DNA of 64,000 nt from Candidatus Schekmanbacteria bacterium (lineage in GTDB: Bacteria > CSSED10-310 > JACPHN01): assembly GCA_016188575.1 (NCBI GenBank), contig JACPHN010000029.1, forward strand, positions 1 to 64,000, given 5' to 3'. Within the stretch, counting starts at the first letter, position 1. Each line of letters opens with the position of its first letter. The translations under genes were made by a program, and so were the position numbers. Below are positions 1 through 64,000 of the stretch, in pieces. A model generated the notes under the pieces. It worked only from the letters and a program-made list of their open reading frames with translations, ran no database searches and was not told the DNA's origin.

Positions 1-135
1 GAGCACTACGAGCATTGGGCCATTCCCCCGAGCAACGGCGGCGCGACGCTGATGATCAACGGGCTGCTGTACCCACCGCCGCGCGCCTTCGGCCCAGCCG
101 ACCTCGGGGAGGTGCGCCTACACGCAAACCCATGA
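1..135 (+). CDS. C-terminal end of an unidentified protein (partial)
   Basis: An open frame enters from the left edge and gives 44 residues before TGA at 133-135. I do not recognise the product. Its last bases and the following ATGAGAGGATAAG spacer are closely matched by the sequence just before the decayed gene copy at 1281, so the junction between this gene and the next was duplicated. The stop lies 9 nt before the next start, which suggests co-transcription. Confidence 0.5.
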   Translation, partial: EHYEHWAIPPSNGGATLMINGLLYPPPRAFGPADLGEVRLHANP

Positions 136-144
136 GAGGATAAG

Positions 145-1215
145 ATGCGCAAGCTCGGAATCATCGCCGTGTTGGTCTCCATGCTCGCGGGGGTCGCGGA
201 GGCGCCGGCGGCGCAGGGACGCTCGCGCCCGAGTCGCTATCTGAGGTTCGGGGCTCATGACGGCGTGCCGAGCGGCCCTGACGTCATTGCCGAATACCTT
301 TTCGCGACCCGCGTTATCGGTTGGGTCACGCTGACAAATGGCAGCAGCAGGAGAGGTCCCTACCCGGTGTCCGCTGGTGGCGCCTCCTGGCGGGACTTCG
401 TGCGCCTGGAGATCCGACACGACGGCCAGCGCGCCGAGTCCTGGGTGGAGCTGACCTTCGATGTAGATACGTCCGCTTCCGGCCTTCCCTATCAACATCG
501 CCCCCATGGCGTGGATCGCTGGGAGAAGACCGAGAAGCTGCACCCGTCAAGCGAGCTGCGCCGCGACAGCTCGGTCTCGGTCCCCTTCGAGGTGCGGCTG
601 CGCGACGGCTGCCCGCTGCGGCGCGGCACCTACGAGGTAGTGGCATCGTTCGACCCGGCAATCGCGCGGGTGCCGGAGCTCGCGTGGATCGCTGAGCTCC
701 CACCGCAGCCCGAGCCCGCCGTGTGGCGGGTGGGCCTCACCCCGGAGGAGGCATCCATACCGCGGCACCGGTTCGAGTTTTTTCTGCGCGATCTGAACAA
801 GCAGCGCATGAGGCGAATTGATCGCTGGTCGCACTATGTGCGTTTTTGGCTGGCGGAGGCCGAAAAAGACCCGGCCAATCCCTATCTCGTAGCCGAGGCC
901 ATCAACTGGATGACCGGCTGGGACGAGATTGAGCGCCTTCTGATGGCGAAGCTCGCCTGGGTCGAGGCCGGGGGGACGTTCCGGAAAATGTCCTCCTGGG
1001 GCCTCACGCAAGCCCAGATTATCGAGTTTTCCTTGAATCGGCTTCGGAGCTACAGGGCCGAAGGAAAAACCGACGACGAGTGGGTGTTCATCCTCGGAAA
1101 CGAGCTCGGCTTCTATGACCTGCATCGCCGAGACAAGGCCCAGGACGACGTCATGGTCGGGGGTCCGCAGCTCCCGAGATTCCCCGCCTCCTGTCAGTTG
1201 CCGATGACGGAGTGA
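145..1215 (+). CDS. secreted protein of unknown function
   Basis: A 356-residue protein. The N-terminus (basic MRK, then about 17 hydrophobic residues ending AEA) looks like a Sec signal peptide, so the product is probably exported. The rest is rich in Trp, Arg and acidic residues with no motif I recognise. The first half, up to about residue 190, looks beta-rich. The second half, with charged helices and W-G/W-A pairs, looks helical. The start is supported by the GAGGATAAG-ATG ribosome site. The gene begins 9 nt after the preceding stop and is followed by a broken copy of itself at 1281-1575. Function unknown; gene reality is supported by the conserved coding pattern of the duplicate. Confidence 0.6.
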   Translation: MRKLGIIAVLVSMLAGVAEAPAAQGRSRPSRYLRFGAHDGVPSGPDVIAEYLFATRVIGWVTLTNGSSRRGPYPVSAGGASWRDFVRLEIRHDGQRAESWVELTFDVDTSASGLPYQHRPHGVDRWEKTEKLHPSSELRRDSSVSVPFEVRLRDGCPLRRGTYEVVASFDPAIARVPELAWIAELPPQPEPAVWRVGLTPEEASIPRHRFEFFLRDLNKQRMRRIDRWSHYVRFWLAEAEKDPANPYLVAEAINWMTGWDEIERLLMAKLAWVEAGGTFRKMSSWGLTQAQIIEFSLNRLRSYRAEGKTDDEWVFILGNELGFYDLHRRDKAQDDVMVGGPQLPRFPASCQLPMTE

Positions 1216-1280
1216 CGCATCCTCAACCCGAGCTCCTGAACCAGATCGACTGCCTGCACCCAAAGCCATGAGAGGATGAT

Positions 1281-1575
1281 ATGCGCAAGCCTGGAGACAT
1301 CGCCGTGTTGCTCGCGAAGCTCGCAGGGGTCGCGGAGGCGCCGGCGCAGTAGCAGCTCCGGCACAAGGCCCAGGCCGCCGAGTCGCGGCTGGAGTTGACG
1401 TTCGATGTAGGCACTGCAGCCGAAGGGCTCGCCCATCCTCCCGAGTCGGAGGACACCAGGGCACGGCGAAATCGTGAGAGGCTCCACCCGTCGAGCGGGC
1501 TGCGCCACCGACTCAAATACCCCGACGACCTGCGGCTCGCGGAGCTCATCCATGCGCTCGGCCTCACACCGCAAC
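1281..1575 (+). pseudogene. decayed tandem copy of the gene at 145-1215
   Basis: The leader ATGAGAGGATGATATGCGCAA and the next 60 bases closely match the start of the gene at 145, but the frame stops after 23 residues (TAG at 1350). Downstream, DNA at about 1378-1535 aligns with 430-560 of the intact copy, including the GTTCGATGTAG/TTCGATGTAG core and the CTCCACCCGTCGAGCG/CTGCACCCGTCAAGCG segment. Roughly 200 bases in between are deleted. It is therefore a truncated, stop-containing duplicate, not a functional gene. Confidence 0.7.
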
Positions 1576-1999
1576 CGTCAGGGCTTCTCTCCCAGGTGAT
1601 CGCGCCACCTCATGAACCCAACGGCAGCACCGCCGGCAAGGCCGATCATGCCCGCCAACGTCGCCACGTTCCCACCTTTCCCCAAGCGTCCCCCCGGGAA
1701 CCGCGGCGTACGGAGCTATTGCGCTTGCGACCACGCCGGCCGGCAGGCGCCCGGCGGCTGCCCAACTGCCTGCCTGTTGCTGGCACAGATCGAAACCGAA
1801 TCTGTTCACCCTTCCGCCCGCTTGCTGGGGGAGGTGAGGTGGGGGGCCAGGCCCTGGTGTAAACCAGATCTGTCCGAGGCCGGCATTTTTTTCCCGGGCG
1901 TCGCTTTTGCGGGCTCGCTCGTCGACAAGCCGACGCCTGGGCGCGGCGGCCGATGGCGTGAGAATGAGGCCGCGCTCTCAGGCGCCCGCGCTCACGATC
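1576..1999. other. gene-free spacer before the flagellar operon
   Basis: No frame here has credible coding character on either strand. A short GGGGGAGGTGAGGTGGGG tract near 1827-1845 resembles the G-rich arm of the dispersed repeats seen at 12.9, 21.5 and 26.7 kb. fliI, which commonly precedes fliJ, is absent. Confidence 0.5.
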
Positions 2000-2015
2000 G
2001 GGCATACTCCTTGCA
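2000..2015 (+). promoter_or_regulatory. sigma-54 (-24/-12) promoter for fliJ operon
   Basis: GGGCATACTCCTTGCA: GG at 2001-2002 and GC at 2013-2014 are separated by exactly 10 nt, as required for RpoN holoenzyme, and the TTGCA half is perfect. The predicted start point is near 2026, about 65 nt before the fliJ ATG. RpoN control of rod/hook genes is established in many flagellated proteobacteria. Confidence 0.65.
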
Positions 2016-2090
2016 AGAAGCGTTGTGAGGGCGGCGAGCCAGGAGGTGACGGTCACCTCCGTGCAGCGGTCGCCCCGCGCTCGGGAAACC

Positions 2091-2570
2091 ATGAAGAAGT
2101 TCTCCTTTCCGCTCGAAAAGCTGCTCCGGCACCGCGAAGCGCTGCGCCAGGCAGCAGAACGCGACCTCGGGGCCGCCATCGCGGTGGCACGGGAGCACGA
2201 GCAGCGCGTGCAACAGGCGCTCGCGGAGCTGGCGGAACGGCACGCAGAGCTGGGTCGACAGCTCGCGGAGGCTCACTACGTCGACGTCGAGGGTCTCCGC
2301 CGCCAGGAAAGCTACCTGCTATGGCTCGAGCGCCACATCCTCACGCTCCGCCAGGCGCTCCGCCGCGCGGAGGAGCAGGCCGAAGCGGCACGGCAGCGCC
2401 TCGTGGAGGCCCGGCGAGAGGAGCGCGCCGTCGAGATCCTCAAGGAAAAGGCGCTGAAGCGGTATCGCCAGGACGTGGCCAGGGAGGAGCAAGTCATGAT
2501 CGACGAGGCCGTCATGATTGAGTACGTGCGCCGCACCGCCGGCGAACCGGCCGGCGGAACGGTGAAATGA
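2091..2570 (+). CDS. fliJ: flagellar export chaperone FliJ
   Basis: A 159-residue, almost wholly helical and highly charged protein beginning MKKFSFPLEKLLRHRE, the signature opening of FliJ. FliJ is the cytoplasmic coiled-coil stalk of the flagellar type III export ATPase, working with FliI/FliH to deliver rod, hook and filament subunits. Length is close to the family norm (about 147). A longer reading from 2025 is possible, but the homology-like start is ATG 2091. It overlaps the next gene by ATGA (2567-2570), indicating translational coupling. It is the first gene after the sigma-54 site at 2000. fliI is not upstream, so the rest of the export apparatus lies elsewhere. Confidence 0.88.
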   Translation: MKKFSFPLEKLLRHREALRQAAERDLGAAIAVAREHEQRVQQALAELAERHAELGRQLAEAHYVDVEGLRRQESYLLWLERHILTLRQALRRAEEQAEAARQRLVEARREERAVEILKEKALKRYRQDVAREEQVMIDEAVMIEYVRRTAGEPAGGTVK

Positions 2571-3322
2571 GCGTCAACACCTTGACAGCAAGCCGCACAC
2601 GCGCCGTGCGACCCCGTGCAAGCGAGAGGCGACGCGGAGGCAAGCGGCGCCTGGCCCTGGTATCCTGCCTTCTCATCGCCGCGGCACTGACGTTCATGGC
2701 GCCGCCGCGGCCGCACGACGCGGGCGGCGGAGCCGCTGTTGCGGTGGCTCAGGAAACGGCCGACCCGGCGCCGACAGCGGCCGCGCCCCCGGCGTCTGCC
2801 GCCGCTGTACCCGGGACTGGAGATGCCGCGGCTCTGGGAACCGAAACGCTGAAACAGATGCGACTCGGCATCGACACGGATCGCAAACGCCTGGACGAGC
2901 GCAGTCAGGCGCTCGACGAGCGCGAACGTCAGCTCCTGCTCCGCGCCGACGAGGTCGAGAAGGAAGTCAAGCGCCTCACGGCTCTGCGCAACGAGATCCT
3001 CGACGCCATCGCCAAACGCAAGGTCGAGGAGAGCGAAGAGCTCAAACGCATGCTGGAAGTCTATCGCAAGATGAAGCCGAGCAACGTCGCAAAGGCGCTG
3101 CTTGATCTATATGAACGCGACGAGGCCTTTGCGCTCAGTCTCTTCGAGCGCCTCGCCACGCGCAACCTGGCCAAGATCATGGAAATCATCGTGACCACGA
3201 AGCCGGAGACAGCGGCGCGGCTCACGGAACAGTTGGCCCGCCCCGACCTGACAAGCGCGGAATCCGATCTGAAGGAGCGCGTGGATGCCGGTATGGACGA
3301 GGCTGCCGAAGCAGGAGATTGA
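2567..3322 (+). CDS. motE: MotE-like flagellar protein (MgtE_N-like domain)
   Basis: 251 residues: a basic N-terminus, one membrane/signal segment at about 29-45, an Ala/Pro-rich periplasmic linker, a strong coiled coil (about 100-150) and a C-terminal helical domain (about 165-235) with the KMKPSNVAKALLDL and LAKIMEIIV stretches typical of the MgtE-N/FliG-like fold of the MotE family (COG3334 type). MotE-type proteins are periplasmic chaperones or stator-associated factors encoded between fliJ and fliK. Start overlaps the fliJ stop; its stop overlaps a possible TTG of fliK. The exact role in this organism is inferred from position and domain order. Confidence 0.8.
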   Translation: MSVNTLTASRTRAVRPRASERRRGGKRRLALVSCLLIAAALTFMAPPRPHDAGGGAAVAVAQETADPAPTAAAPPASAAAVPGTGDAAALGTETLKQMRLGIDTDRKRLDERSQALDERERQLLLRADEVEKEVKRLTALRNEILDAIAKRKVEESEELKRMLEVYRKMKPSNVAKALLDLYERDEAFALSLFERLATRNLAKIMEIIVTTKPETAARLTEQLARPDLTSAESDLKERVDAGMDEAAEAGD

Positions 3323-3324
3323 CA

Positions 3325-5325
3325 ATGGAAACAACGAGCTTGTTAGGTCCCATCCTTTCTGGAACGGCGCCCGTGGGCCTGGCGGGAACGTTTGCGCCCA
3401 GTGCCGAGAGCGACCCGGACGACGCGGCGGTATCGTTCGGTTCCTGGCTCGCGCAATTCGCGGGCCTGGCAGCGCCCATGGCGCGCCCGGACGTGACGAC
3501 TGCCGTGGGCTTGAGCGCGAATTCGACAGCGACTCCCGCAGGTGCCGGAGACAGCGGCGGCACGTGGAGCGAACCGGGGCGCGCGCCCCGCAGCAAGCCC
3601 GCTGAACCAGCCACCTCCGGCGCCAGGGCCGAGCGCACAGAGGAGGCACGAGCGCGCGCGGCGAACCGGGATCGGGAGCGCGTGGCAGCGGCGTCCCGTC
3701 AGGCAGCGTCCAAGGCGGAGTCCAGAAACGACGCCGCTGCCGGCGCCGAGGCCGAACGGAATGCGGCGGCCACGCAGGAGACCGGCAGCTCCAAGGTTTC
3801 GACCGACGCGGGAAAGAGCGCCGCCGCCAGCGGCGCCAAGGAGAACGCTGCCAGCGGCCAGCCGGCACCGCGCACCCCGGCGGCAGCACCCACCGCGATC
3901 TCGGGGACTGCCGATGTCCGCCTGGCCACGGCGGCACCGGCACCGCTTTCCGGAGTGCCGCTGCAGGACGCCGCAAGTCTGGCGTTCGCACTGATCGACC
4001 GCACGCGCAGCGCGGGCGCAGCGAGCAACCCCGTGACACCGCGGGCCGCTGACATTGACGACACGGACGGCAGCCAGGTCCGGGCGGCAGCCGCCAGCGA
4101 CCGCTTCGAACCGCGCCGGGCGCGCACCCTCCGCGATGAGCACCAGCAGCGCCCGGCGACCATGGCGGCGAATGCGAACAGCCGGGAAGACGATCACCTG
4201 CAGCCCCGCGCCACCGTCGAGGCAGCGCCCACAGGCCGCTCGGAGCATCCGTCGAGCGACGGCGCCGCCGAGAGCGCCGCGGACTCGTCCCGGCGCCAGC
4301 AGCCGACGACTCCCCGCAACTCACAGTCGACGGTGCGAGCCGCCGCGAGCGGCACCGAGACCGCCAGCAGCGGCCGCGTTGCAGAAGCGCACACTCCTGC
4401 TCTGCAGGCACGAGCCGGCGAGATTACATTCTCGGCAGGCGGAGCGCGTGACGGCGCCCCAACCGAGCCATCACCGGGATCAGTCGCACCGCGGCCCGGC
4501 CCCACCGAAGCTGCCGCTGCCGCTGCAGCCACAAGTGGCAAGCAAGACTCCGGAACCGGCGCGGTTCCCGGCCAGCAGGTCGGGGCGACAAGCAATGCAC
4601 AGGCGCCCGCGCCCGCTGACCCCGCGGTCCCCGCCGGCTCTCCGGTGCTGGCGACCGTGGCCGAAAAGGCCGCGCAAGCCGCGCCGGCTGCGGGGAGCCC
4701 CCCCACCGCCGCCAATGGCGCGGGAGTCTCCGGAATCGCCGCCGGGCGCGGCCTGACCAACGCCACCGCCAAACCCGCACCGGCGTCCGCCGCAGATACC
4801 GCGCCGCTCGAGCGATCATTCCTCGATCAGATCGTGCGCAACGTCAAGATTCAGCATCGCCAGGGCAGCGACACCATGGTCGTACACCTGAAACCGCCGA
4901 GCCTCGGCAAGCTCACCATCAAGCTCGTCAGCGAATCCGGAACCATCGTCGCCAAGATCGACGCCGAGAGCGCATCGACGCGGGCTCTCCTCGAAAAGAC
5001 CTTGCCGCGGCTCCTGCAGGCACTCGAACAAAGCGGCGTGCGGATAGAACGGCTCCAGGTCGCTGGCGAGCAGACAGCGGCGGGGGATCCGTCCGGAACC
5101 GGCACGGCCGACGACGGAGCCAGTTCCCGCCATCACCGGACGCCGCCAAGCGATGACGGTGGCGAGCACCAGCGGCGCCACGGCAGCCGCCAGGCCGGTG
5201 ACGACGACAGCGATGAGCCCGGCGCCAGCCCCGTCGCGAGCGCCGCCGGCAGCGCGCGCGGTCCCGTACTTGTGGACCTCATCTCGGACGATACATACCG
5301 CGCCTCAATCAACACGACAGCGTAG
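3325..5325 (+). CDS. fliK: flagellar hook-length control protein FliK
   Basis: About 666 residues. Residues 1-490 are a low-complexity Ala/Pro/Ser/Thr-rich ruler region. The C-terminal globular Flg_hook domain (about 495-590) contains MVVHLKPPSLGKLTIKL and the following amphipathic helix ending near VRIERLQV, which is the conserved substrate-switching domain of FliK. FliK measures hook length and switches the export gate from hook to filament subunits. I place the start at ATG 3325, 7 nt after AGGAG at 3313-3317, rather than the TTG at 3319 that overlaps the motE stop. It is longer than enterobacterial FliK (about 400), owing to the expanded ruler. Confidence 0.85.
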   Translation: METTSLLGPILSGTAPVGLAGTFAPSAESDPDDAAVSFGSWLAQFAGLAAPMARPDVTTAVGLSANSTATPAGAGDSGGTWSEPGRAPRSKPAEPATSGARAERTEEARARAANRDRERVAAASRQAASKAESRNDAAAGAEAERNAAATQETGSSKVSTDAGKSAAASGAKENAASGQPAPRTPAAAPTAISGTADVRLATAAPAPLSGVPLQDAASLAFALIDRTRSAGAASNPVTPRAADIDDTDGSQVRAAAASDRFEPRRARTLRDEHQQRPATMAANANSREDDHLQPRATVEAAPTGRSEHPSSDGAAESAADSSRRQQPTTPRNSQSTVRAAASGTETASSGRVAEAHTPALQARAGEITFSAGGARDGAPTEPSPGSVAPRPGPTEAAAAAAATSGKQDSGTGAVPGQQVGATSNAQAPAPADPAVPAGSPVLATVAEKAAQAAPAAGSPPTAANGAGVSGIAAGRGLTNATAKPAPASAADTAPLERSFLDQIVRNVKIQHRQGSDTMVVHLKPPSLGKLTIKLVSESGTIVAKIDAESASTRALLEKTLPRLLQALEQSGVRIERLQVAGEQTAAGDPSGTGTADDGASSRHHRTPPSDDGGEHQRRHGSRQAGDDDSDEPGASPVASAAGSARGPVLVDLISDDTYRASINTTA

Positions 5326-5336
5326 GAGGTACGGAC

Positions 5337-6134
5337 ATGACCGCTGTCTCCAATATCCCATTCGAGCACACCCTGCCGCAAAATCCCGACGGCTCTCCCC
5401 GCAATACGGGGCCGCTGAGCGACCTCGGCCGTGACGAATTCATGACGCTGCTCGTCACCCAGTTGCAGAACCAGGATCCCACGGCGCCCATGGAGAACAC
5501 CGAGTTCATCGGGCAGCTCGCGCAGTTCTCCGCGCTTCAGGAGATGACCGATGTCAACAAGAACATCGAGATTCTCCAACTCTACTCGGCCTCGATCAAC
5601 AACTCTCAGGCGCTGTCGCTCGTCGGCAAAACCGTTCTCGTTGACGCGAACGAATTCTCCATCTCCGCGGCTCAACCCAATGCGACGTTCCACTATGAAG
5701 TGCCGGATGGCGGCGCCGAGGAAGTCAACCTGATCATAAAGGACGAAAACGGCGCCGTGGTGACCACGCAGACCGTTGGCGAAAAGAGTGCGGGGCCCTA
5801 CACCTACACGTGGAACGGCGTCAACCAGGATGGCAATCCGGTGCCGCCAGGAAAGTACACGGTGGAGATTTCGGGAACGTCAGGCGGCGACGCCGTCGAG
5901 GTGGCCACCCGCGTGCGGGCCAAGGTGCACGGCGTTGTCTTCAAGGATGGGCAGGTCTTGCTCGTGCTCGGCGACAATCAGCGCGTGAACATGACCGACG
6001 TCGCGGAGATCTACGACACGGAAGCAGAAGAAACGAGCAGTGAAGGAGCCGGCTCAGGCGCCTCCGATGCGTCCGCGGACGCCCTCATGCGCCTCGAGGT
6101 AGCGGCCGCGCTCTCAAAGCTGGGACGACGTTAA
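5337..6134 (+). CDS. flgD: flagellar hook cap / assembly protein FlgD
   Basis: 265 residues. The N-terminal part holds the FlgD signature LGRDEFMTLLVTQLQNQDP followed by an N-T-E-F-I-Q-LAQFSALQEM-like block (about 30-75). Next come an FlgD Ig-like domain (YTWNGVNQDGNPVPPGKYTV, about 150-175) and a tudor-like region. FlgD caps the growing hook and is needed for FlgE polymerisation outside the cell. TAGGAGGTACGGACATG gives a strong ribosome site. It sits 11 nt after fliK and 24 nt before flgE, in the usual fliK-flgD-flgE order. Confidence 0.93.
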   Translation: MTAVSNIPFEHTLPQNPDGSPRNTGPLSDLGRDEFMTLLVTQLQNQDPTAPMENTEFIGQLAQFSALQEMTDVNKNIEILQLYSASINNSQALSLVGKTVLVDANEFSISAAQPNATFHYEVPDGGAEEVNLIIKDENGAVVTTQTVGEKSAGPYTYTWNGVNQDGNPVPPGKYTVEISGTSGGDAVEVATRVRAKVHGVVFKDGQVLLVLGDNQRVNMTDVAEIYDTEAEETSSEGAGSGASDASADALMRLEVAAALSKLGRR

Positions 6135-6158
6135 CAGTAGTACCTATCGAGGGGCTTC

Positions 6159-7553
6159 ATGAGTATTTTCAGCGCGTTTTTCTCGGGAATCTCGGGCCTG
6201 AACGCCAACGGCATGGCGATGCAGGTCATCGGTAACAACATCTCCAATATCAACACCATCGGGTTCAAAGGCGGTCGCCCCGTCTTTGCCGACCTGCTGA
6301 GCCAGAACCTCGCCAACGCCGGGATTTCCGGCCAGGTCGGTCTGGGCTCGCGCATCACCGCCATCGACACGACCTTCGGCCAGGGCACCTTCCAAAATTC
6401 CAACAGCTCGACACACGTAGCCGTTTCCGGCGCCGGATTCTTCGTTCTCGAGCACCCTGATCTCGGCACGGGATACTCGCGCGCCGGCAACTTCATGTTT
6501 GACAAGAATGGCTATCTCGTCAATCCCGCCGGATATCGGACGCAGGGGTGGTTGACTACTCCTGGCGATCTCGTCGTCGATACGACAACGGCCATCACCG
6601 ATATTCGCATCCCCTCCGGGCGCGTCGACCCACCGTCAGAGACGACGATCATCGAGATCATCGCGAACCTGAACGCCGATGCGTTTCCCGACGACCCCGC
6701 CGCAATCGGGCTAGCCAACGGTACCGAAGTATTTCGCACCTCATTCGTCGCCTTCGACAGCCTCGGGTCACAGCACACGTTCACCCTCCACGCACAGCCC
6801 GTCGACACGACCGCGGACGGGGCACTGGATCAGTGGGAATGGGCGGTCACTGTCGACGGTAGCGAAGTGACGGGTGGCACCGGTGGGACTCCATGGATCC
6901 TGGCCGGTTCGGCGGGCTTCGAGGACGACACGGATGGCGATACGGTGACCGAGTTCGGAAACGTCGCGGCGCTCGGCGCCGGCCCTGCCATCACCTTCGA
7001 CGCCAACGGCGTGCTGCTGACCCCGGCCGCGGACGTCGCCATCGCGATCCCGGCGGTGGGAAACGGTTCGTGGGCGAACGGCTCCAACGGTCAGACGATT
7101 AGTTGGAACTTGTTCAACGACGACCTCTCGGCCAACGTTACCGGCTTCGCGTCGCCCTCGACGATCATTTCTGCTTCGCAGAACGGCTATGGCGCCGGCC
7201 AGCTCGTCGGCCTCAGTATCGACGACCTCGGCGTCATGGTCGGCGTATTTACCAATGGCCAGACGCGTGAGCTTGCCAAGCTCGCGCTCGCGACCTTCAA
7301 TAGCCCGGAAGGCCTGGTCAAGACCGGCGGCAACATCTTCGCCGAGGGGCCGGGCTCCGGCTCCGCGGCCATCGGCGAGCCGCAAACGGGTGGCCGCGGC
7401 TCGATCGCCGGCCAGACTCTGGAGCTCTCCAACATCGACATCGCCGAGGAGTTCACCTCGATGATCGTCACCGAGCGCGCCTATCAGGCCAACTCGCGAA
7501 TCATCACGACCACCGATGAGATGATTCAGGAGGCGCTGACCCTGAAGCGGTAA
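6159..7553 (+). CDS. flgE: flagellar hook protein FlgE
   Basis: 464 residues. The N-terminal rod/hook signature (SGISGLNANGMAMQVIGNNI, N-T-I-G-FKGG) and the C-terminal signature (LELSNIDIAEEFTSMIVTER, AYQANSRIITTTDEM) are both complete and form the D0 coiled-coil core. The middle is a variable FlgE D1/D2 region. FlgE is the structural subunit of the hook, exported through the flagellar type III system. The ribosome site is GAGGGGCTTCATG. It is the last gene of the operon, followed by a strong terminator. Confidence 0.95.
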   Translation: MSIFSAFFSGISGLNANGMAMQVIGNNISNINTIGFKGGRPVFADLLSQNLANAGISGQVGLGSRITAIDTTFGQGTFQNSNSSTHVAVSGAGFFVLEHPDLGTGYSRAGNFMFDKNGYLVNPAGYRTQGWLTTPGDLVVDTTTAITDIRIPSGRVDPPSETTIIEIIANLNADAFPDDPAAIGLANGTEVFRTSFVAFDSLGSQHTFTLHAQPVDTTADGALDQWEWAVTVDGSEVTGGTGGTPWILAGSAGFEDDTDGDTVTEFGNVAALGAGPAITFDANGVLLTPAADVAIAIPAVGNGSWANGSNGQTISWNLFNDDLSANVTGFASPSTIISASQNGYGAGQLVGLSIDDLGVMVGVFTNGQTRELAKLALATFNSPEGLVKTGGNIFAEGPGSGSAAIGEPQTGGRGSIAGQTLELSNIDIAEEFTSMIVTERAYQANSRIITTTDEMIQEALTLKR

Positions 7554-7594
7554 GGTCCGTTCGCCGCCGGGGCGCGGCCCCCCACCGGACAATA

Positions 7595-7630
7595 GCGGGC
7601 ACAGCTTTGGCTGTGCCCGCTTTCGTTTTT
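7595..7630 (+). terminator. rho-independent terminator after flgE
   Basis: GCGGGCACAGC (7595-7605), loop TTTG, GCTGTGCCCGC (7610-7620): a perfect 11-bp GC-rich stem followed by TTTCGTTTTT. It closes the flagellar operon. Confidence 0.93.
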
Positions 7631-7641
7631 GCGACCCGGAC

Positions 7642-7717
7642 TTGACATGACCTCACTATGATATCATATAAATATCATTCCGATCTCATGTCGACATCTT
7701 TCTGATAGGAGCTCGCG
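7642..7717 (+). promoter_or_regulatory. AT-rich promoter with nested palindromes before the SPFH gene
   Basis: TTGACA at 7642-7647 and CATATA at 7665-7670 (17-nt spacer) make a sigma-70-like promoter in an otherwise very GC-rich window. Between and around them lies the perfect palindrome ATGATATCAT (7658-7667) followed by a second ATATCAT copy (7672-7678) and GATCTCAT, giving phased half-sites. AGGAGCTCGCG precedes ATG 7718. The half-sites would suit a ribbon-helix-helix repressor such as the one encoded at 8614 (inference). Confidence 0.6.
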
Positions 7718-8617
7718 ATGAAGGAAGTTCGGGAAACCAAGGGCTGGAAGGTCAACGGGTTTGCGGCGGCCGCGGTGGTTTTTTTTCTGATGCTATTTGA
7801 CGGGAGATTGATCCGGGACGCCGCGCGGCTGTCGGCGGCGGATCAGCGCAGCGCGGCGCTGGTGGTGGGAATCGGCGCGGCGCTGCTGATGCTGGCGTGG
7901 GGGCTCGCGTTCGCGGGCTTTTTCGTAGTGCAGCCCAATGAGGCGAGGGTGCTGGTCTTTCTGGGCAAGTACGCCGGGTCGGTAAGCGCGTCGGGGTTTT
8001 GGTGGACGAATCCGCTGACGGCGAAGAAGCACGTGTCGCTGCGGGTGCGGAACTTCAACAGCGAGCGCTTGAAGGTCAATGACGCAATCGGTAACCCGAT
8101 CGAAATCGCGGCGGTGGTGGTGTGGCGGGTAACGGACTCGGCACGGGCGCTTTTCGACGTCGACAACTACGAGACCTTTGTGGGAATCCAGAGCGAGACG
8201 GCCATTCGCGGCCTGGCGAGCAAGCATCCGTATGACAGCCACGATGGGGAGGAAGCGACGTCGCTGCGCGGCAGCCCGGTCGAGATCGCGGAGGGGCTCC
8301 GGGCGGAGATGCAGGCACGGCTCAGCGTCGCCGGTGTTGAGGTCATGGACACGCGGATCACGCATCTGGCCTACGCGCAGGAGATCGCACAGGCGATGCT
8401 TCGGCGCCAGCAGGCGCATGCGATCATCGCGGCGCGGCAGAAGATCGTGGAGGGGGCGGTCGGCATGGTGCAGATGGCGTTACGGATGCTGGACGAGCAG
8501 CGGTTGGTCAATTTGGACGAGGAGCGCAAGGCGGCCATGGTCAACAATTTGCTCGTGGCGCTCGTTTCCGAGCGCGAGGCGCAGCCGATCATCAACACGG
8601 GGACGTTGTACGCTTGA
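7718..8617 (+). CDS. SPFH / band-7 domain membrane protein
   Basis: 299 residues: two N-terminal hydrophobic segments (about 14-30 and 47-72), then a prohibitin-homology (SPFH) domain beginning [20 protein letters not shown], with [20 protein letters not shown] and [17 protein letters not shown], and a helical C-terminus rich in Ala/Gln/Arg. SPFH proteins oligomerise on membranes and scaffold proteases or transporters; the substrate is unknown. The stop overlaps the TTG start of the next gene (TTGA, 8614-8617), so the two are coupled. Pairing of this SPFH subtype with a small Arc-like protein is, to my knowledge, common. Confidence 0.88.
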
Positions 8618-8802
8618 GCGACAAGAAGCGATTTCTCTTGCGCCTGGAGCCGGAGTTGTACGCGCTCCTGGAGCGCTGGGCCGCGGACGAGCTTCGTAGC
8701 GTCAATGCGCAAGTCGAGTTCTTGCTCAAGGAGGCCGCCCGGCGTGCCGGGCGGTCGCGGCCGGAGGAGAGCTCGAGCGCGGGCAGGCCGCGGGAGGAGT
8801 AG
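8614..8802 (+). CDS. Arc-family ribbon-helix-helix protein
   Basis: 62 residues, TTG start overlapping the SPFH stop. The sequence [19 protein letters not shown] followed by [16 protein letters not shown] is a complete Arc/MetJ-type ribbon-helix-helix: beta strand RFLLRL, helix A, then helix B with the N-A-Q-V-E pattern. Such proteins bind operators as dimers. It probably autoregulates this two-gene operon through the ATATCAT half-sites at 7658-7690 (inference). The acidic/Gly tail is dispensable-looking. Confidence 0.82.
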
Positions 8803-8898
8803 CGGGGAATCGGCGTGCCGCCAATGCCGCGACGGGCGCGCTCGATGTCGCTGCGGCGCTGCTCATCTACTCGTGGTATGCTGCGCATGCGCAAAAAA

Positions 8899-9108
8899 GG
8901 GCGTCGGCCGAAGATGCATTACAATTGAGGCCCCCACGCAGGGGCGCGATTTGTCGAGCCCGGTCACCGCGGCCGGTAGTCGGGGCGGATCATTCTCTGC
9001 CGGATGATCCCCGGCCCGGCATTGGGGCGCGATGAATCGCGCCCTGCTTACCGAAGCCTGCGGCGGGGACAAGTGTAAAGGACGAAACCGGACATTCGGC
9101 CGACGCCC
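8899..9108. repeat. MITE-like element, copy 1
   Basis: GGGCGTCGGCCGAA at 8899-8912 and its exact complement TTCGGCCGACGCCC at 9095-9108 form 14-bp perfect terminal inverted repeats around a 210-bp unit. The inner part (GGCGCGATGAATCGCGCC, AAGTGTAAAGGACGAA and others) is nearly identical to 27472-27611. Runs of A flank both ends (AAAAAA before, AAAAA after), which may be a target duplication. No transposase is encoded. Confidence 0.8.
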
Positions 9109-9187
9109 AAAAAGCCTGCCGCGGCTGGCGCGGACCAGCGCAGCGGCGGTAGCGGGCACAACGAAGGGGAGCGCGTGGAAAGCTACG

Positions 9188-10237
9188 ATGAAGCCACTAG
9201 TGGTCAGGGTTGGCGCCTTGGGCGACCTGGTGATGTGCACGCCGGCCTTGCGGTACCTGTCGCGGCGGTTTGGGGCACCTGTAGACGTCCTGGCGCGTGA
9301 TCCGGCGCCCGCGCTCTTCGCACAGCTCCCTTTCGTCGGTTCCGTTTACTCGTTGCGCAGCAAGCGCACGCCGTTCTGGTTGGATTGGTCGCAGTGGGGT
9401 GCGGTGCGGTTTGTGGGCGCGGAGGGCCCGCGACCGCTGTTCGTTTTCGAGGACAATCGCAAAATCGACTGGCTCATCGAACGGGGGAGAGCAGGCGGGC
9501 CGCTCATCTCCTTCAGGGACCATCGGCGCCTGGGTAACGAGCACCAGATCGAGCAGCAGCTCCGGCTGTGCGCGATGCTTATCGATGGTGCTCCGCCGCC
9601 GCTGGCGGAGGAGCAGCGCGAGCCATGGACGGAAGTGCGCGTCGATGAGATGGAAATCCAGCGCTGCCGGCGTTTCCTTTCCAATGCGCTCGGAGCTGGG
9701 GACGCGCCGATTCTCGTGGTGCATCCGGGGAATAGCCGCACGCAGCGCGGGCGCGGCAAGGCGTGGGACCCCAAGTTCTGGCCGCTCTCGCACTGGAAGG
9801 TGGCGCTTGCCGAGATTCTGCGGGCGGATGCGGACGTCAGAATTCTGATCAGCGGCGTGGCCGCCGAGAGCCGCATCGCCGAGGAGCTGGTGCGCGCGAT
9901 TCCCGGCAATGCGCGGGCGCGATCGATCGCGGGGGAGCTCGACGTGCGCGGGCTCGCCGCGGTGCTGTGCGTCGCCACGGGGTGCATAAGTATCGACACC
10001 GGCCCGGCCCACCTCGCCGCAGCGGTGGGGTGCCCGCTCGTGGTACTCTTCGGTGGCACGGACCCACGTGTCAATCGCCCCGTGGCCAGAAGGAGCCCGG
10101 TTCAGGTGGTGACGGACGTGCACGGCGGCGGCCCGGAGGACAGCGAGCGGAGCTGGGCCGCCACCCACGACATTACCAGAATCGAGCCGGGTCAAGTGGT
10201 GGCCGCGTGGGAAGCGATCGCCGCCGCGCGCCGTTGA
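9188..10237 (+). CDS. glycosyltransferase family 9 (heptosyltransferase-like)
   Basis: 349 residues. N-terminal MKPLVVRVGALGDLVMCTPA is the hallmark of ADP-heptose:LPS heptosyltransferases. The C-terminal half has VVHPGNS and the nucleotide-sugar site CISIDTGPAHLAAAVGCPLV...LFGGTDP. It would transfer a sugar to lipopolysaccharide core or a related envelope glycan at the inner face of the membrane; the specific sugar cannot be read from sequence. I start at ATG 9188 because upstream codons are repeat DNA (the MITE at 8899-9108). It stands alone, 90 nt before psd, both on the plus strand. Confidence 0.9.
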   Translation: MKPLVVRVGALGDLVMCTPALRYLSRRFGAPVDVLARDPAPALFAQLPFVGSVYSLRSKRTPFWLDWSQWGAVRFVGAEGPRPLFVFEDNRKIDWLIERGRAGGPLISFRDHRRLGNEHQIEQQLRLCAMLIDGAPPPLAEEQREPWTEVRVDEMEIQRCRRFLSNALGAGDAPILVVHPGNSRTQRGRGKAWDPKFWPLSHWKVALAEILRADADVRILISGVAAESRIAEELVRAIPGNARARSIAGELDVRGLAAVLCVATGCISIDTGPAHLAAAVGCPLVVLFGGTDPRVNRPVARRSPVQVVTDVHGGGPEDSERSWAATHDITRIEPGQVVAAWEAIAAARR

Positions 10238-10327
10238 AGAACGAGGCGCGGCGCAGTACTCTTCAGCTCGAGCAGCAAGCAAGCCCCCCGAGTCGGATTC
10301 CGACGCCCATTCGCAAGAGAGCCACCT

Positions 10328-11230
10328 GTGCCTTTTCCGGAACCTGTCCAGTACGTCGACCGCCAGACCGGAACAATCGAGACGGAACGGGTATTGGGAC
10401 GCGGTTTCTTGTCACGGCTCTACCACACTGCACCCGGCCGGCTCACGTTGCGAGTGCTACTGGCGCGCCGGGCGTCGAGCGTTCCGTACGGGTGGCTCAA
10501 CAGCCTTCCGGCCACGGCGTGGCAACTTCGACGGTTCGCGAAGGCGCTTGGGATCGATACGCGTGAGGCGGAAAAGCCGCTCACGGCGTATCGATCCATC
10601 AACGAGCTTTTCGCGCGCCGCCTTAGACCCGGTGCCAGACCATTCGACGCTGATCCCGCAATCCTGGCTTCACCAGCGGAGGGCCGCGTGCTGGCGTACG
10701 ACAGTCTGGCCGGAGACACAGTGGTTCCGGCAAAAGGCGCCAACTGGAGCCTGGGCGACCTGCTCGGCGGCACCACCGACGCGCGCCGCTGGCATGGCGG
10801 CGCGGCGCTTGTGGTGCGGCTGGCGCCGATCGACTATCACCGCTTTCACTTCCCCGACGACGGCGTCGCCGCGCGCTCGTATCGCGTTCTGGGTGCACTG
10901 CACTCGGTCAGCCCGATCGCTCTGGCCTCGGGCCTTCCCATTTTCCCACGAAACCAGCGCGACGTGTGTTTGTTCGCGTCCCGAGGCTTTGGCACCATCG
11001 CCATCGTCGAAATCGGAGCGCTGGGCGTCGGCACGATCCGCCAGACGTACGTGCCTGGCAGCAGTGTGAGCAGAGGTGACGAGAAAGGGTATTTTCTGCT
11101 CGGCGGCAGCACGGTTGTGCTGTTGTTGCAGCCGGGCGTCGCCCGCCTTGACGGTGACCTCGTCGCGAGCACGAGCCGGGGGCTCGAGACGTTCGTGCGG
11201 TGCGGCACGCACGTGGCAAGCAGGGCGTGA
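10328..11230 (+). CDS. psd: phosphatidylserine decarboxylase
   Basis: 300 residues from GTG 10328. Family landmarks in order: the N-terminal GRGFLSRLYH region, YRSINELFARRLRPGARP, SPAEGRV, the DYHRFHFPDDG histidine motif, FPRNQRDVCLF, VEIGALGVGTI, and the self-processing site KGYFLLGGSTVVLL where the chain is cut before Ser to form the pyruvoyl group (GST retained; family consensus LGST). It converts phosphatidylserine to phosphatidylethanolamine at the inner membrane. Length matches the bacterial proenzyme. No pssA or other lipid gene is adjacent. Confidence 0.92.
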   Translation: MPFPEPVQYVDRQTGTIETERVLGRGFLSRLYHTAPGRLTLRVLLARRASSVPYGWLNSLPATAWQLRRFAKALGIDTREAEKPLTAYRSINELFARRLRPGARPFDADPAILASPAEGRVLAYDSLAGDTVVPAKGANWSLGDLLGGTTDARRWHGGAALVVRLAPIDYHRFHFPDDGVAARSYRVLGALHSVSPIALASGLPIFPRNQRDVCLFASRGFGTIAIVEIGALGVGTIRQTYVPGSSVSRGDEKGYFLLGGSTVVLLLQPGVARLDGDLVASTSRGLETFVRCGTHVASRA

Positions 11231-11266
11231 AGCCGGACAGAAGCGGTCCGGGCGCGCGAAAAAAGA

Positions 11267-11343
11267 GGGATGCGGTCCTCGCCGGTCGTGGCGTGAAGCT
11301 GCGCGCCAAGCCGAGAAGGGCTTTTTGGGCGGGACCGCATCCC
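11267..11343. repeat. long-loop inverted repeat after psd
   Basis: GGGATGCGGTCC (11267-11278) and GGACCGCATCCC (11332-11343) are exact complements separated by 53 nt; the loop contains CTTTTTGGGC. It may act as a 3' processing/termination structure for psd or be a small mobile-repeat remnant. Confidence 0.6.
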
Positions 11344-11730
11344 GGGCGGGCCTGATCAATCCAGGCGAAGGTGAATGAATCTCCTACATTGTAGAATTAT
11401 TCAGCAACATCTGTTTGCGGGCGCAGGGTCGGTTCACAGCGCCGCTCGCGCCCACCAAAAACGCGCCATTGAGGCGGCGGCGGCGGTCCACCGCGGGTGG
11501 AGCGTCAACGGCTCTGCCGATAGTCATGCAAGTTGCTTGCCACCATCGCCCGACGCGATCGCGCCGCCATGGTCATGCCGGGAGGCATTCAGAAACAGTG
11601 CGCCAGAGCTCCCACCCCGGCGACCCTGCCTCGGCAAGAGCCGCGGGCCGCGGTGGGGGACAGGACATCCGTTGCGACGTTGCCCCAAGTTGGCGGACGA
11701 TGCGAGGGTGATGGCCCGCTACGCCCGAGC
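11344..11730. other. gene-free intergenic region between convergent genes
   Basis: No supported gene. It includes a short AT-rich patch with the near-palindrome CTACATTGTAG around 11385. The remainder is GC-rich without codon structure. Confidence 0.5.
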
Positions 11731-12366
11731 TCAGGGGGCTGACTGCAGTGCCTCGACCAATCTTCCCTGCGCGGCGAAATCCCAAACGCCTCCATACTCG
11801 ATGTCGTCGACGCGCCATTGACCGCTCTCGAGGACCAGCAGGACCTTGTCCGTCCAGCGGGTTTGCGCATGGGAGCCGGCCGGCGAGACATGGGTAAGCT
11901 CGACAACAACCTCGGCACGATCTCTCAGCAGCGTGGCGTCGCCGACGGATACCGCAGTAGGACCTTCGAAGAGGGATGAAAATAGGTCCCCCTCGATCCA
12001 TGGCGGCTTCTCGCCGGGGTTTTCCGAGGCAAATGTCTCCTGCTCGCGGCGAGCCGCGGCGAGGGCAGACGCCAAACGGCGCGAAATCCGCGGCGCCAGA
12101 CTGCGCATGTCGCGTCGGCCTGGAAGCCCGGTAAAGCCCAGGTCGAGCCGCTCGGCATAGAAGGCTGCGGCGGCCAATCCAGGCGTTTCGAGCCGCGGAC
12201 TTGCCACGCGACAGGCGGTGGTGAGCATGATCGCGATCGCCATGCCCATGGCCACGGCCGGAGCTGCCCGCCGGGTGGCCCTCTGTGCTTGGGGGCGCTT
12301 GCCTGCTCCAGGTCCGGAAATTGAAGATACCGCGAGGACTATGGAGCGGTGAGCGCCCATCGTCAT
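11731..12366 (-). CDS. putative lipoprotein with DUF3828-like domain
   Basis: 211 residues. A basic stretch (KRPQAQRATRR) precedes a hydrophobic segment ending LTTAC, an imperfect lipobox, so the mature protein would begin at Cys and be membrane anchored. The rest, with FYAERLDLGF, LAPRISRRLASAL, GDLFSSLFEGP and a C-terminal QWRVDDIEYGG, resembles small envelope proteins of the DUF3828 type; no activity is known. ATG 12366 overlaps the TGA of the broken gene upstream (ATGA), so the two were an operon. An internal ATG at 12249 is an alternative start. Confidence 0.65.
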   Translation of the reverse strand: MTMGAHRSIVLAVSSISGPGAGKRPQAQRATRRAAPAVAMGMAIAIMLTTACRVASPRLETPGLAAAAFYAERLDLGFTGLPGRRDMRSLAPRISRRLASALAAARREQETFASENPGEKPPWIEGDLFSSLFEGPTAVSVGDATLLRDRAEVVVELTHVSPAGSHAQTRWTDKVLLVLESGQWRVDDIEYGGVWDFAAQGRLVEALQSAP

Positions 12367-12876
12367 CTCGCGGGATCCGTGCCCCGAGCTTCCCGCGCGC
12401 CGTCGAAGCCGTCGATGACCCAGGCGTCGCCGCGGCTGTCGTCTACCACGGCTATGAGGCGATCTTCGCCGGGAAACATGGACACATCGGAGACCTTGTA
12501 CTGCTTGATCGCGGCGAGCGGAGCGCAGAATGCCCCCCCGGCGGCACCGGCGATGCCACCAGCGGCGACGCTAACACCGACCGCTATTGAGAGAAGCCCA
12601 AGCAGGAAGAAGAGATTGCGCTGATTGCCCACAACCACCGACGCCAGGTACGCCTGAGCCACAACGCCAGCGCCCACAGGAGGTTGACCCCGCGGCAACG
12701 ACGAAGCAGGGAATGGTAATGAACCATGTGAAAACGAGCAAGTCGACAAGCCAACCAAGCCGTGTCGTCGGGCCACCACTGCCAGTTGCTCCAATCGCCC
12801 ACGCTTCGCTTGACGCCCCCAGCGCCAGAGCGAGCGCACCGCGAACCACCTGGAATTTCCACCCGAGCGCTGCCAT
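12363..12876 (-). pseudogene. frameshifted small membrane-protein gene
   Basis: Coding potential moves through three frames: MAALGWKFQVVRGALALALG... to FITIPCFVVAAG (from ATG 12876), then VNLLWALALWLRR, then AYLASVVVGNQRNLFFLLGL through to the TGA at 12363-12365. Together they would form one protein of about 165 residues with three or four hydrophobic helices and a hydrophilic tail (YKVSDVSMFPGEDRLIAVVDD). At least two frameshifts near 12665-12715 are needed, so it is either decayed or affected by sequence error. It is translationally joined to the lipoprotein gene downstream. Confidence 0.55.
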
Positions 12877-12924
12877 GTAGCTACTCTACGCGCCGCCCCG
12901 GGCCAGCGCAAGCTGGTCGCGGGA

Positions 12925-13060
12925 CCTACATCCACCGCCCATTCACCGTCGGCGCGACAGTGCCCCGCTCCGTCTCTCCCCGCTGGCGGGGGGGGGGGGG
13001 GGTGAGGTGCGGGGTCTTCGTGATGCGCATTCCGCGCAACTCGCAGTCGACCATGCGGCG
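12925..13060. repeat. dispersed intergenic repeat (family A) with a 15-G run
   Basis: Contains GGGGTCTTCGTGATGCGC at 13011-13028, identical to 55403-55420 and present inverted (one mismatch) at 59987-60004. Upstream lies a C-rich/G-rich arm pair around an uninterrupted run of 15 G (12988-13002) and the TCCACCGCC motif near 12929. Confidence 0.7.
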
Positions 13061-13189
13061 GCTTCACAGAGCCCCTGACACCAGCGCCGACCATCGGTCC
13101 TGTCAATACGGATCCATCGTCCGTCACCCCGGCCCCGACTTTCGCCCGGGGTGACGGAGAAGGCCTGCGCGGCGGGGTGCGGGCGCTCG

Positions 13190-14968
13190 TCAGTCCGCCG
13201 CGATGGCCTCCCCAAGCGCCAGCCGGAATCCCGGTGACTCGGCCTTGATCTCGCCGTCCGCGAACCACACGAGCTTCCCGTGCCGATCATACAACAGCGT
13301 TGTCGGCACGGAGCGCACTCCGAACCGGTCCCTGCAGTCCTCGCTACTGTCGAGCGCGACCGCGAAGGGCAGCTTTTCCTTCGCCACGAAGTCGGCGACC
13401 GCGGCGGCCGAGTCGTCGACGGCGATGCCGACGACCGTCAGGCCCTGGGGACGAAACCGCTGCTGAAGCCCGGCGAGCAGCGGCATCTCGCGGCGACACG
13501 GGACACACCACGTAGCCCAAAAATTGACGAGCACCGGGCCGGTTCGCAGCGCGTCCAGAGCGACCACACCCCCCGGCCCGGAGCGGGAGTAGCCGCCAGG
13601 AAGGTTCGCGGCGAAGGGAACCGAGGCCGGCAGCGGCGTCGGGCTGTCGCCGGCGGCGCTGGTCACCGCTCCTTCCAGCCCGGGCACGTTGGCCAGTGGG
13701 ATTCGCCGGGCCCTCAGCGCGGTCTGTTCGCCGGCCTCGGTCCACACCGCCAGTAGCTCCTCGCCGACCCGCACCACCCGAGGAAAGCCGGCAGCGCGAT
13801 CCGCGGATGTCCGCGCGACCTCGAGCGGCGCCCCGAGCTTGCCCGTCGGACCCAGGCGGCGGCAACGAATCGCGGGCCCGCGGTTGCTACCGGAGGCGGA
13901 GCTCCAGAAGACCACGGCGTTTGCGGCATCGTCGAGCGCCACGGCGACGCGGCCGAACGGGCCACCGGCCGCATCCGCCGTGTCGATCTCGACGGGCGGA
14001 TCGAAGGAGCGTCCGTCATCTCGCGAAAAAGCCACCTTCACCGTCGGCCGGCCGCCGGCGGCGGTGAACCAGGCCACCGCGATCACGCCACCGCGAGCCG
14101 CAATCGCCGGTCCTTCGACGGGGCATCCGGTGATCTGCCACCGGTCTTCGTGGACGGGTGCGGGTTCGCTCCAGCCTTCGCCGCGCCGCCGGACGAACCA
14201 GATATCGCGGATCTCGTCGGCGGTGCGGTCACGGTAGGCGATGACGGGTCCCGAGGAACCGGCGGCGGCCGCCGTGCCGCAGCAATCGCAGACGCGCTCG
14301 TCCAGGACGAGCGAGGTTTCGGCGGCATTGCTGCCGGCGGTCGTGACCCGCAGCGCCATCGGACCCTGATGCGCGGTTGCGCGCCCATCGAGCCAGAAGA
14401 CGCCGAGGCCTGCCCCCAGGGGCGCAAGCGATGCAAAGCCGTGCTCCACGTCGCTATCATCGTCGTGGACGATTCCGAGCTCCGCCCAGGTGCGCCCGCC
14501 GTCAGTGGAGCGCGCGTGGCACAGACCGTAGCCGCTCCTGCCGGGAGCGCGCGTTTGCGCCCACGTCGCGACGAGCGCGCCATCCGGAGCAGCCGCCACG
14601 ACCGGCGTGTCCGCCCAGTTGGCGACGAGCAGCGGCCGCGAGACAATCGTCACCGCTGCGGACCACAGGCCGTGGCGATACGATGCCGTCCGCAGCCGCA
14701 CTGCCTGCGCGCCGCCCGGCTCCAACCAGATGAGTTGTGCGCCGTCCGCGGTCGCGCTGAGCCCCGGCGCCATGGCGCCGCGCGCCGCGGGCGGGTCGGC
14801 GACAGCCGCATCGCCCGCGGCGAGCACCGGCGTCGCACGGAGACATGAAAGCAGCGCGAGCCCTGCGAGCACCGCGGCGGCGCCGCTGCGGCGCCACGTA
14901 TCTCTGAGCTCAGGCGAAGATCGCCTCCTCCACCTTGCGCACGTCCGCTCCGACCGTCGTGTCGGCAT
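13190..14968 (-). CDS. lipoprotein fusing an Asp-box (BNR) propeller to a TlpA-like thioredoxin
   Basis: About 590 residues. A hydrophobic segment ending LALLSC is a good lipobox. The middle 380 residues contain Asp-box/BNR repeats (STDGGRTW, SRDDGRSF) and many W-x-A/G sheets, as in sialidase-type beta propellers. A CDCC cluster (RVCDCCGTAAA) is present. The last 140 residues form a TlpA/ResA-type thioredoxin with VLVNFWATWCVPCRREMPLL, a KEKLPFAVALD stretch and the cis-Pro VRSVPTTLLYD. A periplasmic thiol-disulfide role on an envelope partner is likely. The start is uncertain: ATG 14968 lies 59 nt inside the upstream diiron gene; GTG 14872 would remove the basic N-region. It appears coupled to that gene. 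Confidence 0.78.
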   Translation of the reverse strand: MPTRRSERTCARWRRRSSPELRDTWRRSGAAAVLAGLALLSCLRATPVLAAGDAAVADPPAARGAMAPGLSATADGAQLIWLEPGGAQAVRLRTASYRHGLWSAAVTIVSRPLLVANWADTPVVAAAPDGALVATWAQTRAPGRSGYGLCHARSTDGGRTWAELGIVHDDDSDVEHGFASLAPLGAGLGVFWLDGRATAHQGPMALRVTTAGSNAAETSLVLDERVCDCCGTAAAAGSSGPVIAYRDRTADEIRDIWFVRRRGEGWSEPAPVHEDRWQITGCPVEGPAIAARGGVIAVAWFTAAGGRPTVKVAFSRDDGRSFDPPVEIDTADAAGGPFGRVAVALDDAANAVVFWSSASGSNRGPAIRCRRLGPTGKLGAPLEVARTSADRAAGFPRVVRVGEELLAVWTEAGEQTALRARRIPLANVPGLEGAVTSAAGDSPTPLPASVPFAANLPGGYSRSGPGGVVALDALRTGPVLVNFWATWCVPCRREMPLLAGLQQRFRPQGLTVVGIAVDDSAAAVADFVAKEKLPFAVALDSSEDCRDRFGVRSVPTTLLYDRHGKLVWFADGEIKAESPGFRLALGEAIAAD

Positions 14969-16049
14969 CCTGAAAGCGCTGCCAGGCATGGTTTGGCCTC
15001 GTCGCGTAGCAATACCCGTTGAATACCGCGTTGAGAGTCTCGATATACCATTCTCCCGGCAATGGCAAGAGGAAGCCCGCCCGCTCGGAAAGATGCAGGA
15101 TCTTCCGCAGGATGGAGCCGCCGAACGCAAAGGCGTCGATTCCGAGCTCGGCCAGGTCGTCCTCCAGCGCGAAAACCAGCGGCACCGCCGGCAGGACGTA
15201 GCGGATGCGATTGAAGCGGCTCAGGGGATTGATCTTTTCCCACCGCGTCATCGGAAACTCGGCGAAGTAGTTTACCGGAAGCGCGGTGTGGCGCGACTCG
15301 TCGAGGTGGAAGAGGCGCAGCACCTCCATCCCCGGAAAGTCCGCGATCATCCCGAAGATGCTCAGAGCGATGCCTTCGACGACGATGTTCATCCCGAAAA
15401 ACTTCTCGAGCCAGCGCGCGCGCAGGATCTGCTCGAGCAGGATGTACTCCCATCCCGTGAACGGCGGCACCGGCACTCCGAACGCGTGCACCAGCTCGCG
15501 CATGACCACGAAGTGCTTGGCCTCTTCCAGCACCTGCATGGTCACCGAGGCCTTTGCTCCGCTGCTCTTGACGTGCCTGAGCACGTCCGACGAGACCAGC
15601 CAGGCATAGGCCTCACCGTGGCCGATCGCCGATAGAATCGCCACCATCGCCTGTTTTTCGCGCAGCGTGTACTCCCGGTCGAGAAGCGCGCGAAAGTCCT
15701 GAGTAGTGAGGCGCTGGCGCGCCAGGCTCTCCTCCTTGTTCAACGCTTTTTCGGCCTGGTCCGCCAGGTTTTTTTCCAGCTTCGAGCAGTCGCGGAAGCT
15801 TGACCACGGCGCGTGTTGCTCCGCCTTCCACAGCAGGCGCAAGCTCTTGTCGTAGTGCTTCATGCGCAGCTCGTCCTTCGCGCCCCCGACGAACTCGTAG
15901 TGCAGATCGTCGTAGTCGGCCCTGCGCCCCCCGAGGCCAACGGCACCCATTACGTTGTCCCAGGATCGGACCACATTATTCATCACATCGCTCGCGCGCC
16001 TGTGGATTTCGACCATCGTTCGGTTGACCGGAACTTTCTTGAATCCCAT
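14910..16049 (-). CDS. ferritin-like diiron protein
   Basis: 379 residues from ATG 16049 (GGGAGGCAGGAGC ribosome site). Mostly helical. Two iron-ligand motifs are visible: EEAKH (E-x-x-H) in the centre and DESRH (D/E-x-x-H) about 90 residues later, with HGEAYAWL before, matching four-helix diiron oxygenase/ferritin-like folds. The substrate is unknown; family members include N-oxygenases and fatty-acid-modifying enzymes, which cannot be distinguished here. It ends inside the start region of the BNR/thioredoxin lipoprotein gene, suggesting joint expression. A perfect 15-bp palindromic arm pair lies 49 nt upstream. Confidence 0.75.
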   Translation of the reverse strand: MGFKKVPVNRTMVEIHRRASDVMNNVVRSWDNVMGAVGLGGRRADYDDLHYEFVGGAKDELRMKHYDKSLRLLWKAEQHAPWSSFRDCSKLEKNLADQAEKALNKEESLARQRLTTQDFRALLDREYTLREKQAMVAILSAIGHGEAYAWLVSSDVLRHVKSSGAKASVTMQVLEEAKHFVVMRELVHAFGVPVPPFTGWEYILLEQILRARWLEKFFGMNIVVEGIALSIFGMIADFPGMEVLRLFHLDESRHTALPVNYFAEFPMTRWEKINPLSRFNRIRYVLPAVPLVFALEDDLAELGIDAFAFGGSILRKILHLSERAGFLLPLPGEWYIETLNAVFNGYCYATRPNHAWQRFQDADTTVGADVRKVEEAIFA

Positions 16050-16097
16050 GCTCCTGCCTCCCAATCGCAACGCGGCTCGCGGACACATTCCGCAAAC

Positions 16098-16134
16098 CCA
16101 TCGCTTGATGGATCAGTATTCCATCAAGCGATGG
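16098..16134. promoter_or_regulatory. perfect inverted repeat, candidate operator between divergent genes
   Basis: CCATCGCTTGATGGA (16098-16112), 7-nt spacer TCAGTAT, TCCATCAAGCGATGG (16120-16134). It lies between the diiron gene (minus, ATG 16049) and mrfA (plus, ATG 16212). The central TGGA-TCAGTAT-TCCA symmetry is typical of TetR-type operators. It could also be a hairpin in either leader. Confidence 0.65.
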
Positions 16135-16211
16135 AAGTATCAAGGCCCTTCGCACCGGGGAAAAACGGGTGCGCTTGAGGTGTGGTGGCCGGGCCTGATA
16201 CACTCAGTCTC

Positions 16212-18719
16212 ATGCTGGGTGAAGAGGAAAGAAATCGGCGCATCGAGCAAGCGATCGCGGAGCTGAAGCTCGACTATGCCGAGCGGGTCACGGAGAGCCG
16301 CCGCACGCCCGCGGTGCCGGCCAAAACTGCACCGTTTCCGCAGGATTTGCGCCCCGACTTGCGCGATGCGCTGCGCCAGCGCGGCGTGACCTCGCTGTTC
16401 ACCCACCAGGTGGAGACGTACCGGCGCGCGCTCGCGGGCGAGAACGTCGTGATCACGACTCCGACCGCGTCCGGCAAGACGCTGTGCTACAACTTGCCGG
16501 TGCTGCAGCGGTTGCTCTGCGACGCGGAAGCGCGGGCCATATACCTGTTCCCCACCAAGGCGCTGTCGCGGGATCAGATGGCGGAGCTGCATGGGATCGT
16601 CGGCATCCAGGGCCTGAAGGAGGAAGGGGAAACGGGCGGGGCCGGCGACGAGGAGCCGCTCGCGCCGCTGGCGGCGCTCGGTGCCTACGTCTATGACGGC
16701 GATACCCCGCAGGACCGGCGCCGCGCCGTGCGCCAGCATGCCCGCATCGTGATCAGCAACCCGGACATGCTCCACGCCGGAATTCTTCCCCATCACACGA
16801 AGTGGACGAATCTGTTTCAGAACCTCCGCTTTGTGGTACTCGACGAGCTGCACCAGTATCGCGGCGTCTTTGGCAGTCACCTCGCCAACGTGATGCGGCG
16901 GTTGCGCCGCGTTTGCGCCTTCTACGGCACCCAACCCACCTACATCGCGTCTTCGGCGACGATCGCCAATGCGCGCGAGCTCGCCGAGAAGCTGCTCGAG
17001 GCCCCGGTGAGCCTGATCGACGAGAGCGGCGCGCCGCGCGGCGAAAAGGAGATCGCGCTGTACAACCCGCCGGTCGTCGAACCGCGGCTTGGCCTCCGCC
17101 GCTCGCACCTCGCCGAAACCGTCGACCTCGCCGAGCGGTTCATCCGGCGCGGGCTGCAGACGATCGTATTCGCCCGCTCCCGGCTGCACGTCGAGGTGTT
17201 GGCGCGCGAGCTGCAGGAGCGTCTTCCCCGCCACCCCGTCGAGAGCCCGCTGGTGCGGCCCTATCGCGGCGGCTACCTGCCCAAGGAGCGTCGCGCCCTG
17301 GAAACCGCGCTCAAGAACGGCGAGCTACGCGCGATCGTCAGCACCAACGCTCTGGAGCTCGGAATCGACATCGGCAGCCTCGACGTCGCCATCATCTCGG
17401 GCTTTCCCGGCACGATCGCCAGCTTCTGGCAGCAGGCCGGCCGCGCCGGCCGGCGCTCCACGACCAGCGCCGCCATCCTCGTCGCCACCTCCAGCCCCCT
17501 CGACCAGTTCCTCGTCCGCCATCCCGACTACTTCTTCGGGGCGTCCCCCGAACAGGCTCTTATCCACCCCGACAACTTGCTCATTCTCTACGCGCACGTC
17601 AGGTGCGCCGCGTTCGAGCTCCCCTTTCAGTCGGGTGAAAGCTTCGGCGCGGAGGACCTCGAAGGCATCCTGGCGTTTCTGGAAGAGCAGGGCGTCCTGC
17701 ACTTCAAGAACGGCAAGTGGTTCTGGACCGAGGACAGCTATCCTGCGGATCACGTGAGCCTGCGCACGGTGACCTCCGACAACTTCGTGGTGGTGGACCA
17801 GGCCGGCGGCGGCGACGGCAAACCGCAGATCATCGGCGAGGTCGACTTCAGCAGCGCGCCGACGACACTGCACGAAAAGGCGATTTACTTGCACGGCGGC
17901 GTCGAGTACCAGGTCGAGAGCCTGGACTGGGTCGGGCGCAAGGCGTACGTGCGGCGCGTGCGCAGCGACTATTTCACCGACGCGATCACCTACACGAAGG
18001 TGAAGATCCTCGACGTGTTCGCCGAGGAACGGAGCATCCGGCGCGCACTGGTCGAGCACCGGGGACAGGCGGCGGTGACGATGGCGCACGGCGAGGTGCA
18101 TGTCGTCAGCCAGGTCGTCGGATTCAAGAAGATCAAGTTCAACACCATGGAAAACGTCGGCGCGGGCGACGTCACGCTGCCGGAAAACGAAAAGCACACG
18201 ACGGCCTTCTGGCTCACGCTCGAGAGCAGTCTGTGGGAGGATCTGCCGTTTGGCCGCGCCGAGCTCATCGACGGGCTGCTCGGCATGGCCACGCTGCTGC
18301 ACACGCTGGCGCCGCTGATCTTGCTGTGCGACGCGCTGGATATTGGCGTCACCGTCGGCGAGGACGCGGAGGGGTGGTGCGAGCCGCTCGGGCGAGGCCT
18401 GCCGTCGGCTCGGCTGCGGCCCGTGCAGACCAGCGCGGACGCCGACCCGGCGGCGTTCCGCCCGACGCTGTTTCTCTACGATAGCTTTCCCGGGGGAATG
18501 GGGCTCGCCGAAACGCTGTACGTGCAGCACCAGCGGCTCGTGCGCGATGCCGTCGCGCGTCTGCAGGAGTGCGAGTGCGAGCACGGATGTCCGTCGTGCG
18601 TCGGCCCGATCAACTGGTCAGGAGCGCGCAGCAAGGCGGTCGCAACGAGGCTGCTCGAGCGCCTGGCGGCGATCCTGGCGGGCCGGCACGACGAGCCGGT
18701 GCCGAGCAGTTGGCGGTGA
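16212..18719 (+). CDS. mrfA: MrfA-type DEAD/DEAH helicase with C-terminal DUF1998/MZB domain
   Basis: About 835 residues. RecA1 with Walker A TPTASGKT (83-90) and DELH (211-214); RecA2 with NALELGIDIG and QQAGRAGRRS; then a long C-terminal domain ending in the zinc-binding cluster CECEHGCPSCVGP. This is the architecture of Bacillus subtilis YprA/MrfA, a 3'-5' helicase that works with the exonuclease MrfB in repair of mitomycin C lesions. The stop overlaps the GTG of the next gene (GTGA), which encodes the expected MrfB partner. Start chosen at ATG 16212; GTG 16182 is also open. Confidence 0.85.
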   Translation: MLGEEERNRRIEQAIAELKLDYAERVTESRRTPAVPAKTAPFPQDLRPDLRDALRQRGVTSLFTHQVETYRRALAGENVVITTPTASGKTLCYNLPVLQRLLCDAEARAIYLFPTKALSRDQMAELHGIVGIQGLKEEGETGGAGDEEPLAPLAALGAYVYDGDTPQDRRRAVRQHARIVISNPDMLHAGILPHHTKWTNLFQNLRFVVLDELHQYRGVFGSHLANVMRRLRRVCAFYGTQPTYIASSATIANARELAEKLLEAPVSLIDESGAPRGEKEIALYNPPVVEPRLGLRRSHLAETVDLAERFIRRGLQTIVFARSRLHVEVLARELQERLPRHPVESPLVRPYRGGYLPKERRALETALKNGELRAIVSTNALELGIDIGSLDVAIISGFPGTIASFWQQAGRAGRRSTTSAAILVATSSPLDQFLVRHPDYFFGASPEQALIHPDNLLILYAHVRCAAFELPFQSGESFGAEDLEGILAFLEEQGVLHFKNGKWFWTEDSYPADHVSLRTVTSDNFVVVDQAGGGDGKPQIIGEVDFSSAPTTLHEKAIYLHGGVEYQVESLDWVGRKAYVRRVRSDYFTDAITYTKVKILDVFAEERSIRRALVEHRGQAAVTMAHGEVHVVSQVVGFKKIKFNTMENVGAGDVTLPENEKHTTAFWLTLESSLWEDLPFGRAELIDGLLGMATLLHTLAPLILLCDALDIGVTVGEDAEGWCEPLGRGLPSARLRPVQTSADADPAAFRPTLFLYDSFPGGMGLAETLYVQHQRLVRDAVARLQECECEHGCPSCVGPINWSGARSKAVATRLLERLAAILAGRHDEPVPSSWR

Positions 18720-20215
18720 GCGCAGTGGACGAGCACGCCGGCAGGCCGGCGCGCCGGGGCAGCGTCCAGAACCGCCTCGCCGCGATGCTCGCCACCACGT
18801 CCACGGCTCTGGCCGCACCGGGGGCCGAGCTGACCGGCGCCGCGCCACCCGTGGCGACGCCACCACCCGCCGCGAGCGACCGCGCCCAACTTTTGGAGCG
18901 CTTGCGCCGGCTCATGCGGGTGGCCGCGGATGAGGCCGCCGCGCGCGCGACGCCGGTTTCACCGCAAACGGAGCTGCTGTCGCCGGAGACCGTGTGGGGC
19001 GAGCCCGGTCTTCCGGCCGGCACCATCGTCGAGAACCGGCATGGCCCGTGCTACGCCGTGCGCGACATCATGCCGCTGCCGGTCACCTACGGCATCTCGG
19101 AGCTCGGAGACCTGTTGCGGGACGTCAGTCGAGAGCTGTCCTTTCTGCTCGGGGAAGGCGCGCCGGATGAGGCGCCTTCGCTGTCGCGCGCAGTCTTTCT
19201 CGACACCGAGACCACAGGACTTTCCGGCGGCACGGGCGCCGCAGCGTTTCTGATCGGCCTCGCCCGTTTTCGCCCCGGTGGCGGCGAGCTCGAGCTCCTG
19301 CAGCTCGTGATGCGCGACTATGACGAGGAACCGGCGATGCTCGCCGAGTTTCTCGCGTTTCTGGAGGGCGCGGATCTGCTGGTCACCTACAACGGGAAGG
19401 CGTTCGATTGGCCGCTGCTGGCGTCTCGCCTGATCTCCAACCGCCTGTCCGCACCGGCACCCGCACTGCCGCACCTCGACGCGCTGCCCGTCGCGCGCCG
19501 GCTGTGGCGGTTGCGTCTGGGCGGGTGCCGCCTGGTCGAGCTCGAACGGCCGTTGCTGGCAGTACAACGGGTGGGCGACGTGCCGGGCTATCTCATCCCG
19601 AACATCTATTTCGACTTCGTGCGCGGCATCGACCGCGGCGGTCTTCGCCAGGTGCTCTATCACAACAGGCTCGACGTGCTGTCGCTCATGGGCGTGACGA
19701 GCTCGGCGCTTTCGCTCCTGGGCGCGGCGTTTTCCGGCGCCGATACGCCATTGGACGGGGCGACCGCGCTCGACTTGCTCAGCGTCGCCCGCTATCTCGC
19801 GGCGCGCGAAGAACCCGACCTCGCGATCGCCTCGTATCGGCGGGCGCTTGGCGCACTTGGACAGCTCCGCGAGCGCTGGCAGGGGGAGGTGGAGCTCGGT
19901 CGCCTGCTGCTCAAGCAGGGCGACACGGCGGGCGCGACCGCGAGCTTTCGCGACGGCGTGGGAGCCCTGCACGCCTGGCCCGACGCTCTGACCGCCGCCG
20001 ATTTCGAGGTCGTCGACGAGCTCGCGAAGGTGCTCGAACATCGCCACAAGCTGGTTCCCGAAGCCGCGGCGGCGGTGACGTCGGGGCTGACGACGCTGGC
20101 GGATCGGCTCCGCGCCTGCCAGATCGGCGCCCGCGAGGCCGAGGACCTGCGCAGCCGCTGGGACCACCGCCTGCACCGGCTCAAGTGCAAGGCGGAGGGA
20201 CGGCGCTGGTACTGA
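18716..20215 (+). CDS. mrfB: MrfB-type RNase H-fold exonuclease with TPR-like C-terminus
   Basis: About 499 residues from GTG 18716, overlapping the mrfA stop. The DEDD exonuclease motifs are visible: FLDTETTGLSGG (D163, E165), TYNGKAFDWPLL (D231) and HNRLD (H316, D320), giving a DEDDh-like active site. Residues about 360-450 are helical repeats resembling TPRs. In B. subtilis MrfB acts in the same mitomycin-repair pathway as MrfA. The N-terminal 60 residues are Ala/Pro-rich and may not be translated; ATG 18785 is an alternative start. Confidence 0.85.
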   Translation: MSAVDEHAGRPARRGSVQNRLAAMLATTSTALAAPGAELTGAAPPVATPPPAASDRAQLLERLRRLMRVAADEAAARATPVSPQTELLSPETVWGEPGLPAGTIVENRHGPCYAVRDIMPLPVTYGISELGDLLRDVSRELSFLLGEGAPDEAPSLSRAVFLDTETTGLSGGTGAAAFLIGLARFRPGGGELELLQLVMRDYDEEPAMLAEFLAFLEGADLLVTYNGKAFDWPLLASRLISNRLSAPAPALPHLDALPVARRLWRLRLGGCRLVELERPLLAVQRVGDVPGYLIPNIYFDFVRGIDRGGLRQVLYHNRLDVLSLMGVTSSALSLLGAAFSGADTPLDGATALDLLSVARYLAAREEPDLAIASYRRALGALGQLRERWQGEVELGRLLLKQGDTAGATASFRDGVGALHAWPDALTAADFEVVDELAKVLEHRHKLVPEAAAAVTSGLTTLADRLRACQIGAREAEDLRSRWDHRLHRLKCKAEGRRWY

Positions 20216-20227
20216 GCAGCGTCTGGT

Positions 20228-20872
20228 TCAGCGGCGGGCGACGGCATCGCCGTCACCTGGGACCGCGCCCGCCGGGTCGGCCGCTTCAATGGCAGGCGGC
20301 GCGAGCAACGGGTCCGCCGCTGCCGCCCGCGTCTTCGCCAGCGCGAGCGCCAGTGCCGACAGCAGCGCCGACGCGGCATAGCAGAAGATTCCCGGCCGCG
20401 GCGTGAACCGGTAGTGAAACCCCTCGGCCTTGAAGAACACGATGACCATTGCGACGATGAACACGTCCGTCATCGACCAGCGGCCCGCCGACTCGAGAAA
20501 GGCGACCAGGCGATGGCGGCGCGCGGCCGTCATCCAGTGCCCAAAGCCGATGACAGTGGTCGCCAGCGCGATCTTGACGATCGGAAAAAGCAAGGAAAAC
20601 AGGAAAATGAGCGCGCCGATCACGTACTCTTGCGCCTGGAACAGGCGCACGATGATTCCCCACAGGTACTGATCACCGATGGGTAGGCGACCGCTCTCAA
20701 TGAGCCAGTGGCGGATCTTGTTGTGTAGGTCGAAGACGTTCGGCAGCCACTCGGGCAGCACGAGGTTGAAGGAGGCGTGGATCAGGGGCAGAGCAAACGC
20801 TCCGGCAAGTGCCGCGGCAGACAGCAGCACGACGAGAAGCCCGGCGAATCGCCGCCAGCGCATCGAAGACAA
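20228..20872 (-). CDS. PqiA-like (paraquat-inducible protein A family) membrane protein
   Basis: 214 residues with about four membrane helices (12-30, 84-108, 140-157, 168-185). The segments LFSLLFPIVKIA and GRWSMTDVFIVAMVIVFFK are typical of PqiA domains (W-S-M-x-D-V-F). PqiA proteins belong to inner-membrane lipid-transport systems; no MCE-domain PqiB gene is beside it. Start is TTG 20872 or ATG 20863. It is convergent with mrfB, 12 nt apart. Confidence 0.78.
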   Translation of the reverse strand: MSSMRWRRFAGLLVVLLSAAALAGAFALPLIHASFNLVLPEWLPNVFDLHNKIRHWLIESGRLPIGDQYLWGIIVRLFQAQEYVIGALIFLFSLLFPIVKIALATTVIGFGHWMTAARRHRLVAFLESAGRWSMTDVFIVAMVIVFFKAEGFHYRFTPRPGIFCYAASALLSALALALAKTRAAAADPLLAPPAIEAADPAGAVPGDGDAVARR

Positions 20873-20892
20873 GGTCAGCCACCTGTGAATGA

Positions 20893-21402
20893 TCAGATCA
20901 GCTCGGTCCCGGGCACGCAGGACCGCAGCGGCCCTCGCAGGCGAGCCGCGACGCGGTCACCGTTGTCCCGGGTGGTCGCCAGGATGACCTGGAAGAGCAA
21001 CTGCGAACCGAGGTCGACGGGCGGGTCGACCTGATCGCAGGACCGCACGTTGCGCTGCAGGCAGTCCACCACCAGACGAGATCGCGCGCGAAGCTGGCGC
21101 GCGCGCGATGCCGCGGTCGCGCCCGCGCACGGCACGGCGACGATGAGCCGCGCGCGCGCGCGGCCCGCAGCCTGGAGCCTCGCGGGGACCAGACGCCGCT
21201 CGACCGTCACGCCGCGTGCGAGCCTCCGCCAGGCGGCAACGCGGCGCACGATGCGACCGCCCGCATACACCCCGATGCCGGCGGTCAGGGAAACAAGCAA
21301 GGCCGAGCCGTCCATGAGGCCCATCGCCGCCACCAGCAGGGGCGCGGCAACGACTGCTTCTACCGATACGTGGGCTGCCGTGGATCCGGAACGAATGCTC
21401 AT
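20893..21402 (-). CDS. small membrane-associated protein of unknown function
   Basis: 169 residues from ATG 21402 (TTG 21414 possible). An N-terminal hydrophobic region (about 12-50: VVAAPLLVAAMGLMDGSALLVSLTAG is interrupted by polar residues) probably makes two membrane segments. The remainder is very Arg/Ala-rich with no recognised motif. It is 21 nt upstream of the PqiA-like gene on the same strand, so the two are probably co-expressed. The Arg-rich tail is weak evidence of coding, hence moderate confidence. Confidence 0.45.
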   Translation of the reverse strand: MSIRSGSTAAHVSVEAVVAAPLLVAAMGLMDGSALLVSLTAGIGVYAGGRIVRRVAAWRRLARGVTVERRLVPARLQAAGRARARLIVAVPCAGATAASRARQLRARSRLVVDCLQRNVRSCDQVDPPVDLGSQLLFQVILATTRDNGDRVAARLRGPLRSCVPGTELI

Positions 21403-21539
21403 AACTGTTTCCAACCCCCATGGTCCTTCGCCGTCCGGGCCTCTCGCCGCTATTCTGACGGGGAGTCGCCAGCGTGCCGAGCGCTCGTCCAGCGCGTGGC
21501 AGCTTAGCCTCGCAGGGCGGAAAAGTAAAGCAATGCCAG

Positions 21540-21597
21540 GCCACCAGCCTCACCTCCCCCCGCAAGCGGAGGGGCGGAGGGGGGTGCCTGCGACACT
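21540..21597. repeat. dispersed intergenic repeat fragment
   Basis: CACCTCCCCCCGCAAGCGGAGGGGCGGAGGGGGG is followed by GCCTGCGACACTAG. The same arrangement (CTCACCT..CCCCGCTTGCGGGG..GAGG..GCCTGCGACACTTG) occurs at 26754-26815, and the arm alone at 57695-57721. Confidence 0.6.
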
Positions 21598-23182
21598 AGT
21601 CGAAATTCGGGATCACCAGGATCGTCTCAAACCAGGTGACGTTGACGAAGTGCGCTCGTTCGGTGAGGTTGCCGGCGCGGTCGCGAACCTTCAGGACGAG
21701 CTGCTGCCTGCCGAGAGGCAGGTGTGCGGAGACCTCGCACTCTCGGCGATAGGAGTACGGACCGATCATCCATGGACCGGAGAAGGCACAGAGCTGCTGT
21801 TCCACAGAGAATTCGCCCTCGCCGTCGCGCCAGAGCAGGACCGCGTCGCGGATACCGCTGCCGAAGTCGGCGAGGTAGACCTCGGCGGTGAAGTCCCGGT
21901 CCAGCAGGACCGAGCCGTCGAAACTTGGGTTCACGATGCGTGCCGTCGGGGCGTCGTCGTCGACGGCGAGCTCGACGCGCTGCGAGCTGCTCCAGTTGCA
22001 ACCGGAACCTACGGAGACCTGGATGACGTGCCGCCCGGCGGACAGGAGGGGCAGGGTTGCAACCAGCCCGGAGTATTGCCTGCGGGCGCCGTCGATGATC
22101 AGCCCGAGGGTGTGCTCGTCCGGCAAGATGAGGTCGGTGGTCGCGGTGGTGACCGCCACCGCGATGGAGACAGGATTGCGCGTCCAGTAGAAGCTGGTCG
22201 ACCCGTTGATCTGGATGCTCGAGATGACCGGCCCGGTCGTCAACCGCACCGGGCAGCGATCGCACGCGTTGGCGACGCCGTCTCCATCGCTGTCGAGCTG
22301 ACCACCGTCGGGTGCCGACGAGCAGGTGTCGCAACTGTCGCCGACGCCATCGCCATCGGCGTCCGCTTCGTCGCGGTCGCTCTCGGCGAGCGGGCAGACG
22401 TCGTCGAGGTTGAGCACGCCATCGCGGTCGGAATCCTCAGGAAGATCGGCGCCCGCTACCGAAGCAATCCACTCGTACAGGCCGGTGGTGAGCCAGGCGC
22501 CAGTGGCGAATTCTCCCGATCCTGCGGTCAGGAGGCCAACCACGACATCGTGGCCCGAGCGCCGCTGCAGGACCGGGCTTCCGGAGTCTCCGCCCCGCGC
22601 GTTTGCCGAGGTATCGAACGTCGACCACTCGCCCGTGCCGGCGGGAGCGCCCGCGATCCGCGCGGGTGTCGCCGTCTTGTCGCGACCCGCCCCGCCCCAT
22701 GAGGTAGCTCCAAATCCCACGTGTTGCACCCAGGCGCCTGCCGCCAGGTGCGCCGCGTCCGCGCTTCCGAGAACCGGGACGGGATCGACCCCGGCGGTAT
22801 CCACGGCGCGATCGAGCTCGATCACGGCGATGTCCCAGCGGGCGTCGGCGGGAACGCGCGTGGCACCCTCGCCCTCGTAGTCGGGGTGGTTGACGGCCGT
22901 TCCCCGGTAGCGCACGCCCGTGCTCGCCGTTCCCAACAGGTACACGTCCATTCTCTGGCCGTCCCGCGTGCTGCAATGGGCAGCGGTGAGCACGTGGCGC
23001 GGGGTGATCAGGGCTCCCGTGCACTGGCAAGTGGCGCAGCCCTCGTGGCCGAGGTTCACGACCGCCGGATACGAGTCGAAAGGTATGGGCTCGACCCCAC
23101 TGAAGGCGCGGGCCACGGTGACCTGGGCGAACAGGAGTGCGATGCAGCCGAGGATGCGAGCGCTCGAGGTGACGATATTCAT
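21596..23182 (-). CDS. secreted trypsin-like serine protease with thrombospondin type-3 repeats
   Basis: 528 residues. Signal peptide 1-26. The S1 protease domain has all three catalytic residues: H69 in LTAAHC, D117 in RWDIAVIELD, S200 in GGDSGSP. Residues about 248-310 carry Asp-rich calcium-binding TSP3 repeats (DSDRDGVLNLDDVCP, DADGDGVGDSCD, DSDGDGVANACD). The C-terminal 220 residues look like two beta-sandwich modules. It is an extracellular endopeptidase; substrate unknown. Ribosome site AGGTAGGAATAAA before ATG. A sigma-54 promoter at 23232-23249 predicts a leader of about 40 nt. It is divergent from the large secreted protein at 23479. Confidence 0.9.
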   Translation of the reverse strand: MNIVTSSARILGCIALLFAQVTVARAFSGVEPIPFDSYPAVVNLGHEGCATCQCTGALITPRHVLTAAHCSTRDGQRMDVYLLGTASTGVRYRGTAVNHPDYEGEGATRVPADARWDIAVIELDRAVDTAGVDPVPVLGSADAAHLAAGAWVQHVGFGATSWGGAGRDKTATPARIAGAPAGTGEWSTFDTSANARGGDSGSPVLQRRSGHDVVVGLLTAGSGEFATGAWLTTGLYEWIASVAGADLPEDSDRDGVLNLDDVCPLAESDRDEADADGDGVGDSCDTCSSAPDGGQLDSDGDGVANACDRCPVRLTTGPVISSIQINGSTSFYWTRNPVSIAVAVTTATTDLILPDEHTLGLIIDGARRQYSGLVATLPLLSAGRHVIQVSVGSGCNWSSSQRVELAVDDDAPTARIVNPSFDGSVLLDRDFTAEVYLADFGSGIRDAVLLWRDGEGEFSVEQQLCAFSGPWMIGPYSYRRECEVSAHLPLGRQQLVLKVRDRAGNLTERAHFVNVTWFETILVIPNFD

Positions 23183-23231
23183 TTTATTCCTACCTTGGGA
23201 AGCGGGGATTCAGGACAACCGCGGGACTCGG

Positions 23232-23249
23232 TTGCAAGCCCCATGCCGG
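23232..23249 (-). promoter_or_regulatory. sigma-54 promoter for the secreted serine protease
   Basis: On the minus strand CCGGCATGGGGCTTGCAA: GG and GC separated by exactly 10 nt, with perfect TTGCA. Predicted start near 23222, 40 nt before the protease ATG. Confidence 0.65.
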
Positions 23250-23403
23250 CTCCCTCTCGCCGCCTCCGCGGCGCAACGGAGACCTTTGTCCACGCGTGCC
23301 CGCGTGGTGGATTCACGCCGGGCGTGTATGGTTCACGCCAGCGCGGCTGGCCAGGTCTCGGCGCGCGGCGGCAGTGGCGCATCGGGGCCGCGGATCGACA
23401 AGG

Positions 23404-23419
23404 TGGCGCGGCGTTTGCA
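23404..23419 (+). promoter_or_regulatory. sigma-54 promoter for the 933-residue secreted protein
   Basis: TGGCGCGGCGTTTGCA differs from the consensus TGGCACG-N4-TTGCA at one position and has the exact GG-N10-GC spacing. Predicted start near 23430, about 49 nt before ATG 23479. Confidence 0.72.
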
Positions 23420-23478
23420 CAGCGAGCGATGGCACGCGCTCCACCAGATCTCGCCACGCAACCCGAAAGGAAATCATC

Positions 23479-26280
23479 ATGACCCACCCGAATCGCTCTC
23501 TGACCCTGCTTTCGCTGACCATGGTGCTCGGCACACTCATCCTCTGTCCCGCGCATTCGGTGCGGGCCGACTACGTTCCCCAGGAGCGCGGCGGGACCAC
23601 CAACTGGTTGGTGTCGGAGCTCGAGGGCCTGCTGGAATCCGGCGCCCGCACCGCCACCGAAGAGCTGCTGACCTGGCTCGGCAAGGCCGTGGTTGAATAC
23701 TTCTCCCCCCAGATCGCTGACCTCCTGTTCGGTGGCAGCGGTGACAGCGCGGAAATGAATACTCAGAGAATCATCGACGAGGTGCGCCGGCTGCACGCCG
23801 ATCTCGCCAGCCGCGCGGATGACTCTCTCGACGAGGTCATGACCCAGTACAAGTCCGAGGTCATGGCCACGTTCAACGGCGGCCTGGACAACCTGTCCAA
23901 CTGGCAGGCGTTCCGTGACCCCATCGACCGCATGGACACCACGGATACGCTCCTGTTCACCGCTGAACAGCAGTTCAGCGAGACCCGCCTCCTGCTCGAA
24001 TCCTACCTCTCGGACCCCTCGCCGGACCCGCGCATTCAGTTTCGGCGACTGCAGCTCCTCCAGACGCATGCCACCGCGACCCGCCTCGAGCTGACTACGG
24101 AACAGCTCTATCGGGGCATGGTCGCCATCCGGTCCGCGTTTCGAAGTGCCTACGGGCGCTACGCCGGGCGCGCCGAGTACGACACCTGGACCGCCTCCCT
24201 CAGCAGCGAGCAGATCGAGGAAATCGAGCGGAGCAGTTGGAGCGATGACGCGCTGCCTCGAAAAATCACCGCGGTTCTGGACTTCTACGCCAGCCTCGCC
24301 GAACGCGACGACCTGCGGGCGTATGTCGAGGACATCTTCACGCCCCCGGTCGCTCACATGATGGTGTTCACCGGGAACCGTGAGCTTTTCGACCGCTCCA
24401 GCGAAACCAACGACGAGGGGAGCTGGGGCCTGGGCGGCGAGGTGTACGCGCGCCTCGATGGTGCCCGCTGGTACTATTATGTAGACGTGCCCTCGGCGGA
24501 CTGCCTGGACGGTACCCCATACCGGACTCTCCGCTCCGACGGCCGGTCATTTTGGGCAGAAGACCCAGCCGCGCCGTCAGCCAGCGCGTGCAACCGCTTC
24601 TGGATCGTCGATCCGTCCGTGTCGAACAGCGCGGATCCCGCCTACTATCGCTATCGGGCCAGCATGGACGGCTACGAGATGTGGTATGGCGCCTCGCCTT
24701 ACGACCTCCATAAGGATCTGGTGCACGGAGACCTGGTGCGGGAAATCTACGGGCCCGTGGCGCTGCTCCTGGACGCTCTTCACGCCGAGCACTTCACAGG
24801 GAGCCGGCCGCTCAACCTTTGGGACGAGGTCCTCAACGAGTACGACGTCCAGGTCGGCCTGCTCGCGGCGGGCCAATCCTACGACGAAGCCGTGGCCGTC
24901 GATGCAGCGCTGCGCTCGCGATGCGGCGCCAGCCCCAGCTCGGTGGGGGTGGCCATGTGGTCAGCGATGCTCGCACAGACGGTGGCCAACGGAGGCACGC
25001 CGGTGATGTGCCAGGATGCGCTCGAGCCAGACAACTCCTGGGGCGACGCCGCCGAGCTCCACCCCGGCATGCAGCGCCGGCTCAGCCTGAACGTGCCCGA
25101 TGACGTCGACATCCTGCGCTTCGAGCTCCTGCGAAACCACTCCGTGTTGATTACCGTGGAGCCCGATGAAGCCGCTTTCGCCCTTCCACCCGTCGTCGAG
25201 CTCTGGACCCAGTCCGCCGGCCAGGCGGAGCCCGAGCTCGTCGCGGCAGCAAGCGACCACCCCGACTTCGGGCTCGCCATCGCCCTGCACGCCGCCGCGG
25301 ACGAAACCTATCGCCACGAGATGCTGCGCGCGTTCGTTCGCATCCGTTCGGAGGGGGACGAGACCGGCGCGTACGCTGTCGCGATCCAGACCCGCGGTCC
25401 CGTGCTCCCCGAAGACGGCGGTTCCTTCACCCCGGTAGTCGGGAGCAGCTCCGGCTTGATGGAGTGGCCAAAGAAGCCTGGCGAGGACGGCGCCATCGAG
25501 GTCGAAGAGAGCCCCGATGCGTATCGTCTCGAACCGTCCCCCACCGGCGAGACCGGGGTGGAAGAGATCACCGTTCGCGGCGTCATCCATACCGGGGGCG
25601 AGTGGATCGTCGAGCATTCGGTCTTGGGACAGACCGCCGGCGCCGATCAGGATCCTTATGTGATCTGGGTTCCCGCAGGTCACCGGCTGTCGCTCACCAT
25701 CGCGCCGGTGACCCCGGACGCCGGTCAACCGCACGGCAGGCTCACGGATCCCTGGCTGCAGGCCAGGGCCACCGATGACGCCAGCGGGTGGCCCGAAACC
25801 GGGCACACCCTGTCGGTGACCCCGAACCTGGGCTGCAGCACCGACGGTCGCGACGTACTCCTTCGGGTCGATGGCCTCTTCGACGGCAATTACCGCCGGG
25901 ACACCGGTTCGTACCGACTCACGGCGCGGCTCGAGCGCGTCTCGGATTTCTACCTGGGCAGCTTTTCCGGCCTGTGCACCGTACGCGACGCGGTTGCCGG
26001 CCACCTGGCGCCACTCGCCGGCCGGTGGCGGCCATACGCACCGCTGGAGGAGATTCGGGTGGAGCTGACCGTGGCCAAGATGCCTGCCCGGCCTGGCGAT
26101 CCGTATGTGCTCTACGCGACGACCAAGATCAACGGCAAGGCGGTCGATGTCTTCAAAGTCGAGGCGCTGTCCACTAAGTCAACGCTGCCGTTCAGCAGCC
26201 TTCTCGTCCTGTTCAACACGGCCGAAATGGGGCCGTTGAGCGGGCTGCTGGACAGCCAGGCGCTGCCGAGCGGCAAATAG
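23479..26280 (+). CDS. large secreted protein of unknown function
   Basis: 933 residues from ATG 23479 (GAAAGGAAATCATC ribosome site). Signal peptide about 1-30. Residues 40-290 are helical with repeated LES/LLES motifs; 300-500 is mixed; about 515-650 begins CQDALEPDNSWGDAAEL and DVDILRFELL, resembling bacterial pre-peptidase C-terminal or calcium-binding beta domains that often decorate secreted enzymes. A further beta-rich module occupies 660-850. No catalytic motif was found, so it may be a surface or matrix protein. It has its own sigma-54 promoter and is divergent from the secreted protease. Confidence 0.82.
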   Translation: MTHPNRSLTLLSLTMVLGTLILCPAHSVRADYVPQERGGTTNWLVSELEGLLESGARTATEELLTWLGKAVVEYFSPQIADLLFGGSGDSAEMNTQRIIDEVRRLHADLASRADDSLDEVMTQYKSEVMATFNGGLDNLSNWQAFRDPIDRMDTTDTLLFTAEQQFSETRLLLESYLSDPSPDPRIQFRRLQLLQTHATATRLELTTEQLYRGMVAIRSAFRSAYGRYAGRAEYDTWTASLSSEQIEEIERSSWSDDALPRKITAVLDFYASLAERDDLRAYVEDIFTPPVAHMMVFTGNRELFDRSSETNDEGSWGLGGEVYARLDGARWYYYVDVPSADCLDGTPYRTLRSDGRSFWAEDPAAPSASACNRFWIVDPSVSNSADPAYYRYRASMDGYEMWYGASPYDLHKDLVHGDLVREIYGPVALLLDALHAEHFTGSRPLNLWDEVLNEYDVQVGLLAAGQSYDEAVAVDAALRSRCGASPSSVGVAMWSAMLAQTVANGGTPVMCQDALEPDNSWGDAAELHPGMQRRLSLNVPDDVDILRFELLRNHSVLITVEPDEAAFALPPVVELWTQSAGQAEPELVAAASDHPDFGLAIALHAAADETYRHEMLRAFVRIRSEGDETGAYAVAIQTRGPVLPEDGGSFTPVVGSSSGLMEWPKKPGEDGAIEVEESPDAYRLEPSPTGETGVEEITVRGVIHTGGEWIVEHSVLGQTAGADQDPYVIWVPAGHRLSLTIAPVTPDAGQPHGRLTDPWLQARATDDASGWPETGHTLSVTPNLGCSTDGRDVLLRVDGLFDGNYRRDTGSYRLTARLERVSDFYLGSFSGLCTVRDAVAGHLAPLAGRWRPYAPLEEIRVELTVAKMPARPGDPYVLYATTKINGKAVDVFKVEALSTKSTLPFSSLLVLFNTAEMGPLSGLLDSQALPSGK

Positions 26281-26313
26281 GCTCCGCCGTGCCCGCGCCC
26301 TTGCGTCACCACC

Positions 26314-26334
26314 GCCCCCCGCGAGTGCGGGGGC
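26314..26334. terminator. possible terminator hairpin after the large secreted-protein gene
   Basis: CCCCCCGC-GAGT-GCGGGGG forms a compact GC stem about 35 nt after the stop. There is no U-tract, so intrinsic termination is only possible. Confidence 0.4.
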
Positions 26335-26690
26335 CGGGTCGCGGGGCTTTGGGCCACGCCGCCCTGCCCGTCATTCCCACCTACGAGGAACTGACGGGCC
26401 CGGCGGGAATAACGCTGCCACTCTTCCGTCGCGCCCGCGTCCTACCGCCACCCCCAGGCAGGCGGGCACCCAGGAGCGAAGACAGGGACCACCCGGCCTG
26501 GATTCCCAGCGGCCACGGCCCCTCGCCTCAATTCGCGCCCGGCGGCACCTTCGCTCCGGATGCAAAGCCAGATGATGCCGAAAGGGATAGCCCAATCCGA
26601 TCTCGAAGGTTTCCGAATTCGGGCTCGCCACGCAATCCGCGATGCCGAAAGAGCCGTCGTGGATGCAATGGAACCCGGGGTCGAATGTCT

Positions 26691-26841
26691 GGCGTCGGCG
26701 GAATGTGGTTTGCACCATGGCGAGCGCAATGCGCGTGGCATGCGGCCCCGCACCTCACCTAACCCCGCTTGCGGGGGGAGGCGGGGAGGAGGCGCCTGCG
26801 ACACTTGTAAAGGAGCATCACCCGATGTTCGGCCGACGCCC
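26691..26841. repeat. MITE-like element, copy 3 (shorter)
   Basis: Ends GGCGTCGGCGGAATGTGG (26691) and GATGTTCGGCCGACGCCC (ending 26841) match the termini of the copies at 8899 and 27443. ACTTGTAAAGGA near the right end corresponds to AAGTGTAAAGGA there. The interior differs and includes the CCCCGCTTGCGGGG arm, so it may be a composite. Confidence 0.6.
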
Positions 26842-27047
26842 ATCTTGCCGATTCCTGTAGCACGATAGTCGGTTAAGCGCCTGCCCCACGACTCTCGATT
26901 GCCCGCGGCTCAACTCTGTGCCTCATTCTCACGCACGGCTTCAGCTTCGCGATATCTGGCCAAACCTGGCGCCCGCGAGCAGCGGCCGGGGCCGGTGAGT
27001 GGCGGCCGAGCCTGGCGCGGACCGGCCAGACCGGCCATAATTGCCGC

Positions 27048-27195
27048 AGATAAAACATCTGAGGCGATTCTGGCCGCCAGTTTGCCTCAATTCGCCCAGT
27101 TTCCGGCCACTTTTCGCGCAGATGGCCGTATCTAAGGCGTTTCTGGCCGGTCTTCCAGGAATTTCCCGGCCAGATTCGCGTTAGATGTTTTATCT
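27048..27195. repeat. 148-bp element with inverted ends
   Basis: AGATAAAACATCT (27048-27060) and its exact complement AGATGTTTTATCT (27183-27195) define the ends. Similarity continues inward on both sides (CGATTCTGGCCG against CGAATCTGGCCG). TGGCC/GGCCA recurs about ten times in and around it (26960-27215). AT-rich ends in GC-rich DNA suggest a mobile or structured unit; no protein is supported. Confidence 0.6.
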
Positions 27196-27442
27196 CATCG
27201 GAAAGTGGCCGGTCCATCGCCTGACCCTCGCGCCCTTTGATGGGCAGGTATTTCGGCGGTGTCCTACACGGGCTCCCTTGGTCGCGAGGGGAAGCTTGTC
27301 CATTCACCAAGCGGCCAGGCGTGATCGGCAAGACCTGCAGCCATCGCTGGAGCACATTGCCCCGATTTCCCTACCTCCCCGCGTCGGAGCGTTCGGACGG
27401 GCTAGCAGAAGTTGTAGCTACAGGCGACGAAGAACGTAACCG

Positions 27443-27611
27443 GGCGTCGGCGGAATGTGGCTTACACCTGCGGCCGGTAATCGGGGCGGATCATTCTCGG
27501 GCCGATGATTCCCGGCCCGGCATTGGGGCGCGATGAATCGCGCCTCTGGTCACCGAAGCCTGCGGCGGGAAGAAGTGTAAAGGACGAAACCGGACATTCG
27601 GCCGACGCCCA
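27443..27611. repeat. MITE-like element, copy 2
   Basis: Left end GGGCGTCGGCGGAATGTGG and right end ACATTCGGCCGACGCCC are inverted. The right 140 bp is nearly identical to copy 1 (GGATCATTCTC, CCCGGCCCGGCATTGGGG, CGATGAATCGCGCC, GTGTAAAGGACGAAACCGG). 169 bp in total. Confidence 0.78.
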
Positions 27612-28140
27612 CAATCCGCCCCCGCCTTTCCACCGCCCGTCATGGCCACCGCGGCGAATGGCCGACGGCGCTGACGTGCGACGGTGGCGGGCACGACTTT
27701 GACGCCCATCGTGCGCGCGGACGGCACGTCTACCCCCAGGCATCCGGAGATGACTAGCACCGGCTGGGCTCTGTTAACCCGCCACCCGCCAGCCCTGCGA
27801 AGAGTGAAGAAGAGTGGGCGTAACCGAAACCGCGGAACACGCCAAGACCTGTGTGGGTTTTTTCCTCGCGGACATGATAGGTTAGCCGAAACCAAGAGTG
27901 CGGCCGAACATCTCCGAGCCCATTCGTTACACGCGTCAGGCTTCATCGCGCCCACTCCCGGACACGGATCGCACCATCTCCTCAGAATTCGATAGTTACA
28001 TCGGCGAGTGAGCGAACAGTGAGCTGTAAGTCTCGGCAAGATCGGAATTCGGAGGGATCGCAGCGACACAGCTCCCGCCTACGGAGGAACTCCAGAGGAT
28101 CGGTCCTGCGAACGAATGTCACTTGGAAGAGCCAGGACAC

Positions 28141-28581
28141 CTACCAGACTTCGACGCGCAAGGCCGAGTTGATCTGGGCGAGATCTTGGTACACAGCGTC
28201 GTGGCTGACAAGGACGCAGGACTGATCTAGCGCAGTGGCAGCAATCAAGAAATCAATATTGTGTCTCCTTATGTTCGCGCGATCGATCAGACGCAGGTTC
28301 TTCAGCCCAGACTTCAGCTCCGCGAAATAGCGGGCGACCTGTCCATCAAGAGGAAGAATTGAGAAACTACGCAGAATATGATCTATCTGTTTACGGAGCT
28401 TTTGTTTCATGGAATCCGGTGAGTTGTCGTAGCTGTACTCCAACTCACAGTGGGTCAGTATGGAGATACAAAGCTCATCATCGTCCGCGAGCTGGGCTAC
28501 GCGTCGACTGATAGACGCGTGCTCGGGGACGAAAAGGTCATAAAGATCCGCTACAGTGTCCGTGTCCAATAGATAATTCAT
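28141..28581 (-). CDS. PIN-domain (VapC-like) toxin
   Basis: 146 residues. N-terminal MNYLLDTDTVADLYD supplies the first acidic residues (D6, D8) of the PIN ribonuclease site; ILTHCELEY carries the conserved Glu; NIDFLIAATAL and LVSHD provide the C-terminal acidic pair. PIN toxins cleave RNA in the cytoplasm, classically tRNA or rRNA. Its start overlaps the end of the upstream antitoxin gene (ATGA, 28578-28581), the usual antitoxin-toxin arrangement. Length is normal and the gene appears intact. Confidence 0.85.
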   Translation of the reverse strand: MNYLLDTDTVADLYDLFVPEHASISRRVAQLADDDELCISILTHCELEYSYDNSPDSMKQKLRKQIDHILRSFSILPLDGQVARYFAELKSGLKNLRLIDRANIRRHNIDFLIAATALDQSCVLVSHDAVYQDLAQINSALRVEVW

Positions 28582-28835
28582 GACTCATGATCGTGCTGGA
28601 ATTCGGTGTCGCTACTCCACCGTCGCATGTCTTCCTTCATCTGGCGCCACGTGACCTGGAAGGCTGGATCCTTGAGTGAAGAGTCACTCTCAATACGCTG
28701 GACCATTCTCGCCCACCGGGAGCGGCTTGGTTCGTCAGCGATTCCAAGAAGGGTAGCCAACTTCCGTTCATCGATCGTCTCCAGCTTCTCTGCGATCTCG
28801 GGTGGAAAGTCTCTCTGAACCTGTACTCTTTCCAT
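28578..28835 (-). CDS. putative antitoxin for the PIN toxin
   Basis: 85 residues from ATG 28835; a longer reading to 28892 is open but lacks support. MERVQVQRDFPPEIAEKLET is followed by charged helices and a W-R-Q-M-KEDMRRW segment. I do not recognise a named antitoxin family; the assignment rests on size, acidic/charged composition and four-base overlap with a PIN gene. The C-terminal Trp-containing helix would be a plausible toxin-neutralising region. Confidence 0.62.
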   Translation of the reverse strand: MERVQVQRDFPPEIAEKLETIDERKLATLLGIADEPSRSRWARMVQRIESDSSLKDPAFQVTWRQMKEDMRRWSSDTEFQHDHES

Positions 28836-29198
28836 GTCAGCAACCTCGTCATGGCTTGAGAGAAACGCTGAAAAGCATTTTAACACCGCCAAAAGAAGGT
28901 CTCAAGCCGGCCCGTTCTGAATGTCCGTAAGATCTGTCCCTGAAGGAGCCTTTGTACGTGTCGAATTCGACCTCTCCGAGCGGCCACGGGCTCCATCCTG
29001 GCTTCGGCCAGGTTGGAGGGCCGAAGGTTGGCCGCTCCATCCGACTCCGAAGCCTGGTGCGTGAGACTGCCAAGCACCGTGATGTAAAGATAGCGCCTTG
29101 CACGATTGTTCCAAGCTGATCTATACTTCACGTCATGGAACTCGTCAAACGAAGCATTATCTATCTCTTGTATCTCACGAGCGTTCAGCATCATCTTA
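28836..29198. other. gene-free stretch upstream of the toxin-antitoxin operon
   Basis: No credible gene. It should carry the promoter of the minus-strand toxin module. Composition is less GC-rich than average, consistent with an accessory segment. The IS5-type element begins at its right edge after a TTA. Confidence 0.45.
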
Positions 29199-30199
29199 TA
29201 GAGTGAACGGAAAGCTGATATAGAGAGATACAGAGAAGACAACAGGATGGCTGTGAGGTGGGAAAAGTTTGTCGGTGGACGCAGGTCGGTGGTAGGCTAA
29301 CGGGCACCGCTCTGCCTGTCGGTGCCAATACCTTTCCTCGGACGCCGTGGGCCCGGTACCACCCCGGAGATGCCTCCAATGAATCCTCGACCCTATCCCT
29401 CCGATCTCAGCGATGCGCAATGGGAGCTCATGCGTCCCCTCATAGGCGGCCGAGCACGGTGGTCGCCCCCGCACCGTAGATTTCCGGCGCATCCTCGACG
29501 CCATTCTCTATGTGGTGCGCTCCGGGTGCCAGTGGCGGATGCTTCCCCGCGACTTCGGTCCGATGTCGAGCGTCCACGAGTACTTCCGCCGCTGGGCCAT
29601 CGACGGCACTTGGCGGCGGATCAACGACACCTTGCGCGGCATGGCACGGACGGCGGCTGGTCGCGAGGAGTCGCCCAGTCCGGGCATCATCGATACCCAA
29701 AGCGTCAAGACCAGCGAGGATGGAAGCGAGCGTGAGGTGGGCTACGACGGGCACAAGAAGGTCGATGGTCGAAAACGGCACGCGCTGGTCGATGTCCTGG
29801 GGTTGCTGATCGTGGTGGTGGTGCGCGCCGCCGACATTCAGGATCGTGACGGGGCGCGGCAGGTCTTCGCCGAGCTCCTGGGGTGGCGACTGCCGCGACT
29901 GAAGGCGGTGCCGGCCGATGGGATCTACAACGGCGACATCGGTCCGTGGCTCCTTCGCACCCTTGGCTTGCAGTTGCACGTGGTGGAGCGGCCCGCGGGC
30001 ACCCAGGGGTTCACAGTGGTGCCCAAGCGCTGGGTCGTCGAGCGCACCTTCGCCTGGCTCGGGCGCTGCCGCCGACTCGTCAAGGACTACGAGCGCTTCC
30101 CTGTCTCTAGCGAAGGCTTCATCTCTATCTCCATGATCTCCCTCATGCTTCATAGATTGGCTCGCGTATGAACTCTACAGCTACTTTCCGTACACTCTC
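29199..30199 (+). mobile_element. IS5-family insertion sequence with TTA target duplication
   Basis: Left end TAGAGTGAACGGAAAG and right end (read inward) GAGAGTGTACGGAAAG form imperfect terminal inverted repeats. TTA lies directly outside both ends (29196-29198 and 30200-30202). The 1001-bp unit contains one transposase in two frames. Confidence 0.85.
29379..30171 (+). pseudogene. IS5-family transposase split by a frameshift
   Basis: The first frame from ATG 29379 reads MNPRPYPSDLSDAQWELMRP, the DUF4096-type N-terminus of IS5 transposases. Continuity moves to another frame near 29460 (GRPRTVDFRRILDAILYVV, then RSGCQWRMLPRDF) and runs to 30171 with DTQSVKTS (first D), a middle acidic residue in ADGIYNGDIG and the C-terminal RWVVERTFAWLGRCRRL. 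A one-base insertion explains the shift. Some IS427-group elements use programmed frameshifting, but no slippery A-run is seen, so I treat it as probably inactive. Confidence 0.8.
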
Positions 30200-30237
30200 T
30201 TAGCCGTGGGGAGGCTCAGCAGGAGCTCACGACACTC

Positions 30238-30672
30238 ATGAAGGAAGTTTCCCAAACCCTGCGATATCGCGCCCTCCCGCACGAGGTCTACCAGGTGGTC
30301 GCCGACTTCGACCGCTACCCCGAATTCATGTCCGACCACCAGGCGGCCCAGATCATCGCGCGCTCGGACAGGATCGTCGAAGTCCGGTTCACGATCGTTA
30401 TCGTGAAGGCATTCGACTTCGAGGTCGTACATACGATGGACCCCGGCCGAAGCATCGATTGGGTGCACCGCAAAGGGCCCTTCAAGCACTGCGAAGGGGG
30501 TTGGCACTTTGCTCCTTCCGCGGATGGCCTGGAAACCGACGTCAGGTATCGAATCGCCGTGGACCCGGGTTTTTTCATCCCCGGATTCATTGTGAAGAGT
30601 CTGATCGAAGGCACGCTGCCGCGGACGCTGAATACGTTCAAGGGGCGCGTGGAGGCGCTCTGCGGCAGGTAG
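30238..30672 (+). CDS. RatA/Coq10-type START (SRPBCC) domain protein
   Basis: 144 residues; the whole protein is one SRPBCC fold: ALPHEVYQVVADFDRYPEFM near the start, WHFAPSADGLETDVRYRIAV in the sheet, then the long C-terminal helix LIEGTLPRTLNTFKGRVEAL. Family members include RatA (50S-binding) and the quinone-binding Coq10; the role here cannot be decided. A gene just after an IS end, with AGGAGCTCACGACACTC upstream. Intact length. Confidence 0.85.
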   Translation: MKEVSQTLRYRALPHEVYQVVADFDRYPEFMSDHQAAQIIARSDRIVEVRFTIVIVKAFDFEVVHTMDPGRSIDWVHRKGPFKHCEGGWHFAPSADGLETDVRYRIAVDPGFFIPGFIVKSLIEGTLPRTLNTFKGRVEALCGR

Positions 30673-31010
30673 CGGGGCAGCGTCAACATTGGTCTTGCGA
30701 TTCCTGTGCCACCGCACCAGAATCGCCGTCGGACGTTCAAAAGCAACCGAGCATGACTGCTCGATCGATTCCGACATGACGGCCCAACAGGTATGCGCCT
30801 GCCACATCCACCAGCCGGTATGGCCATGGGAGAAAGACGGGCCCTGCGTCATGCCTGCCTGTGCGGCCCGCTATCTATCAAGGCCGCGAAGTCCCCGGCT
30901 TCCGCCCGGCTTCGCCCCCTTCATGCCGTCCGGTTCGGGTTCCCGCCTGCGTGGGAACGGCGGGCGGTTCTCGAGTCGCGATTTCGGAATCGATCTACCC
31001 GGAACCGGTG
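30673..31010. other. gene-free stretch
   Basis: No supported coding region. GGTTCCCGCCTGCGTGGGAACGGCGGGCGG around 30929-30968 can form a hairpin resembling degenerate intergenic palindromic repeats. Confidence 0.4.
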
Positions 31011-31310
31011 ATGCCCTGCGCCACCCTCGACATCTTCTCGCTCCGCGACAGCGTAGTCGATGAGTACAAGCGCTTTGCCACCTCGTTCACGACGATCCAC
31101 GCTGCCGACATCCGCGAGCAGGTCAAGGCCATCTACGATGAGGGGCGGTACTGGCCAGAGCCGCTCATCCAGATCAGTCCAAGCTACAAGCGGTCGACGG
31201 ACGTCGGCACGCTCGTAACCAGCGGCGTGCTCGAACCGCGGTGCGCGGAGATCTTCCGCGCGCAGGGCACCCCATTGTCGCTGTACAACGGATGTTCCCC
31301 GCCCGATTGA
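31011..31310 (+). pseudogene. 5' fragment of a DEAD/DEAH helicase gene cut by an IS
   Basis: MPCATLDIFSLRDSVVDEY..., then WPEPLIQISPSYKRS, TLVTSGVLEPRCAEIFRAQG, PLSLY: this is the N-terminal domain that precedes the helicase core in large defence-type DEAD/DEAH helicases. The reading frame runs into the IS1634-type terminus at 31287 and stops 24 bases inside it. No continuation of the helicase is found beyond the right IS end, so about 90 residues remain of a protein that is normally many hundreds long. Confidence 0.65.
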
Positions 31311-33132
31311 CCATGGTTGCGATCACGAAGAGCATAGACGGTCATTTGCCGCCCAATGATAGCCACTAAAATTGAACATTTGGTGCGCTTGAAATACGGC
31401 GAAAATGGTGCTATATATAGCCACCATGTTCGTCGACGACTCCACATCCTCCCAGAACGGTCGCTCCTATCGACGCGTACTCCTGCGCGAGAGCTTCTGG
31501 GAGGAAGGAAAGGTCAAGCATCGGACCATCGCCAATCTCTCGCGATGTTCCGAGGAAGAGATTTCCGCCATGAAGCTCGCGCTCAAACACAAAGGCAACC
31601 TGGGCGAGATTGGCCGACTCAGCACCGACTTGACGCTACGGCAGGGTCCGTCGGTTGGCGCTGTTTTCTTGTTGTGGGCAATCGCACGTCGCATCGGGAT
31701 TATTGACGCCTTGGGCAGCTCTCGGCAGGGGAAACTTGCTCTTTGGCAAGTCATCGCGCGCCTATTGAACCAGGGCTCTAGACTCTCGGCGGTGCGTCTG
31801 GCGGAAACACGACCGGTCTGCGAGATTCTTGATCTCAATGAAGCGTTTGACGAGGAAGACCTCTATGAGAATCTCGCCTGGCTCGACCGAGAACAGCGGG
31901 GCATCGAAAAACGCCTGCTGAAGGCTCGCCGCGGGGACCGCAAGCCCGAGCTTTTTCTCTACGACGTCACCAGTAGCTATCTTGAGGGCGAGCACAATGA
32001 GCTCGCCGCGTTCGGCTACAACCGAGATCGTAAGCGAGGAAAGATGCAGCTCGTCATCGGCCTGTTGTGCGACGAGGAGGGATGGCCGGTTTCTGCGCAG
32101 GTGTTCGAAGGAAACACCCAGGATCCCAAGACGCTCGCCAGCCAAATTCGCAAGGTAGCCGACGACTTTGATTGTAAGGCTGTGACCTTTGTGGGCGATC
32201 GTGGCATGATCAAGAGTGCCGAGATTCAAGATCTGAGGGATGAAGATTTTTTCTACATTACCGCCTTGACAAGGCCGCAGATCGCGTCAAGACTCAAGAG
32301 CGGTGTCTTTCAAAAATCCTTATTCGACAGCAAGCTTGCCGAGGTCGTTGCGGATGATATTCGCTACGTCTTGCGGAGAAATCCGGTAAGAACCGAGGAG
32401 ATCGCCCTTGTTCGACGCCAGAAGAAGGACGCCATCCAACATGCGCTTGCGACTCAGAACGTCTATCTCGAGGATCATCCCAGGGCGACCGTTGTGGTCG
32501 CCGAACGTCGAATGGGTGATCGAATCAAGAAACTCGGAGTCGACAAGTGGTTGAGCGCGACCTGCGAGGGCCGTAGTTTTCACCTGGAAGTTGACGAGGA
32601 GGCGTTGGCCGCCGAGTCGGCGCTCGACGGATGCTATTGCGTACGCAGTAACCTGCCGGCAACGGCTGCTTCTGCCGCGACGATTCATGCCCGTTATAAG
32701 GACCTCGCGCTGGTAGAAACCGCCTTCCGCACCTGCAAAACCGGGCTCCTCGAAATGCGGCCTGTTCTTGTTCGAACCCAACAAAGCACGCGGGGCCATG
32801 TCCTGGTCGTCATGCTTGCCTATCTGATCGCCAAGTACCTGAGGGAAGCCTGGAAGAATCTCGGTCACACTGTCGAGGAGGGGCTGCAAGAGCTCGACGC
32901 CTTCTGCGCTCAGGAAGTCGTGATCGATGGCGGGAGCGGGTGTTGTTCGATCCCCGTGCCGCGCGATCTCTCGCAGAAGTTGCTGGACGCCGCCGAGGTA
33001 CGACTTCTTCAGGCACTCCCAAAGCGCGGCATCCCCATAGCCACGAAAAAAAAGCTCGCATCTCGCCGCAAACAGGCATGATTATGCCGTTTCCCCGCAC
33101 TTCAGCGTTTCTCGGCGAGGGGAACATCCGTT
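31287..33132 (+). mobile_element. IS1634-family insertion sequence
   Basis: AACGGATGTTCCCC (31287-31300) and its complement GGGGAACATCCGTT (33119-33132) are perfect 14-bp terminal inverted repeats around one 551-residue transposase. Flanks (CTGTAC left, CCAGGT right) do not match, so there is no target duplication, consistent with a deletion next to the element. Confidence 0.85.
31426..33081 (+). CDS. IS1634-family transposase (DDE, IS4-like)
   Basis: 551 residues from ATG 31426 (MFVDDSTSS..., then GRSYRRVLLRESF); a start 21 nt earlier is possible. The DDE core includes LFLYDVTSSYLEGEH (first D), VTFVGDRGMIKSAEI (second D) and YKDLALVETAFRTCKTGLLEMRPV (E), the characteristic YREL-like block of IS4-related IS1634 transposases. 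Full length and uninterrupted, so the element may be mobile. Confidence 0.93.
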   Translation: MFVDDSTSSQNGRSYRRVLLRESFWEEGKVKHRTIANLSRCSEEEISAMKLALKHKGNLGEIGRLSTDLTLRQGPSVGAVFLLWAIARRIGIIDALGSSRQGKLALWQVIARLLNQGSRLSAVRLAETRPVCEILDLNEAFDEEDLYENLAWLDREQRGIEKRLLKARRGDRKPELFLYDVTSSYLEGEHNELAAFGYNRDRKRGKMQLVIGLLCDEEGWPVSAQVFEGNTQDPKTLASQIRKVADDFDCKAVTFVGDRGMIKSAEIQDLRDEDFFYITALTRPQIASRLKSGVFQKSLFDSKLAEVVADDIRYVLRRNPVRTEEIALVRRQKKDAIQHALATQNVYLEDHPRATVVVAERRMGDRIKKLGVDKWLSATCEGRSFHLEVDEEALAAESALDGCYCVRSNLPATAASAATIHARYKDLALVETAFRTCKTGLLEMRPVLVRTQQSTRGHVLVVMLAYLIAKYLREAWKNLGHTVEEGLQELDAFCAQEVVIDGGSGCCSIPVPRDLSQKLLDAAEVRLLQALPKRGIPIATKKKLASRRKQA

Positions 33133-33210
33133 CCAGGTAGGGGAAGGGAAGCAGAACGGCAAAAATCCAACCTCCCTCAGACCCGAGCCGCGTCTGTGCC
33201 TCCTCCGGCC

Positions 33211-34035
33211 CTACCCATAATCCGGCTTCAGCTCGCCGGCGCGCACCGCGACGTCGAGGTGATTCTCGACCGGTGGCAGCGGGCACGCGGCAAACGGCGT
33301 AAATGCGCACGGAGGGTTCACGGCCCGGTTGAAATCGAGGGTCACCACGGCGTTCCTAGGCCAGTCCGCGTACAGAAAACGACCGGCGCCGTAGGTCTCG
33401 CGACCGCTCGTCCCGTCCTTGAAGATAAACAGGAGATTGTCGTCTTGCGCAATCGCGTACAGGTGTCTGCGTTTGCCGGCAAGTGTAAAGGAGGCGTACC
33501 CCGGCAGCTCCGCCGTTCGCAGGTTTCCGAGCACGTCGGGGACGTCGATCGACCTCGACAGCTCGCACGGGATCCAATCGGCGGCAAGCACCAGGGTGGG
33601 ATCGGCCGGATACCACCGCCTGCCGGCGTGCTCTCGCCTGGCCGCGCTGCGGGCGTCCAGAACGCGCACGGCCAGGCGGTTTGCGCGCTGCAGAACGACC
33701 ACCGTGATCGGCCCCCAACAGATCTCCCGGTCCGCCGCGCCCTTCTCGATGCGAAGCGGATAGCTCGCCCCCGCCGCCACCGCTTCTCCATTCAGAAGGA
33801 CGCCACCTGCAGCCCCAAATGTGATCGCGGTAACCGGCGGCTGGTGCGACAATGTCGCCAGCAGCGCGGGGGCTCCAGGCGGCAGCGCGATGTCGCAGGC
33901 AGGGCTCGATCCGATGGTATATTCTCCCGGCTCGATCCCGGTGAGCGCCACGGCGCTCAACCATCCTTTCTCGGAGCGCAGGGATTCCTCCTGCTGTTGC
34001 CGCCATCGCGCCAGTTGTTCCGCGTAGTTGTTCAT
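33211..34035 (-). CDS. DUF1684 family protein
   Basis: 274 residues, cytosolic. N-terminal ARWRQQQEESLRSEKGWLSA, then a beta-rich body, and the DUF1684 signature near the C-terminus: FIFKDGTSGRETYGAGRFL, LDFNRAVNPPCAFTPFAAC and PLPPVENHL. The family is widespread and uncharacterised; the strictly conserved Asp, Cys and Pro-rich segment suggest an enzyme. It is a single gene lying between an IS1634-type element and a repeat-rich spacer. Confidence 0.88.
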   Translation of the reverse strand: MNNYAEQLARWRQQQEESLRSEKGWLSAVALTGIEPGEYTIGSSPACDIALPPGAPALLATLSHQPPVTAITFGAAGGVLLNGEAVAAGASYPLRIEKGAADREICWGPITVVVLQRANRLAVRVLDARSAARREHAGRRWYPADPTLVLAADWIPCELSRSIDVPDVLGNLRTAELPGYASFTLAGKRRHLYAIAQDDNLLFIFKDGTSGRETYGAGRFLYADWPRNAVVTLDFNRAVNPPCAFTPFAACPLPPVENHLDVAVRAGELKPDYG

Positions 34036-34198
34036 CGCCTACCTTCCTGCTCGGCTCGCCAAGCCCCTCCCTAACGCTCCCGCCGGGCCGACTGGTGCAC
34101 CACAACGCCGTCGCGGCACAAGCGGGAGATTGCCGGGGTATGCCCCTGGCCCAGTCATTGTGGCCCGACTCGCCGCGCCGGGCAATGGGTCTGATGAT

Positions 34199-34256
34199 CC
34201 TGAATCCACCGCCTGTTCGGCGTCGAAGTCGAACCGGCGGTGGATCGAGGTGGCTC
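34199..34256. repeat. dispersed repeat family A fragment
   Basis: CCTGAATCCACCGCC (34199) and GGCGGTGGATCGAGG are inverted arms; the first is the complement of GGTGGATTCAGG found at 55449 and 60075. It directly abuts the cytidylyltransferase fragment. Confidence 0.6.
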
Positions 34257-34291
34257 ACCTCGGGCTGCGCGATGAGCCGTCGATCGCATCT

Positions 34292-34462
34292 CCCCCGTTT
34301 GAGGCGTTCGACGAAGTGCGCGAGGAGCGGCTTGCCGAGGACCGGCAGAAGCACCTTCGAGGGGAGGCGGCTCGAGCCCCGTCGCGTCTGGGCGATGACA
34401 CCGACGCGACGGCCGTATTGCGCCTGAAGCTTGCCATGATCTTTGTTGACATCCGCGCACAT
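34292..34462 (-). pseudogene. N-terminal fragment of an SpsF-like cytidylyltransferase
   Basis: VGVIAQTRRGSSRLPSKVLL and PVLGKPLLAHFVERLKR match the nucleotide-binding N-terminus of SpsF/NeuA-type CMP-sugar cytidylyltransferases (usual motif Q-x-R-x-G-S-x-R-L-P-x-K). Only about 40 homologous residues remain; the frame then enters a dispersed repeat. A remnant, not a functional gene. Confidence 0.6.
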
Positions 34463-34570
34463 CGTTCGACTCCGATCTCCTTGCCGGGGGCGCATACCAA
34501 CAATCGTGTCGGCCGCCAAGAGATGGGCACCGCGCCACCCTTTACTTGCATCAATTTGTACAAGCCAGTC

Positions 34571-34605
34571 CTCATCCCTTCGTCAGCCGGTCCGAAACCC
34601 CTCCC
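34571..34605. repeat. short dispersed repeat (family C), copy 1
   Basis: CTCATCCCTTCGTCAGCCGG followed by TCCGAAACCCCTCCC; the same string with few changes (TCATCCATTCGTCAGCCGG, TCTGAAACCCTGCCC) is at 63870-63905. Confidence 0.6.
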
Positions 34606-34681
34606 AAACATGTCGGCGGCCTAAAGGCCGGCATCCTTGTTGGTCAGCATTCAGCACCCGGCACGCAGCACTGAATAGTGA

Positions 34682-34697
34682 TGGCACACCGATTGCT
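34682..34697 (+). promoter_or_regulatory. sigma-54 promoter for the DNRLRE secreted protein
   Basis: TGGCACACCGATTGCT: perfect TGGCAC and TTGC halves, exact GG-N10-GC spacing. Predicted start near 34708, about 43 nt before ATG 34751. Confidence 0.75.
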
Positions 34698-34750
34698 CCA
34701 AGTCGCACGGGCGCAGCCAACACCACGCGCCATCCAGAGGAGACCAGGAA

Positions 34751-37564
34751 ATGTCAGTCATGACCAACGGTTTTGCACCTCCGAGGCGTTCGCCCCAGCC
34801 CAGCCAGACCAGGGGACTCGCAAAGGACGTTCTCACGTTCCCGTCGGCGAGCGTGGAGAGCGCCGTGAACCGGACGCGCCGGACATGGCGCGCAAGCGCC
34901 GTGTTTCCCTTGGCTGCAGTCGCACTTTGGGGAGCGCTTCAGGTGTGCGCTGCCGGGGACGCGCAGGCGGCGACGGCCGAACCCGTCCGCGTCGTCATTC
35001 AGCGGGAAGTGGGCGGGGCGGTCGCGGATGCTCTGCTCAACAGCGGCGTCGGGTCCGATGGCGCCGCCAGCCGCAACTATGGCCGTTCGGGCTCGCTCAC
35101 GGCCTCCCTCGACGGCAGCGGGGGCCGCCGGCACGGGCTGTTGCGCTTCGACCTCAGCGCCGTCCCGCAAGGAGTCACCATAACCTCCGCAACGATTCAC
35201 CTGAATCTGCTGCTCTATGGCGGCGCGCCGGTGCACGCCCATCTCGTGACCTCGAGTTGGAGTGAATCCACGGTCAGTTGGGCGAGCTTTGCCGGCGCAT
35301 ATTCTCCCGACGTCACGGTCACGTTCCCCGCCGCCAGTGTGACCTCGGCGGATGTCACCGAGCTGGTCCAGGACTGGCTGGATGGTGCCACTGCCAACTA
35401 CGGCATCCTGCTCGAGCGCGATATCGCCGGAGTGACCGTGTTTGCGAGCAGCGAAATTCCGCACGCCGCGGCAAGGCCGAGACTCGACATCATCTATGTA
35501 CCGGGTCCGTGCACGGGCAAGGCGGACGGAACGTCGTGCGACGACGGCAAGGGATGCGCGAATGGGTCCGGCGACGTGTGTGCGGGCGGCATCTGTCGCG
35601 GACAGCATCAGCTCATTACGTGGCCCACCTCGGATGAGCGACTGGACTTCTTCAACGCGTACACTATGGCAAGGAAATACGCGTTCGATCGCATCGACGG
35701 CACCGATACACCGATGATGTACCCCCCGGCGATCAGTAAGAAAATCATCACCGGTCGCGGCACGGCCTGTCCCGGAAACGCCGCGTACTGCGACTTCGGG
35801 CACTTCGGCGAAGGCCCTCTCCAGGCGCTCACGAACATCGATGACATTCAATTCCTGCACGCCGTTGACCATGAGTATTTCCCGAGCGTCGACAATACCT
35901 CCCACAAAGTCGACGCCGCGCTCCACTACAAGCGCCTGATCGACTATTTCTACCTGAATGGCGCGAACGCCCAGACGCTGTGGGGCCCGTATGTTACGGC
36001 AACCGACTGCATCGACCGCGTCGCGGCGCCGGACCAGGCGGATGTAGTCCCCACGGCCGTCATTCCCTGCTGCGCGCTGGCCACGCCCGGAAGCGATCCA
36101 TCTCAGTGCGTCGGCGAGGTAGGAGCATCAGCCATGTGGGTAAAAAGCGGGGAGACGTACGTCGGATATGAGAACCGGTGGGCACCCGATATCAACAAGC
36201 CAGAAATCAGGAGTCGATTTATCGACGCCATGGTCGAAAACTATGACTGCCAAGAGCGGGCGAATTTCGCCTGGCTCGACAACGCCTACTATGGCGCGAG
36301 ACCAACCGACGCGTGCGATGGCATCCCGAATGGCAACACGCCAGACCTGTATCCCAACTGCAACGACAGCAGAGGGAACGCGCCCGCGTGGGGCTACGCT
36401 GCGACCGCCGCAAATCACCAGCCCGTGACGAAGAAGACGGCGATAAGTTTTTACCACGATCTGCTCAAAGGGCTGAAGGAAGTCGGCTTGCGCGCGATGG
36501 CAAACGTCGACTTCGGCGATCTCTCCATTGCGGACACCGAACCGGAACGAGAACGATTTTTCAACGCCTTCACGGAGGCCTTTGCCGAGAACGGTGGCGC
36601 TATCTATCTGGAAAGTGGGCCGCTGTACAATCACGAGAATATTCCGTTCCGGACGCGGGGCATGCCGTGGGCGGTGTGCCATGAGCTCAACGTCTACAGG
36701 CGGTGGCTCGATGCGAAAATTCCCGTCGTGATGGGAGCGAATCTGGAGCGAGGGCCGTGGGTAGCGGCCCTGGCGATGGCCATTCGCAACAAAGGCGACA
36801 GCCTTTTCGTGCGCCGCGATCAGGGAGCGGCGCTCGACGACGTCGAGTGGCGGCTCTATCCGGAGTGGTTCGGCGCCCCCGACCCATACGCGAGCCCGGT
36901 CATGGTGCCCACGGATCACTGGGCTCCCGAGTCCGAGTACGCGAAGCAATGCAGCTCCGAGCTCGTGCTGCCGAACGGCGGGACACCTGCCTTGGGACAG
37001 GAGATCGATCCGTACCGCACCATGGAATGCTACTCCGACTCCGTGCCCGGCGGTCCCTGGCGCGCGCGCAAGTACTGCGACTGGTATCTGACACGTGCCT
37101 TCCTGAACGAGCGCAGGATCACGGTCGTGGGCGCGATGTATGCGCCCACCGAGCACCTGACAGCTCCCGGGTACTCACTTGCCTCGCTACTAGGCGAGGA
37201 CGCGTTGGGCCATGACGTCGTCCTGCACGGGCTCAACGACGGTGAATGGCAGGCAGACGGGCAGAAGGCAACCTTCACGCCAGACCCGCAAGGGCCGCAG
37301 CAGCCGGACCCCTGGGGATGGCGTCATTTTGGAGTTGGCAAGAAGTGCTCGGGCTGGAATTGCGAGAGCATCATCGACGTGGCCATGTGGTTTGCGCCGG
37401 AGTGTCGGCCCGACATCGACATCATCGAGGACGGCTGCACCTGCGACAGCGGTGTCACAGCACAGCGGACGTGCGGATATAATGGGAGATGGATAGCTTG
37501 TTCTCGGGGCTGTGCTCCAACTGGTACCAAACCGGCGGAGGAAGCGAGCCCGGAATATCAGTAG
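34751..37564 (+). CDS. secreted DNRLRE-domain protein with putative TIM-barrel-like enzyme region
   Basis: 937 residues. A hydrophobic export segment at about 50-75 (FPLAAVALWGALQVC ... AQAAT) follows an unusually long N-region, so a later GTG start is possible. Residues 80-265 form a DNRLRE-type beta domain (GLLRFDLSAVP, VTELVQDWLDGATANYGILL, PRLDIIY). A Cys-rich linker (CTGKADGTSCDDGKGC) follows. The C-terminal 600 residues contain NFAWLDNAYYG and AMANVDFGD patterns suggestive of a glycosidase-like barrel, but I cannot name a family. AGGAGACCAGGAA lies before ATG. Driven by its own sigma-54 promoter. Confidence 0.8.
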   Translation: MSVMTNGFAPPRRSPQPSQTRGLAKDVLTFPSASVESAVNRTRRTWRASAVFPLAAVALWGALQVCAAGDAQAATAEPVRVVIQREVGGAVADALLNSGVGSDGAASRNYGRSGSLTASLDGSGGRRHGLLRFDLSAVPQGVTITSATIHLNLLLYGGAPVHAHLVTSSWSESTVSWASFAGAYSPDVTVTFPAASVTSADVTELVQDWLDGATANYGILLERDIAGVTVFASSEIPHAAARPRLDIIYVPGPCTGKADGTSCDDGKGCANGSGDVCAGGICRGQHQLITWPTSDERLDFFNAYTMARKYAFDRIDGTDTPMMYPPAISKKIITGRGTACPGNAAYCDFGHFGEGPLQALTNIDDIQFLHAVDHEYFPSVDNTSHKVDAALHYKRLIDYFYLNGANAQTLWGPYVTATDCIDRVAAPDQADVVPTAVIPCCALATPGSDPSQCVGEVGASAMWVKSGETYVGYENRWAPDINKPEIRSRFIDAMVENYDCQERANFAWLDNAYYGARPTDACDGIPNGNTPDLYPNCNDSRGNAPAWGYAATAANHQPVTKKTAISFYHDLLKGLKEVGLRAMANVDFGDLSIADTEPERERFFNAFTEAFAENGGAIYLESGPLYNHENIPFRTRGMPWAVCHELNVYRRWLDAKIPVVMGANLERGPWVAALAMAIRNKGDSLFVRRDQGAALDDVEWRLYPEWFGAPDPYASPVMVPTDHWAPESEYAKQCSSELVLPNGGTPALGQEIDPYRTMECYSDSVPGGPWRARKYCDWYLTRAFLNERRITVVGAMYAPTEHLTAPGYSLASLLGEDALGHDVVLHGLNDGEWQADGQKATFTPDPQGPQQPDPWGWRHFGVGKKCSGWNCESIIDVAMWFAPECRPDIDIIEDGCTCDSGVTAQRTCGYNGRWIACSRGCAPTGTKPAEEASPEYQ

Positions 37565-37621
37565 GCGTGTAGAGGACCGGGCGAGGATGGCCCGAACGAT
37601 GGCCGACGGGACTTTGGTCCC

Positions 37622-38170
37622 TCACAGCTTGTCTCGCCTGGTCAGTTGCTTCTCCATATCGTCGGCAGTGAGCACCGTGATCAGCAGCACATCATAAAGC
37701 GTGTCCCAATCCGCGTTTGCATCGACCCGCGTGCAGTAGAACACCGCTTCCCCCGTCAGGGTAAACGCGCCCACTTTGACCGCTGAGTTGAGCTCCAAGA
37801 ACATGTTCGCCATCTCCCCGGGCAGCCCTCCTGAAACTCTATACGCCGGTGACAGGACCTCTCTGGTCTCCAGGCTTCGAAACCGCACCGTGCCAGAACG
37901 GATCGCGGCGTGTTGTGTTCGACCATAAGCAACCTCCAACCAGACCTCGAAATCGCCCGAGCCCGTAATCGTGTATTTCATCTTGTGGGCATCCAGAAGC
38001 GACTTTACGCGCCGGTCGTATCCGCTCGACGGGCTGTTGGGCTCGGATGCGTGCTTGCGCTCGTCCGACCCCAGGGGTTCTTCCTCCGCGTGAGCCGCAA
38101 GGCCCAGGCAGGCAACCAGGGAAATGACGGCAGCCAATTGCCCCAACCAGTGTGCGAACGCCTGCCTCAT
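37622..38170 (-). CDS. exported protein of unknown function
   Basis: 182 residues from ATG 38170 (AAAGGGG ribosome site). Signal peptide MRQAFAHWLGQLAAVISLVA... ending AAHA, then a mixed region with YTITGSGDFEVWLEV and VLLITVLTADDMEKQL. The mid-segment resembles small periplasmic sensor-like folds, but no family is recognised. Convergent with the DNRLRE protein gene (57 nt apart). Upstream 38171-38528 holds no gene. Confidence 0.7.
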   Translation of the reverse strand: MRQAFAHWLGQLAAVISLVACLGLAAHAEEEPLGSDERKHASEPNSPSSGYDRRVKSLLDAHKMKYTITGSGDFEVWLEVAYGRTQHAAIRSGTVRFRSLETREVLSPAYRVSGGLPGEMANMFLELNSAVKVGAFTLTGEAVFYCTRVDANADWDTLYDVLLITVLTADDMEKQLTRRDKL

Positions 38171-38528
38171 GTTTGCCGACCCCTTTGCCAAGTTATTGGA
38201 AGTCAATACGGCGGCCTGTCCCAGCGGCTCCGTCATTCCATGTCGCCGCTCCGGGGAAGCATCGCGCCATCTTCGCAGCCTGACAATGTAGCACGGGAGA
38301 AGCGATGCGACTACGCTGCGTGGCTGAGTTGCGGGCGCGGAGGCAAACGCGGCTGGCCGGCCTCGATCTTGGATCGGCAATCTCCGGGAAGTGGTCGGAA
38401 CGGAGCTCGCCACGGCAGTTGCCAGCGGCACGTGGACCAGCAAGCGATCGTCGGGCCCTGAATTTCACCTGGCGTAAGGGCCAGGACGCCCCCGCCACTA
38501 CTGGATATCGGCGAAGGCGAGGGGATTC
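38171..38528. other. gene-free stretch
   Basis: No supported gene or repeat seen on either strand. It should contain the promoter of the exported protein on the minus strand. Confidence 0.4.
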
Positions 38529-38942
38529 TCACTGTGCAGTGCCGCGGGAGAAATCCTCGATCAGGATGCACCGCCCCTCGCAGGCGTTGGCGAGTTTTCG
38601 GTCACCCGTGACGAGGGAGCACCCGAGCTGCTCCGCGAGGACCACGAAGTGAGCATCGTAGGCAGAAATTCCGAGCCGGATAGCCACTGCCAGGATGTCC
38701 TCGCCGTCGGGCTCCAGCTCCTGATGGCCAAAGATGGCGATCCCTGGCTTCCAGGCGGTCAGGGCTTCCTGGTACGTGACTACACGCCCGCGGACGGATA
38801 GCGCGAGGACGTTCAGAAACTCGCTCCGCCGCAGCGATGGCAAACGCCAGTCGGGGTCACGCTCCTAGACCCCTCGAGCCGCTTCGGTGCGCTCGCCTTC
38901 GATGAGCAGGTAGGCCACGAGGTTCGTGTCGGCGACAATCAT
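38529..38942 (-). pseudogene. PIN-domain toxin with an in-frame nonsense codon
   Basis: From ATG 38942 the frame reads MIVADTNLVAYLLIEGERTE then ARGV and TAG (38865-38867), and continues in the same frame as ERDPDWRLPSLRRSEFLNVL, AYDAHFVVLAEQLG, LVTGDRKL. All PIN acidic positions (D5, E near RSEF, D in AYDAHF, D in VTGDRK) are present, so a single nonsense mutation at codon 26 inactivates an otherwise complete VapC/FitB-type toxin. Confidence 0.8.
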
Positions 38943-39171
38943 TGGCGTCCGCGCTGCCGAGCCAGGTCAAGAATCTCCTGCGTGAGCGGCTTCTGCGTAC
39001 GGAGTCGCATGGCGTCGATCTGCTCCAGCGTGGGCGGCCCCCTCGGTGACACAACGCGTCCTCGAGGATCACGATCACTTCCGCACTGAGACTCCTACGG
39101 TTCTCCAACGCACGATTCTTCAGCCGCCGATGAATCTCATCCGGTAGATTCTTGATCAGCAAGCCGGGCAT
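38939..39171 (-). pseudogene. frameshifted FitA/VapB-type antitoxin
   Basis: MPGLLIKNLPDEIHRRLKNR then ALENRRSLSAEVIVILEDAL is a clear ribbon-helix-helix antitoxin. After codon ~42 the correct frame shifts: PRGPPTLEQIDAMRLRTQ and ILDLARQRGRQ end at TGA 38939-38941, overlapping the toxin ATG (ATGA). The shift lies at the GAGGGGGCC run near 39045-39055. Confidence 0.75.
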
Positions 39172-39306
39172 ACGTCACCTCCGCCATACTATCGATTGGC
39201 TATCTCGGTTATGGCAGGCGCGAGGAAGCACGGGAAGTCTGTTCGGGGCGTTCGCTGCAGTTGGAGGCACTTTGGGTTTCCAAAGGTCCGTAACTAAATA
39301 ACTGTG

Positions 39307-39858
39307 TCAAGCACCGAAGCCGAGCGAGATCGAAACGGCTCGGAGATCCTCAGGGGCCACGTCCCCTGCCTTCCTCCAGTTGAAGACCGGGGTGCTGCCG
39401 CTCACGAGATACTGGACACACGCTCCAGGGCAGCCGGGTTGGTCGGCGTAGACGTTCGAGAGCACCTCCGCGATTGAGCCCCTTGCCTGGCACGCGCTCC
39501 GTAGCACGCGGGCAAAGCCCGACTTACCGGTTCCGTTGTCGCCATAGACTATCGTCAAGCCGTCGGAGCCAAAGGTGAGGGTCTGGCCGTCAGGAATGGC
39601 GTTCAGGCATGTACAGCGAGAGATCCCTGCAACGGTTACCGCCGAGCCATTCCCGGAAGCTGACGGCACATGAGAGTTATCTATGGGGATCGAGGCAGGA
39701 ACGGCTGCCTGTTGGTTCGCCTCCGCAACGCAGGCGAGGGTCAAGGCAGCGATGTCCGCCGGCGTCAGCGAGACCTGGATGGCGAGCCGACGAAGAGCGT
39801 CACGTTGCCACAAGGGCAGGTTGCCCGACCACGCGATGCCATCGGCGTAGAAGCTCAT
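39307..39858 (-). pseudogene. 3'-truncated AAA (RloC/PrrC-like) ATPase
   Basis: 183 residues. WQRDALRRLAIQ near the start and YGDNGTGKSGFARVLRSACQ (Walker A) are typical of large AAA_13-type ATPases, some of which are anticodon nucleases associated with type I restriction systems. The family-like sequence ends at EDLRAVSI and is replaced by a short unrelated tail; full proteins are normally 700 residues or more, with coiled coils and Walker B. The start overlaps the stop of the PLD-like gene (ATGA), so it was the last gene of the restriction operon before truncation. Confidence 0.65.
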
Positions 39859-40781
39859 CTCTTCACCCCCACGACCGCCTTGGGCTCGTCGACGAGATCG
39901 AAGGCGCAGGTGTCGTTGAACTGTCCCCAGCGCTTGAGGAACTGGACGGCGTCCATGAGGTTGACGTCATCGGTCTGGCTTGCCTTGCCCTCATCTAGTC
40001 CGACGCCGAAGATCACGCCCCCGATGTCGGTCAGCAGATATCGGTTGTGGAGCTTCTCGCCGTTCCTGCGCTCAGACCACCGCTTGAAGCGAATTCTCAC
40101 TCCTGCAGCGATGTGCGAGCTCATCTGCGCTGCCTGCTGCTCAAAAAACGCCAGGGAAACGCCATTGTCGCCCGAACAGTGCACGCAGATATCCTTTGGC
40201 TGCCCGGACGGTCGTGATGCAACTACGGTCACGAGGTGCTCCAGCACCTTTCTGTGCCGGCTATTCTCGGGCCCGAAGTGGGGGTCGACGAGATGAAGCT
40301 CGTCGCAGTTCTCGACCAGCGCGGAAACCACCGCAGCTATCCCCTCCGGGGTTCGCGGCGGCGTCGCAGCCAGTGGTCTGTGCCAGAGGGGATTGCTTTC
40401 GTCGCCCACGGCGGCTTCCAGGAGCACGGCTGCGTGGGAGCGAGGATTGGCCATCGCGATGATGGCGGCAAAGGGGTGTCGCGCGTACTCCGCTTCGGCG
40501 TTATCCAGCCACGGTCGCGTGCCGTCATACGACGTGCCCACACGTCGCACGCGTTGGTCGCCGAGGAGCTTGAATAGCTCTGTCAATCGAGTCCGGTCGA
40601 GGTCTGAGAGGCTCACTTTCGACGCCGCGTCGAATACCGCCTTCCTCCACGAGGAGAACTTGGGCAACTCGAGGAGCAGCCTGGGCGTGCCGACGCCGAA
40701 CCGGCCGAACACGAGCCTGAAGGAACGGCGGTCACACCACGCAACCACGCAGTCCGGTTCGATGGCGTAGGCGTGAATCAT
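39855..40781 (-). CDS. phospholipase-D-superfamily-like protein in the restriction operon
   Basis: 308 residues from ATG 40781. The C-terminal half has ELHLVDPHFGP (a strand plus Asp turn common in PLD folds) and EKLHNRYLLTDIGGVIFG: H245-x-R247-x4-D252-x6-G259, an HKD-type motif with Lys replaced by Arg. Only one motif is visible, as in dimeric PLD nucleases. The N-terminal 100 residues are unlike anything I recognise. Starts 1 nt after the stop of the ATPase gene (TAG-G-ATG) and overlaps the truncated AAA gene. Possibly a nuclease effector, or a catalytically altered one; function unproven. Confidence 0.72.
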   Translation of the reverse strand: MIHAYAIEPDCVVAWCDRRSFRLVFGRFGVGTPRLLLELPKFSSWRKAVFDAASKVSLSDLDRTRLTELFKLLGDQRVRRVGTSYDGTRPWLDNAEAEYARHPFAAIIAMANPRSHAAVLLEAAVGDESNPLWHRPLAATPPRTPEGIAAVVSALVENCDELHLVDPHFGPENSRHRKVLEHLVTVVASRPSGQPKDICVHCSGDNGVSLAFFEQQAAQMSSHIAAGVRIRFKRWSERRNGEKLHNRYLLTDIGGVIFGVGLDEGKASQTDDVNLMDAVQFLKRWGQFNDTCAFDLVDEPKAVVGVKR

Positions 40782-40782
40782 C

Positions 40783-42471
40783 CTAGACCAGCTCCCGCAT
40801 CCTCTCGGCAAAGAAGCCTCGCGGCCATGGCCTCGCGAACTCGCCGTCAGAAGTGACCGGAAGCTCGATGATGCGAGAAGCAGGTCCCTCCGGCTCAATG
40901 TAGAGCACCGTGACGTCTTCCGGTAGGACTGGCCTTGCTCCGGCCGGCAACGTCTTCTCGGTGGTCTCGCGCACCCGTCGCAAGATGCGGAGAATCAGGT
41001 GCTCGCTGTGGGTTTCGAGCAGGAGGGTGTTCCGCCGCTCGCCGAGCGCCGACTCGATGAACACGTCCGCAAGCTCGGACTGCAGCGCGGGGTGAAGGTG
41101 GATCTCGGGCTGCTCGATGGCCACGGTCTTCTGGCGGTGGCCGTAGGCGTTGACCAAGACCGGGAGCACCTGGCTCACGCCGATGCCGACGTCCCGATGG
41201 CTCACCACGGTGTTGCTGCGCCGGTCGACGAGGACGATCTCGGAGAAGCGGTCGACGTCCGCCTCGCGAAGCACCGTCTTGAAGCTCTCCACCTCGGCAT
41301 CCACATCCTTGATGATGGGGTATGCTGCGGTCAGCTTGGGCTCGTCGTCGTACTCGGCTTCGATAGCAAGCCCGTCATGCTCTTGAATGGCCTCGATCGC
41401 GGAGCGCAGTGGCTTGTCGAGCTGGTCGAAGGCCACCAGGTCGCGAACCACGACTTCGTAGGGAGTGCTGAGCCGTTCCGGCGAGCTGAGCCAGCGGTTC
41501 ACGACTGCTCGCACGTCGTCGTCCCGTCTCAGGACATCCCAGGCCGCGCCGCCGCCGGCGTGCCAGTTTGGGTCGTGGTGAGGAGAGAACGCGAGATGGC
41601 GCGGGGGGTAGGAGCGCAGGGGGCCCAGGTAGTGGAATCCCTGGAGCGCCGTGGCCGCAGCATCCGCGACGCCGTTGATGAGATCGCGGAGCATGCGCGG
41701 CGCGGCCAGGCGCACGGTCCGTCGAACGTCCTCCTGGCGATCCCCCGAGGCCGCCGGCGAGATGAGCGCCTGAGCGAGGTCCTCCTGAGCCGAGCCCCTG
41801 AGCTGCACTCGGGGCAGCAGACCGCGGCGCTGGACGTCGAAGGTGGGCAGCAGGTCGTCGATGGCGGACTCCGCGGCGCCGATCTCGGCGTCTCCGACCT
41901 TCTGGTAGTAGGTGGCGCTCTCGATCAGCCCGCGCACGAAGCGCCGAAACACCGCGTGCTGCTGGTCGAGCCGGTCGATCCGCATGCGGCCATCGCGGCG
42001 CGCGCTCATGGACAGCAGGGGCTTGTCGTCGGCGAGAATGGCGCAGCTCTCCACGCCGACCACACGGCCCTGCTCGCGGGCGAGCTCGCCGAAGAGCGTT
42101 CGCTGCTCGCCGATGAATCCGAGGCCGATTGAAAGCCGAATGGAGACGGAGCCGACCGGCGCCAGGAGCTCGGCGAGCTGGTCCCTGGCGTCCGCGGTGG
42201 ACAGGTCCAGGCCCCACTCGACCCGACGGGCGGCGTCGCGGCGATGCACGTACTGGCGAAAGCCGCCGAGATCGATGGACTCGCCGCCGATCTCCGTGCG
42301 CTGCACGTCGAGGTCGCCCGTCAGCAAGCCGTGGTGGGCAAGCGCGAGGCTGTGGATCAGGCTAGACTTGCCGGCGCTGTTGGGGCCGTAGAGCAGGGTC
42401 AGGGGCCGAAGTGGCGCCTTCTGGGTCTCGGCGAAGGCCTTGAAGTTGCCGAGGTGCAGTCGTTTGATCAT
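40783..42471 (-). CDS. AAA family ATPase (SMC/OLD-like, DUF3696 type)
   Basis: 562 residues from ATG 42471 (TGGAGGTCAACGC). Walker A YGPNSAGKSSLIHSL (about 28-42), preceded by the N-terminal LHLGNFKAF typical of RecF/OLD-like ATPases; C-terminal ABC-like signature region VGIGVSQVLPVLV, Walker B VAIEQPEIHLHP and the switch His LLLETHSEHLILRI. The ATPase lacks a Toprim nuclease domain, so an effector is expected in trans; the PLD-like protein immediately downstream is the natural candidate. The start overlaps the hsdS stop (ATGA). Such ATPase genes are frequent beside type I restriction operons. Confidence 0.85.
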   Translation of the reverse strand: MIKRLHLGNFKAFAETQKAPLRPLTLLYGPNSAGKSSLIHSLALAHHGLLTGDLDVQRTEIGGESIDLGGFRQYVHRRDAARRVEWGLDLSTADARDQLAELLAPVGSVSIRLSIGLGFIGEQRTLFGELAREQGRVVGVESCAILADDKPLLSMSARRDGRMRIDRLDQQHAVFRRFVRGLIESATYYQKVGDAEIGAAESAIDDLLPTFDVQRRGLLPRVQLRGSAQEDLAQALISPAASGDRQEDVRRTVRLAAPRMLRDLINGVADAAATALQGFHYLGPLRSYPPRHLAFSPHHDPNWHAGGGAAWDVLRRDDDVRAVVNRWLSSPERLSTPYEVVVRDLVAFDQLDKPLRSAIEAIQEHDGLAIEAEYDDEPKLTAAYPIIKDVDAEVESFKTVLREADVDRFSEIVLVDRRSNTVVSHRDVGIGVSQVLPVLVNAYGHRQKTVAIEQPEIHLHPALQSELADVFIESALGERRNTLLLETHSEHLILRILRRVRETTEKTLPAGARPVLPEDVTVLYIEPEGPASRIIELPVTSDGEFARPWPRGFFAERMRELV

Positions 42472-43682
42472 GCGTTGACCTCCACGCCAGATCCCCCGAG
42501 CAGCCGCGCCTGCTGTTCCATTTCCTGCAACAGCTCCTTCATGTGGGCCTCGCGCCAGGAGGCGGTCAGGTCGCCGGAGAATGCTTGGTGAAGGAGTGCT
42601 GCAAAGAGCTTCTCGATAGCTCTTGAGGCCAAAACTCCGTTCTCCAGGGTTCTCCGGACGCCGCTCCATAACGCCGCAAAGGTCTCCTGCGTCTTCATTT
42701 CAACGATTGGCACTCGAATCGCCCGAAGTCCCGCAGTGCTGATATTGGACTGCCCTGCTGTTGTCCGGATGTGCGGCGCCATCGCTTGGCGCCCTGCAGG
42801 AGTGCGCAAGAAAGCAGTGACATACCAAGGATGCACCTTGTCCTGCTTCATCCGTGCACGGATTAGGTAGGAGGCGAATAGCGTCACATCCTCGCCGTTC
42901 TCTTGATAGACAGCACATCGGCCAACGTAGTCCCGGTTGCCGTTCGTTCTCACAAAGAGCACATCGCCGTGCTGCAATCTGAGACGCTCACATTCCCGCG
43001 TAGACAGCTCCGCGTACTTCAGGTCTGAGCGGTCAATAACCCCACCAATGATATTGGGGATCCTCAGAACAGGAGATCGTGAAGAGTCACGGTCGCATCG
43101 CGTCGATGTGCCGTAGCGCATATCAGCTACAAGCTGTCCAAGGGGAACCACCTCATTGGCACCCTCGGGAAACATCTTCATGAACAGCGCCGGCAAGATG
43201 CGCTCGGCCTTCGCGTCGGCCTCAGCTCGCAGCCTCCGCAGCGCATCGGCCTGGTCAAGGATCTCGATGATGCGGTTCTGCTCGGATGGTGGCGGGAGAG
43301 CTACCTTGAGCTCTCGGAGAAACTGGTAGTGACGACTATAGCCGCGGTCGGGAAGCTGCTGAGCCTGAAAGTAATAAAAGAGATACTTTGGGAGTGCTGG
43401 AGGCCGAGCGACTAGCACCTTTACGCCATCGGCACCCAGAGCGAACGGGAAATCGACGTACTTGAATCTGCGAGTGTGGTCGCCAAATAGGACCACCGGC
43501 AGCGAACCCGGATACTGTGCATCGGGATCGTTCGTGAAGCCGGCGATCTTCTCACTGCCTTGGTCCACAACTGGGAGTGCACCCTCGACGAGGTAGTCCT
43601 TCTTCTGAACCTTGCGGAGCCTTGAAGGCGGGGTCCCTACCACCGAGTCGAAGTCAAACTGCCTGAAAGTGGGCGCACTCAT
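42468..43682 (-). CDS. hsdS: type I restriction-modification specificity subunit HsdS
   Basis: 404 residues with the usual two target-recognition domains and two conserved helical spacers: TRD1 (about 1-130) ending LPPPSEQNRIIEILDQADAL, spacer helix RRLRAEADAKAERIL, TRD2 (about 175-345), then the second spacer near FAALWSGVRRTLENG and LLHQAFSGDL. HsdS sets the DNA target of the methylase and nuclease. Overlaps hsdM upstream and the AAA ATPase downstream by 4 nt each. Looks intact. Confidence 0.92.
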   Translation of the reverse strand: MSAPTFRQFDFDSVVGTPPSRLRKVQKKDYLVEGALPVVDQGSEKIAGFTNDPDAQYPGSLPVVLFGDHTRRFKYVDFPFALGADGVKVLVARPPALPKYLFYYFQAQQLPDRGYSRHYQFLRELKVALPPPSEQNRIIEILDQADALRRLRAEADAKAERILPALFMKMFPEGANEVVPLGQLVADMRYGTSTRCDRDSSRSPVLRIPNIIGGVIDRSDLKYAELSTRECERLRLQHGDVLFVRTNGNRDYVGRCAVYQENGEDVTLFASYLIRARMKQDKVHPWYVTAFLRTPAGRQAMAPHIRTTAGQSNISTAGLRAIRVPIVEMKTQETFAALWSGVRRTLENGVLASRAIEKLFAALLHQAFSGDLTASWREAHMKELLQEMEQQARLLGGSGVEVNA

Positions 43683-45335
43683 TCGATGCCCTCTACGTCT
43701 CTCAACAAGCCCTCAAGCCCGGTTTGGAGATGTGCCTCAATCGCAAGGACCTCCCGAATCAGTTCCTTGGGATCCTCGTCCGGAACCTCCTCGCCCACGC
43801 GCGGCTTGTAGCGGCTGGCAGCGAGGTTGTAGTCGTTGGCCGCCACGGTCTTGAGCGACGCCCACCAGCAGCGCGGCTGGGAAGCCCCCGGCTCAATGAC
43901 CGTCCCGGTCTCGACTCCCGGCGGGTTCTTGAAGCTGCCCTGCTTGTGCTCCTTCCACGCCGCGACGAGGGCGGGAATGTCGTTCAGCTCTGGCGTCTCG
44001 GGCCGGCCGCCTCCCTGGATCTTGTCCGGGTCGTTGCCGTCGTTCTTCACCTCGTAGAACCAGATCTTGTTGACTGCTCGCTTCTTGCCCTCGGCGGGCC
44101 GGCGGAAGACCAGTACCGCGGTCTTGACGCCCGCGTAGGGCCTGAAGACGCCAGCCGGCAGGGAAACGACTGCCAGGAGATCAAAGTCCTCGACCAGCTT
44201 TTTCCGCAGCTCGATGTGGGCATTGTTGGAGCCAAACAGGAGCCCTTCAGGCACGACCACGGCGCACCGTCCGCCGGGCGCGAGGTGCTTCATCATGAGG
44301 CCCAGGAAGAGCAGCTCGCTCTTCTTCGAGTTGGTCGGCAGGTCGTTGCGAATGGAATCCTTGGGGAGTTGTCCGGCAAAGGGCGGGTTGGAGAGGATCA
44401 CCTTGTAGCGGCGATTGAGATCGTCCTCGGTCAGCCCACCGAGCTCGGAGAGGCTATTGGCGCGCTTGAGCCGGGCGTGGCGGATGTCGTGCAACACGAG
44501 GTTCATCATCGAGATGCGCATGAGTTGGCGAGACACGTCCACGCCGTGGATCGACGCCTCGAGCGTGGACCAGTCCGGGATCCTCTCGCCGGGCCCCTTG
44601 CGATAGGTCTGAAGGTTGGGGATGGCATCCTTGGCCTCGGACAGGGTCTGGGCGCGCCGCTCGAGCCAGTCTTCGCCGTAGATCGGCACCTCCGGCCTCC
44701 TCGCTGTACTTGGCGAGCAGGTAGTCCACGGTGTCGATGAGGAAGCCGCCCGTGCCGCAGGCCGGGTCGAAGATCGTGTCGCCGAAGTCGGGGTCCACCA
44801 TCTCCACCATGAAGGCGCGGATCTGGCGCGGCGTGCGGAACTGGCCGTTGAGCGCGGACTGGCCGAGGTGGGTGAGCAGGTACTCGAACACATCGCCCTT
44901 GACGTCCGGGCCGAGCTTCTTGAACTCGATGGTGTCGAGCTCGTCGATGACCTGCTTGAGCACGGCCGGGTCCACGATCTCGAGCACAGCCTCACGGAAG
45001 TACTCGGCCACGCGGGGCTCGTCCTTGACCAGCGAGGCCATGTAGGGAAAGACCTCGTCGCGCACGTAGTCGCGCAGATGGTTGCCGCTCTTGAACTTCC
45101 AGTTCGACCAGCGATAGCGGCTCGCCTGCTGGGGAAACAGTAGCGTGCCGTTTCCATTTGCTCCGGCCGAACCGAGCATGCGGGCGCGCAGCTCCCGCTC
45201 CGACTCCTCCTCGTCGAGGAGCTTCAGGAAGATGAGATACGAGATCTGCTCGATATAGGTCACCGGGTTGGTGACTCCACCGGCCCAGAGGATGTCGGTG
45301 ATGTGCTTGAGCTTGCGGCGAATGTCGTGGTTCAT
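43679..45335 (-). pseudogene. hsdM: type I methyltransferase HsdM, frameshifted
   Basis: From ATG 45335 the frame reads MNHDIRRKLKHITDILWAGG..., and SAM motif I FDPACGTGGFLIDTVDY, then loses homology after LAKYSEEAGG. Homology resumes one base off as EVPIYGEDWLERRAQTL, with motif IV ILSNPPFAGQL, and ends at 43679. A one-base insertion in GGAGGCCGGAGG near 44690-44704 explains it. As written, the first product has motif I but no NPPF, so methylation should fail; a sequencing error is the alternative. Ribosome site TGAGGAGAGC overlaps the hsdR stop. Expected full length about 550 residues. Confidence 0.85.
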
Positions 45336-45342
45336 GCTCTCC

Positions 45343-48075
45343 TCATCCGCCTGCGGCGCCGCGGGTCGCGGGCGCGAAGACGCTCTCGTTCAGGTCGTTG
45401 ACGATGTCCTTCAGCCCATCCTCGCCGAACAGCTCCACGCCCATGCCCGCGGCGTTCAGAATGGACAGCGGAGGCTGGAAGAGATCCTCGATGCCCACCC
45501 TGCCCCGGGCAATGCCGCGGTTCTTCAGCAAGGAGACGTACTGGGCCTGCTCGGAGCTGAGCGACCGAGTGACGACCCAGGCGCGAAAGCTCTCTTCGAG
45601 CCGTTCCTCGCGGCCCTTGACCTTGATGAGGCCGAGGGCGGCACGGATGAAGTCGATCAGCGTGCCTCCGGGGTTGCGGTAGGCGCGCCGGAGGTTTTCC
45701 TCGTTGAAGTAGAGCTCTGGCTTGTTGAGCCTGCGGGCCAGATCGTCCTCTTCCGCGGAAGTGAGGGGCTCGCCCTCTCGGACCTTGGCGAGGATCGGAT
45801 CTGCCTGCGACTGCGTCTTGATCGCCTCCTCCCAGTGGGTGACGTACTCGCGCTTGTCGACACGTTCGCCGTCGGGGCCAATCTCCACGTAGCTGACCGC
45901 CTCGAGCCATTCGTCCTCGAGGCCGAGCTCGATCAGGTTGTCGGATGGCCGAGGCCCCTGGCGCGGTCCCGATGGCGCATGCCCCCGCCCCGTCCCGGTG
46001 AAGGCGTCTGTATCGTTGTCGTTGAAGTACTGATGGTTGCGGAAGAAGTCGTAGATGACGAACTTCCGCTTGCCGATGTGCGGCGCGGTTCGCGTGCCAC
46101 GACCGCGCATCTGCTGGTAGAGGATGGGACTGCGCACGCGCCGGGCCATGACGAGGTGGAGCACCTCGCGACAGTCGAAGCCCGTGTCCAGCATGCCCAC
46201 ACTCACCGCGACCTGCGGGTACTCTTCCTGCTTGAACCTCCGAATAGCGTCATCGGCGTCGGAGACGTCGCTCGTGATCACTGCGGCGTAGCCGCCATTC
46301 TGCTCCGGATGCAGCTCGTTGAGGTATCGGGCGAGACGGGCGGCATGATGCTTGCTGATGGCGAAGACGATGGTCTTGCCCGGCCCTGTCTTCTGACCGG
46401 GAGCGAGGTCGTGACAGCTTTCGTGGGCGAGCCGGTCGAATTCTTCCATCATCAGGCGGTTGGTCTTGTCGTTGGTCCATTTTCGCTCGAACTCGGCCGG
46501 GTCGTAGTGCTCATCTTCGGCGTCCGCGCCCTCAGCGATCAACTCCGTGATGCCCGTTGCGAACTGGTAGGGCACGAGAAAGCCCTCGTCGAACGCAGTC
46601 TGTATCGGGAAGGAGAAATCCGGTTGTCCATCCTTGCAGTGATAAAAGTCGAAGGTGTTGCGCTCGATGTAGGCCGCCGGCGTTGCCGTAAGGCCGATGT
46701 GGAGCGCGTCGAAGTGCGTCAGCGCCACCTGCCATGCGCCGTAGATCGAACGGTGACACTCATCGGCGATGACCACGTCGAAGTAGGCGCTCGTGTACTC
46801 CTGATATCGGCCAATCATGGTCTGGAGCAGGCACACGGTGATCTGCTGCTCCTGTCTCTGGGCGCCGGGCTTGAGCCAGTAGCTCGGATGGCCGCTCAGG
46901 ACATCTTGCAGCGCGGCCACCGCCTGCTTGGCGAGCTGTTCCCGGTCGACGAGGAATAGCACACGCTCGGTCCAGCCGGCCTCGATCAGGCGTTTGAGCT
47001 GAAGGCAGATGAGATCCGTCTTGCCGGTGCCGGTGGGTAGCTCGATGAGGAAGCGGCGCTTGCCCAGTTCCATGGCCCGATCGAGCGCACGCATTACGTC
47101 TTGCTGGTAGGGTCGCACTCTCCTGGTTTCACCCTGGCGGATGTAGCACTCGGGGATGGGAACCGTGGCGAGCGCCTTTCGCGTGCTGCGCATCTCGACC
47201 AAACGCTCGAGATCCCGTCGGGAGAAGAACGAGTCGACAATGCGCGCGTCGTCGTTCTGGTAGTCCCAGAAGTAGATGAGCTCGCCGTTGGTGAGGAAGA
47301 TGAACGGGGCTCCCAGCTCCTTGGCGTAGGGCAGCGCTTGCTGCTTGGCGATGTACGGGTGGATGGCCTGCTTCTTGGCCTCGATCACGGCCAGGGGGCG
47401 CCCCCGCTGATCGCTCAGGACGTAGTCGGCTCGACCGCCTCGCGGCTGGGTGGCGGCGGGTGTCACCACGGCCACGAGCTCGCCCACGACTCGAATCTCG
47501 CCTTCGTCCTCCGGTGAAAAGACGAGCGGCTGGAAGACCGGGTCAGGGTTGAGCGGTTCCAGTCGGATCTCCGTATGGCTCCACGAGCCATCGGCCTCCG
47601 CAACCTTCTCGCTCTTGTAACGCTTGACGGAGAACTCTCCTCCCAGGGCCGGGTCGTTGCAGCCTCGGTGCCAGACCAGCACGAGCTTGCCACCGCGGCT
47701 TCCGCCCCGCTCGAATCGGAAGAGGCAGTACGAGCCGTCGGGGATTGTCGGCTCCATGGAGCGACCGCTCACCTTCGCGATGAAGTGATCGCGCGTGAGC
47801 CGAATGTGGTCGGGGACAGGCAGCCAGCCGCGTTCCTCGGTATCGATCTCCTGATCTGGCCCGAACGCACCCGCGGCTGCGACGAGATCGATGACAGGAG
47901 CGTGCCTGTCGAAGGGCTTCGCCTCGGATCGGTCAAGCAGATGTGGTTCGGCGTCGACGTTGCCGGTGGAGACCTCCGTGCGCACCTGCGACTTGTCGGC
48001 CGGGTTCCAGCCGGCGGCGCGCAGCAGATCGTCTATCACGATCCTCGCGTCTGCTTCCGTGCGGCTGGTGCTCAT
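45343..48075 (-). CDS. hsdR: type I restriction subunit HsdR with inserted LexA/UmuD-type S24 peptidase domain
   Basis: 910 residues. Order: HsdR N-terminal helix (about 8-35); an S24 domain (about 60-205) with AAAG (Ala68-Gly69), SGRSMEPTIPDGSYCLF (Ser106) and FSVKRYK (Lys151); then the rest of the PD-(D/E)xK nuclease, RADYVL (D217) and VIEAKK (E232, K234); helicase motor with LPTGTGKT (346-353), DECH (438-441), LTATP, and QMRGRGTR; and a C-terminal helical R-subunit region. The nuclease/translocase acts with HsdM2S. The peptidase splits the nuclease fold in sequence, and the Ala-Gly site lies 37 residues before Ser as in LexA (34). ATG 48075 overlaps the HTH gene stop. Confidence 0.88.
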   Translation of the reverse strand: MSTSRTEADARIVIDDLLRAAGWNPADKSQVRTEVSTGNVDAEPHLLDRSEAKPFDRHAPVIDLVAAAGAFGPDQEIDTEERGWLPVPDHIRLTRDHFIAKVSGRSMEPTIPDGSYCLFRFERGGSRGGKLVLVWHRGCNDPALGGEFSVKRYKSEKVAEADGSWSHTEIRLEPLNPDPVFQPLVFSPEDEGEIRVVGELVAVVTPAATQPRGGRADYVLSDQRGRPLAVIEAKKQAIHPYIAKQQALPYAKELGAPFIFLTNGELIYFWDYQNDDARIVDSFFSRRDLERLVEMRSTRKALATVPIPECYIRQGETRRVRPYQQDVMRALDRAMELGKRRFLIELPTGTGKTDLICLQLKRLIEAGWTERVLFLVDREQLAKQAVAALQDVLSGHPSYWLKPGAQRQEQQITVCLLQTMIGRYQEYTSAYFDVVIADECHRSIYGAWQVALTHFDALHIGLTATPAAYIERNTFDFYHCKDGQPDFSFPIQTAFDEGFLVPYQFATGITELIAEGADAEDEHYDPAEFERKWTNDKTNRLMMEEFDRLAHESCHDLAPGQKTGPGKTIVFAISKHHAARLARYLNELHPEQNGGYAAVITSDVSDADDAIRRFKQEEYPQVAVSVGMLDTGFDCREVLHLVMARRVRSPILYQQMRGRGTRTAPHIGKRKFVIYDFFRNHQYFNDNDTDAFTGTGRGHAPSGPRQGPRPSDNLIELGLEDEWLEAVSYVEIGPDGERVDKREYVTHWEEAIKTQSQADPILAKVREGEPLTSAEEDDLARRLNKPELYFNEENLRRAYRNPGGTLIDFIRAALGLIKVKGREERLEESFRAWVVTRSLSSEQAQYVSLLKNRGIARGRVGIEDLFQPPLSILNAAGMGVELFGEDGLKDIVNDLNESVFAPATRGAAGG

Positions 48076-48218
48076 CGGTGCTCCTCCGTTTTGCTGCCAA
48101 CAGCACTTTTCGTGTCACCCGCCAAACCGTACCGCTGCAGCCGGTTGGAGAACGTCTGGTAGCTGGGCAGGCCAACGAGGTCAGCAGCCTTCGTCTTGCT
48201 GCCCGACGCTTCGTCCAT
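48072..48218 (-). CDS. small Fis-type HTH protein or C-terminal remnant of a sigma-54 activator
   Basis: A 48-residue frame, MDEASGSKTKAADLVGLPSY then QTFSNRLQRYGL, is a complete Fis-type helix-turn-helix like that at the C-terminus of sigma-54-dependent activators. An in-frame TGA lies 7 codons upstream, so it is either a micro-gene or the surviving end of a larger regulator cut off by the repeat at 48275. The stop overlaps the hsdR ATG (ATGA), so translation of hsdR may be coupled to it and it may autoregulate the operon. Confidence 0.55.
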   Translation of the reverse strand: MDEASGSKTKAADLVGLPSYQTFSNRLQRYGLAGDTKSAVGSKTEEHR

Positions 48219-48274
48219 CGCACGGGTGACGTGGCTTCATTGGAGGTTGGATTCTTGCTGTTCATCTTCCGGAC

Positions 48275-48345
48275 AGGCAGAGGGGGGCACTGTCATGCCG
48301 ACGGCGAACAGGCGGTGGATCCAGGATTGGGAACTAGCTTGTCTC
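48275..48345. repeat. dispersed repeat family A copy
   Basis: GGTGGATCCAGG at 48314-48325 and the preceding GGGGGGCACTGTCATGCCGACGGCG-type stretch match 57765-57810 (GGGGGCACGGTCACGCCGGCGGCG) and 55449/60075 (GGTGGATTCAGG). Lies between the truncated HTH gene and parC. Confidence 0.6.
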
Positions 48346-48415
48346 GCCCGATGCTGCTCTGCTCGGTGGGCTCCGTGCCGCCCCGATGAACCTCCCAGTC
48401 CGCCGGGCAGCGCCG

Positions 48416-51166
48416 CTAGAACATCCGTTTCTGTCGCGCCTGCCCCGCATCGGAAGCGTCGTTGGCCGGATCGCCGGACGGCGGCGCTCCGGGTCCCGGC
48501 GAGCGCGGGTCGTCAAGCACCGCCTGCAGCAGCTCGCGCCCGCCGACTTGCCCGCCGGGGGCCGCGAGACCGGCGATCGAGAAGGCGCTGCCCTCGCGCG
48601 ACGCGGCGCGGATGAGAGCGATGGTGATGCGGGGATAGCGAGCCTCGCTGGTGACGAGCACGTACTGCCGGCTCGCCCACCATTCGCGCCACCCGAGGCG
48701 CACCGAGATCACCTTTTCGGGCGCGATTTTCCGCTGCTGGATCACCCGTGTGCCGCGACCGCCGCGGCGTTGGCCAGGCACCTCCGAGAGCAGCGTCCGC
48801 TTGGCGCGCAGCGGCTCGGTGAACAGGACGACCTCCGTCCCGGCGCCGACCGCGGCAAGCACCTCCACCTCCGGGTCATGGGCCGCCAGCGCGAGCGGGT
48901 CCGCGTCCCCCGCCGTGAGATCGCCGCGCGGCACCAGCAGCGCCGCCGCCACGGCATCGTCCGCGGCCAGGCTCATCCCTCTCACGCCGGCCGCGGCCCG
49001 GCCCTGCACGCTGATCTCTTCCACCGCAAAGCGGATCGCCTGACCACCGCGGCTGACGATCAACAGCTCAAAGCGGCCTTCGCCGGCCGCAACCGCGGCG
49101 AGTGACGCCTGAGCGCCGGGCGCCCCGCCCGCGGCGGGCGCGGCGATCCCTAGCTCGGCGCGGACCGCGTCGAGAATCTCGGGCGGGATCGGCTGGCGCT
49201 CATCCAGAACGGTCACGAGCCGGTCACCGTCGTCGAGCTTCAGTGCCAGGATACCCGTGCGCCGTGTCGTGTCGAGCTCCGCGCACGCCGTCCGCTTGAC
49301 CTTGCCGAGCGCCGTCACGAAAATCAGATGCTCCTGCTCCGGTAAGGTCGCGCGCGAGATGACGGTGACGATGCGGTCGTCCTTCGCGAGCGGGATCAAG
49401 TTGGGCAGCGCCACGCCCGGCTCGGCCCAGCGCGCTTCGGGAACCGCGTGGCCGGGAATCACGTAGCACTGCCCGGCCGCGCTGAACAGCAGCAGGTTGT
49501 GACGGGTGTTCGACTCGAGCCAGGCGCCAAGGACGTCGCCGGGACGAGCGCCGAGCTTCTCCGGCTCCTGCTCGCTGCGCGGCCCGACCCGCTTGAGATA
49601 ACCGTCGCGCGTGAGCGTGACGACGATGGCCTGGTCGGGCACCATGACTTCGAGGACCGAAGGCGGCTCGGGCAGGGCCGACGGCCCCACGATCTTCGTG
49701 CGGCGTGCATCTGCCGCTGCCTTGGTCGCGTCCCGCAGCTCTTTCTTGATGCAGCGCGCCAGCGCCGCGTCGCTCTCGAGCAGCTCCGTCAGCTCGACGA
49801 TCGCCCGCCGCAGAGCCGCCTCCTCCTCGCGCAGCTCGACGATCGACAGCGTCGTGAGGCGGTGCAGGCGCAGGTCGACGATCCGCGTGGCCTGCACGTC
49901 GGTGAAGCCGAAGCGGGCCATGATGTTGCGGTGGGCATCGGCACGATCGCGCGAGGCGCGGATTTCCGCGATCACCTCATCCAGGATGTCAAAGGCGCGA
50001 ATCAGCCCTTCGACCTCTTCGAGCCGCACGCGCGCCTTGTCGCGGCGATGCGCGCTGCGCCTGCGCACGACTTCCCGCCGGTGCTCGAGGTAGGCGTGTA
50101 GCATGTCGAGCAGTCCCACCGTCTTCGGAGCCCCTCCGGCGATGGCAACCATGTTGAAGTTGTAGGCGACCCGCAAATCCGTTTTCTGAAACAAGTACGC
50201 CAGGACCTTTTCGGGCGCTGCATCTCGCTCGAGCTCCACGACGACCCGCATGCCCTCGCGGTCGCTCTCGTCGCGCACATCGCTCACCCCCTGGATCCGC
50301 CCAACGTTCTTGAGCTCCTCGATCTGGGCGACGAGCGCCGACTTGATCACGCCGTACGGAAGCTCCTTGACCACGAGGCTGGCGCCGCCGCCCGCGCGCC
50401 GCTGCGGCGGCGCCGGCGCTTCGACCTCGACCACCGACTGCAGATCGATGCGCCCGCGACCTGTCGCGTACGCCTCCCGCAGACCGTCCCCGAGAATGAT
50501 CTCTCCGCCGCCGGGGAAGTCGGGCCCGGGCACGTGGGCCATCGCCTCATCGAGCGTTGCGGCCGGCCTGTCCACGAGCATGATGAGCGCCGCAGTCACC
50601 TCGGCGAGATTGTGCGGCGGGATCTCCGTTTGAAATCCCGCGGACAGGCCCGTCGTCCCGTTGATCAGGAGATTGGGCAGCATGGCCGGCAGCACGACGG
50701 GCTCTTCGGTGCTCTCGTCGAAGTTCGGCCGAAACGGCACGGTCGCCTCGTCGATGTCCTGCGTGAGCAGCGTTGCGGCCGCCGTCAGGCGCGCCTCGGT
50801 GTAGCGCATCGCCGCGGGCGGGTCGTCGTCCACCGACCCGAAGTTCCCGTGGCCATCGACAACGGGCAAGCGCATCTTCCAGGACTGCGCGAGGCGCGTG
50901 AGCGCGTCGTAGATGCTCTGATCACCGTGCGGGTGGTAGTTTCCCATGACCTCGCCGACGGTCTTGGCGCACTTGCGGTACGGGCGGTCAGGGAGGTTTC
51001 CGGACTGCAGCATCGCGTACACGATGCGCCGCTGGACCGGCTTGAGGCCATCGCGGATGTCGGGGATGGCGCGTTCGAGAATGGTGTATTGCGCGTAGCG
51101 GCCAAACGAAGTGGCGAGCTCTTCCTGCAGCGCAATGGGGATGACGCGGTCGGCGGCGGTTTCCAT
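48416..51166 (-). CDS. parC: type IIA topoisomerase subunit A (ParC/GyrA)
   Basis: 916 residues from ATG 51166. Breakage-reunion core begins ILERAIPDIRDGLKPVQRRI, with the WHD motif YHPHGDQSIYDALTRLAQ and the catalytic Tyr122 in AAMRYTEARLT. The C-terminal beta-pinwheel spans about 500-870. It has Gln83 where E. coli GyrA has Ser83, and D87 is kept. A GyrA-box-like QRRGGRG occurs late (about 799-805) instead of in the first blade. The start overlaps the parE stop by one base (TGATG). Acts with ParE in decatenation or supercoiling; the parC name reflects the paired parE-parC order. Confidence 0.85.
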   Translation of the reverse strand: METAADRVIPIALQEELATSFGRYAQYTILERAIPDIRDGLKPVQRRIVYAMLQSGNLPDRPYRKCAKTVGEVMGNYHPHGDQSIYDALTRLAQSWKMRLPVVDGHGNFGSVDDDPPAAMRYTEARLTAAATLLTQDIDEATVPFRPNFDESTEEPVVLPAMLPNLLINGTTGLSAGFQTEIPPHNLAEVTAALIMLVDRPAATLDEAMAHVPGPDFPGGGEIILGDGLREAYATGRGRIDLQSVVEVEAPAPPQRRAGGGASLVVKELPYGVIKSALVAQIEELKNVGRIQGVSDVRDESDREGMRVVVELERDAAPEKVLAYLFQKTDLRVAYNFNMVAIAGGAPKTVGLLDMLHAYLEHRREVVRRRSAHRRDKARVRLEEVEGLIRAFDILDEVIAEIRASRDRADAHRNIMARFGFTDVQATRIVDLRLHRLTTLSIVELREEEAALRRAIVELTELLESDAALARCIKKELRDATKAAADARRTKIVGPSALPEPPSVLEVMVPDQAIVVTLTRDGYLKRVGPRSEQEPEKLGARPGDVLGAWLESNTRHNLLLFSAAGQCYVIPGHAVPEARWAEPGVALPNLIPLAKDDRIVTVISRATLPEQEHLIFVTALGKVKRTACAELDTTRRTGILALKLDDGDRLVTVLDERQPIPPEILDAVRAELGIAAPAAGGAPGAQASLAAVAAGEGRFELLIVSRGGQAIRFAVEEISVQGRAAAGVRGMSLAADDAVAAALLVPRGDLTAGDADPLALAAHDPEVEVLAAVGAGTEVVLFTEPLRAKRTLLSEVPGQRRGGRGTRVIQQRKIAPEKVISVRLGWREWWASRQYVLVTSEARYPRITIALIRAASREGSAFSIAGLAAPGGQVGGRELLQAVLDDPRSPGPGAPPSGDPANDASDAGQARQKRMF

Positions 51167-53073
51167 CAGTTTGCCTCGGCGCGGAAGCGCACGTTCTCGG
51201 TGATCCAGTCGCGGCGGCTCGGTGCGCTGCTGCCCATCAGTACGCTCACGTGTCGTTCGGCGCCGGCGGCGTCCTCGATCGTCACCTGCATCAGCGTTCG
51301 CGTTTTCGGGTTCATCGTCGTCTCCCAGAGCTGCACCGCGCTCATCTCCCCGAGGCCCTTGTAGCGCTGCACGGTGGCGCCCGGGTCGAGCCGCTGCTTG
51401 ATCCGGCTCATCTCGGCCGGCGTCCAGGCATATTCCACGACCGGCGCGCCGCGGCTCCGCTTCTTCTCGACCTTGAACAGCGGCGGCCGGGCGAGATAGA
51501 GATGGCCGCCGGTAATCAGCGGGCGCATGTAGCGGTAGAAAAACGTGATGAGCAAGCAGCGGATGTGGGCACCGTCCTCGTCTGCGTCGGCGAGAATGAT
51601 GATCCGGCCGTAGCGGCACCGGCTCGCGTCGAGCTCGCTGCCGACGCCGGCGCCGAGCGTCTGGATAATCGACAGGATTTCCTTGTTCTTGAGAATTTTT
51701 TCCATCGCCGCGCGCTCGGTATTGAGCACCTTGCCGCGCATCGGCAGGATGGCCTGGAAGGCGCGATCACGGCCTTGCTTGGCGTTGCCGCCGGCGCTGT
51801 CACCCTCGACGATGAAGAGCTCGATCTGCTCGGGGTCCCGCAGCGCGCAGCGCGTGAGCTTGCCTTCGAGAGAGCTGCGCGCGAGCTTCGCGGTGGCTGT
51901 CCGCGTGCCTTCGCGCACCTGGCGCGCGGCGAGCCGCGCCTCCTCGGCCTGGGTGGCCTTCGCGACCAGGAGCCGGGTGACGTCGGGGTTCTGCTCGAAG
52001 AACGCCGCCAGATGCTCGGCAGCAACCCGCTCGACCGCCGCCCGCGCCTCGGTGTTGCCGAGCTTGGTCTTGGTCTGGCCTTCAAACTCGGTCTCGCACA
52101 TCCGCAGCGAGAGCACCGCCATCAAGCCCTCGCGGAGGTCCTCGCCGGACAGACTGCTCTTCTTTTTCCATAGCCCGAGCGCCCGCGCAACGTCGTTCAT
52201 GACGCGAGTGTGAGCGGCCTTGAACCCCGTCTCGTGGTAGCCGCCCTCGACGGTGCAGATGCAGTTCACGAACGAGTTGACACATTCGGCGTACCCGTCG
52301 TTGTACTGAAAGGCCACTTCGACCTCGATGCCGTCCGCCGTGCCGATGAAGCTGACGGGATCGTGCAGCGCCTTCTTCCCCTCGTTCAAGTAGGTGACGA
52401 AGTCGCGAATCCCCCCCGAGTATTGGAAGGTCTCGTCACGGCGCTCCTCGCCGCGGGTCTCGATGAGGTGCAGCGCGAGCCCAGCGTTGAGAAAGGCGAG
52501 CTCGCGGAGGCGCTCCACGACGTTGCGCGTCTCGATTTGCAGCTCACCGAAGACGACCGGGTCAGGGCGAAACCGCACCGTGGTGCCGCGGCGGCGGCTG
52601 CCCGCGGCGCGCGTGGGCGGCCCTTCCGGGATGCCGCGCGCGAAGCGCTGGGTATAGCGCTCGCCGCCGCGCTCCACGAGCAGCTCGAGCCACTCGCTGA
52701 GCGCATTCACGACCGCAGCGCCGACACCGTGCAAGCCGCCCGACACCTTGTAGGACTCGGAGCCGAACTTGGCGCCGGCATGCAGCCGCGTAAAGACGAG
52801 CTCGGGCACCGGAATGCCGGTGTCGTGCCGGCCGATGGGAATGCCCCGCCCATCGTCGCGAACCGTGACGACGTTGTCAGCTTCAAGGCAAACGTCGATG
52901 CGCGTGCAGACCCCCGCGAGCGCCTCGTCGATGGCGTTGTCGACGATCTCGTCGATGAGGTGGTGGAGCCCGCGGGGTCCCGTCGAACCAATATACATGC
53001 CGGGGCGCTTGCGGACGGCCTCGAGGCCTTCCAGAACGCGAATGTCTTTTTCGGAGTAGGTTGGATCCGTCAT
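51166..53073 (-). CDS. parE: type IIA topoisomerase subunit B (ParE/GyrB)
   Basis: 635 residues from ATG 53073. GHKL ATPase domain: LEGLEAVRKRPGMYIGST, the ATP-binding EIVDNAIDEA and DDGRGIP, and VSGGLHGVGAAVVNALS. Transducer with the QTKTKLGN loop. Toprim: ELFIVEGDSAGGNAKQGRD, IIILADADEDGAHI. C-terminal QRYKGLGEMSAVQLWETTM. Length without the gamma-proteobacterial GyrB insert favours ParE or a short GyrB. It is immediately upstream of parC, translationally coupled, and divergent from the sigma-54-driven secreted gene at 53388. Confidence 0.93.
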   Translation of the reverse strand: MTDPTYSEKDIRVLEGLEAVRKRPGMYIGSTGPRGLHHLIDEIVDNAIDEALAGVCTRIDVCLEADNVVTVRDDGRGIPIGRHDTGIPVPELVFTRLHAGAKFGSESYKVSGGLHGVGAAVVNALSEWLELLVERGGERYTQRFARGIPEGPPTRAAGSRRRGTTVRFRPDPVVFGELQIETRNVVERLRELAFLNAGLALHLIETRGEERRDETFQYSGGIRDFVTYLNEGKKALHDPVSFIGTADGIEVEVAFQYNDGYAECVNSFVNCICTVEGGYHETGFKAAHTRVMNDVARALGLWKKKSSLSGEDLREGLMAVLSLRMCETEFEGQTKTKLGNTEARAAVERVAAEHLAAFFEQNPDVTRLLVAKATQAEEARLAARQVREGTRTATAKLARSSLEGKLTRCALRDPEQIELFIVEGDSAGGNAKQGRDRAFQAILPMRGKVLNTERAAMEKILKNKEILSIIQTLGAGVGSELDASRCRYGRIIILADADEDGAHIRCLLITFFYRYMRPLITGGHLYLARPPLFKVEKKRSRGAPVVEYAWTPAEMSRIKQRLDPGATVQRYKGLGEMSAVQLWETTMNPKTRTLMQVTIEDAAGAERHVSVLMGSSAPSRRDWITENVRFRAEAN

Positions 53074-53316
53074 TGCTCGTCTCGGTGGCACATTGAGTCC
53101 ACGGCGCCTAGTGAACGCCGCGGCTGTGGTCCTGACGAGTAGCAAGCCGGCACCGGGAATGTCAAGGTCTGATGACTCCGTGGCGCAGGGTGTGGCGGTC
53201 GAGGTTGTCGGCCGTGACGTGGCGTATTGCGCCATAATGGTGGCAGAGGCAGGCCGCACCCTGCCTCCCCCGCCCAATCCGGCGCATCTTCTCCCGCCTG
53301 CCCGCCCACCCAAACC

Positions 53317-53332
53317 TGGCACTCATCTTGCT
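53317..53332 (+). promoter_or_regulatory. sigma-54 promoter for the caspase-like secreted gene
   Basis: TGGCACTCATCTTGCT: perfect TGGCAC and TTGC halves with exact GG-N10-GC spacing (53318-53319, 53330-53331). Predicted start about 53343, 45 nt before ATG 53388. Confidence 0.78.
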
Positions 53333-53387
53333 TCTCCTCCGCCAAGCACCCTCTGCGCCGTCCCCCAAACACACCACGGAGCCCGAC

Positions 53388-54302
53388 ATGACCGCCAATC
53401 GCCGAAAATCTATGAGCCACCGCGCCCTCGCCGCCAGCGTTGCCCTCGCACTCCCACTGTGCGCCCTCGCCCCACGATCCGCCCTCGCCGCCCAGAACGA
53501 GGTCATCGCCTACGGCGTGGACAGCTTCTCCTCCGAATGCGGCGGCAACGACCTCGACTGGTCCGTCGCTTTCGCCGAAGCCGTCTACGACATCTTCAAC
53601 GAATGGAGAAGCGACGGCGACTGGGACCAGGTCAGTATCTCCAAGAACACCGGCGTCGACGGTCGCGACTGGACCGACGCTTCCAAGGACGATGGAGCCT
53701 ACCAGGTCGCCGATGACGAGAACGACCCCTACGGCGCCGACCACGCCGACGTGGCCTTCCTCAGCTCCCACGGCAACCGCACCGCGAGCTCATCCGGCGG
53801 CTACCTCAGCCGTTTCGTCATGGGCGATGACACCGACGACTGCAGTGTCTCGACCGAAAACGACCTGCTGCTCGGCAACGGGTCCTACGGCGACGCCGAG
53901 ATCGCCATCTTCGCCACCTGCCACAGCGGCGACTACACCGTCTGGCAACACGACGGCTACGACCAGGTCATGTCCTCCAGCGGCTCGCTCAACACCTACC
54001 TCGGCTTCCACGGCGTCAGTTACGACTCCAGGACGGAGCGCAACGAGCTCGAAGACTTCGTGAACGCCTCCTACTCCAACGGCCTCGGCGACAACTGGCT
54101 CGACGAGATGTACGGCTGGTACGTGATCTACGAGCAGTGCCCCGTGGCCATCGTCTGGTCCTCTTCGGACAGCACCGCTGACTCCGTGTATGACTACGGC
54201 GGTTTCGCGGATCGCGACAACTTCGGAAGCTCCAAGAGCCAATCGACCTACTACTATCTCAAAGGCTGCAACCCGCAAGGCGCCGACAAGCTGCCCTCCT
54301 AG
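53388..54302 (+). CDS. secreted protein with caspase-like His/Cys pair (DUF6345-like)
   Basis: 304 residues from ATG 53388. Signal peptide about 1-35 (MTANRRKSMSHRALAAS..., ending ALAA). The mature part contains DVAFLSSHGN (H128) and EIAIFATCHSGDY (C178), each at the end of a hydrophobic strand, about 50 residues apart, as in clan CD (caspase/clostripain-like) cysteine peptidases. The remainder is very Asp/Ser/Tyr-rich. Resembles the uncharacterised DUF6345 type. Peptidase activity is an inference from the dyad. Co-transcribed with the next gene (80 nt) behind a strong sigma-54 site. Confidence 0.75.
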   Translation: MTANRRKSMSHRALAASVALALPLCALAPRSALAAQNEVIAYGVDSFSSECGGNDLDWSVAFAEAVYDIFNEWRSDGDWDQVSISKNTGVDGRDWTDASKDDGAYQVADDENDPYGADHADVAFLSSHGNRTASSSGGYLSRFVMGDDTDDCSVSTENDLLLGNGSYGDAEIAIFATCHSGDYTVWQHDGYDQVMSSSGSLNTYLGFHGVSYDSRTERNELEDFVNASYSNGLGDNWLDEMYGWYVIYEQCPVAIVWSSSDSTADSVYDYGGFADRDNFGSSKSQSTYYYLKGCNPQGADKLPS

Positions 54303-54382
54303 CCAGCGCCGTCGCCCCGTCGCGCGCGCGAAAAACCGACCTGTCACCGCGGGCATCCGCCCCTGACCATGAGGAACAGAAC

Positions 54383-55279
54383 ATGAGCCCCATCACGAAC
54401 AAGATCCGCGCATTTGCGAAGAAATCCGCCTCGGTCCTCGCTCTCACCGCCGTCATGAGCACCGCGAACGCGGGTGCCGGCGACCTGACCGCGATGCTGG
54501 ACGTGTCGCAACTGGGCAAGGTCCCGGTTCAATCCCTGTCCGCACAGTCCCTGGGCTTTGATCACGCCACCCGCCTGGCGCCGTCCCGGGTCGCCGCGGC
54601 TCTGGGCGAAGCGCTCGTCGTTACCGACGCGCGCAGCAGCGGCAGAGTGCGCGGCGAAATGTCTCGTTTCACCTTCGAGTCCGCACCGCAACGCGGCCTC
54701 TTGCTGCTGCAGGCAAAACCGGGAGCCGACCTCGCGCGCGGCGTCAAGGCCATCCCCGCGTCGGCCAAGGACCTCCCCGCCAAGGCGAAGAAGCTCCTCG
54801 CCAGCCTGGGCATTCCGGCCTCCGAAGTTGGTACCGTCACCGAAAAGGCGGTGATGCGAGCGTCGCGCCTACCGGGAGATGCTGCCGGCGAGCTGCAGGC
54901 GACCGTCCACGCGCAAAAAGTGTTCGTCGAGCGTCAGGTCAACGGCCTGCCGGTGCTCGGGTCCCAGGCCGTGGTCACTTTCGACCAATCCGGCAACCTG
55001 AAGAAGCTCATCATGCGGTGGCCGGCCTTGGCGGCGAGCGGTCACCAGCTCACCTCCAGGCTCTCCGCCAGCCGGATCGCGCAGCGCGTCGCCGGTGACG
55101 CGGTGCTGACCGAGCGTGCGAACGGCTTTGTGGGCAAGGTCCCTGTCCGCCTGGCCTACGACCCCGAGGAGGGCGCCGGCGGGCGGCTCACCCTGAAACT
55201 GGTCGCCGCCGCGGCGCTCGTGCCCGATGCCGACGGCGGCGAGAAGATCTCGGTCTACAACGTCGCAATTGACGAGTAG
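54383..55279 (+). CDS. secreted partner protein with propeptide (FTP/PepSY)-like segment
   Basis: 298 residues. Signal peptide 1-30 (SPITNKIRAFAKKSASVLAL, ends ANA). Residues about 175-215, VFVERQVNGLPVLGSQAVV then TFDQSGNLKKLI, look like the FTP/PepSY fold that forms inhibitory propeptides of secreted proteases. No catalytic motif. Adjacent and downstream of the caspase-like gene, so it may act in trans as its chaperone or inhibitor (inference). Ribosome site GAGGAACAGAAC. Confidence 0.68.
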   Translation: MSPITNKIRAFAKKSASVLALTAVMSTANAGAGDLTAMLDVSQLGKVPVQSLSAQSLGFDHATRLAPSRVAAALGEALVVTDARSSGRVRGEMSRFTFESAPQRGLLLLQAKPGADLARGVKAIPASAKDLPAKAKKLLASLGIPASEVGTVTEKAVMRASRLPGDAAGELQATVHAQKVFVERQVNGLPVLGSQAVVTFDQSGNLKKLIMRWPALAASGHQLTSRLSASRIAQRVAGDAVLTERANGFVGKVPVRLAYDPEEGAGGRLTLKLVAAAALVPDADGGEKISVYNVAIDE

Positions 55280-55309
55280 CGCCGGCTTCCTCCACCAACC
55301 CAACCCTCC

Positions 55310-55465
55310 ACCCGCAAGCTCGGGGAGCGTCTCGAAGAGCGGTCATCAGCCAGGTCCGCAATCCCAAAGCCGCTCCCCCACTTGCGGGTGGAGACGCGGT
55401 GGGGGGTCTTCGTGATGCGCCTTCCGTGCAGCTTGCAGTCGCACCGGTGGTGGATTCAGGCGCGC
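55310..55465. repeat. dispersed repeat family A, full-looking copy
   Basis: Inverted arms CTCCACCCGCAAGC..GGGGAG and CTCCCCCACTTGCGGGTGGAG enclose a spacer, followed by GGGGTCTTCGTGATGCGC (55403-55420) and GGTGGATTCAGG (55449-55460). Open frames through it upstream of the kinase are therefore unlikely to be its true N-terminus. Confidence 0.7.
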
Positions 55466-55530
55466 GCGCGGGATGGCGCGGCGCGGCTCGCATGCGATAT
55501 ATTGGCCACTGCCACCAATTCGAGCACATC

Positions 55531-57672
55531 GTGAGCCAGCAACCGCCGATCCCGACCTCACTCCCCACTGCGTCAAGCGACTCCCCGCCGCCCGCCACCG
55601 CGGCGATGAATCCGCACGCCAATCCTCCCGGCGCCGGTTCGGATCCAACGGCCACCTCTGATTCCGTGGCGTCTCCAGAGGCGCTCGATGATTTTTCGGG
55701 CTCCCCACCCTTCCCCGTGCCGGGGTGGGAGCGCTTCACGCAGCCGACGTTTCTGGGTGCCGGCGGCATGGGGATGGTGTTCAAGGCGTGGGATACCCGG
55801 CTAGAGCGCTTCGTCGCGCTCAAATTTCTGACCCTCAGCGGCGAGCACCGCGTGCGGCGGTTCTTGCGGGAAGCTCGCGCCCAGGCGCAGCTCGCGGTCG
55901 ACGGTATCTGTCGTGTCTATGACTGTGGCGTGGTGCACGGCCAGCCGTTCATCGCCATGCAGCACATCGCTGGGCCGGATCTCTCGCGGGTCGCCGCGGA
56001 GATGAGCCTGGAGGAGAACGTATTGATCATCCGCCAGGTGGCCGGCGCCCTGCAGGTCGCGCACCAGGCGGGGCTGATCCATCGCGATTTGAAACCGAGC
56101 AACATTCTGGTTGAGACGGACGCCGACGGGTGCCGCCACCCCTTCATCGTGGACTTCGGCCTGGCGCGCCACATCGAGGGCGACGACCTGACGGTGAGCG
56201 GCGAAATCCTCGGCACGCCCGCGTACATGTCTCCCGAGCAGGCCGCCGGCAACCTGCGCGCCGTCGACCGGCGCAGCGATATCTATTGCCTCGGCGCCAC
56301 ACTGTACGCGGTATTGACCGGTGAACCCCCTGTCGAGGGGACTTCGCCGCTTGACCTGATCGTGCGTGCCGCCCGCGCCGAAACGGTCCCAATCGCCCGC
56401 CGGCTTCCCGGTATCGCCGCCGATTTGGAAGCCATTGTCTCCCACTGCCTGGAGGCGGAGCCGCAGCGCCGCTACGCGTCGGCCAGGGCACTCGCCGAGG
56501 ATCTCGGCCGTTTCCTCGCCGACGAGCCCGTGCACGCGCGGAAGCTGGGCAAGGCAGCGCGCCTGGCGCGGTACGTGCGCAGGAGGAAAACGAGCGCCGC
56601 CGTGGTCGCCGGATTCTTCACCTGCGCCGTCATCATGGGGGCGATGTGGGCGAATGCGCGCCTCACGCTCTGGCAGCAATCAAGCACGGCGGTCGCCTTT
56701 GGCCGGCGCGTCGATGCACTCGAGGCGCGCATCTGGAAGGAGCGGCTGTCACCGCTGCACGACATCGGCGCCGCGCGGGAAGAGCTGCGCGCCGCGCTGC
56801 GCCGCCTGGAGGATGAGGTGCGCGGGCGCCGGGCCGCAGTGCGCGGACCCGCGTACGCGGCCATTGGGCGGGGCTATCTGGCCATAGGGGAAAGCGAGGC
56901 GGCCCTGGAGCGGTTGGAACGGGCATTTTGGCTCGGTCTTCGCGACCCCGAGACCACGGTGGCGCTGGGACGCGCACACGCGGCGGTGTATCTGGCAGGC
57001 CTGGAGGCGCGGGACGGTAGCGCCGCGAACCACGGGAGGAAACGAGAGGCGGCGCTCTGGCGCGAGCACCTCACGGCCGCCCTGCACCTGCTGAGCCCGG
57101 CGACGCCCGCGGATGTCGAGGCCGATGCCGCGATACCGGCGCTACTGGCGGTGCTGCGCGGTGACTACGCGGCGGCCGTCGCGCAGACCGAACGCGCCGC
57201 GGCGACGCACCCTTGGCTGTACGAGGCGCACCTGCTGCGGGCCCAGGCGGAGGTCGCCGCCGCCCGTGAGCTCGCAAGCAGCGGGCAGGGCGCGGCGGCG
57301 CGGGAGGGCTGGCGCCGCGCCGAGATCGCGTTCGCGGCGGCGGCCCGCGTGGCCGAGAGCGAACCGGCGGCATACGCGGGGGTCTGTCGTGCGCGCGCGG
57401 CGGCGGCTGACTTTGCCCGGCCTCCTACCGCGCCGGAGCGCCTGATCCTGCTGCGCGAGACGCTCGCTTCGTGCCAGGACGCGCTGCGCGCCGACCCACG
57501 GTGGTTGCCGGCCTACGCGCAGATGCTCTCCGTCTACAGCACTTTTGTGCAGGCGGCTCGGGCGCGCGGAGAGAACGCTGCGGAGGTCGTCGAGCAAGCC
57601 CGCCGCGCCGGCGCGGCAGCCCATCGCCTGGCGCCGGCGGATCCCCGGTTCGGCGACGAGGACACCAAGTAG
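55531..57672 (+). CDS. membrane-anchored Ser/Thr protein kinase with C-terminal TPR-like region
   Basis: About 713 residues from GTG 55531; ATG 55606 or 55492 are alternatives (upstream DNA is repeat). Hanks-type kinase: P-loop FLGAGGMGMVFKAWD, VALKFL (Lys), HRDLKPSN catalytic loop, VDFGLAR, GTPAYMSPEQA and DIYCLGATLYAVLTG, all intact. A single membrane helix (AAVVAGFFTCAVIMGAMWA) follows, then about 330 mostly helical residues outside with TPR-like pairs. It senses an unknown signal and phosphorylates unknown targets. TATATT at 55498 may be a -10 box. Confidence 0.88.
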   Translation: MSQQPPIPTSLPTASSDSPPPATAAMNPHANPPGAGSDPTATSDSVASPEALDDFSGSPPFPVPGWERFTQPTFLGAGGMGMVFKAWDTRLERFVALKFLTLSGEHRVRRFLREARAQAQLAVDGICRVYDCGVVHGQPFIAMQHIAGPDLSRVAAEMSLEENVLIIRQVAGALQVAHQAGLIHRDLKPSNILVETDADGCRHPFIVDFGLARHIEGDDLTVSGEILGTPAYMSPEQAAGNLRAVDRRSDIYCLGATLYAVLTGEPPVEGTSPLDLIVRAARAETVPIARRLPGIAADLEAIVSHCLEAEPQRRYASARALAEDLGRFLADEPVHARKLGKAARLARYVRRRKTSAAVVAGFFTCAVIMGAMWANARLTLWQQSSTAVAFGRRVDALEARIWKERLSPLHDIGAAREELRAALRRLEDEVRGRRAAVRGPAYAAIGRGYLAIGESEAALERLERAFWLGLRDPETTVALGRAHAAVYLAGLEARDGSAANHGRKREAALWREHLTAALHLLSPATPADVEADAAIPALLAVLRGDYAAAVAQTERAAATHPWLYEAHLLRAQAEVAAARELASSGQGAAAREGWRRAEIAFAAAARVAESEPAAYAGVCRARAAAADFARPPTAPERLILLRETLASCQDALRADPRWLPAYAQMLSVYSTFVQAARARGENAAEVVEQARRAGAAAHRLAPADPRFGDEDTK

Positions 57673-57687
57673 TGGCGCGAGTAGCCG

Positions 57688-57815
57688 CCCACCTCACCTC
57701 CCCCCGCTTGCGCGGGGAGGGTGACAGGAAGCGGCATCCGTCTTGTCCGTGCGCGTATGGGGCAGGACGTAGGGGGCACGGTCACGCCGGCGGCGAGCTA
57801 GCGGCGGATTGGGGC
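57688..57815. repeat. dispersed repeat family A copy (partial)
   Basis: CACCTCACCTCCCCCCGCTT-GCGCGGGGAGGGTGAC arm pair near 57693-57724, then GGGGGCACGGTCACGCCGGC and GGCGGATTGG, matching elements near 48280-48325 and 21540. Confidence 0.55.
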
Positions 57816-57908
57816 GGCCCGGCTTGCTTGACAGGTCGTATCGCGAGGGCGTAGCCTCAGGGACATCATGTCCGCCCAGTCGAGCCCATTGGAGACAGTT
57901 GTAGCCTC

Positions 57909-59111
57909 ATGAGGCGAATTCTCTACTTGACCCCGTCCGTTTCGCTCTACGGCGCCAGACGGGTCCTGCTAAGCCTGATCGATTATCTGCCGAGAGACGT
58001 CTTTGACCCGGTCGTCGTCGGCCCCGGCGATGGCCCGCTCATCGCGGAGCTGCAGCGCCGCGGTATCCGCAGCCACATCGTGCGCATCGACGCCGTGCGC
58101 AAGGCCAAGAATCTGCCGATGCTCATCCCCAATCTGTGGCGCCTGAGCCGGATAGCGCGCCGAGAACAAGTCACGCTGATTCACGTCAACGATTTCTGGG
58201 CGAACCCGTGGGCGCTTTTGCCGGCTCGTCGCCGGCACCTGCCGATCGTGTGTCACGTCCATAACGATCCAGGCGCCGAGCGCATTCGCAAGTATTTTCT
58301 CGGCCGAGCCGACCGCCTGATCGCCGTCTCGGATGCGGTCGCCACTGCCTTTGCGGCGGCACCCGAGTGTCGTGTCTCGGTGATCCGTTCGGGGGTGGAT
58401 CTGGAGCCGTTCCTGGCGGCCTCGCAGCGGCCGTCGCGTTTTCGCGCCGGACTCGGCTTGCCGCCTGACGCACTCATCGTTGGCATGGCCGCCCATGTGA
58501 GCCGGCGGAAGAATCAGGGGCTGCTGCTTGCAGCGCTCCGGCACGTCATCTCGCACCAGTCACGAGTGCACGGCGTGCTGGTCGGCGGGATTCAGGACGA
58601 GGAATACGCGCGCGAGCTGCGGAGCTTGGCGGAGGCACCGCCGCTCCGCGGCCACATCCACTTCGTCGATTTTCAGGACGACATGCCGGACGTCACCGCC
58701 GGCTTCGACATCGCCGCGCTCACCTCGGTGGATGAGGGATTGGGCCTGGTCTCCGTGGAGGCGATGGCCTGTGGGCGGCCGGTAGTCGCGACGGCGGTCG
58801 GCGGCATCCCCGAGGTCGTCTCACCCGGCAAGACGGGATTTCTGCACGCTCCCGGCGACGTCGCGGGGCTGGCGGAGTCGCTGGTTCGCCTGGCGGTGTC
58901 GCCGGCGCTCCGCCGCGAGCTCGGGGAAGAAGGGCGGCGACGTTCCGCGCTGTTCGCCGCGCGCCCCATGGCCGCCGCCGTCCTGGCGATGTACTGCGAC
59001 CTGCTTCGCATCCCCTTGGTCGCTCCCGCCACGCCCGCGCGCCTCTCCAGCGCCACGGCGCCTGACCCCGAGTGCGAAGCTCTGGCGGGCGAGCTTACCG
59101 CACCGCGGTGA
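57909..59111 (+). CDS. glycosyltransferase family 4/1 (GT-B)
   Basis: 400 residues. MRRILYLTPSVSLYGARRVL at the N-terminus, HVNDFWANPW, VCHVHNDPGAERIRKYFLGRADRLIAVSD-type acceptor domain, then the GT4 C-terminal domain: VGMAAHVSRRKNQGLLLAA, and the nucleotide-sugar signature SVDEGLGLVSVEAMACGRPV followed by VGGIPEVV. Retaining GT-B transferase, probably for an envelope or exopolysaccharide glycan. Its 3' end overlaps the 3' end of the convergent hemerythrin gene by 17 nt. Confidence 0.92.
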   Translation: MRRILYLTPSVSLYGARRVLLSLIDYLPRDVFDPVVVGPGDGPLIAELQRRGIRSHIVRIDAVRKAKNLPMLIPNLWRLSRIARREQVTLIHVNDFWANPWALLPARRRHLPIVCHVHNDPGAERIRKYFLGRADRLIAVSDAVATAFAAAPECRVSVIRSGVDLEPFLAASQRPSRFRAGLGLPPDALIVGMAAHVSRRKNQGLLLAALRHVISHQSRVHGVLVGGIQDEEYARELRSLAEAPPLRGHIHFVDFQDDMPDVTAGFDIAALTSVDEGLGLVSVEAMACGRPVVATAVGGIPEVVSPGKTGFLHAPGDVAGLAESLVRLAVSPALRRELGEEGRRRSALFAARPMAAAVLAMYCDLLRIPLVAPATPARLSSATAPDPECEALAGELTAPR

Positions 59112-59706
59112 GAAATTCCTCATGGAGCGTGGCAAGCTCGTTTTCGACGTCGAAGTCGAGGCCGAGGCGGCGACAAAGAGCCGCGGTGCCAGCAAGAGCC
59201 TCGGCGTGGCGCGTCCCGCCCGCCCGCTCCTCGACCCGGCGAAAATCCGCGAGGAGGGTCGCGGCGGCGGTATCGCTCACGGCTCCGTCCGCCATCGAGA
59301 ACAGGCAGTGGTCTTCCTTCTGGATGTGCTCGGCAAGCATGCCGTCGAGCTGTCTGGCGGCGCTGGAGAAGGCGCGCAGCGCGGCGACCTCCCCAACCGC
59401 GGCCTGGTCGACGCTTTCCGCCAATCGCCCGACGAGCCGGCGCCCCTCGTCGTGCTCCATGATCATCACCCCGGTGGGTCCGCCGTGGCGGGGGAAACCG
59501 TGCGCTTCCATCACCGGGAATAACAGCTCCTCTTCCTTCGAATGGTGACAGCGATCCGCGAAGTCGCGCATGAGCCGGATCGCGGCCCGGGCGTCGTCGG
59601 CGTCCAATGCTCCCGCTCTTTCACCGTTTTCGGCAATCTGCCGCAAACAAGACAGGACGCGTAGAATTATGCGGTGCTCTTCCGTTAGAATGTCGGTTGC
59701 TCGCAT
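59095..59706 (-). CDS. hemerythrin HHE-domain protein
   Basis: 203 residues from ATG 59706 (GGAGAACCTG). Metal-ligand pattern of hemerythrin-like proteins: TEEHRIILRVL (His-Glu-His type helix), DRCHHSKEEELLFPVME, IMEHDEGRRLV and LAEHIQKEDHCLFSMAD. Binds a diiron centre and is involved in oxygen, NO or iron handling in the cytoplasm. A stand-alone gene, convergent with the glycosyltransferase. Confidence 0.9.
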   Translation of the reverse strand: MRATDILTEEHRIILRVLSCLRQIAENGERAGALDADDARAAIRLMRDFADRCHHSKEEELLFPVMEAHGFPRHGGPTGVMIMEHDEGRRLVGRLAESVDQAAVGEVAALRAFSSAARQLDGMLAEHIQKEDHCLFSMADGAVSDTAAATLLADFRRVEERAGGTRHAEALAGTAALCRRLGLDFDVENELATLHEEFLTAVR

Positions 59707-59922
59707 CAGGTTCTCCGTACAGGAGGAGATGTTTGGAAGGATCACGGGTCACAGCCGCGGCTGGCTTACCGGCTGGAGGCGCCGTGGCCGCCGCGGCCAC
59801 CTATGGTGGCGTATTGATGATACCATGATCCGTATCTCCGCGCACCTCCCGGTCCTTGCTACCCCTGCGACCGCGGGGCGCGGGAAGCGGCGGCCGCGGC
59901 AAGCGAAGAATGGGGAAACGCG

Positions 59923-60444
59923 ATGTTCAACCACAAAGAGGGGCAATCCGAATCCCCCGCCGGTTCGCCTGCAGACCGCGCGGAAACCGCATCACGAAGA
60001 CCCCCCGACTCACCTCCCGCGGCCAGCGGGGGAAGCCACGGAGGGGAACACCGTGGCGTCGACGTCGAGCCAGCGGTGGATTCAGGGCAACACCTCGACC
60101 CCGAAATCGTCGCGACGCTCCTCGAGCTCGCCGCGGGCGACCTGGATTTTCTCCATGACCTGGTGGAAACCTTCGTTGCGGAAACCACGGCCGATCTGGC
60201 CACCTTGCCGCATCTATTCGCGCGCGGCGACGCCGAGGAGGTGAGCAGGCTTGCCCACAGATGTCGCGGCAGAAGCGCCAACGTCGGCGCCCTACGGCTG
60301 GCGGAGCTCTGGGAGCAGGTGCGCCGCCGGGGCGGCGGCGGCGGTGGCAGCGTCCCGCGAGAAAGCACCGCGGACCTGCTCGCGGCGCTCGCCAGTGAGC
60401 TCGTGGGTGTTGCGAGCGCGCTGCGTCGGCACGCGCCGCGGTGA
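59923..60444 (+). CDS. Hpt (histidine phosphotransfer) domain protein with repeat-derived N-terminus
   Basis: 173 residues. Residues about 57-150 form an Hpt domain: LDPEIVATLLELAAGDLDFL, FVAETTADLATLP and the phospho-accepting region RLAHRCRGRSANVGALRLAEL (His of AHRCRG; the usual Lys after it is Arg). A Gly-rich loop (GGGGGG) interrupts the last helices. Residues about 9-55 are translated from dispersed repeat family A (59950-60092), so the short start at a later codon is possible but none is obvious. Phosphorelay partners are not nearby. Confidence 0.75.
   Translation: MFNHKEGQSESPAGSPADRAETASRRPPDSPPAASGGSHGGEHRGVDVEPAVDSGQHLDPEIVATLLELAAGDLDFLHDLVETFVAETTADLATLPHLFARGDAEEVSRLAHRCRGRSANVGALRLAELWEQVRRRGGGGGGSVPRESTADLLAALASELVGVASALRRHAPR
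59950..60092. repeat. dispersed repeat family A inside the Hpt gene
   Basis: CCGCATCACGAAGACCCC (59987-60004) is the inverted form of the core at 13011 and 55403; GGTGGATTCAGG is at 60075-60086; CACCTCCCGCGG..CCAGCGGGGG arms are between. It is in frame with the Hpt coding sequence. Confidence 0.75.
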
Positions 60445-60461
60445 CCGGCGCCGCAAGCGCG

Positions 60462-60491
60462 GGGGCAGCCCACGCCTCACTGGGCTGCCCC
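60462..60491. terminator. bidirectional terminator-like hairpin
   Basis: GGGGCAGCCCA (60462-60472), loop CGCCTCAC, TGGGCTGCCCC (60481-60491): a perfect 11-bp stem between the convergent Hpt and metalloprotease genes. No U-tract on either side. Confidence 0.65.
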
Positions 60492-60505
60492 GGGCGCTAC
60501 GACCA

Positions 60506-62710
60506 TCAGCGCCAGACGGCGACGATGTCCGCGCTGATCAGGTTAGCCCGCAGCAGGTCAATGAAGAGTGACTTGTCGAGCTGGCCGGCCGCGTAGCTCT
60601 CCACGAGCTCGTTGACGATCGGTCCTTGCAGAAAGTCGACAAACGTCTGCGTCGGCCCGAGATAGGTTCGGTCCCCGCACACGACCCAATCACTCCAGTC
60701 GAAGTCGACCGGCATTTCCTCTACGAACAGATACGTCAAGGACTCTTCGATGATCGCGTTGAGCTCGGCCCACCGCTTCAGGTCCTCGATCACGGCGTTG
60801 GTCTCGGTGTCGATCACCGAGGTCAGCCGATTGTCGAAGGTCGTGATACCGTCGAAGTACGTGTATTCGTCGCAGTTGTTCGTCTCATCTTTCTCGGCGA
60901 TTACGTTATTCACGTCGGCGCACACCTCCAGGTGCAGCGTCGCGCTGCCGGAGCCACTGCCGGGGAGCATCGGGAAATTCGTCAGGCGGAACTGCAGTCG
61001 CGTCGTGGCCTCGCTCAGATAGTCGAGCGCCGCATAGTTGATCTCATCTTCGGCAGCTCCATCAACCGATAACCGCAGCACGCTGCTGGAGCTGCCGGCG
61101 GACATTCCCGTATTGCTGAGCAGCACGGTGACCTCGCCTTCGGTCGCCAGGGCGAGCGAGGTCACGACAACGTCTTCGATGGCCACGGTGTAGTCCGGAC
61201 GAAAGAATGCGGTATCGACGGTCACGACTGCGGTGTTGTTTGCCCGGTCGGGGTCGTCCGCGACGGCAGCGGGGTCCAGCGTGTAGGTGAGCGTTCTGGT
61301 TTCGACCGTGCGGCCGCTCGACCTGGGAATGTCGACCGTGAATATGGAAACGGCGACCTGTCCTGGCGCCAACGCGGGAACGCTTGTCGAGGACTGAACG
61401 GTCGCTGCGCCGCCCGAAGTCGCCGGCGCGTTGCTGAGCTGCAAGCTCACGGCGGGCGAAGTGGCGCTATCGCTGAGGTTCTCCACCCACACGTAGTGGG
61501 AGAAGCGTCTAACCGCTCGCAGTCTCCCTGCAAACGTCGCGTAGGTGTCCGTGTAGGTGCTCCGCACTTCTACTTCGTAAATCGCCAGGTCGGTCTGGGC
61601 GATCTCGATCTTCCCGCGTAGCGGAATCCAGTTGTTTTGGGTCGACTCCTCGGTTTCACCGTTCGTGTTCTCGATCTTGACGATGGCGTAGTACTCCTGA
61701 CCGGGAGTCAGGCCGACCGGCACGGTAAAGGTGTTGCCGGAGCGAAAGCTCGAATTTGCCGATACCGACGCGGAGCGCACCTGCGACGCCGCGACGTCAC
61801 TCGACGACAGCGACTCGTCCGTAGAAAAGTAGAGTCGAATGTCGAAATCGAGCGCGCCGGTACCGTAGTTCGCGATGGCAAAGCGAGCGTAGACCGTCTC
61901 ACCCTCATACAGGGTGGTCTTCGGGTCCGCGGCGCAGTAGTCGTCGAAAGTGCTGCCCGACCAGCCGCTGCCGCCGGCGACCTTGCAAATGGCATACTGA
62001 TCCGCCGGGCCAGTGGCGCTGCTGCCCAGGCTGTCGACCCAGGTGTCGAGGACGGCGGCATCGACCTCGCTGCCGCTATTGCCATACAGCGCGCGCAAGC
62101 CCTGGCGGTCGTCCGGTAGCGGTTCGATCTGATCGTCCGCGGAGCGGTTTGACCAGGGTCGCGACCCATAGTTCATGAAGGCGTAGTCCTGCGGCTCGTG
62201 CTCAAGCCCCGCGGCGTGCATGAGCTCGTGGATGGCCGTCGGCCGCATGTAGCGGGCCGTCGAGGAGGGTGTCCACGCGCCTGCGGTCCAGTAGTCCTCG
62301 CCTTGGTCCGCGGGGACGCCGAGCGCCCAGGTCGTGTTGGAGTTGAAGATGATGTCTGCCTCCTGGATGGCGCAGCCGATCGACCACACGTAGGTCGACG
62401 CGTAGGAGCCGGTGCCGGTCGCCGCCCAGATCTCGTTGCGTTCGTTGGGGAGAAGAACGGTACTCGCAGTCCCCCAACTGTAGTCGAAGGACTGGTCGCC
62501 CACGGCGCTGATGCGGTTACCGGGAATGCGAACGGCGTCGCGCTTCTCCGTGGTATCGAAGGACGTTTCGGAGAGGTAGAAAGTCTGGTCGTTGCCCCAA
62601 TGAATGTAATCGCCACAGGCCCAATTGGATTCCAATTGGTAGGCGCTCGCGGTACCCGCCCAGGTCAAGAGGATCGCGATCGCGACAAGAAGGCAGCGTC
62701 TGGTATTCAT
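60506..62710 (-). CDS. secreted matrixin-type zinc metalloprotease with CARDB-like domains
   Basis: 734 residues. Signal peptide 1-23 (ending ASA). Metzincin zinc motif HELMHAAGLEH at 161-171 and Met-turn AFMNYGS (M179). From about 235 onward are beta-sandwich repeats of the CARDB type (ENTNGETEESTQNNW, DPDRANNTAVV, EKDETNNCDEYTY) that usually bind surfaces or calcium. The C-terminal 100 residues are helical. An extracellular endopeptidase; substrate unknown. It is 33 nt downstream of the gene at 62744 and probably shares its sigma-54 promoter. Confidence 0.88.
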   Translation of the reverse strand: MNTRRCLLVAIAILLTWAGTASAYQLESNWACGDYIHWGNDQTFYLSETSFDTTEKRDAVRIPGNRISAVGDQSFDYSWGTASTVLLPNERNEIWAATGTGSYASTYVWSIGCAIQEADIIFNSNTTWALGVPADQGEDYWTAGAWTPSSTARYMRPTAIHELMHAAGLEHEPQDYAFMNYGSRPWSNRSADDQIEPLPDDRQGLRALYGNSGSEVDAAVLDTWVDSLGSSATGPADQYAICKVAGGSGWSGSTFDDYCAADPKTTLYEGETVYARFAIANYGTGALDFDIRLYFSTDESLSSSDVAASQVRSASVSANSSFRSGNTFTVPVGLTPGQEYYAIVKIENTNGETEESTQNNWIPLRGKIEIAQTDLAIYEVEVRSTYTDTYATFAGRLRAVRRFSHYVWVENLSDSATSPAVSLQLSNAPATSGGAATVQSSTSVPALAPGQVAVSIFTVDIPRSSGRTVETRTLTYTLDPAAVADDPDRANNTAVVTVDTAFFRPDYTVAIEDVVVTSLALATEGEVTVLLSNTGMSAGSSSSVLRLSVDGAAEDEINYAALDYLSEATTRLQFRLTNFPMLPGSGSGSATLHLEVCADVNNVIAEKDETNNCDEYTYFDGITTFDNRLTSVIDTETNAVIEDLKRWAELNAIIEESLTYLFVEEMPVDFDWSDWVVCGDRTYLGPTQTFVDFLQGPIVNELVESYAAGQLDKSLFIDLLRANLISADIVAVWR

Positions 62711-62743
62711 TGCGATTTCCTTTTGCTTCTGAGGTTTGCGGGT

Positions 62744-63598
62744 TTACTGAGCGCGGGTCGCGGTGCTGATGAGAGCGACGGGTTGTTGGATTCGCGTCAT
62801 CGTCTCGCCGTAGCTCTCGCGGAACTGGATGTCGTCGGCGGTCACGGTTTGGGCAGGCGTCGCGGTGGAGAGATTCAAGCTTTGCTTTTCGGTGAGATAT
62901 CCCGCGATGGTGGTTTCAAAAGCATCGAGCCCCATGAGGGAAGCGGGCGACACGGACACAGGCTGAAGCTCCAGCGAGCCTGCAAGGCCCGCCACCGGCT
63001 GCACCCAGGCGCCGCACCGGGAGCGATCCGCGGGATCTGGGTAACACACGGCATCGATAGCTGCATTCGACTCGGCTGAGGCCGGTACCGCCGCGAGAGG
63101 CCGCCACGTGGCGTCGAGCACGGCCTGGGTGCCGTCTTCGGCAGTGGCGAGCCGGCGCAGCCCCAAGCCCCCGTAAAGCGTGCCGAAAAAGGGGTGAATA
63201 CGGTCGTTGGCGAAGACGATGGCGCGCTCGCCGACGCGATATGGGGGAAGCCCGGCGACGTGCATCGCCGTGCCGTCCGAGAGAACGCCTCCCACCATGC
63301 GGATGACCACGGTGCTGCCGGTGGCGGCGCCGACGTAGCCTTTTTCGACGCGGAAGGTGACGCGAGCGTAGGGGATGGGACGAGCCGCGCCGGCGACGTC
63401 GACAGCGTCGAAGGAGACATCAGTCACCGCGCCGCGAAAGGCGAGCGCGGCCTGCTGGGCGATGTCGCGGAGTGACGGGGTCTGGTCAAAGGTGAGGGCG
63501 TGGGCGGCCGGTTGGACGACCAGGGCAAGGGCGGCAGCGACGAGGGTGGAGAAGATTCTGGAGGGCCGGCGGCGAACAGGGGGGGCGGTGATCGTCAT
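62744..63598 (-). CDS. secreted protein co-transcribed with the metalloprotease
   Basis: 284 residues from ATG 63598 (CAGGAGCAAATCATC). Signal peptide about 1-35 with a basic VRRRPSR N-region ending AAHA. The first half (AALAFRGAVTDVSFDAVDV, RVTFRVEKGYVGAATGS, VVIRMVGGVLSDG, FANDRIHPFFGTLYGG) resembles small bacterial exported beta proteins found next to matrixins; no catalytic motif. Possibly a chaperone, inhibitor or substrate of the protease (inference). Confidence 0.75.
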   Translation of the reverse strand: MTITAPPVRRRPSRIFSTLVAAALALVVQPAAHALTFDQTPSLRDIAQQAALAFRGAVTDVSFDAVDVAGAARPIPYARVTFRVEKGYVGAATGSTVVIRMVGGVLSDGTAMHVAGLPPYRVGERAIVFANDRIHPFFGTLYGGLGLRRLATAEDGTQAVLDATWRPLAAVPASAESNAAIDAVCYPDPADRSRCGAWVQPVAGLAGSLELQPVSVSPASLMGLDAFETTIAGYLTEKQSLNLSTATPAQTVTADDIQFRESYGETMTRIQQPVALISTATRAQ

Positions 63599-63650
63599 GA
63601 TGATTTGCTCCTGGAAATGGGGCCTTTGTGAGCGGGTTTCACCGGTGGCG

Positions 63651-63667
63651 ATGCAATGATTGCGCCA
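63651..63667 (-). promoter_or_regulatory. sigma-54 promoter for the metalloprotease operon
   Basis: Minus strand TGGCGCAATCATTGCAT: GG at 63666-63665 and GC at 63654-63653 with exactly 10 nt between, and a perfect TTGCA. Predicted start about 63641, 43 nt before ATG 63598. Confidence 0.72.
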
Positions 63668-64000
63668 GCGGCTGCGCGCCGAAGTAGCGATGGGGAAGCG
63701 GAACCGGAATGAGCTGGGGGCGTGACATGGCGGTTTTAGCCGCCATCCTGGTTCGTCTGTCATGCCCCTCCGCGCGCGCACTCCCCCTCTGAATCCACCG
63801 CCATTCTGACGTCGACGCGACAGCTCCCCCCTCCCTTCCCCCTCCCGTAGCCACTCGTTCCGCAACGATGCCTCATCCATTCGTCAGCCGGTCTGAAACC
63901 CTGCCCTGCAACGCGTGCTGCACATTGTCGCGCCTGCACGGGCATGGCGGCGCGATGAATCGCGCCGCGACAGTAACGCGAAGAGCGTAGCCGCGCGAGG
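63668..64000. other. gene-free right end with repeats
   Basis: Holds a hairpin ATGGCGG-TTTTAG-CCGCCAT (63727-63746), a family A motif CTGAATCCACC (63789-63799), and GGCGCGATGAATCGCGCC (63951-63968), the palindrome also present inside the MITE-like copies. It may contain RpoN-activator sites for the metalloprotease operon; none could be identified. Confidence 0.5.
63870..63905. repeat. short dispersed repeat (family C), copy 2
   Basis: TCATCCATTCGTCAGCCGG followed by TCTGAAACCCTGCCC, nearly identical to 34571-34605. Confidence 0.6.

Follow-up and report, generated by a model that had tools for sequence, protein, structure and literature searches.

A LexA/UmuD-type S24 peptidase module within the nuclease of a type I restriction subunit: a candidate built-in off-switch that recurs on other restriction enzymes and helicases

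The HsdR protein encoded in the window (the whole 64,000-nucleotide stretch of contig JACPHN010000029.1, Candidatus Schekmanbacteria bacterium, that was analysed) contains, on very good evidence, a complete LexA/UmuD-type S24 peptidase in the loop before the Asp217 strand of its nuclease (Table 1). Sequence comparison gives equally strong support for strong purifying selection on the Ser-Lys dyad and the Ala68-Gly69 bond of this domain, and its self-cleavage activity is very probably retained. We put the probability that this type I restriction subunit carries its own self-cleaving off-switch at about one half. An S24-bearing HsdR joins two known kinds of protein; the surprising part is the pattern of a mobile module, the domain also being joined to seven or more further kinds of restriction enzyme or helicase in many bacterial phyla.

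Table 1. Features of the S24-bearing hsdR gene and its operon (window coordinates; residue numbers refer to HsdR).
Feature	Coordinates	Strand	Basis
hsdR with inserted S24 domain (910 aa)	45343..48075	-	ORF, translation, Pfam, PDB match 3h1t
Nuclease fold, first part, residues 1-37 (helix 7-20, strand near 32)	47965..48075	-	Model; aligns to 3h1t
S24 (LexA/UmuD-type) module, residues ~58-207	47455..47904	-	Pfam; model; match to LexA, lambda CI, UmuD'
Predicted scissile bond Ala68-Gly69, context LVAAA/GAF (bond after AAA)	47869..47874	-	Sequence; conservation in relatives
Catalytic Ser106 (GRSMEP)	47758..47760	-	Invariant, 89/89 and 55/55
Catalytic Lys151 (SVKRY)	47623..47625	-	88/89 and 56/56
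Nuclease, second part, residues 210-290: D217, E232-x-K234, Q245...Y250	47206..47448	-	Pfam HSDR_N; invariant in aligned orthologues
SF2 motor, residues 310-690; GTGKT 349-353, DECH 438-441	46006..47148	-	Pfam ResIII + Helicase_C
EcoEI_R_C C-terminal domain, residues 743-898	45382..45849	-	Pfam
hsdM, frameshift near 44692-44697	43679..45335	-	Two overlapping ORFs; HsdM_N, N6_Mtase; orthologues in one frame
hsdS	42468..43682	-	Pfam Methylase_S; Specificity_I
AAA/OLD-like ATPase; start uncertain, overlaps hsdS end	40783..42669	-	Pfam AAA_15/AAA_21

The assignment to type I restriction was based on the PD-(D/E)xK nuclease, the SF2 motor and the position of hsdR as the first gene of an hsdR-hsdM-hsdS operon, downstream of which lies the gene of the AAA/OLD-like ATPase. 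Along the protein, Pfam revealed Peptidase_S24 (residues 66-200), HSDR_N (210-276), ResIII (320-467), Helicase_C (561-662) and EcoEI_R_C (743-898), all above their cut-offs, and the best sequence match among solved structures was the HsdR fragment 3h1t (E 6.8e-42); against the EcoAI/FtnUII HsdR equivalog NF046051 the protein reached 262 bits, below the curated NCBIfam cut-off of 550. The interruption of hsdM (44692-44697, minus strand) is absent from the orthologous loci and may be an assembly error or a recent loss of methylation. Neighbours approximately 45% identical to the AAA ATPase (40783-42669, minus strand) were present beside S24-type hsdRMS genes at three orthologous loci (L022, L023 and L025), and at L023 the homologue was accompanied by a relative of the window gene at 39855-40898. 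Directly upstream of hsdR (window ~48078-48230, minus strand), an HTH-like C-terminus (AADLVGLPSYQTFSNRLQRYGLA) was recognised by eye that is perhaps the leftover of a regulator gene.

The S24 domain itself was identified by Pfam with 31.7 bits (E 1.4e-7; curated cut-off 23.3) and by structure prediction. The AlphaFold model used comprised residues 1-320 (pLDDT 75.8; the full-length model, from eight sequences, was unusable at pLDDT 41.9) and revealed a strand at 58-67, a loop at 68-77, an S24 beta fold to about residue 207 and the nuclease strands 218-221 and 227-233; the cleavage loop 68-77 was modelled at low confidence (pLDDT < 50). In VIA-align comparisons the model matched the HsdR structure 3h1t over residues 2..301 (Z 14.6) and, over ~58..207, LexA (Z 12.4), lambda CI taken from its complex with RecA (Z 12.2) and UmuD' (Z 9.2), while a sequence search of solved structures with the module profile returned a LexA match only, and a marginal one. 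Ala68, within A66-A67-A68-G69, is positioned 38 residues ahead of Ser106. A conserved proline and an aromatic residue in the Omega subzone set LexA apart from signal peptidases (PMC12984324), and this marker was present as P174 and F181 (proline at 174 in 85/89 relatives, Phe or Tyr at 181 in 86/89). The initial annotation, made from the sequence of the window, had described an HsdR with a LexA/UmuD-type self-cleavage domain inside its nuclease: this architecture is borne out by Pfam, the model and nine orthologues that share it, the residues named there (A66-A67-A68-G69, S106, K151, D217, E232 and K234) are exact, and the proposed overlay on LexA and UmuD succeeded; only the extent of the domain had been drawn slightly short, the fold running from ~58 to 207 according to AlphaFold and VIA-align.

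The insertion point could be defined by the closest relatives that are devoid of the S24 domain, L135 and L137 (48% and 45% identical to the window HsdR). At this site they read ...SVLFEHALPDGSRADYVL... and ...SVLFEHVLPDGTRADYVL..., respectively, and the window protein reads ...QVRTEV-[S24 module]-GGRADYVL...; the place of the module is taken in L135 and L137 by the five-residue loop LPDGS or LPDGT. In consequence, the module is seen to replace a five-residue loop that leads from the first nuclease strand to the strand of Asp217. Alignments that combined full-length with S24-less HsdR were left out, the N-termini being misaligned in them. No substitution of D217, E232, K234 or Q245 occurs among the aligned orthologues, and the nuclease therefore appears functional.

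The nine orthologues with the S24 domain inside the nuclease (L020-L027, L119) are approximately 70% identical to the window protein and originate from metagenome-assembled genomes labelled as Latescibacterota, Planctomycetota, Acidobacteria, Gammaproteobacteria, Aminicenantes, Binatia and others. Their loci encode HsdM proteins of 67-81% identity and divergent HsdS proteins, and the AAA ATPase is present in three of them. All named S24 and nuclease residues were kept in eight of the nine; the remaining one, L024, has lost the nuclease and half of the motor in frame and is alone among the orthologues in having Gly for Ala at P1, a single case of joint loss that proves little. Mean pairwise identity amounted to 0.81 at residues 57-72 and 0.73 in the rest of the S24 domain, versus 0.44 for one linker and 0.22 for the other, which argues for purifying selection around the cleavage site.

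Beyond the orthologues, the catalytic residues were followed through the relatives of the module. In a first set, Ser was present in 89/89, Lys in 88/89 and alanine at P1 in 85/87 modules; among all rows that extend to this position, three deviate, namely the distant protein on contig C171 of the same genome (Cys), L024 (Gly) and the LexA of this genome, the last because of a misalignment. Because this set had been fetched by motifs next to the Ser and around the Lys, a second count was made on genomes that had been drawn with no motif requirement: among the 56 matches obtained, Ser was kept in 55/55, Lys in 56/56 and alanine ahead of the scissile bond in 54/55, followed at P1' by Gly (45), Thr (9) or Ser (1). 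About one fifth of the relatives have Thr or Ser in place of Gly, unlike the Ala-Gly and Cys-Gly scissile bonds of the known cases (PMC10020695). That nucleophile, base and substrate residue are all kept in unrelated hosts is expected of an active self-cleaving enzyme and not of a scaffold. The reading as a self-cleavage domain finds strong support in the fold, the dyad, the Ala-Gly bond, the Pro-aromatic marker and the near-perfect conservation in relatives, and the dyad, whose absence from homologues would have refuted it, was recovered in the unbiased draw.

A search of one genome collection with the module as query confirmed 254 related stretches, of which 80 were fetched; host classes were assigned from Pfam hits and from similarity to representatives that had been scanned with Pfam. 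The module relatives, 41-52% identical, were attached to restriction enzymes (HsdR of the EcoR124/HindI type, two other SNF2-type HsdR groups, type ISP enzymes and one Eco57I-type enzyme), to helicases (Schlafen-group-3 and MrfA-like MZB proteins, one of the latter with a DUF559-type nuclease domain) and to small proteins with an uncharacterised N-terminal domain. In most hosts the module forms the very C-terminus; in others it is situated between nuclease and motor or inside the nuclease. The database search for further S24-bearing HsdR proteins was thus answered by the nine orthologues and by the module on other HsdR families: the S24 HsdR first noticed in the window is real, whereas its framing as an isolated case did not hold. 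The window's genome alone encodes at least four module-bearing proteins, including an SNF2 HsdR with a C-terminal module, and a module fragment lies at a contig end. Another of its genes (L013, 4951-8562, minus strand) encodes an EcoR124-type HsdR in which the S24 domain separates nuclease and motor; this is a further internal insertion site, independent of the one in the window HsdR. On contig C171 (L015, 6034-9519, minus strand), a methyltransferase-PLD-SF2 helicase ends in an S24 domain of a distant subfamily, with ACG at the cleavage position and a dyad Lys that the alignment does not clearly place. One of the small proteins, the chromosomal L074 (unknown N-terminal domain plus S24 module), adjoins a MutY-like glycosylase (HhH-GPD, NUDIX_4), the two genes occupying 7638-8456 and 8558-9520.

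In the module tree, the window type formed one clade (support 100), adjacent to the small-protein type as in L074 (support 96), and the other host classes were interleaved; 19 host changes were needed versus a minimum of 11, an exact number that is unreliable given the many weak inner branches. Judged by these sequences, the S24 domain behaves as a module that has moved between proteins. Its generic occurrence across hosts favours a general regulatory role over a peculiarity of this nuclease, and its recurrence on many enzymes is suggestive of a common built-in switch linked to DNA damage.

Genomes were also drawn by the phyla of four seed genomes (phylum names as in the seed records, seed genomes counted in). 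The module was present in 31/193 genomes of Omnitrophota (~16%), 26/297 of Acidobacteriota (~9%), 18/294 of Planctomycetota (~6%) and 5/398 from the phylum of a gammaproteobacterium seed. It was not found in 50,697 phage records and occurred in one of 72,556 plasmids, a Halomonas megaplasmid. There (L100, 6989-9459), a Schlafen-group-3 helicase precedes the S24 module; the two are read in different frames and overlap by 70 bases, as a result of a frameshift or a split gene. IMG/VR contained two close module matches, both in large proteins, and the only classifiable one (L101) is an HsdR relative. No description of S24 domains on restriction enzymes was found in the literature searched (open-licence papers, which do not prove absence), and the concentration in uncultured environmental lineages may explain this.

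In the off-switch that we propose for the window HsdR, RecA filaments, formed e.g. after the enzyme has cut the host's own DNA, would dock loop 68-77 into the S24 active site, whereupon the protein would cut itself at Ala68-Gly69. The cut would split residues 1-68, i.e. the first nuclease helix and strand, from the remainder and would expose a C-terminal Leu-Val-Ala-Ala-Ala like the latent ClpX signal of cleaved LexA; ClpXP could degrade the piece with the exposed Ala-Ala-Ala end. Loss of the 1-68 piece would disable cutting, and hsdM and hsdS would keep methylating, which would amount to restriction alleviation by the enzyme itself. Where the module is C-terminal, cleavage would give a host enzyme that is complete up to a new ...AAA or ...AVA end, a possible degradation mark. 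Either way, restriction would come to a halt and methylation would continue. By analogy with LexA, UmuD and lambda CI we infer that cleavage of the module would be triggered by RecA; a regulatory role of the module is plausible. RecA, LexA and ClpX are all encoded in the window's genome, and a comparison of its lexA, recA and hsdR promoters for LexA boxes found no shared operator. As precedents, LexA cleavage exposes latent ClpX signals and the cleaved LexA is destroyed (PMC10584840), and in types IA and IB ClpXP destroys HsdR after DNA damage (PMC12707154); the putative ClpX signal of the cleaved window HsdR is proposed by resemblance. Against the ClpX step counts lambda CI, which is self-cleaving and yet no ClpXP substrate (PMC10584840), and against the off-switch as a whole counts the plasmid-induced alleviation of EcoKI in E. 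coli, which is independent of LexA cleavage (PMC11109961). The wider proposal, that the mobile module acts as a general damage-coupled off-switch by which RecA filaments lead to enzyme destruction bypassing transcription, and that it entered several HsdR families, type ISP enzymes and Schlafen-type and MZB helicases through repeated capture, is tentative and stands at somewhat less than even odds.

Cleavage might also act in the opposite direction and activate the enzyme, as in the conversion of UmuD to UmuD': the intact insert beside Asp217 would block the nuclease until RecA filaments arising during infection release it. Indeed, the insert directly precedes the strand of the catalytic Asp, cleavage switches UmuD on, and in our own reading the spacing from the proline to the scissile bond resembles that of UmuD. 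However, a steric block would not be general for a module situated at the C-terminus, at the nuclease-motor junction or inside the nuclease, and the cut in the window HsdR would split the nuclease fold itself; activation is therefore considered unlikely. The C-terminal domains of LexA and UmuD dimerise, and the type I complex works with two HsdR subunits, so that a dimerisation or protein-docking module devoid of a proteolytic role could be envisaged; a pure scaffold is unlikely to keep Ser (55/55), Lys (56/56) and Ala (54/55) together in the unbiased set, and this possibility appears quite improbable.

Self-cleavage could, furthermore, be constitutive or triggered by DNA binding or translocation of the enzyme, independently of RecA, as a maturation or timer step. 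The conserved dyad and site are compatible with any trigger, and ClpXP attacks EcoKI once it is assembled and translocation-competent (PMC12707154); in contrast, the structural relatives with known triggers (LexA, UmuD and lambda CI) all use RecA (PMC10020695), and we regard a RecA-independent trigger as rather improbable for the window HsdR. An incomplete genome of 275 contigs and a frameshifted hsdM might finally raise the suspicion of a chance fusion or an assembly artefact in one metagenome bin; with nine orthologues of the same architecture from independent assemblies, its likelihood is negligible and this explanation was ruled out.

It has long been asked how cells keep type I enzymes from destroying the host chromosome after damage, with ClpXP and the tuning of assembly as the answers so far; if the off-switch is true, an SOS domain that cleaves itself within the enzyme would be a third and directly testable answer, and RecA-triggered self-cleavage would no longer be confined to repressors and polymerase subunits but would include antiphage nucleases. 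The window HsdR shares nuclease, SF2 motor, EcoEI_R_C domain and hsdR-hsdM-hsdS operon with the EcoAI/EcoEI branch (3h1t) and differs from it in having a 150-residue self-cleavage domain for a five-residue nuclease loop. With UmuD and LexA the module has in common the fold, the Ser-Lys dyad, the Ala-Gly bond 38 residues before the Ser and the Pro-aromatic marker; unlike these, it is devoid of a DNA-binding repressor part or a polymerase partner and is joined to restriction enzymes and helicases. The methyltransferase-PLD-SF2 helicase on contig C171 is alike in that an S24 domain ends a large SF2 protein, but has ACG for AAAG and belongs to a more distant S24 subfamily. As in the ClpXP-mediated alleviation of EcoKI, a damage-linked proteolytic removal of HsdR (PMC12707154) is proposed for the window protein; in EcoKI, however, an outside protease reads the assembled complex, whereas the window HsdR carries its own self-cleaving domain.
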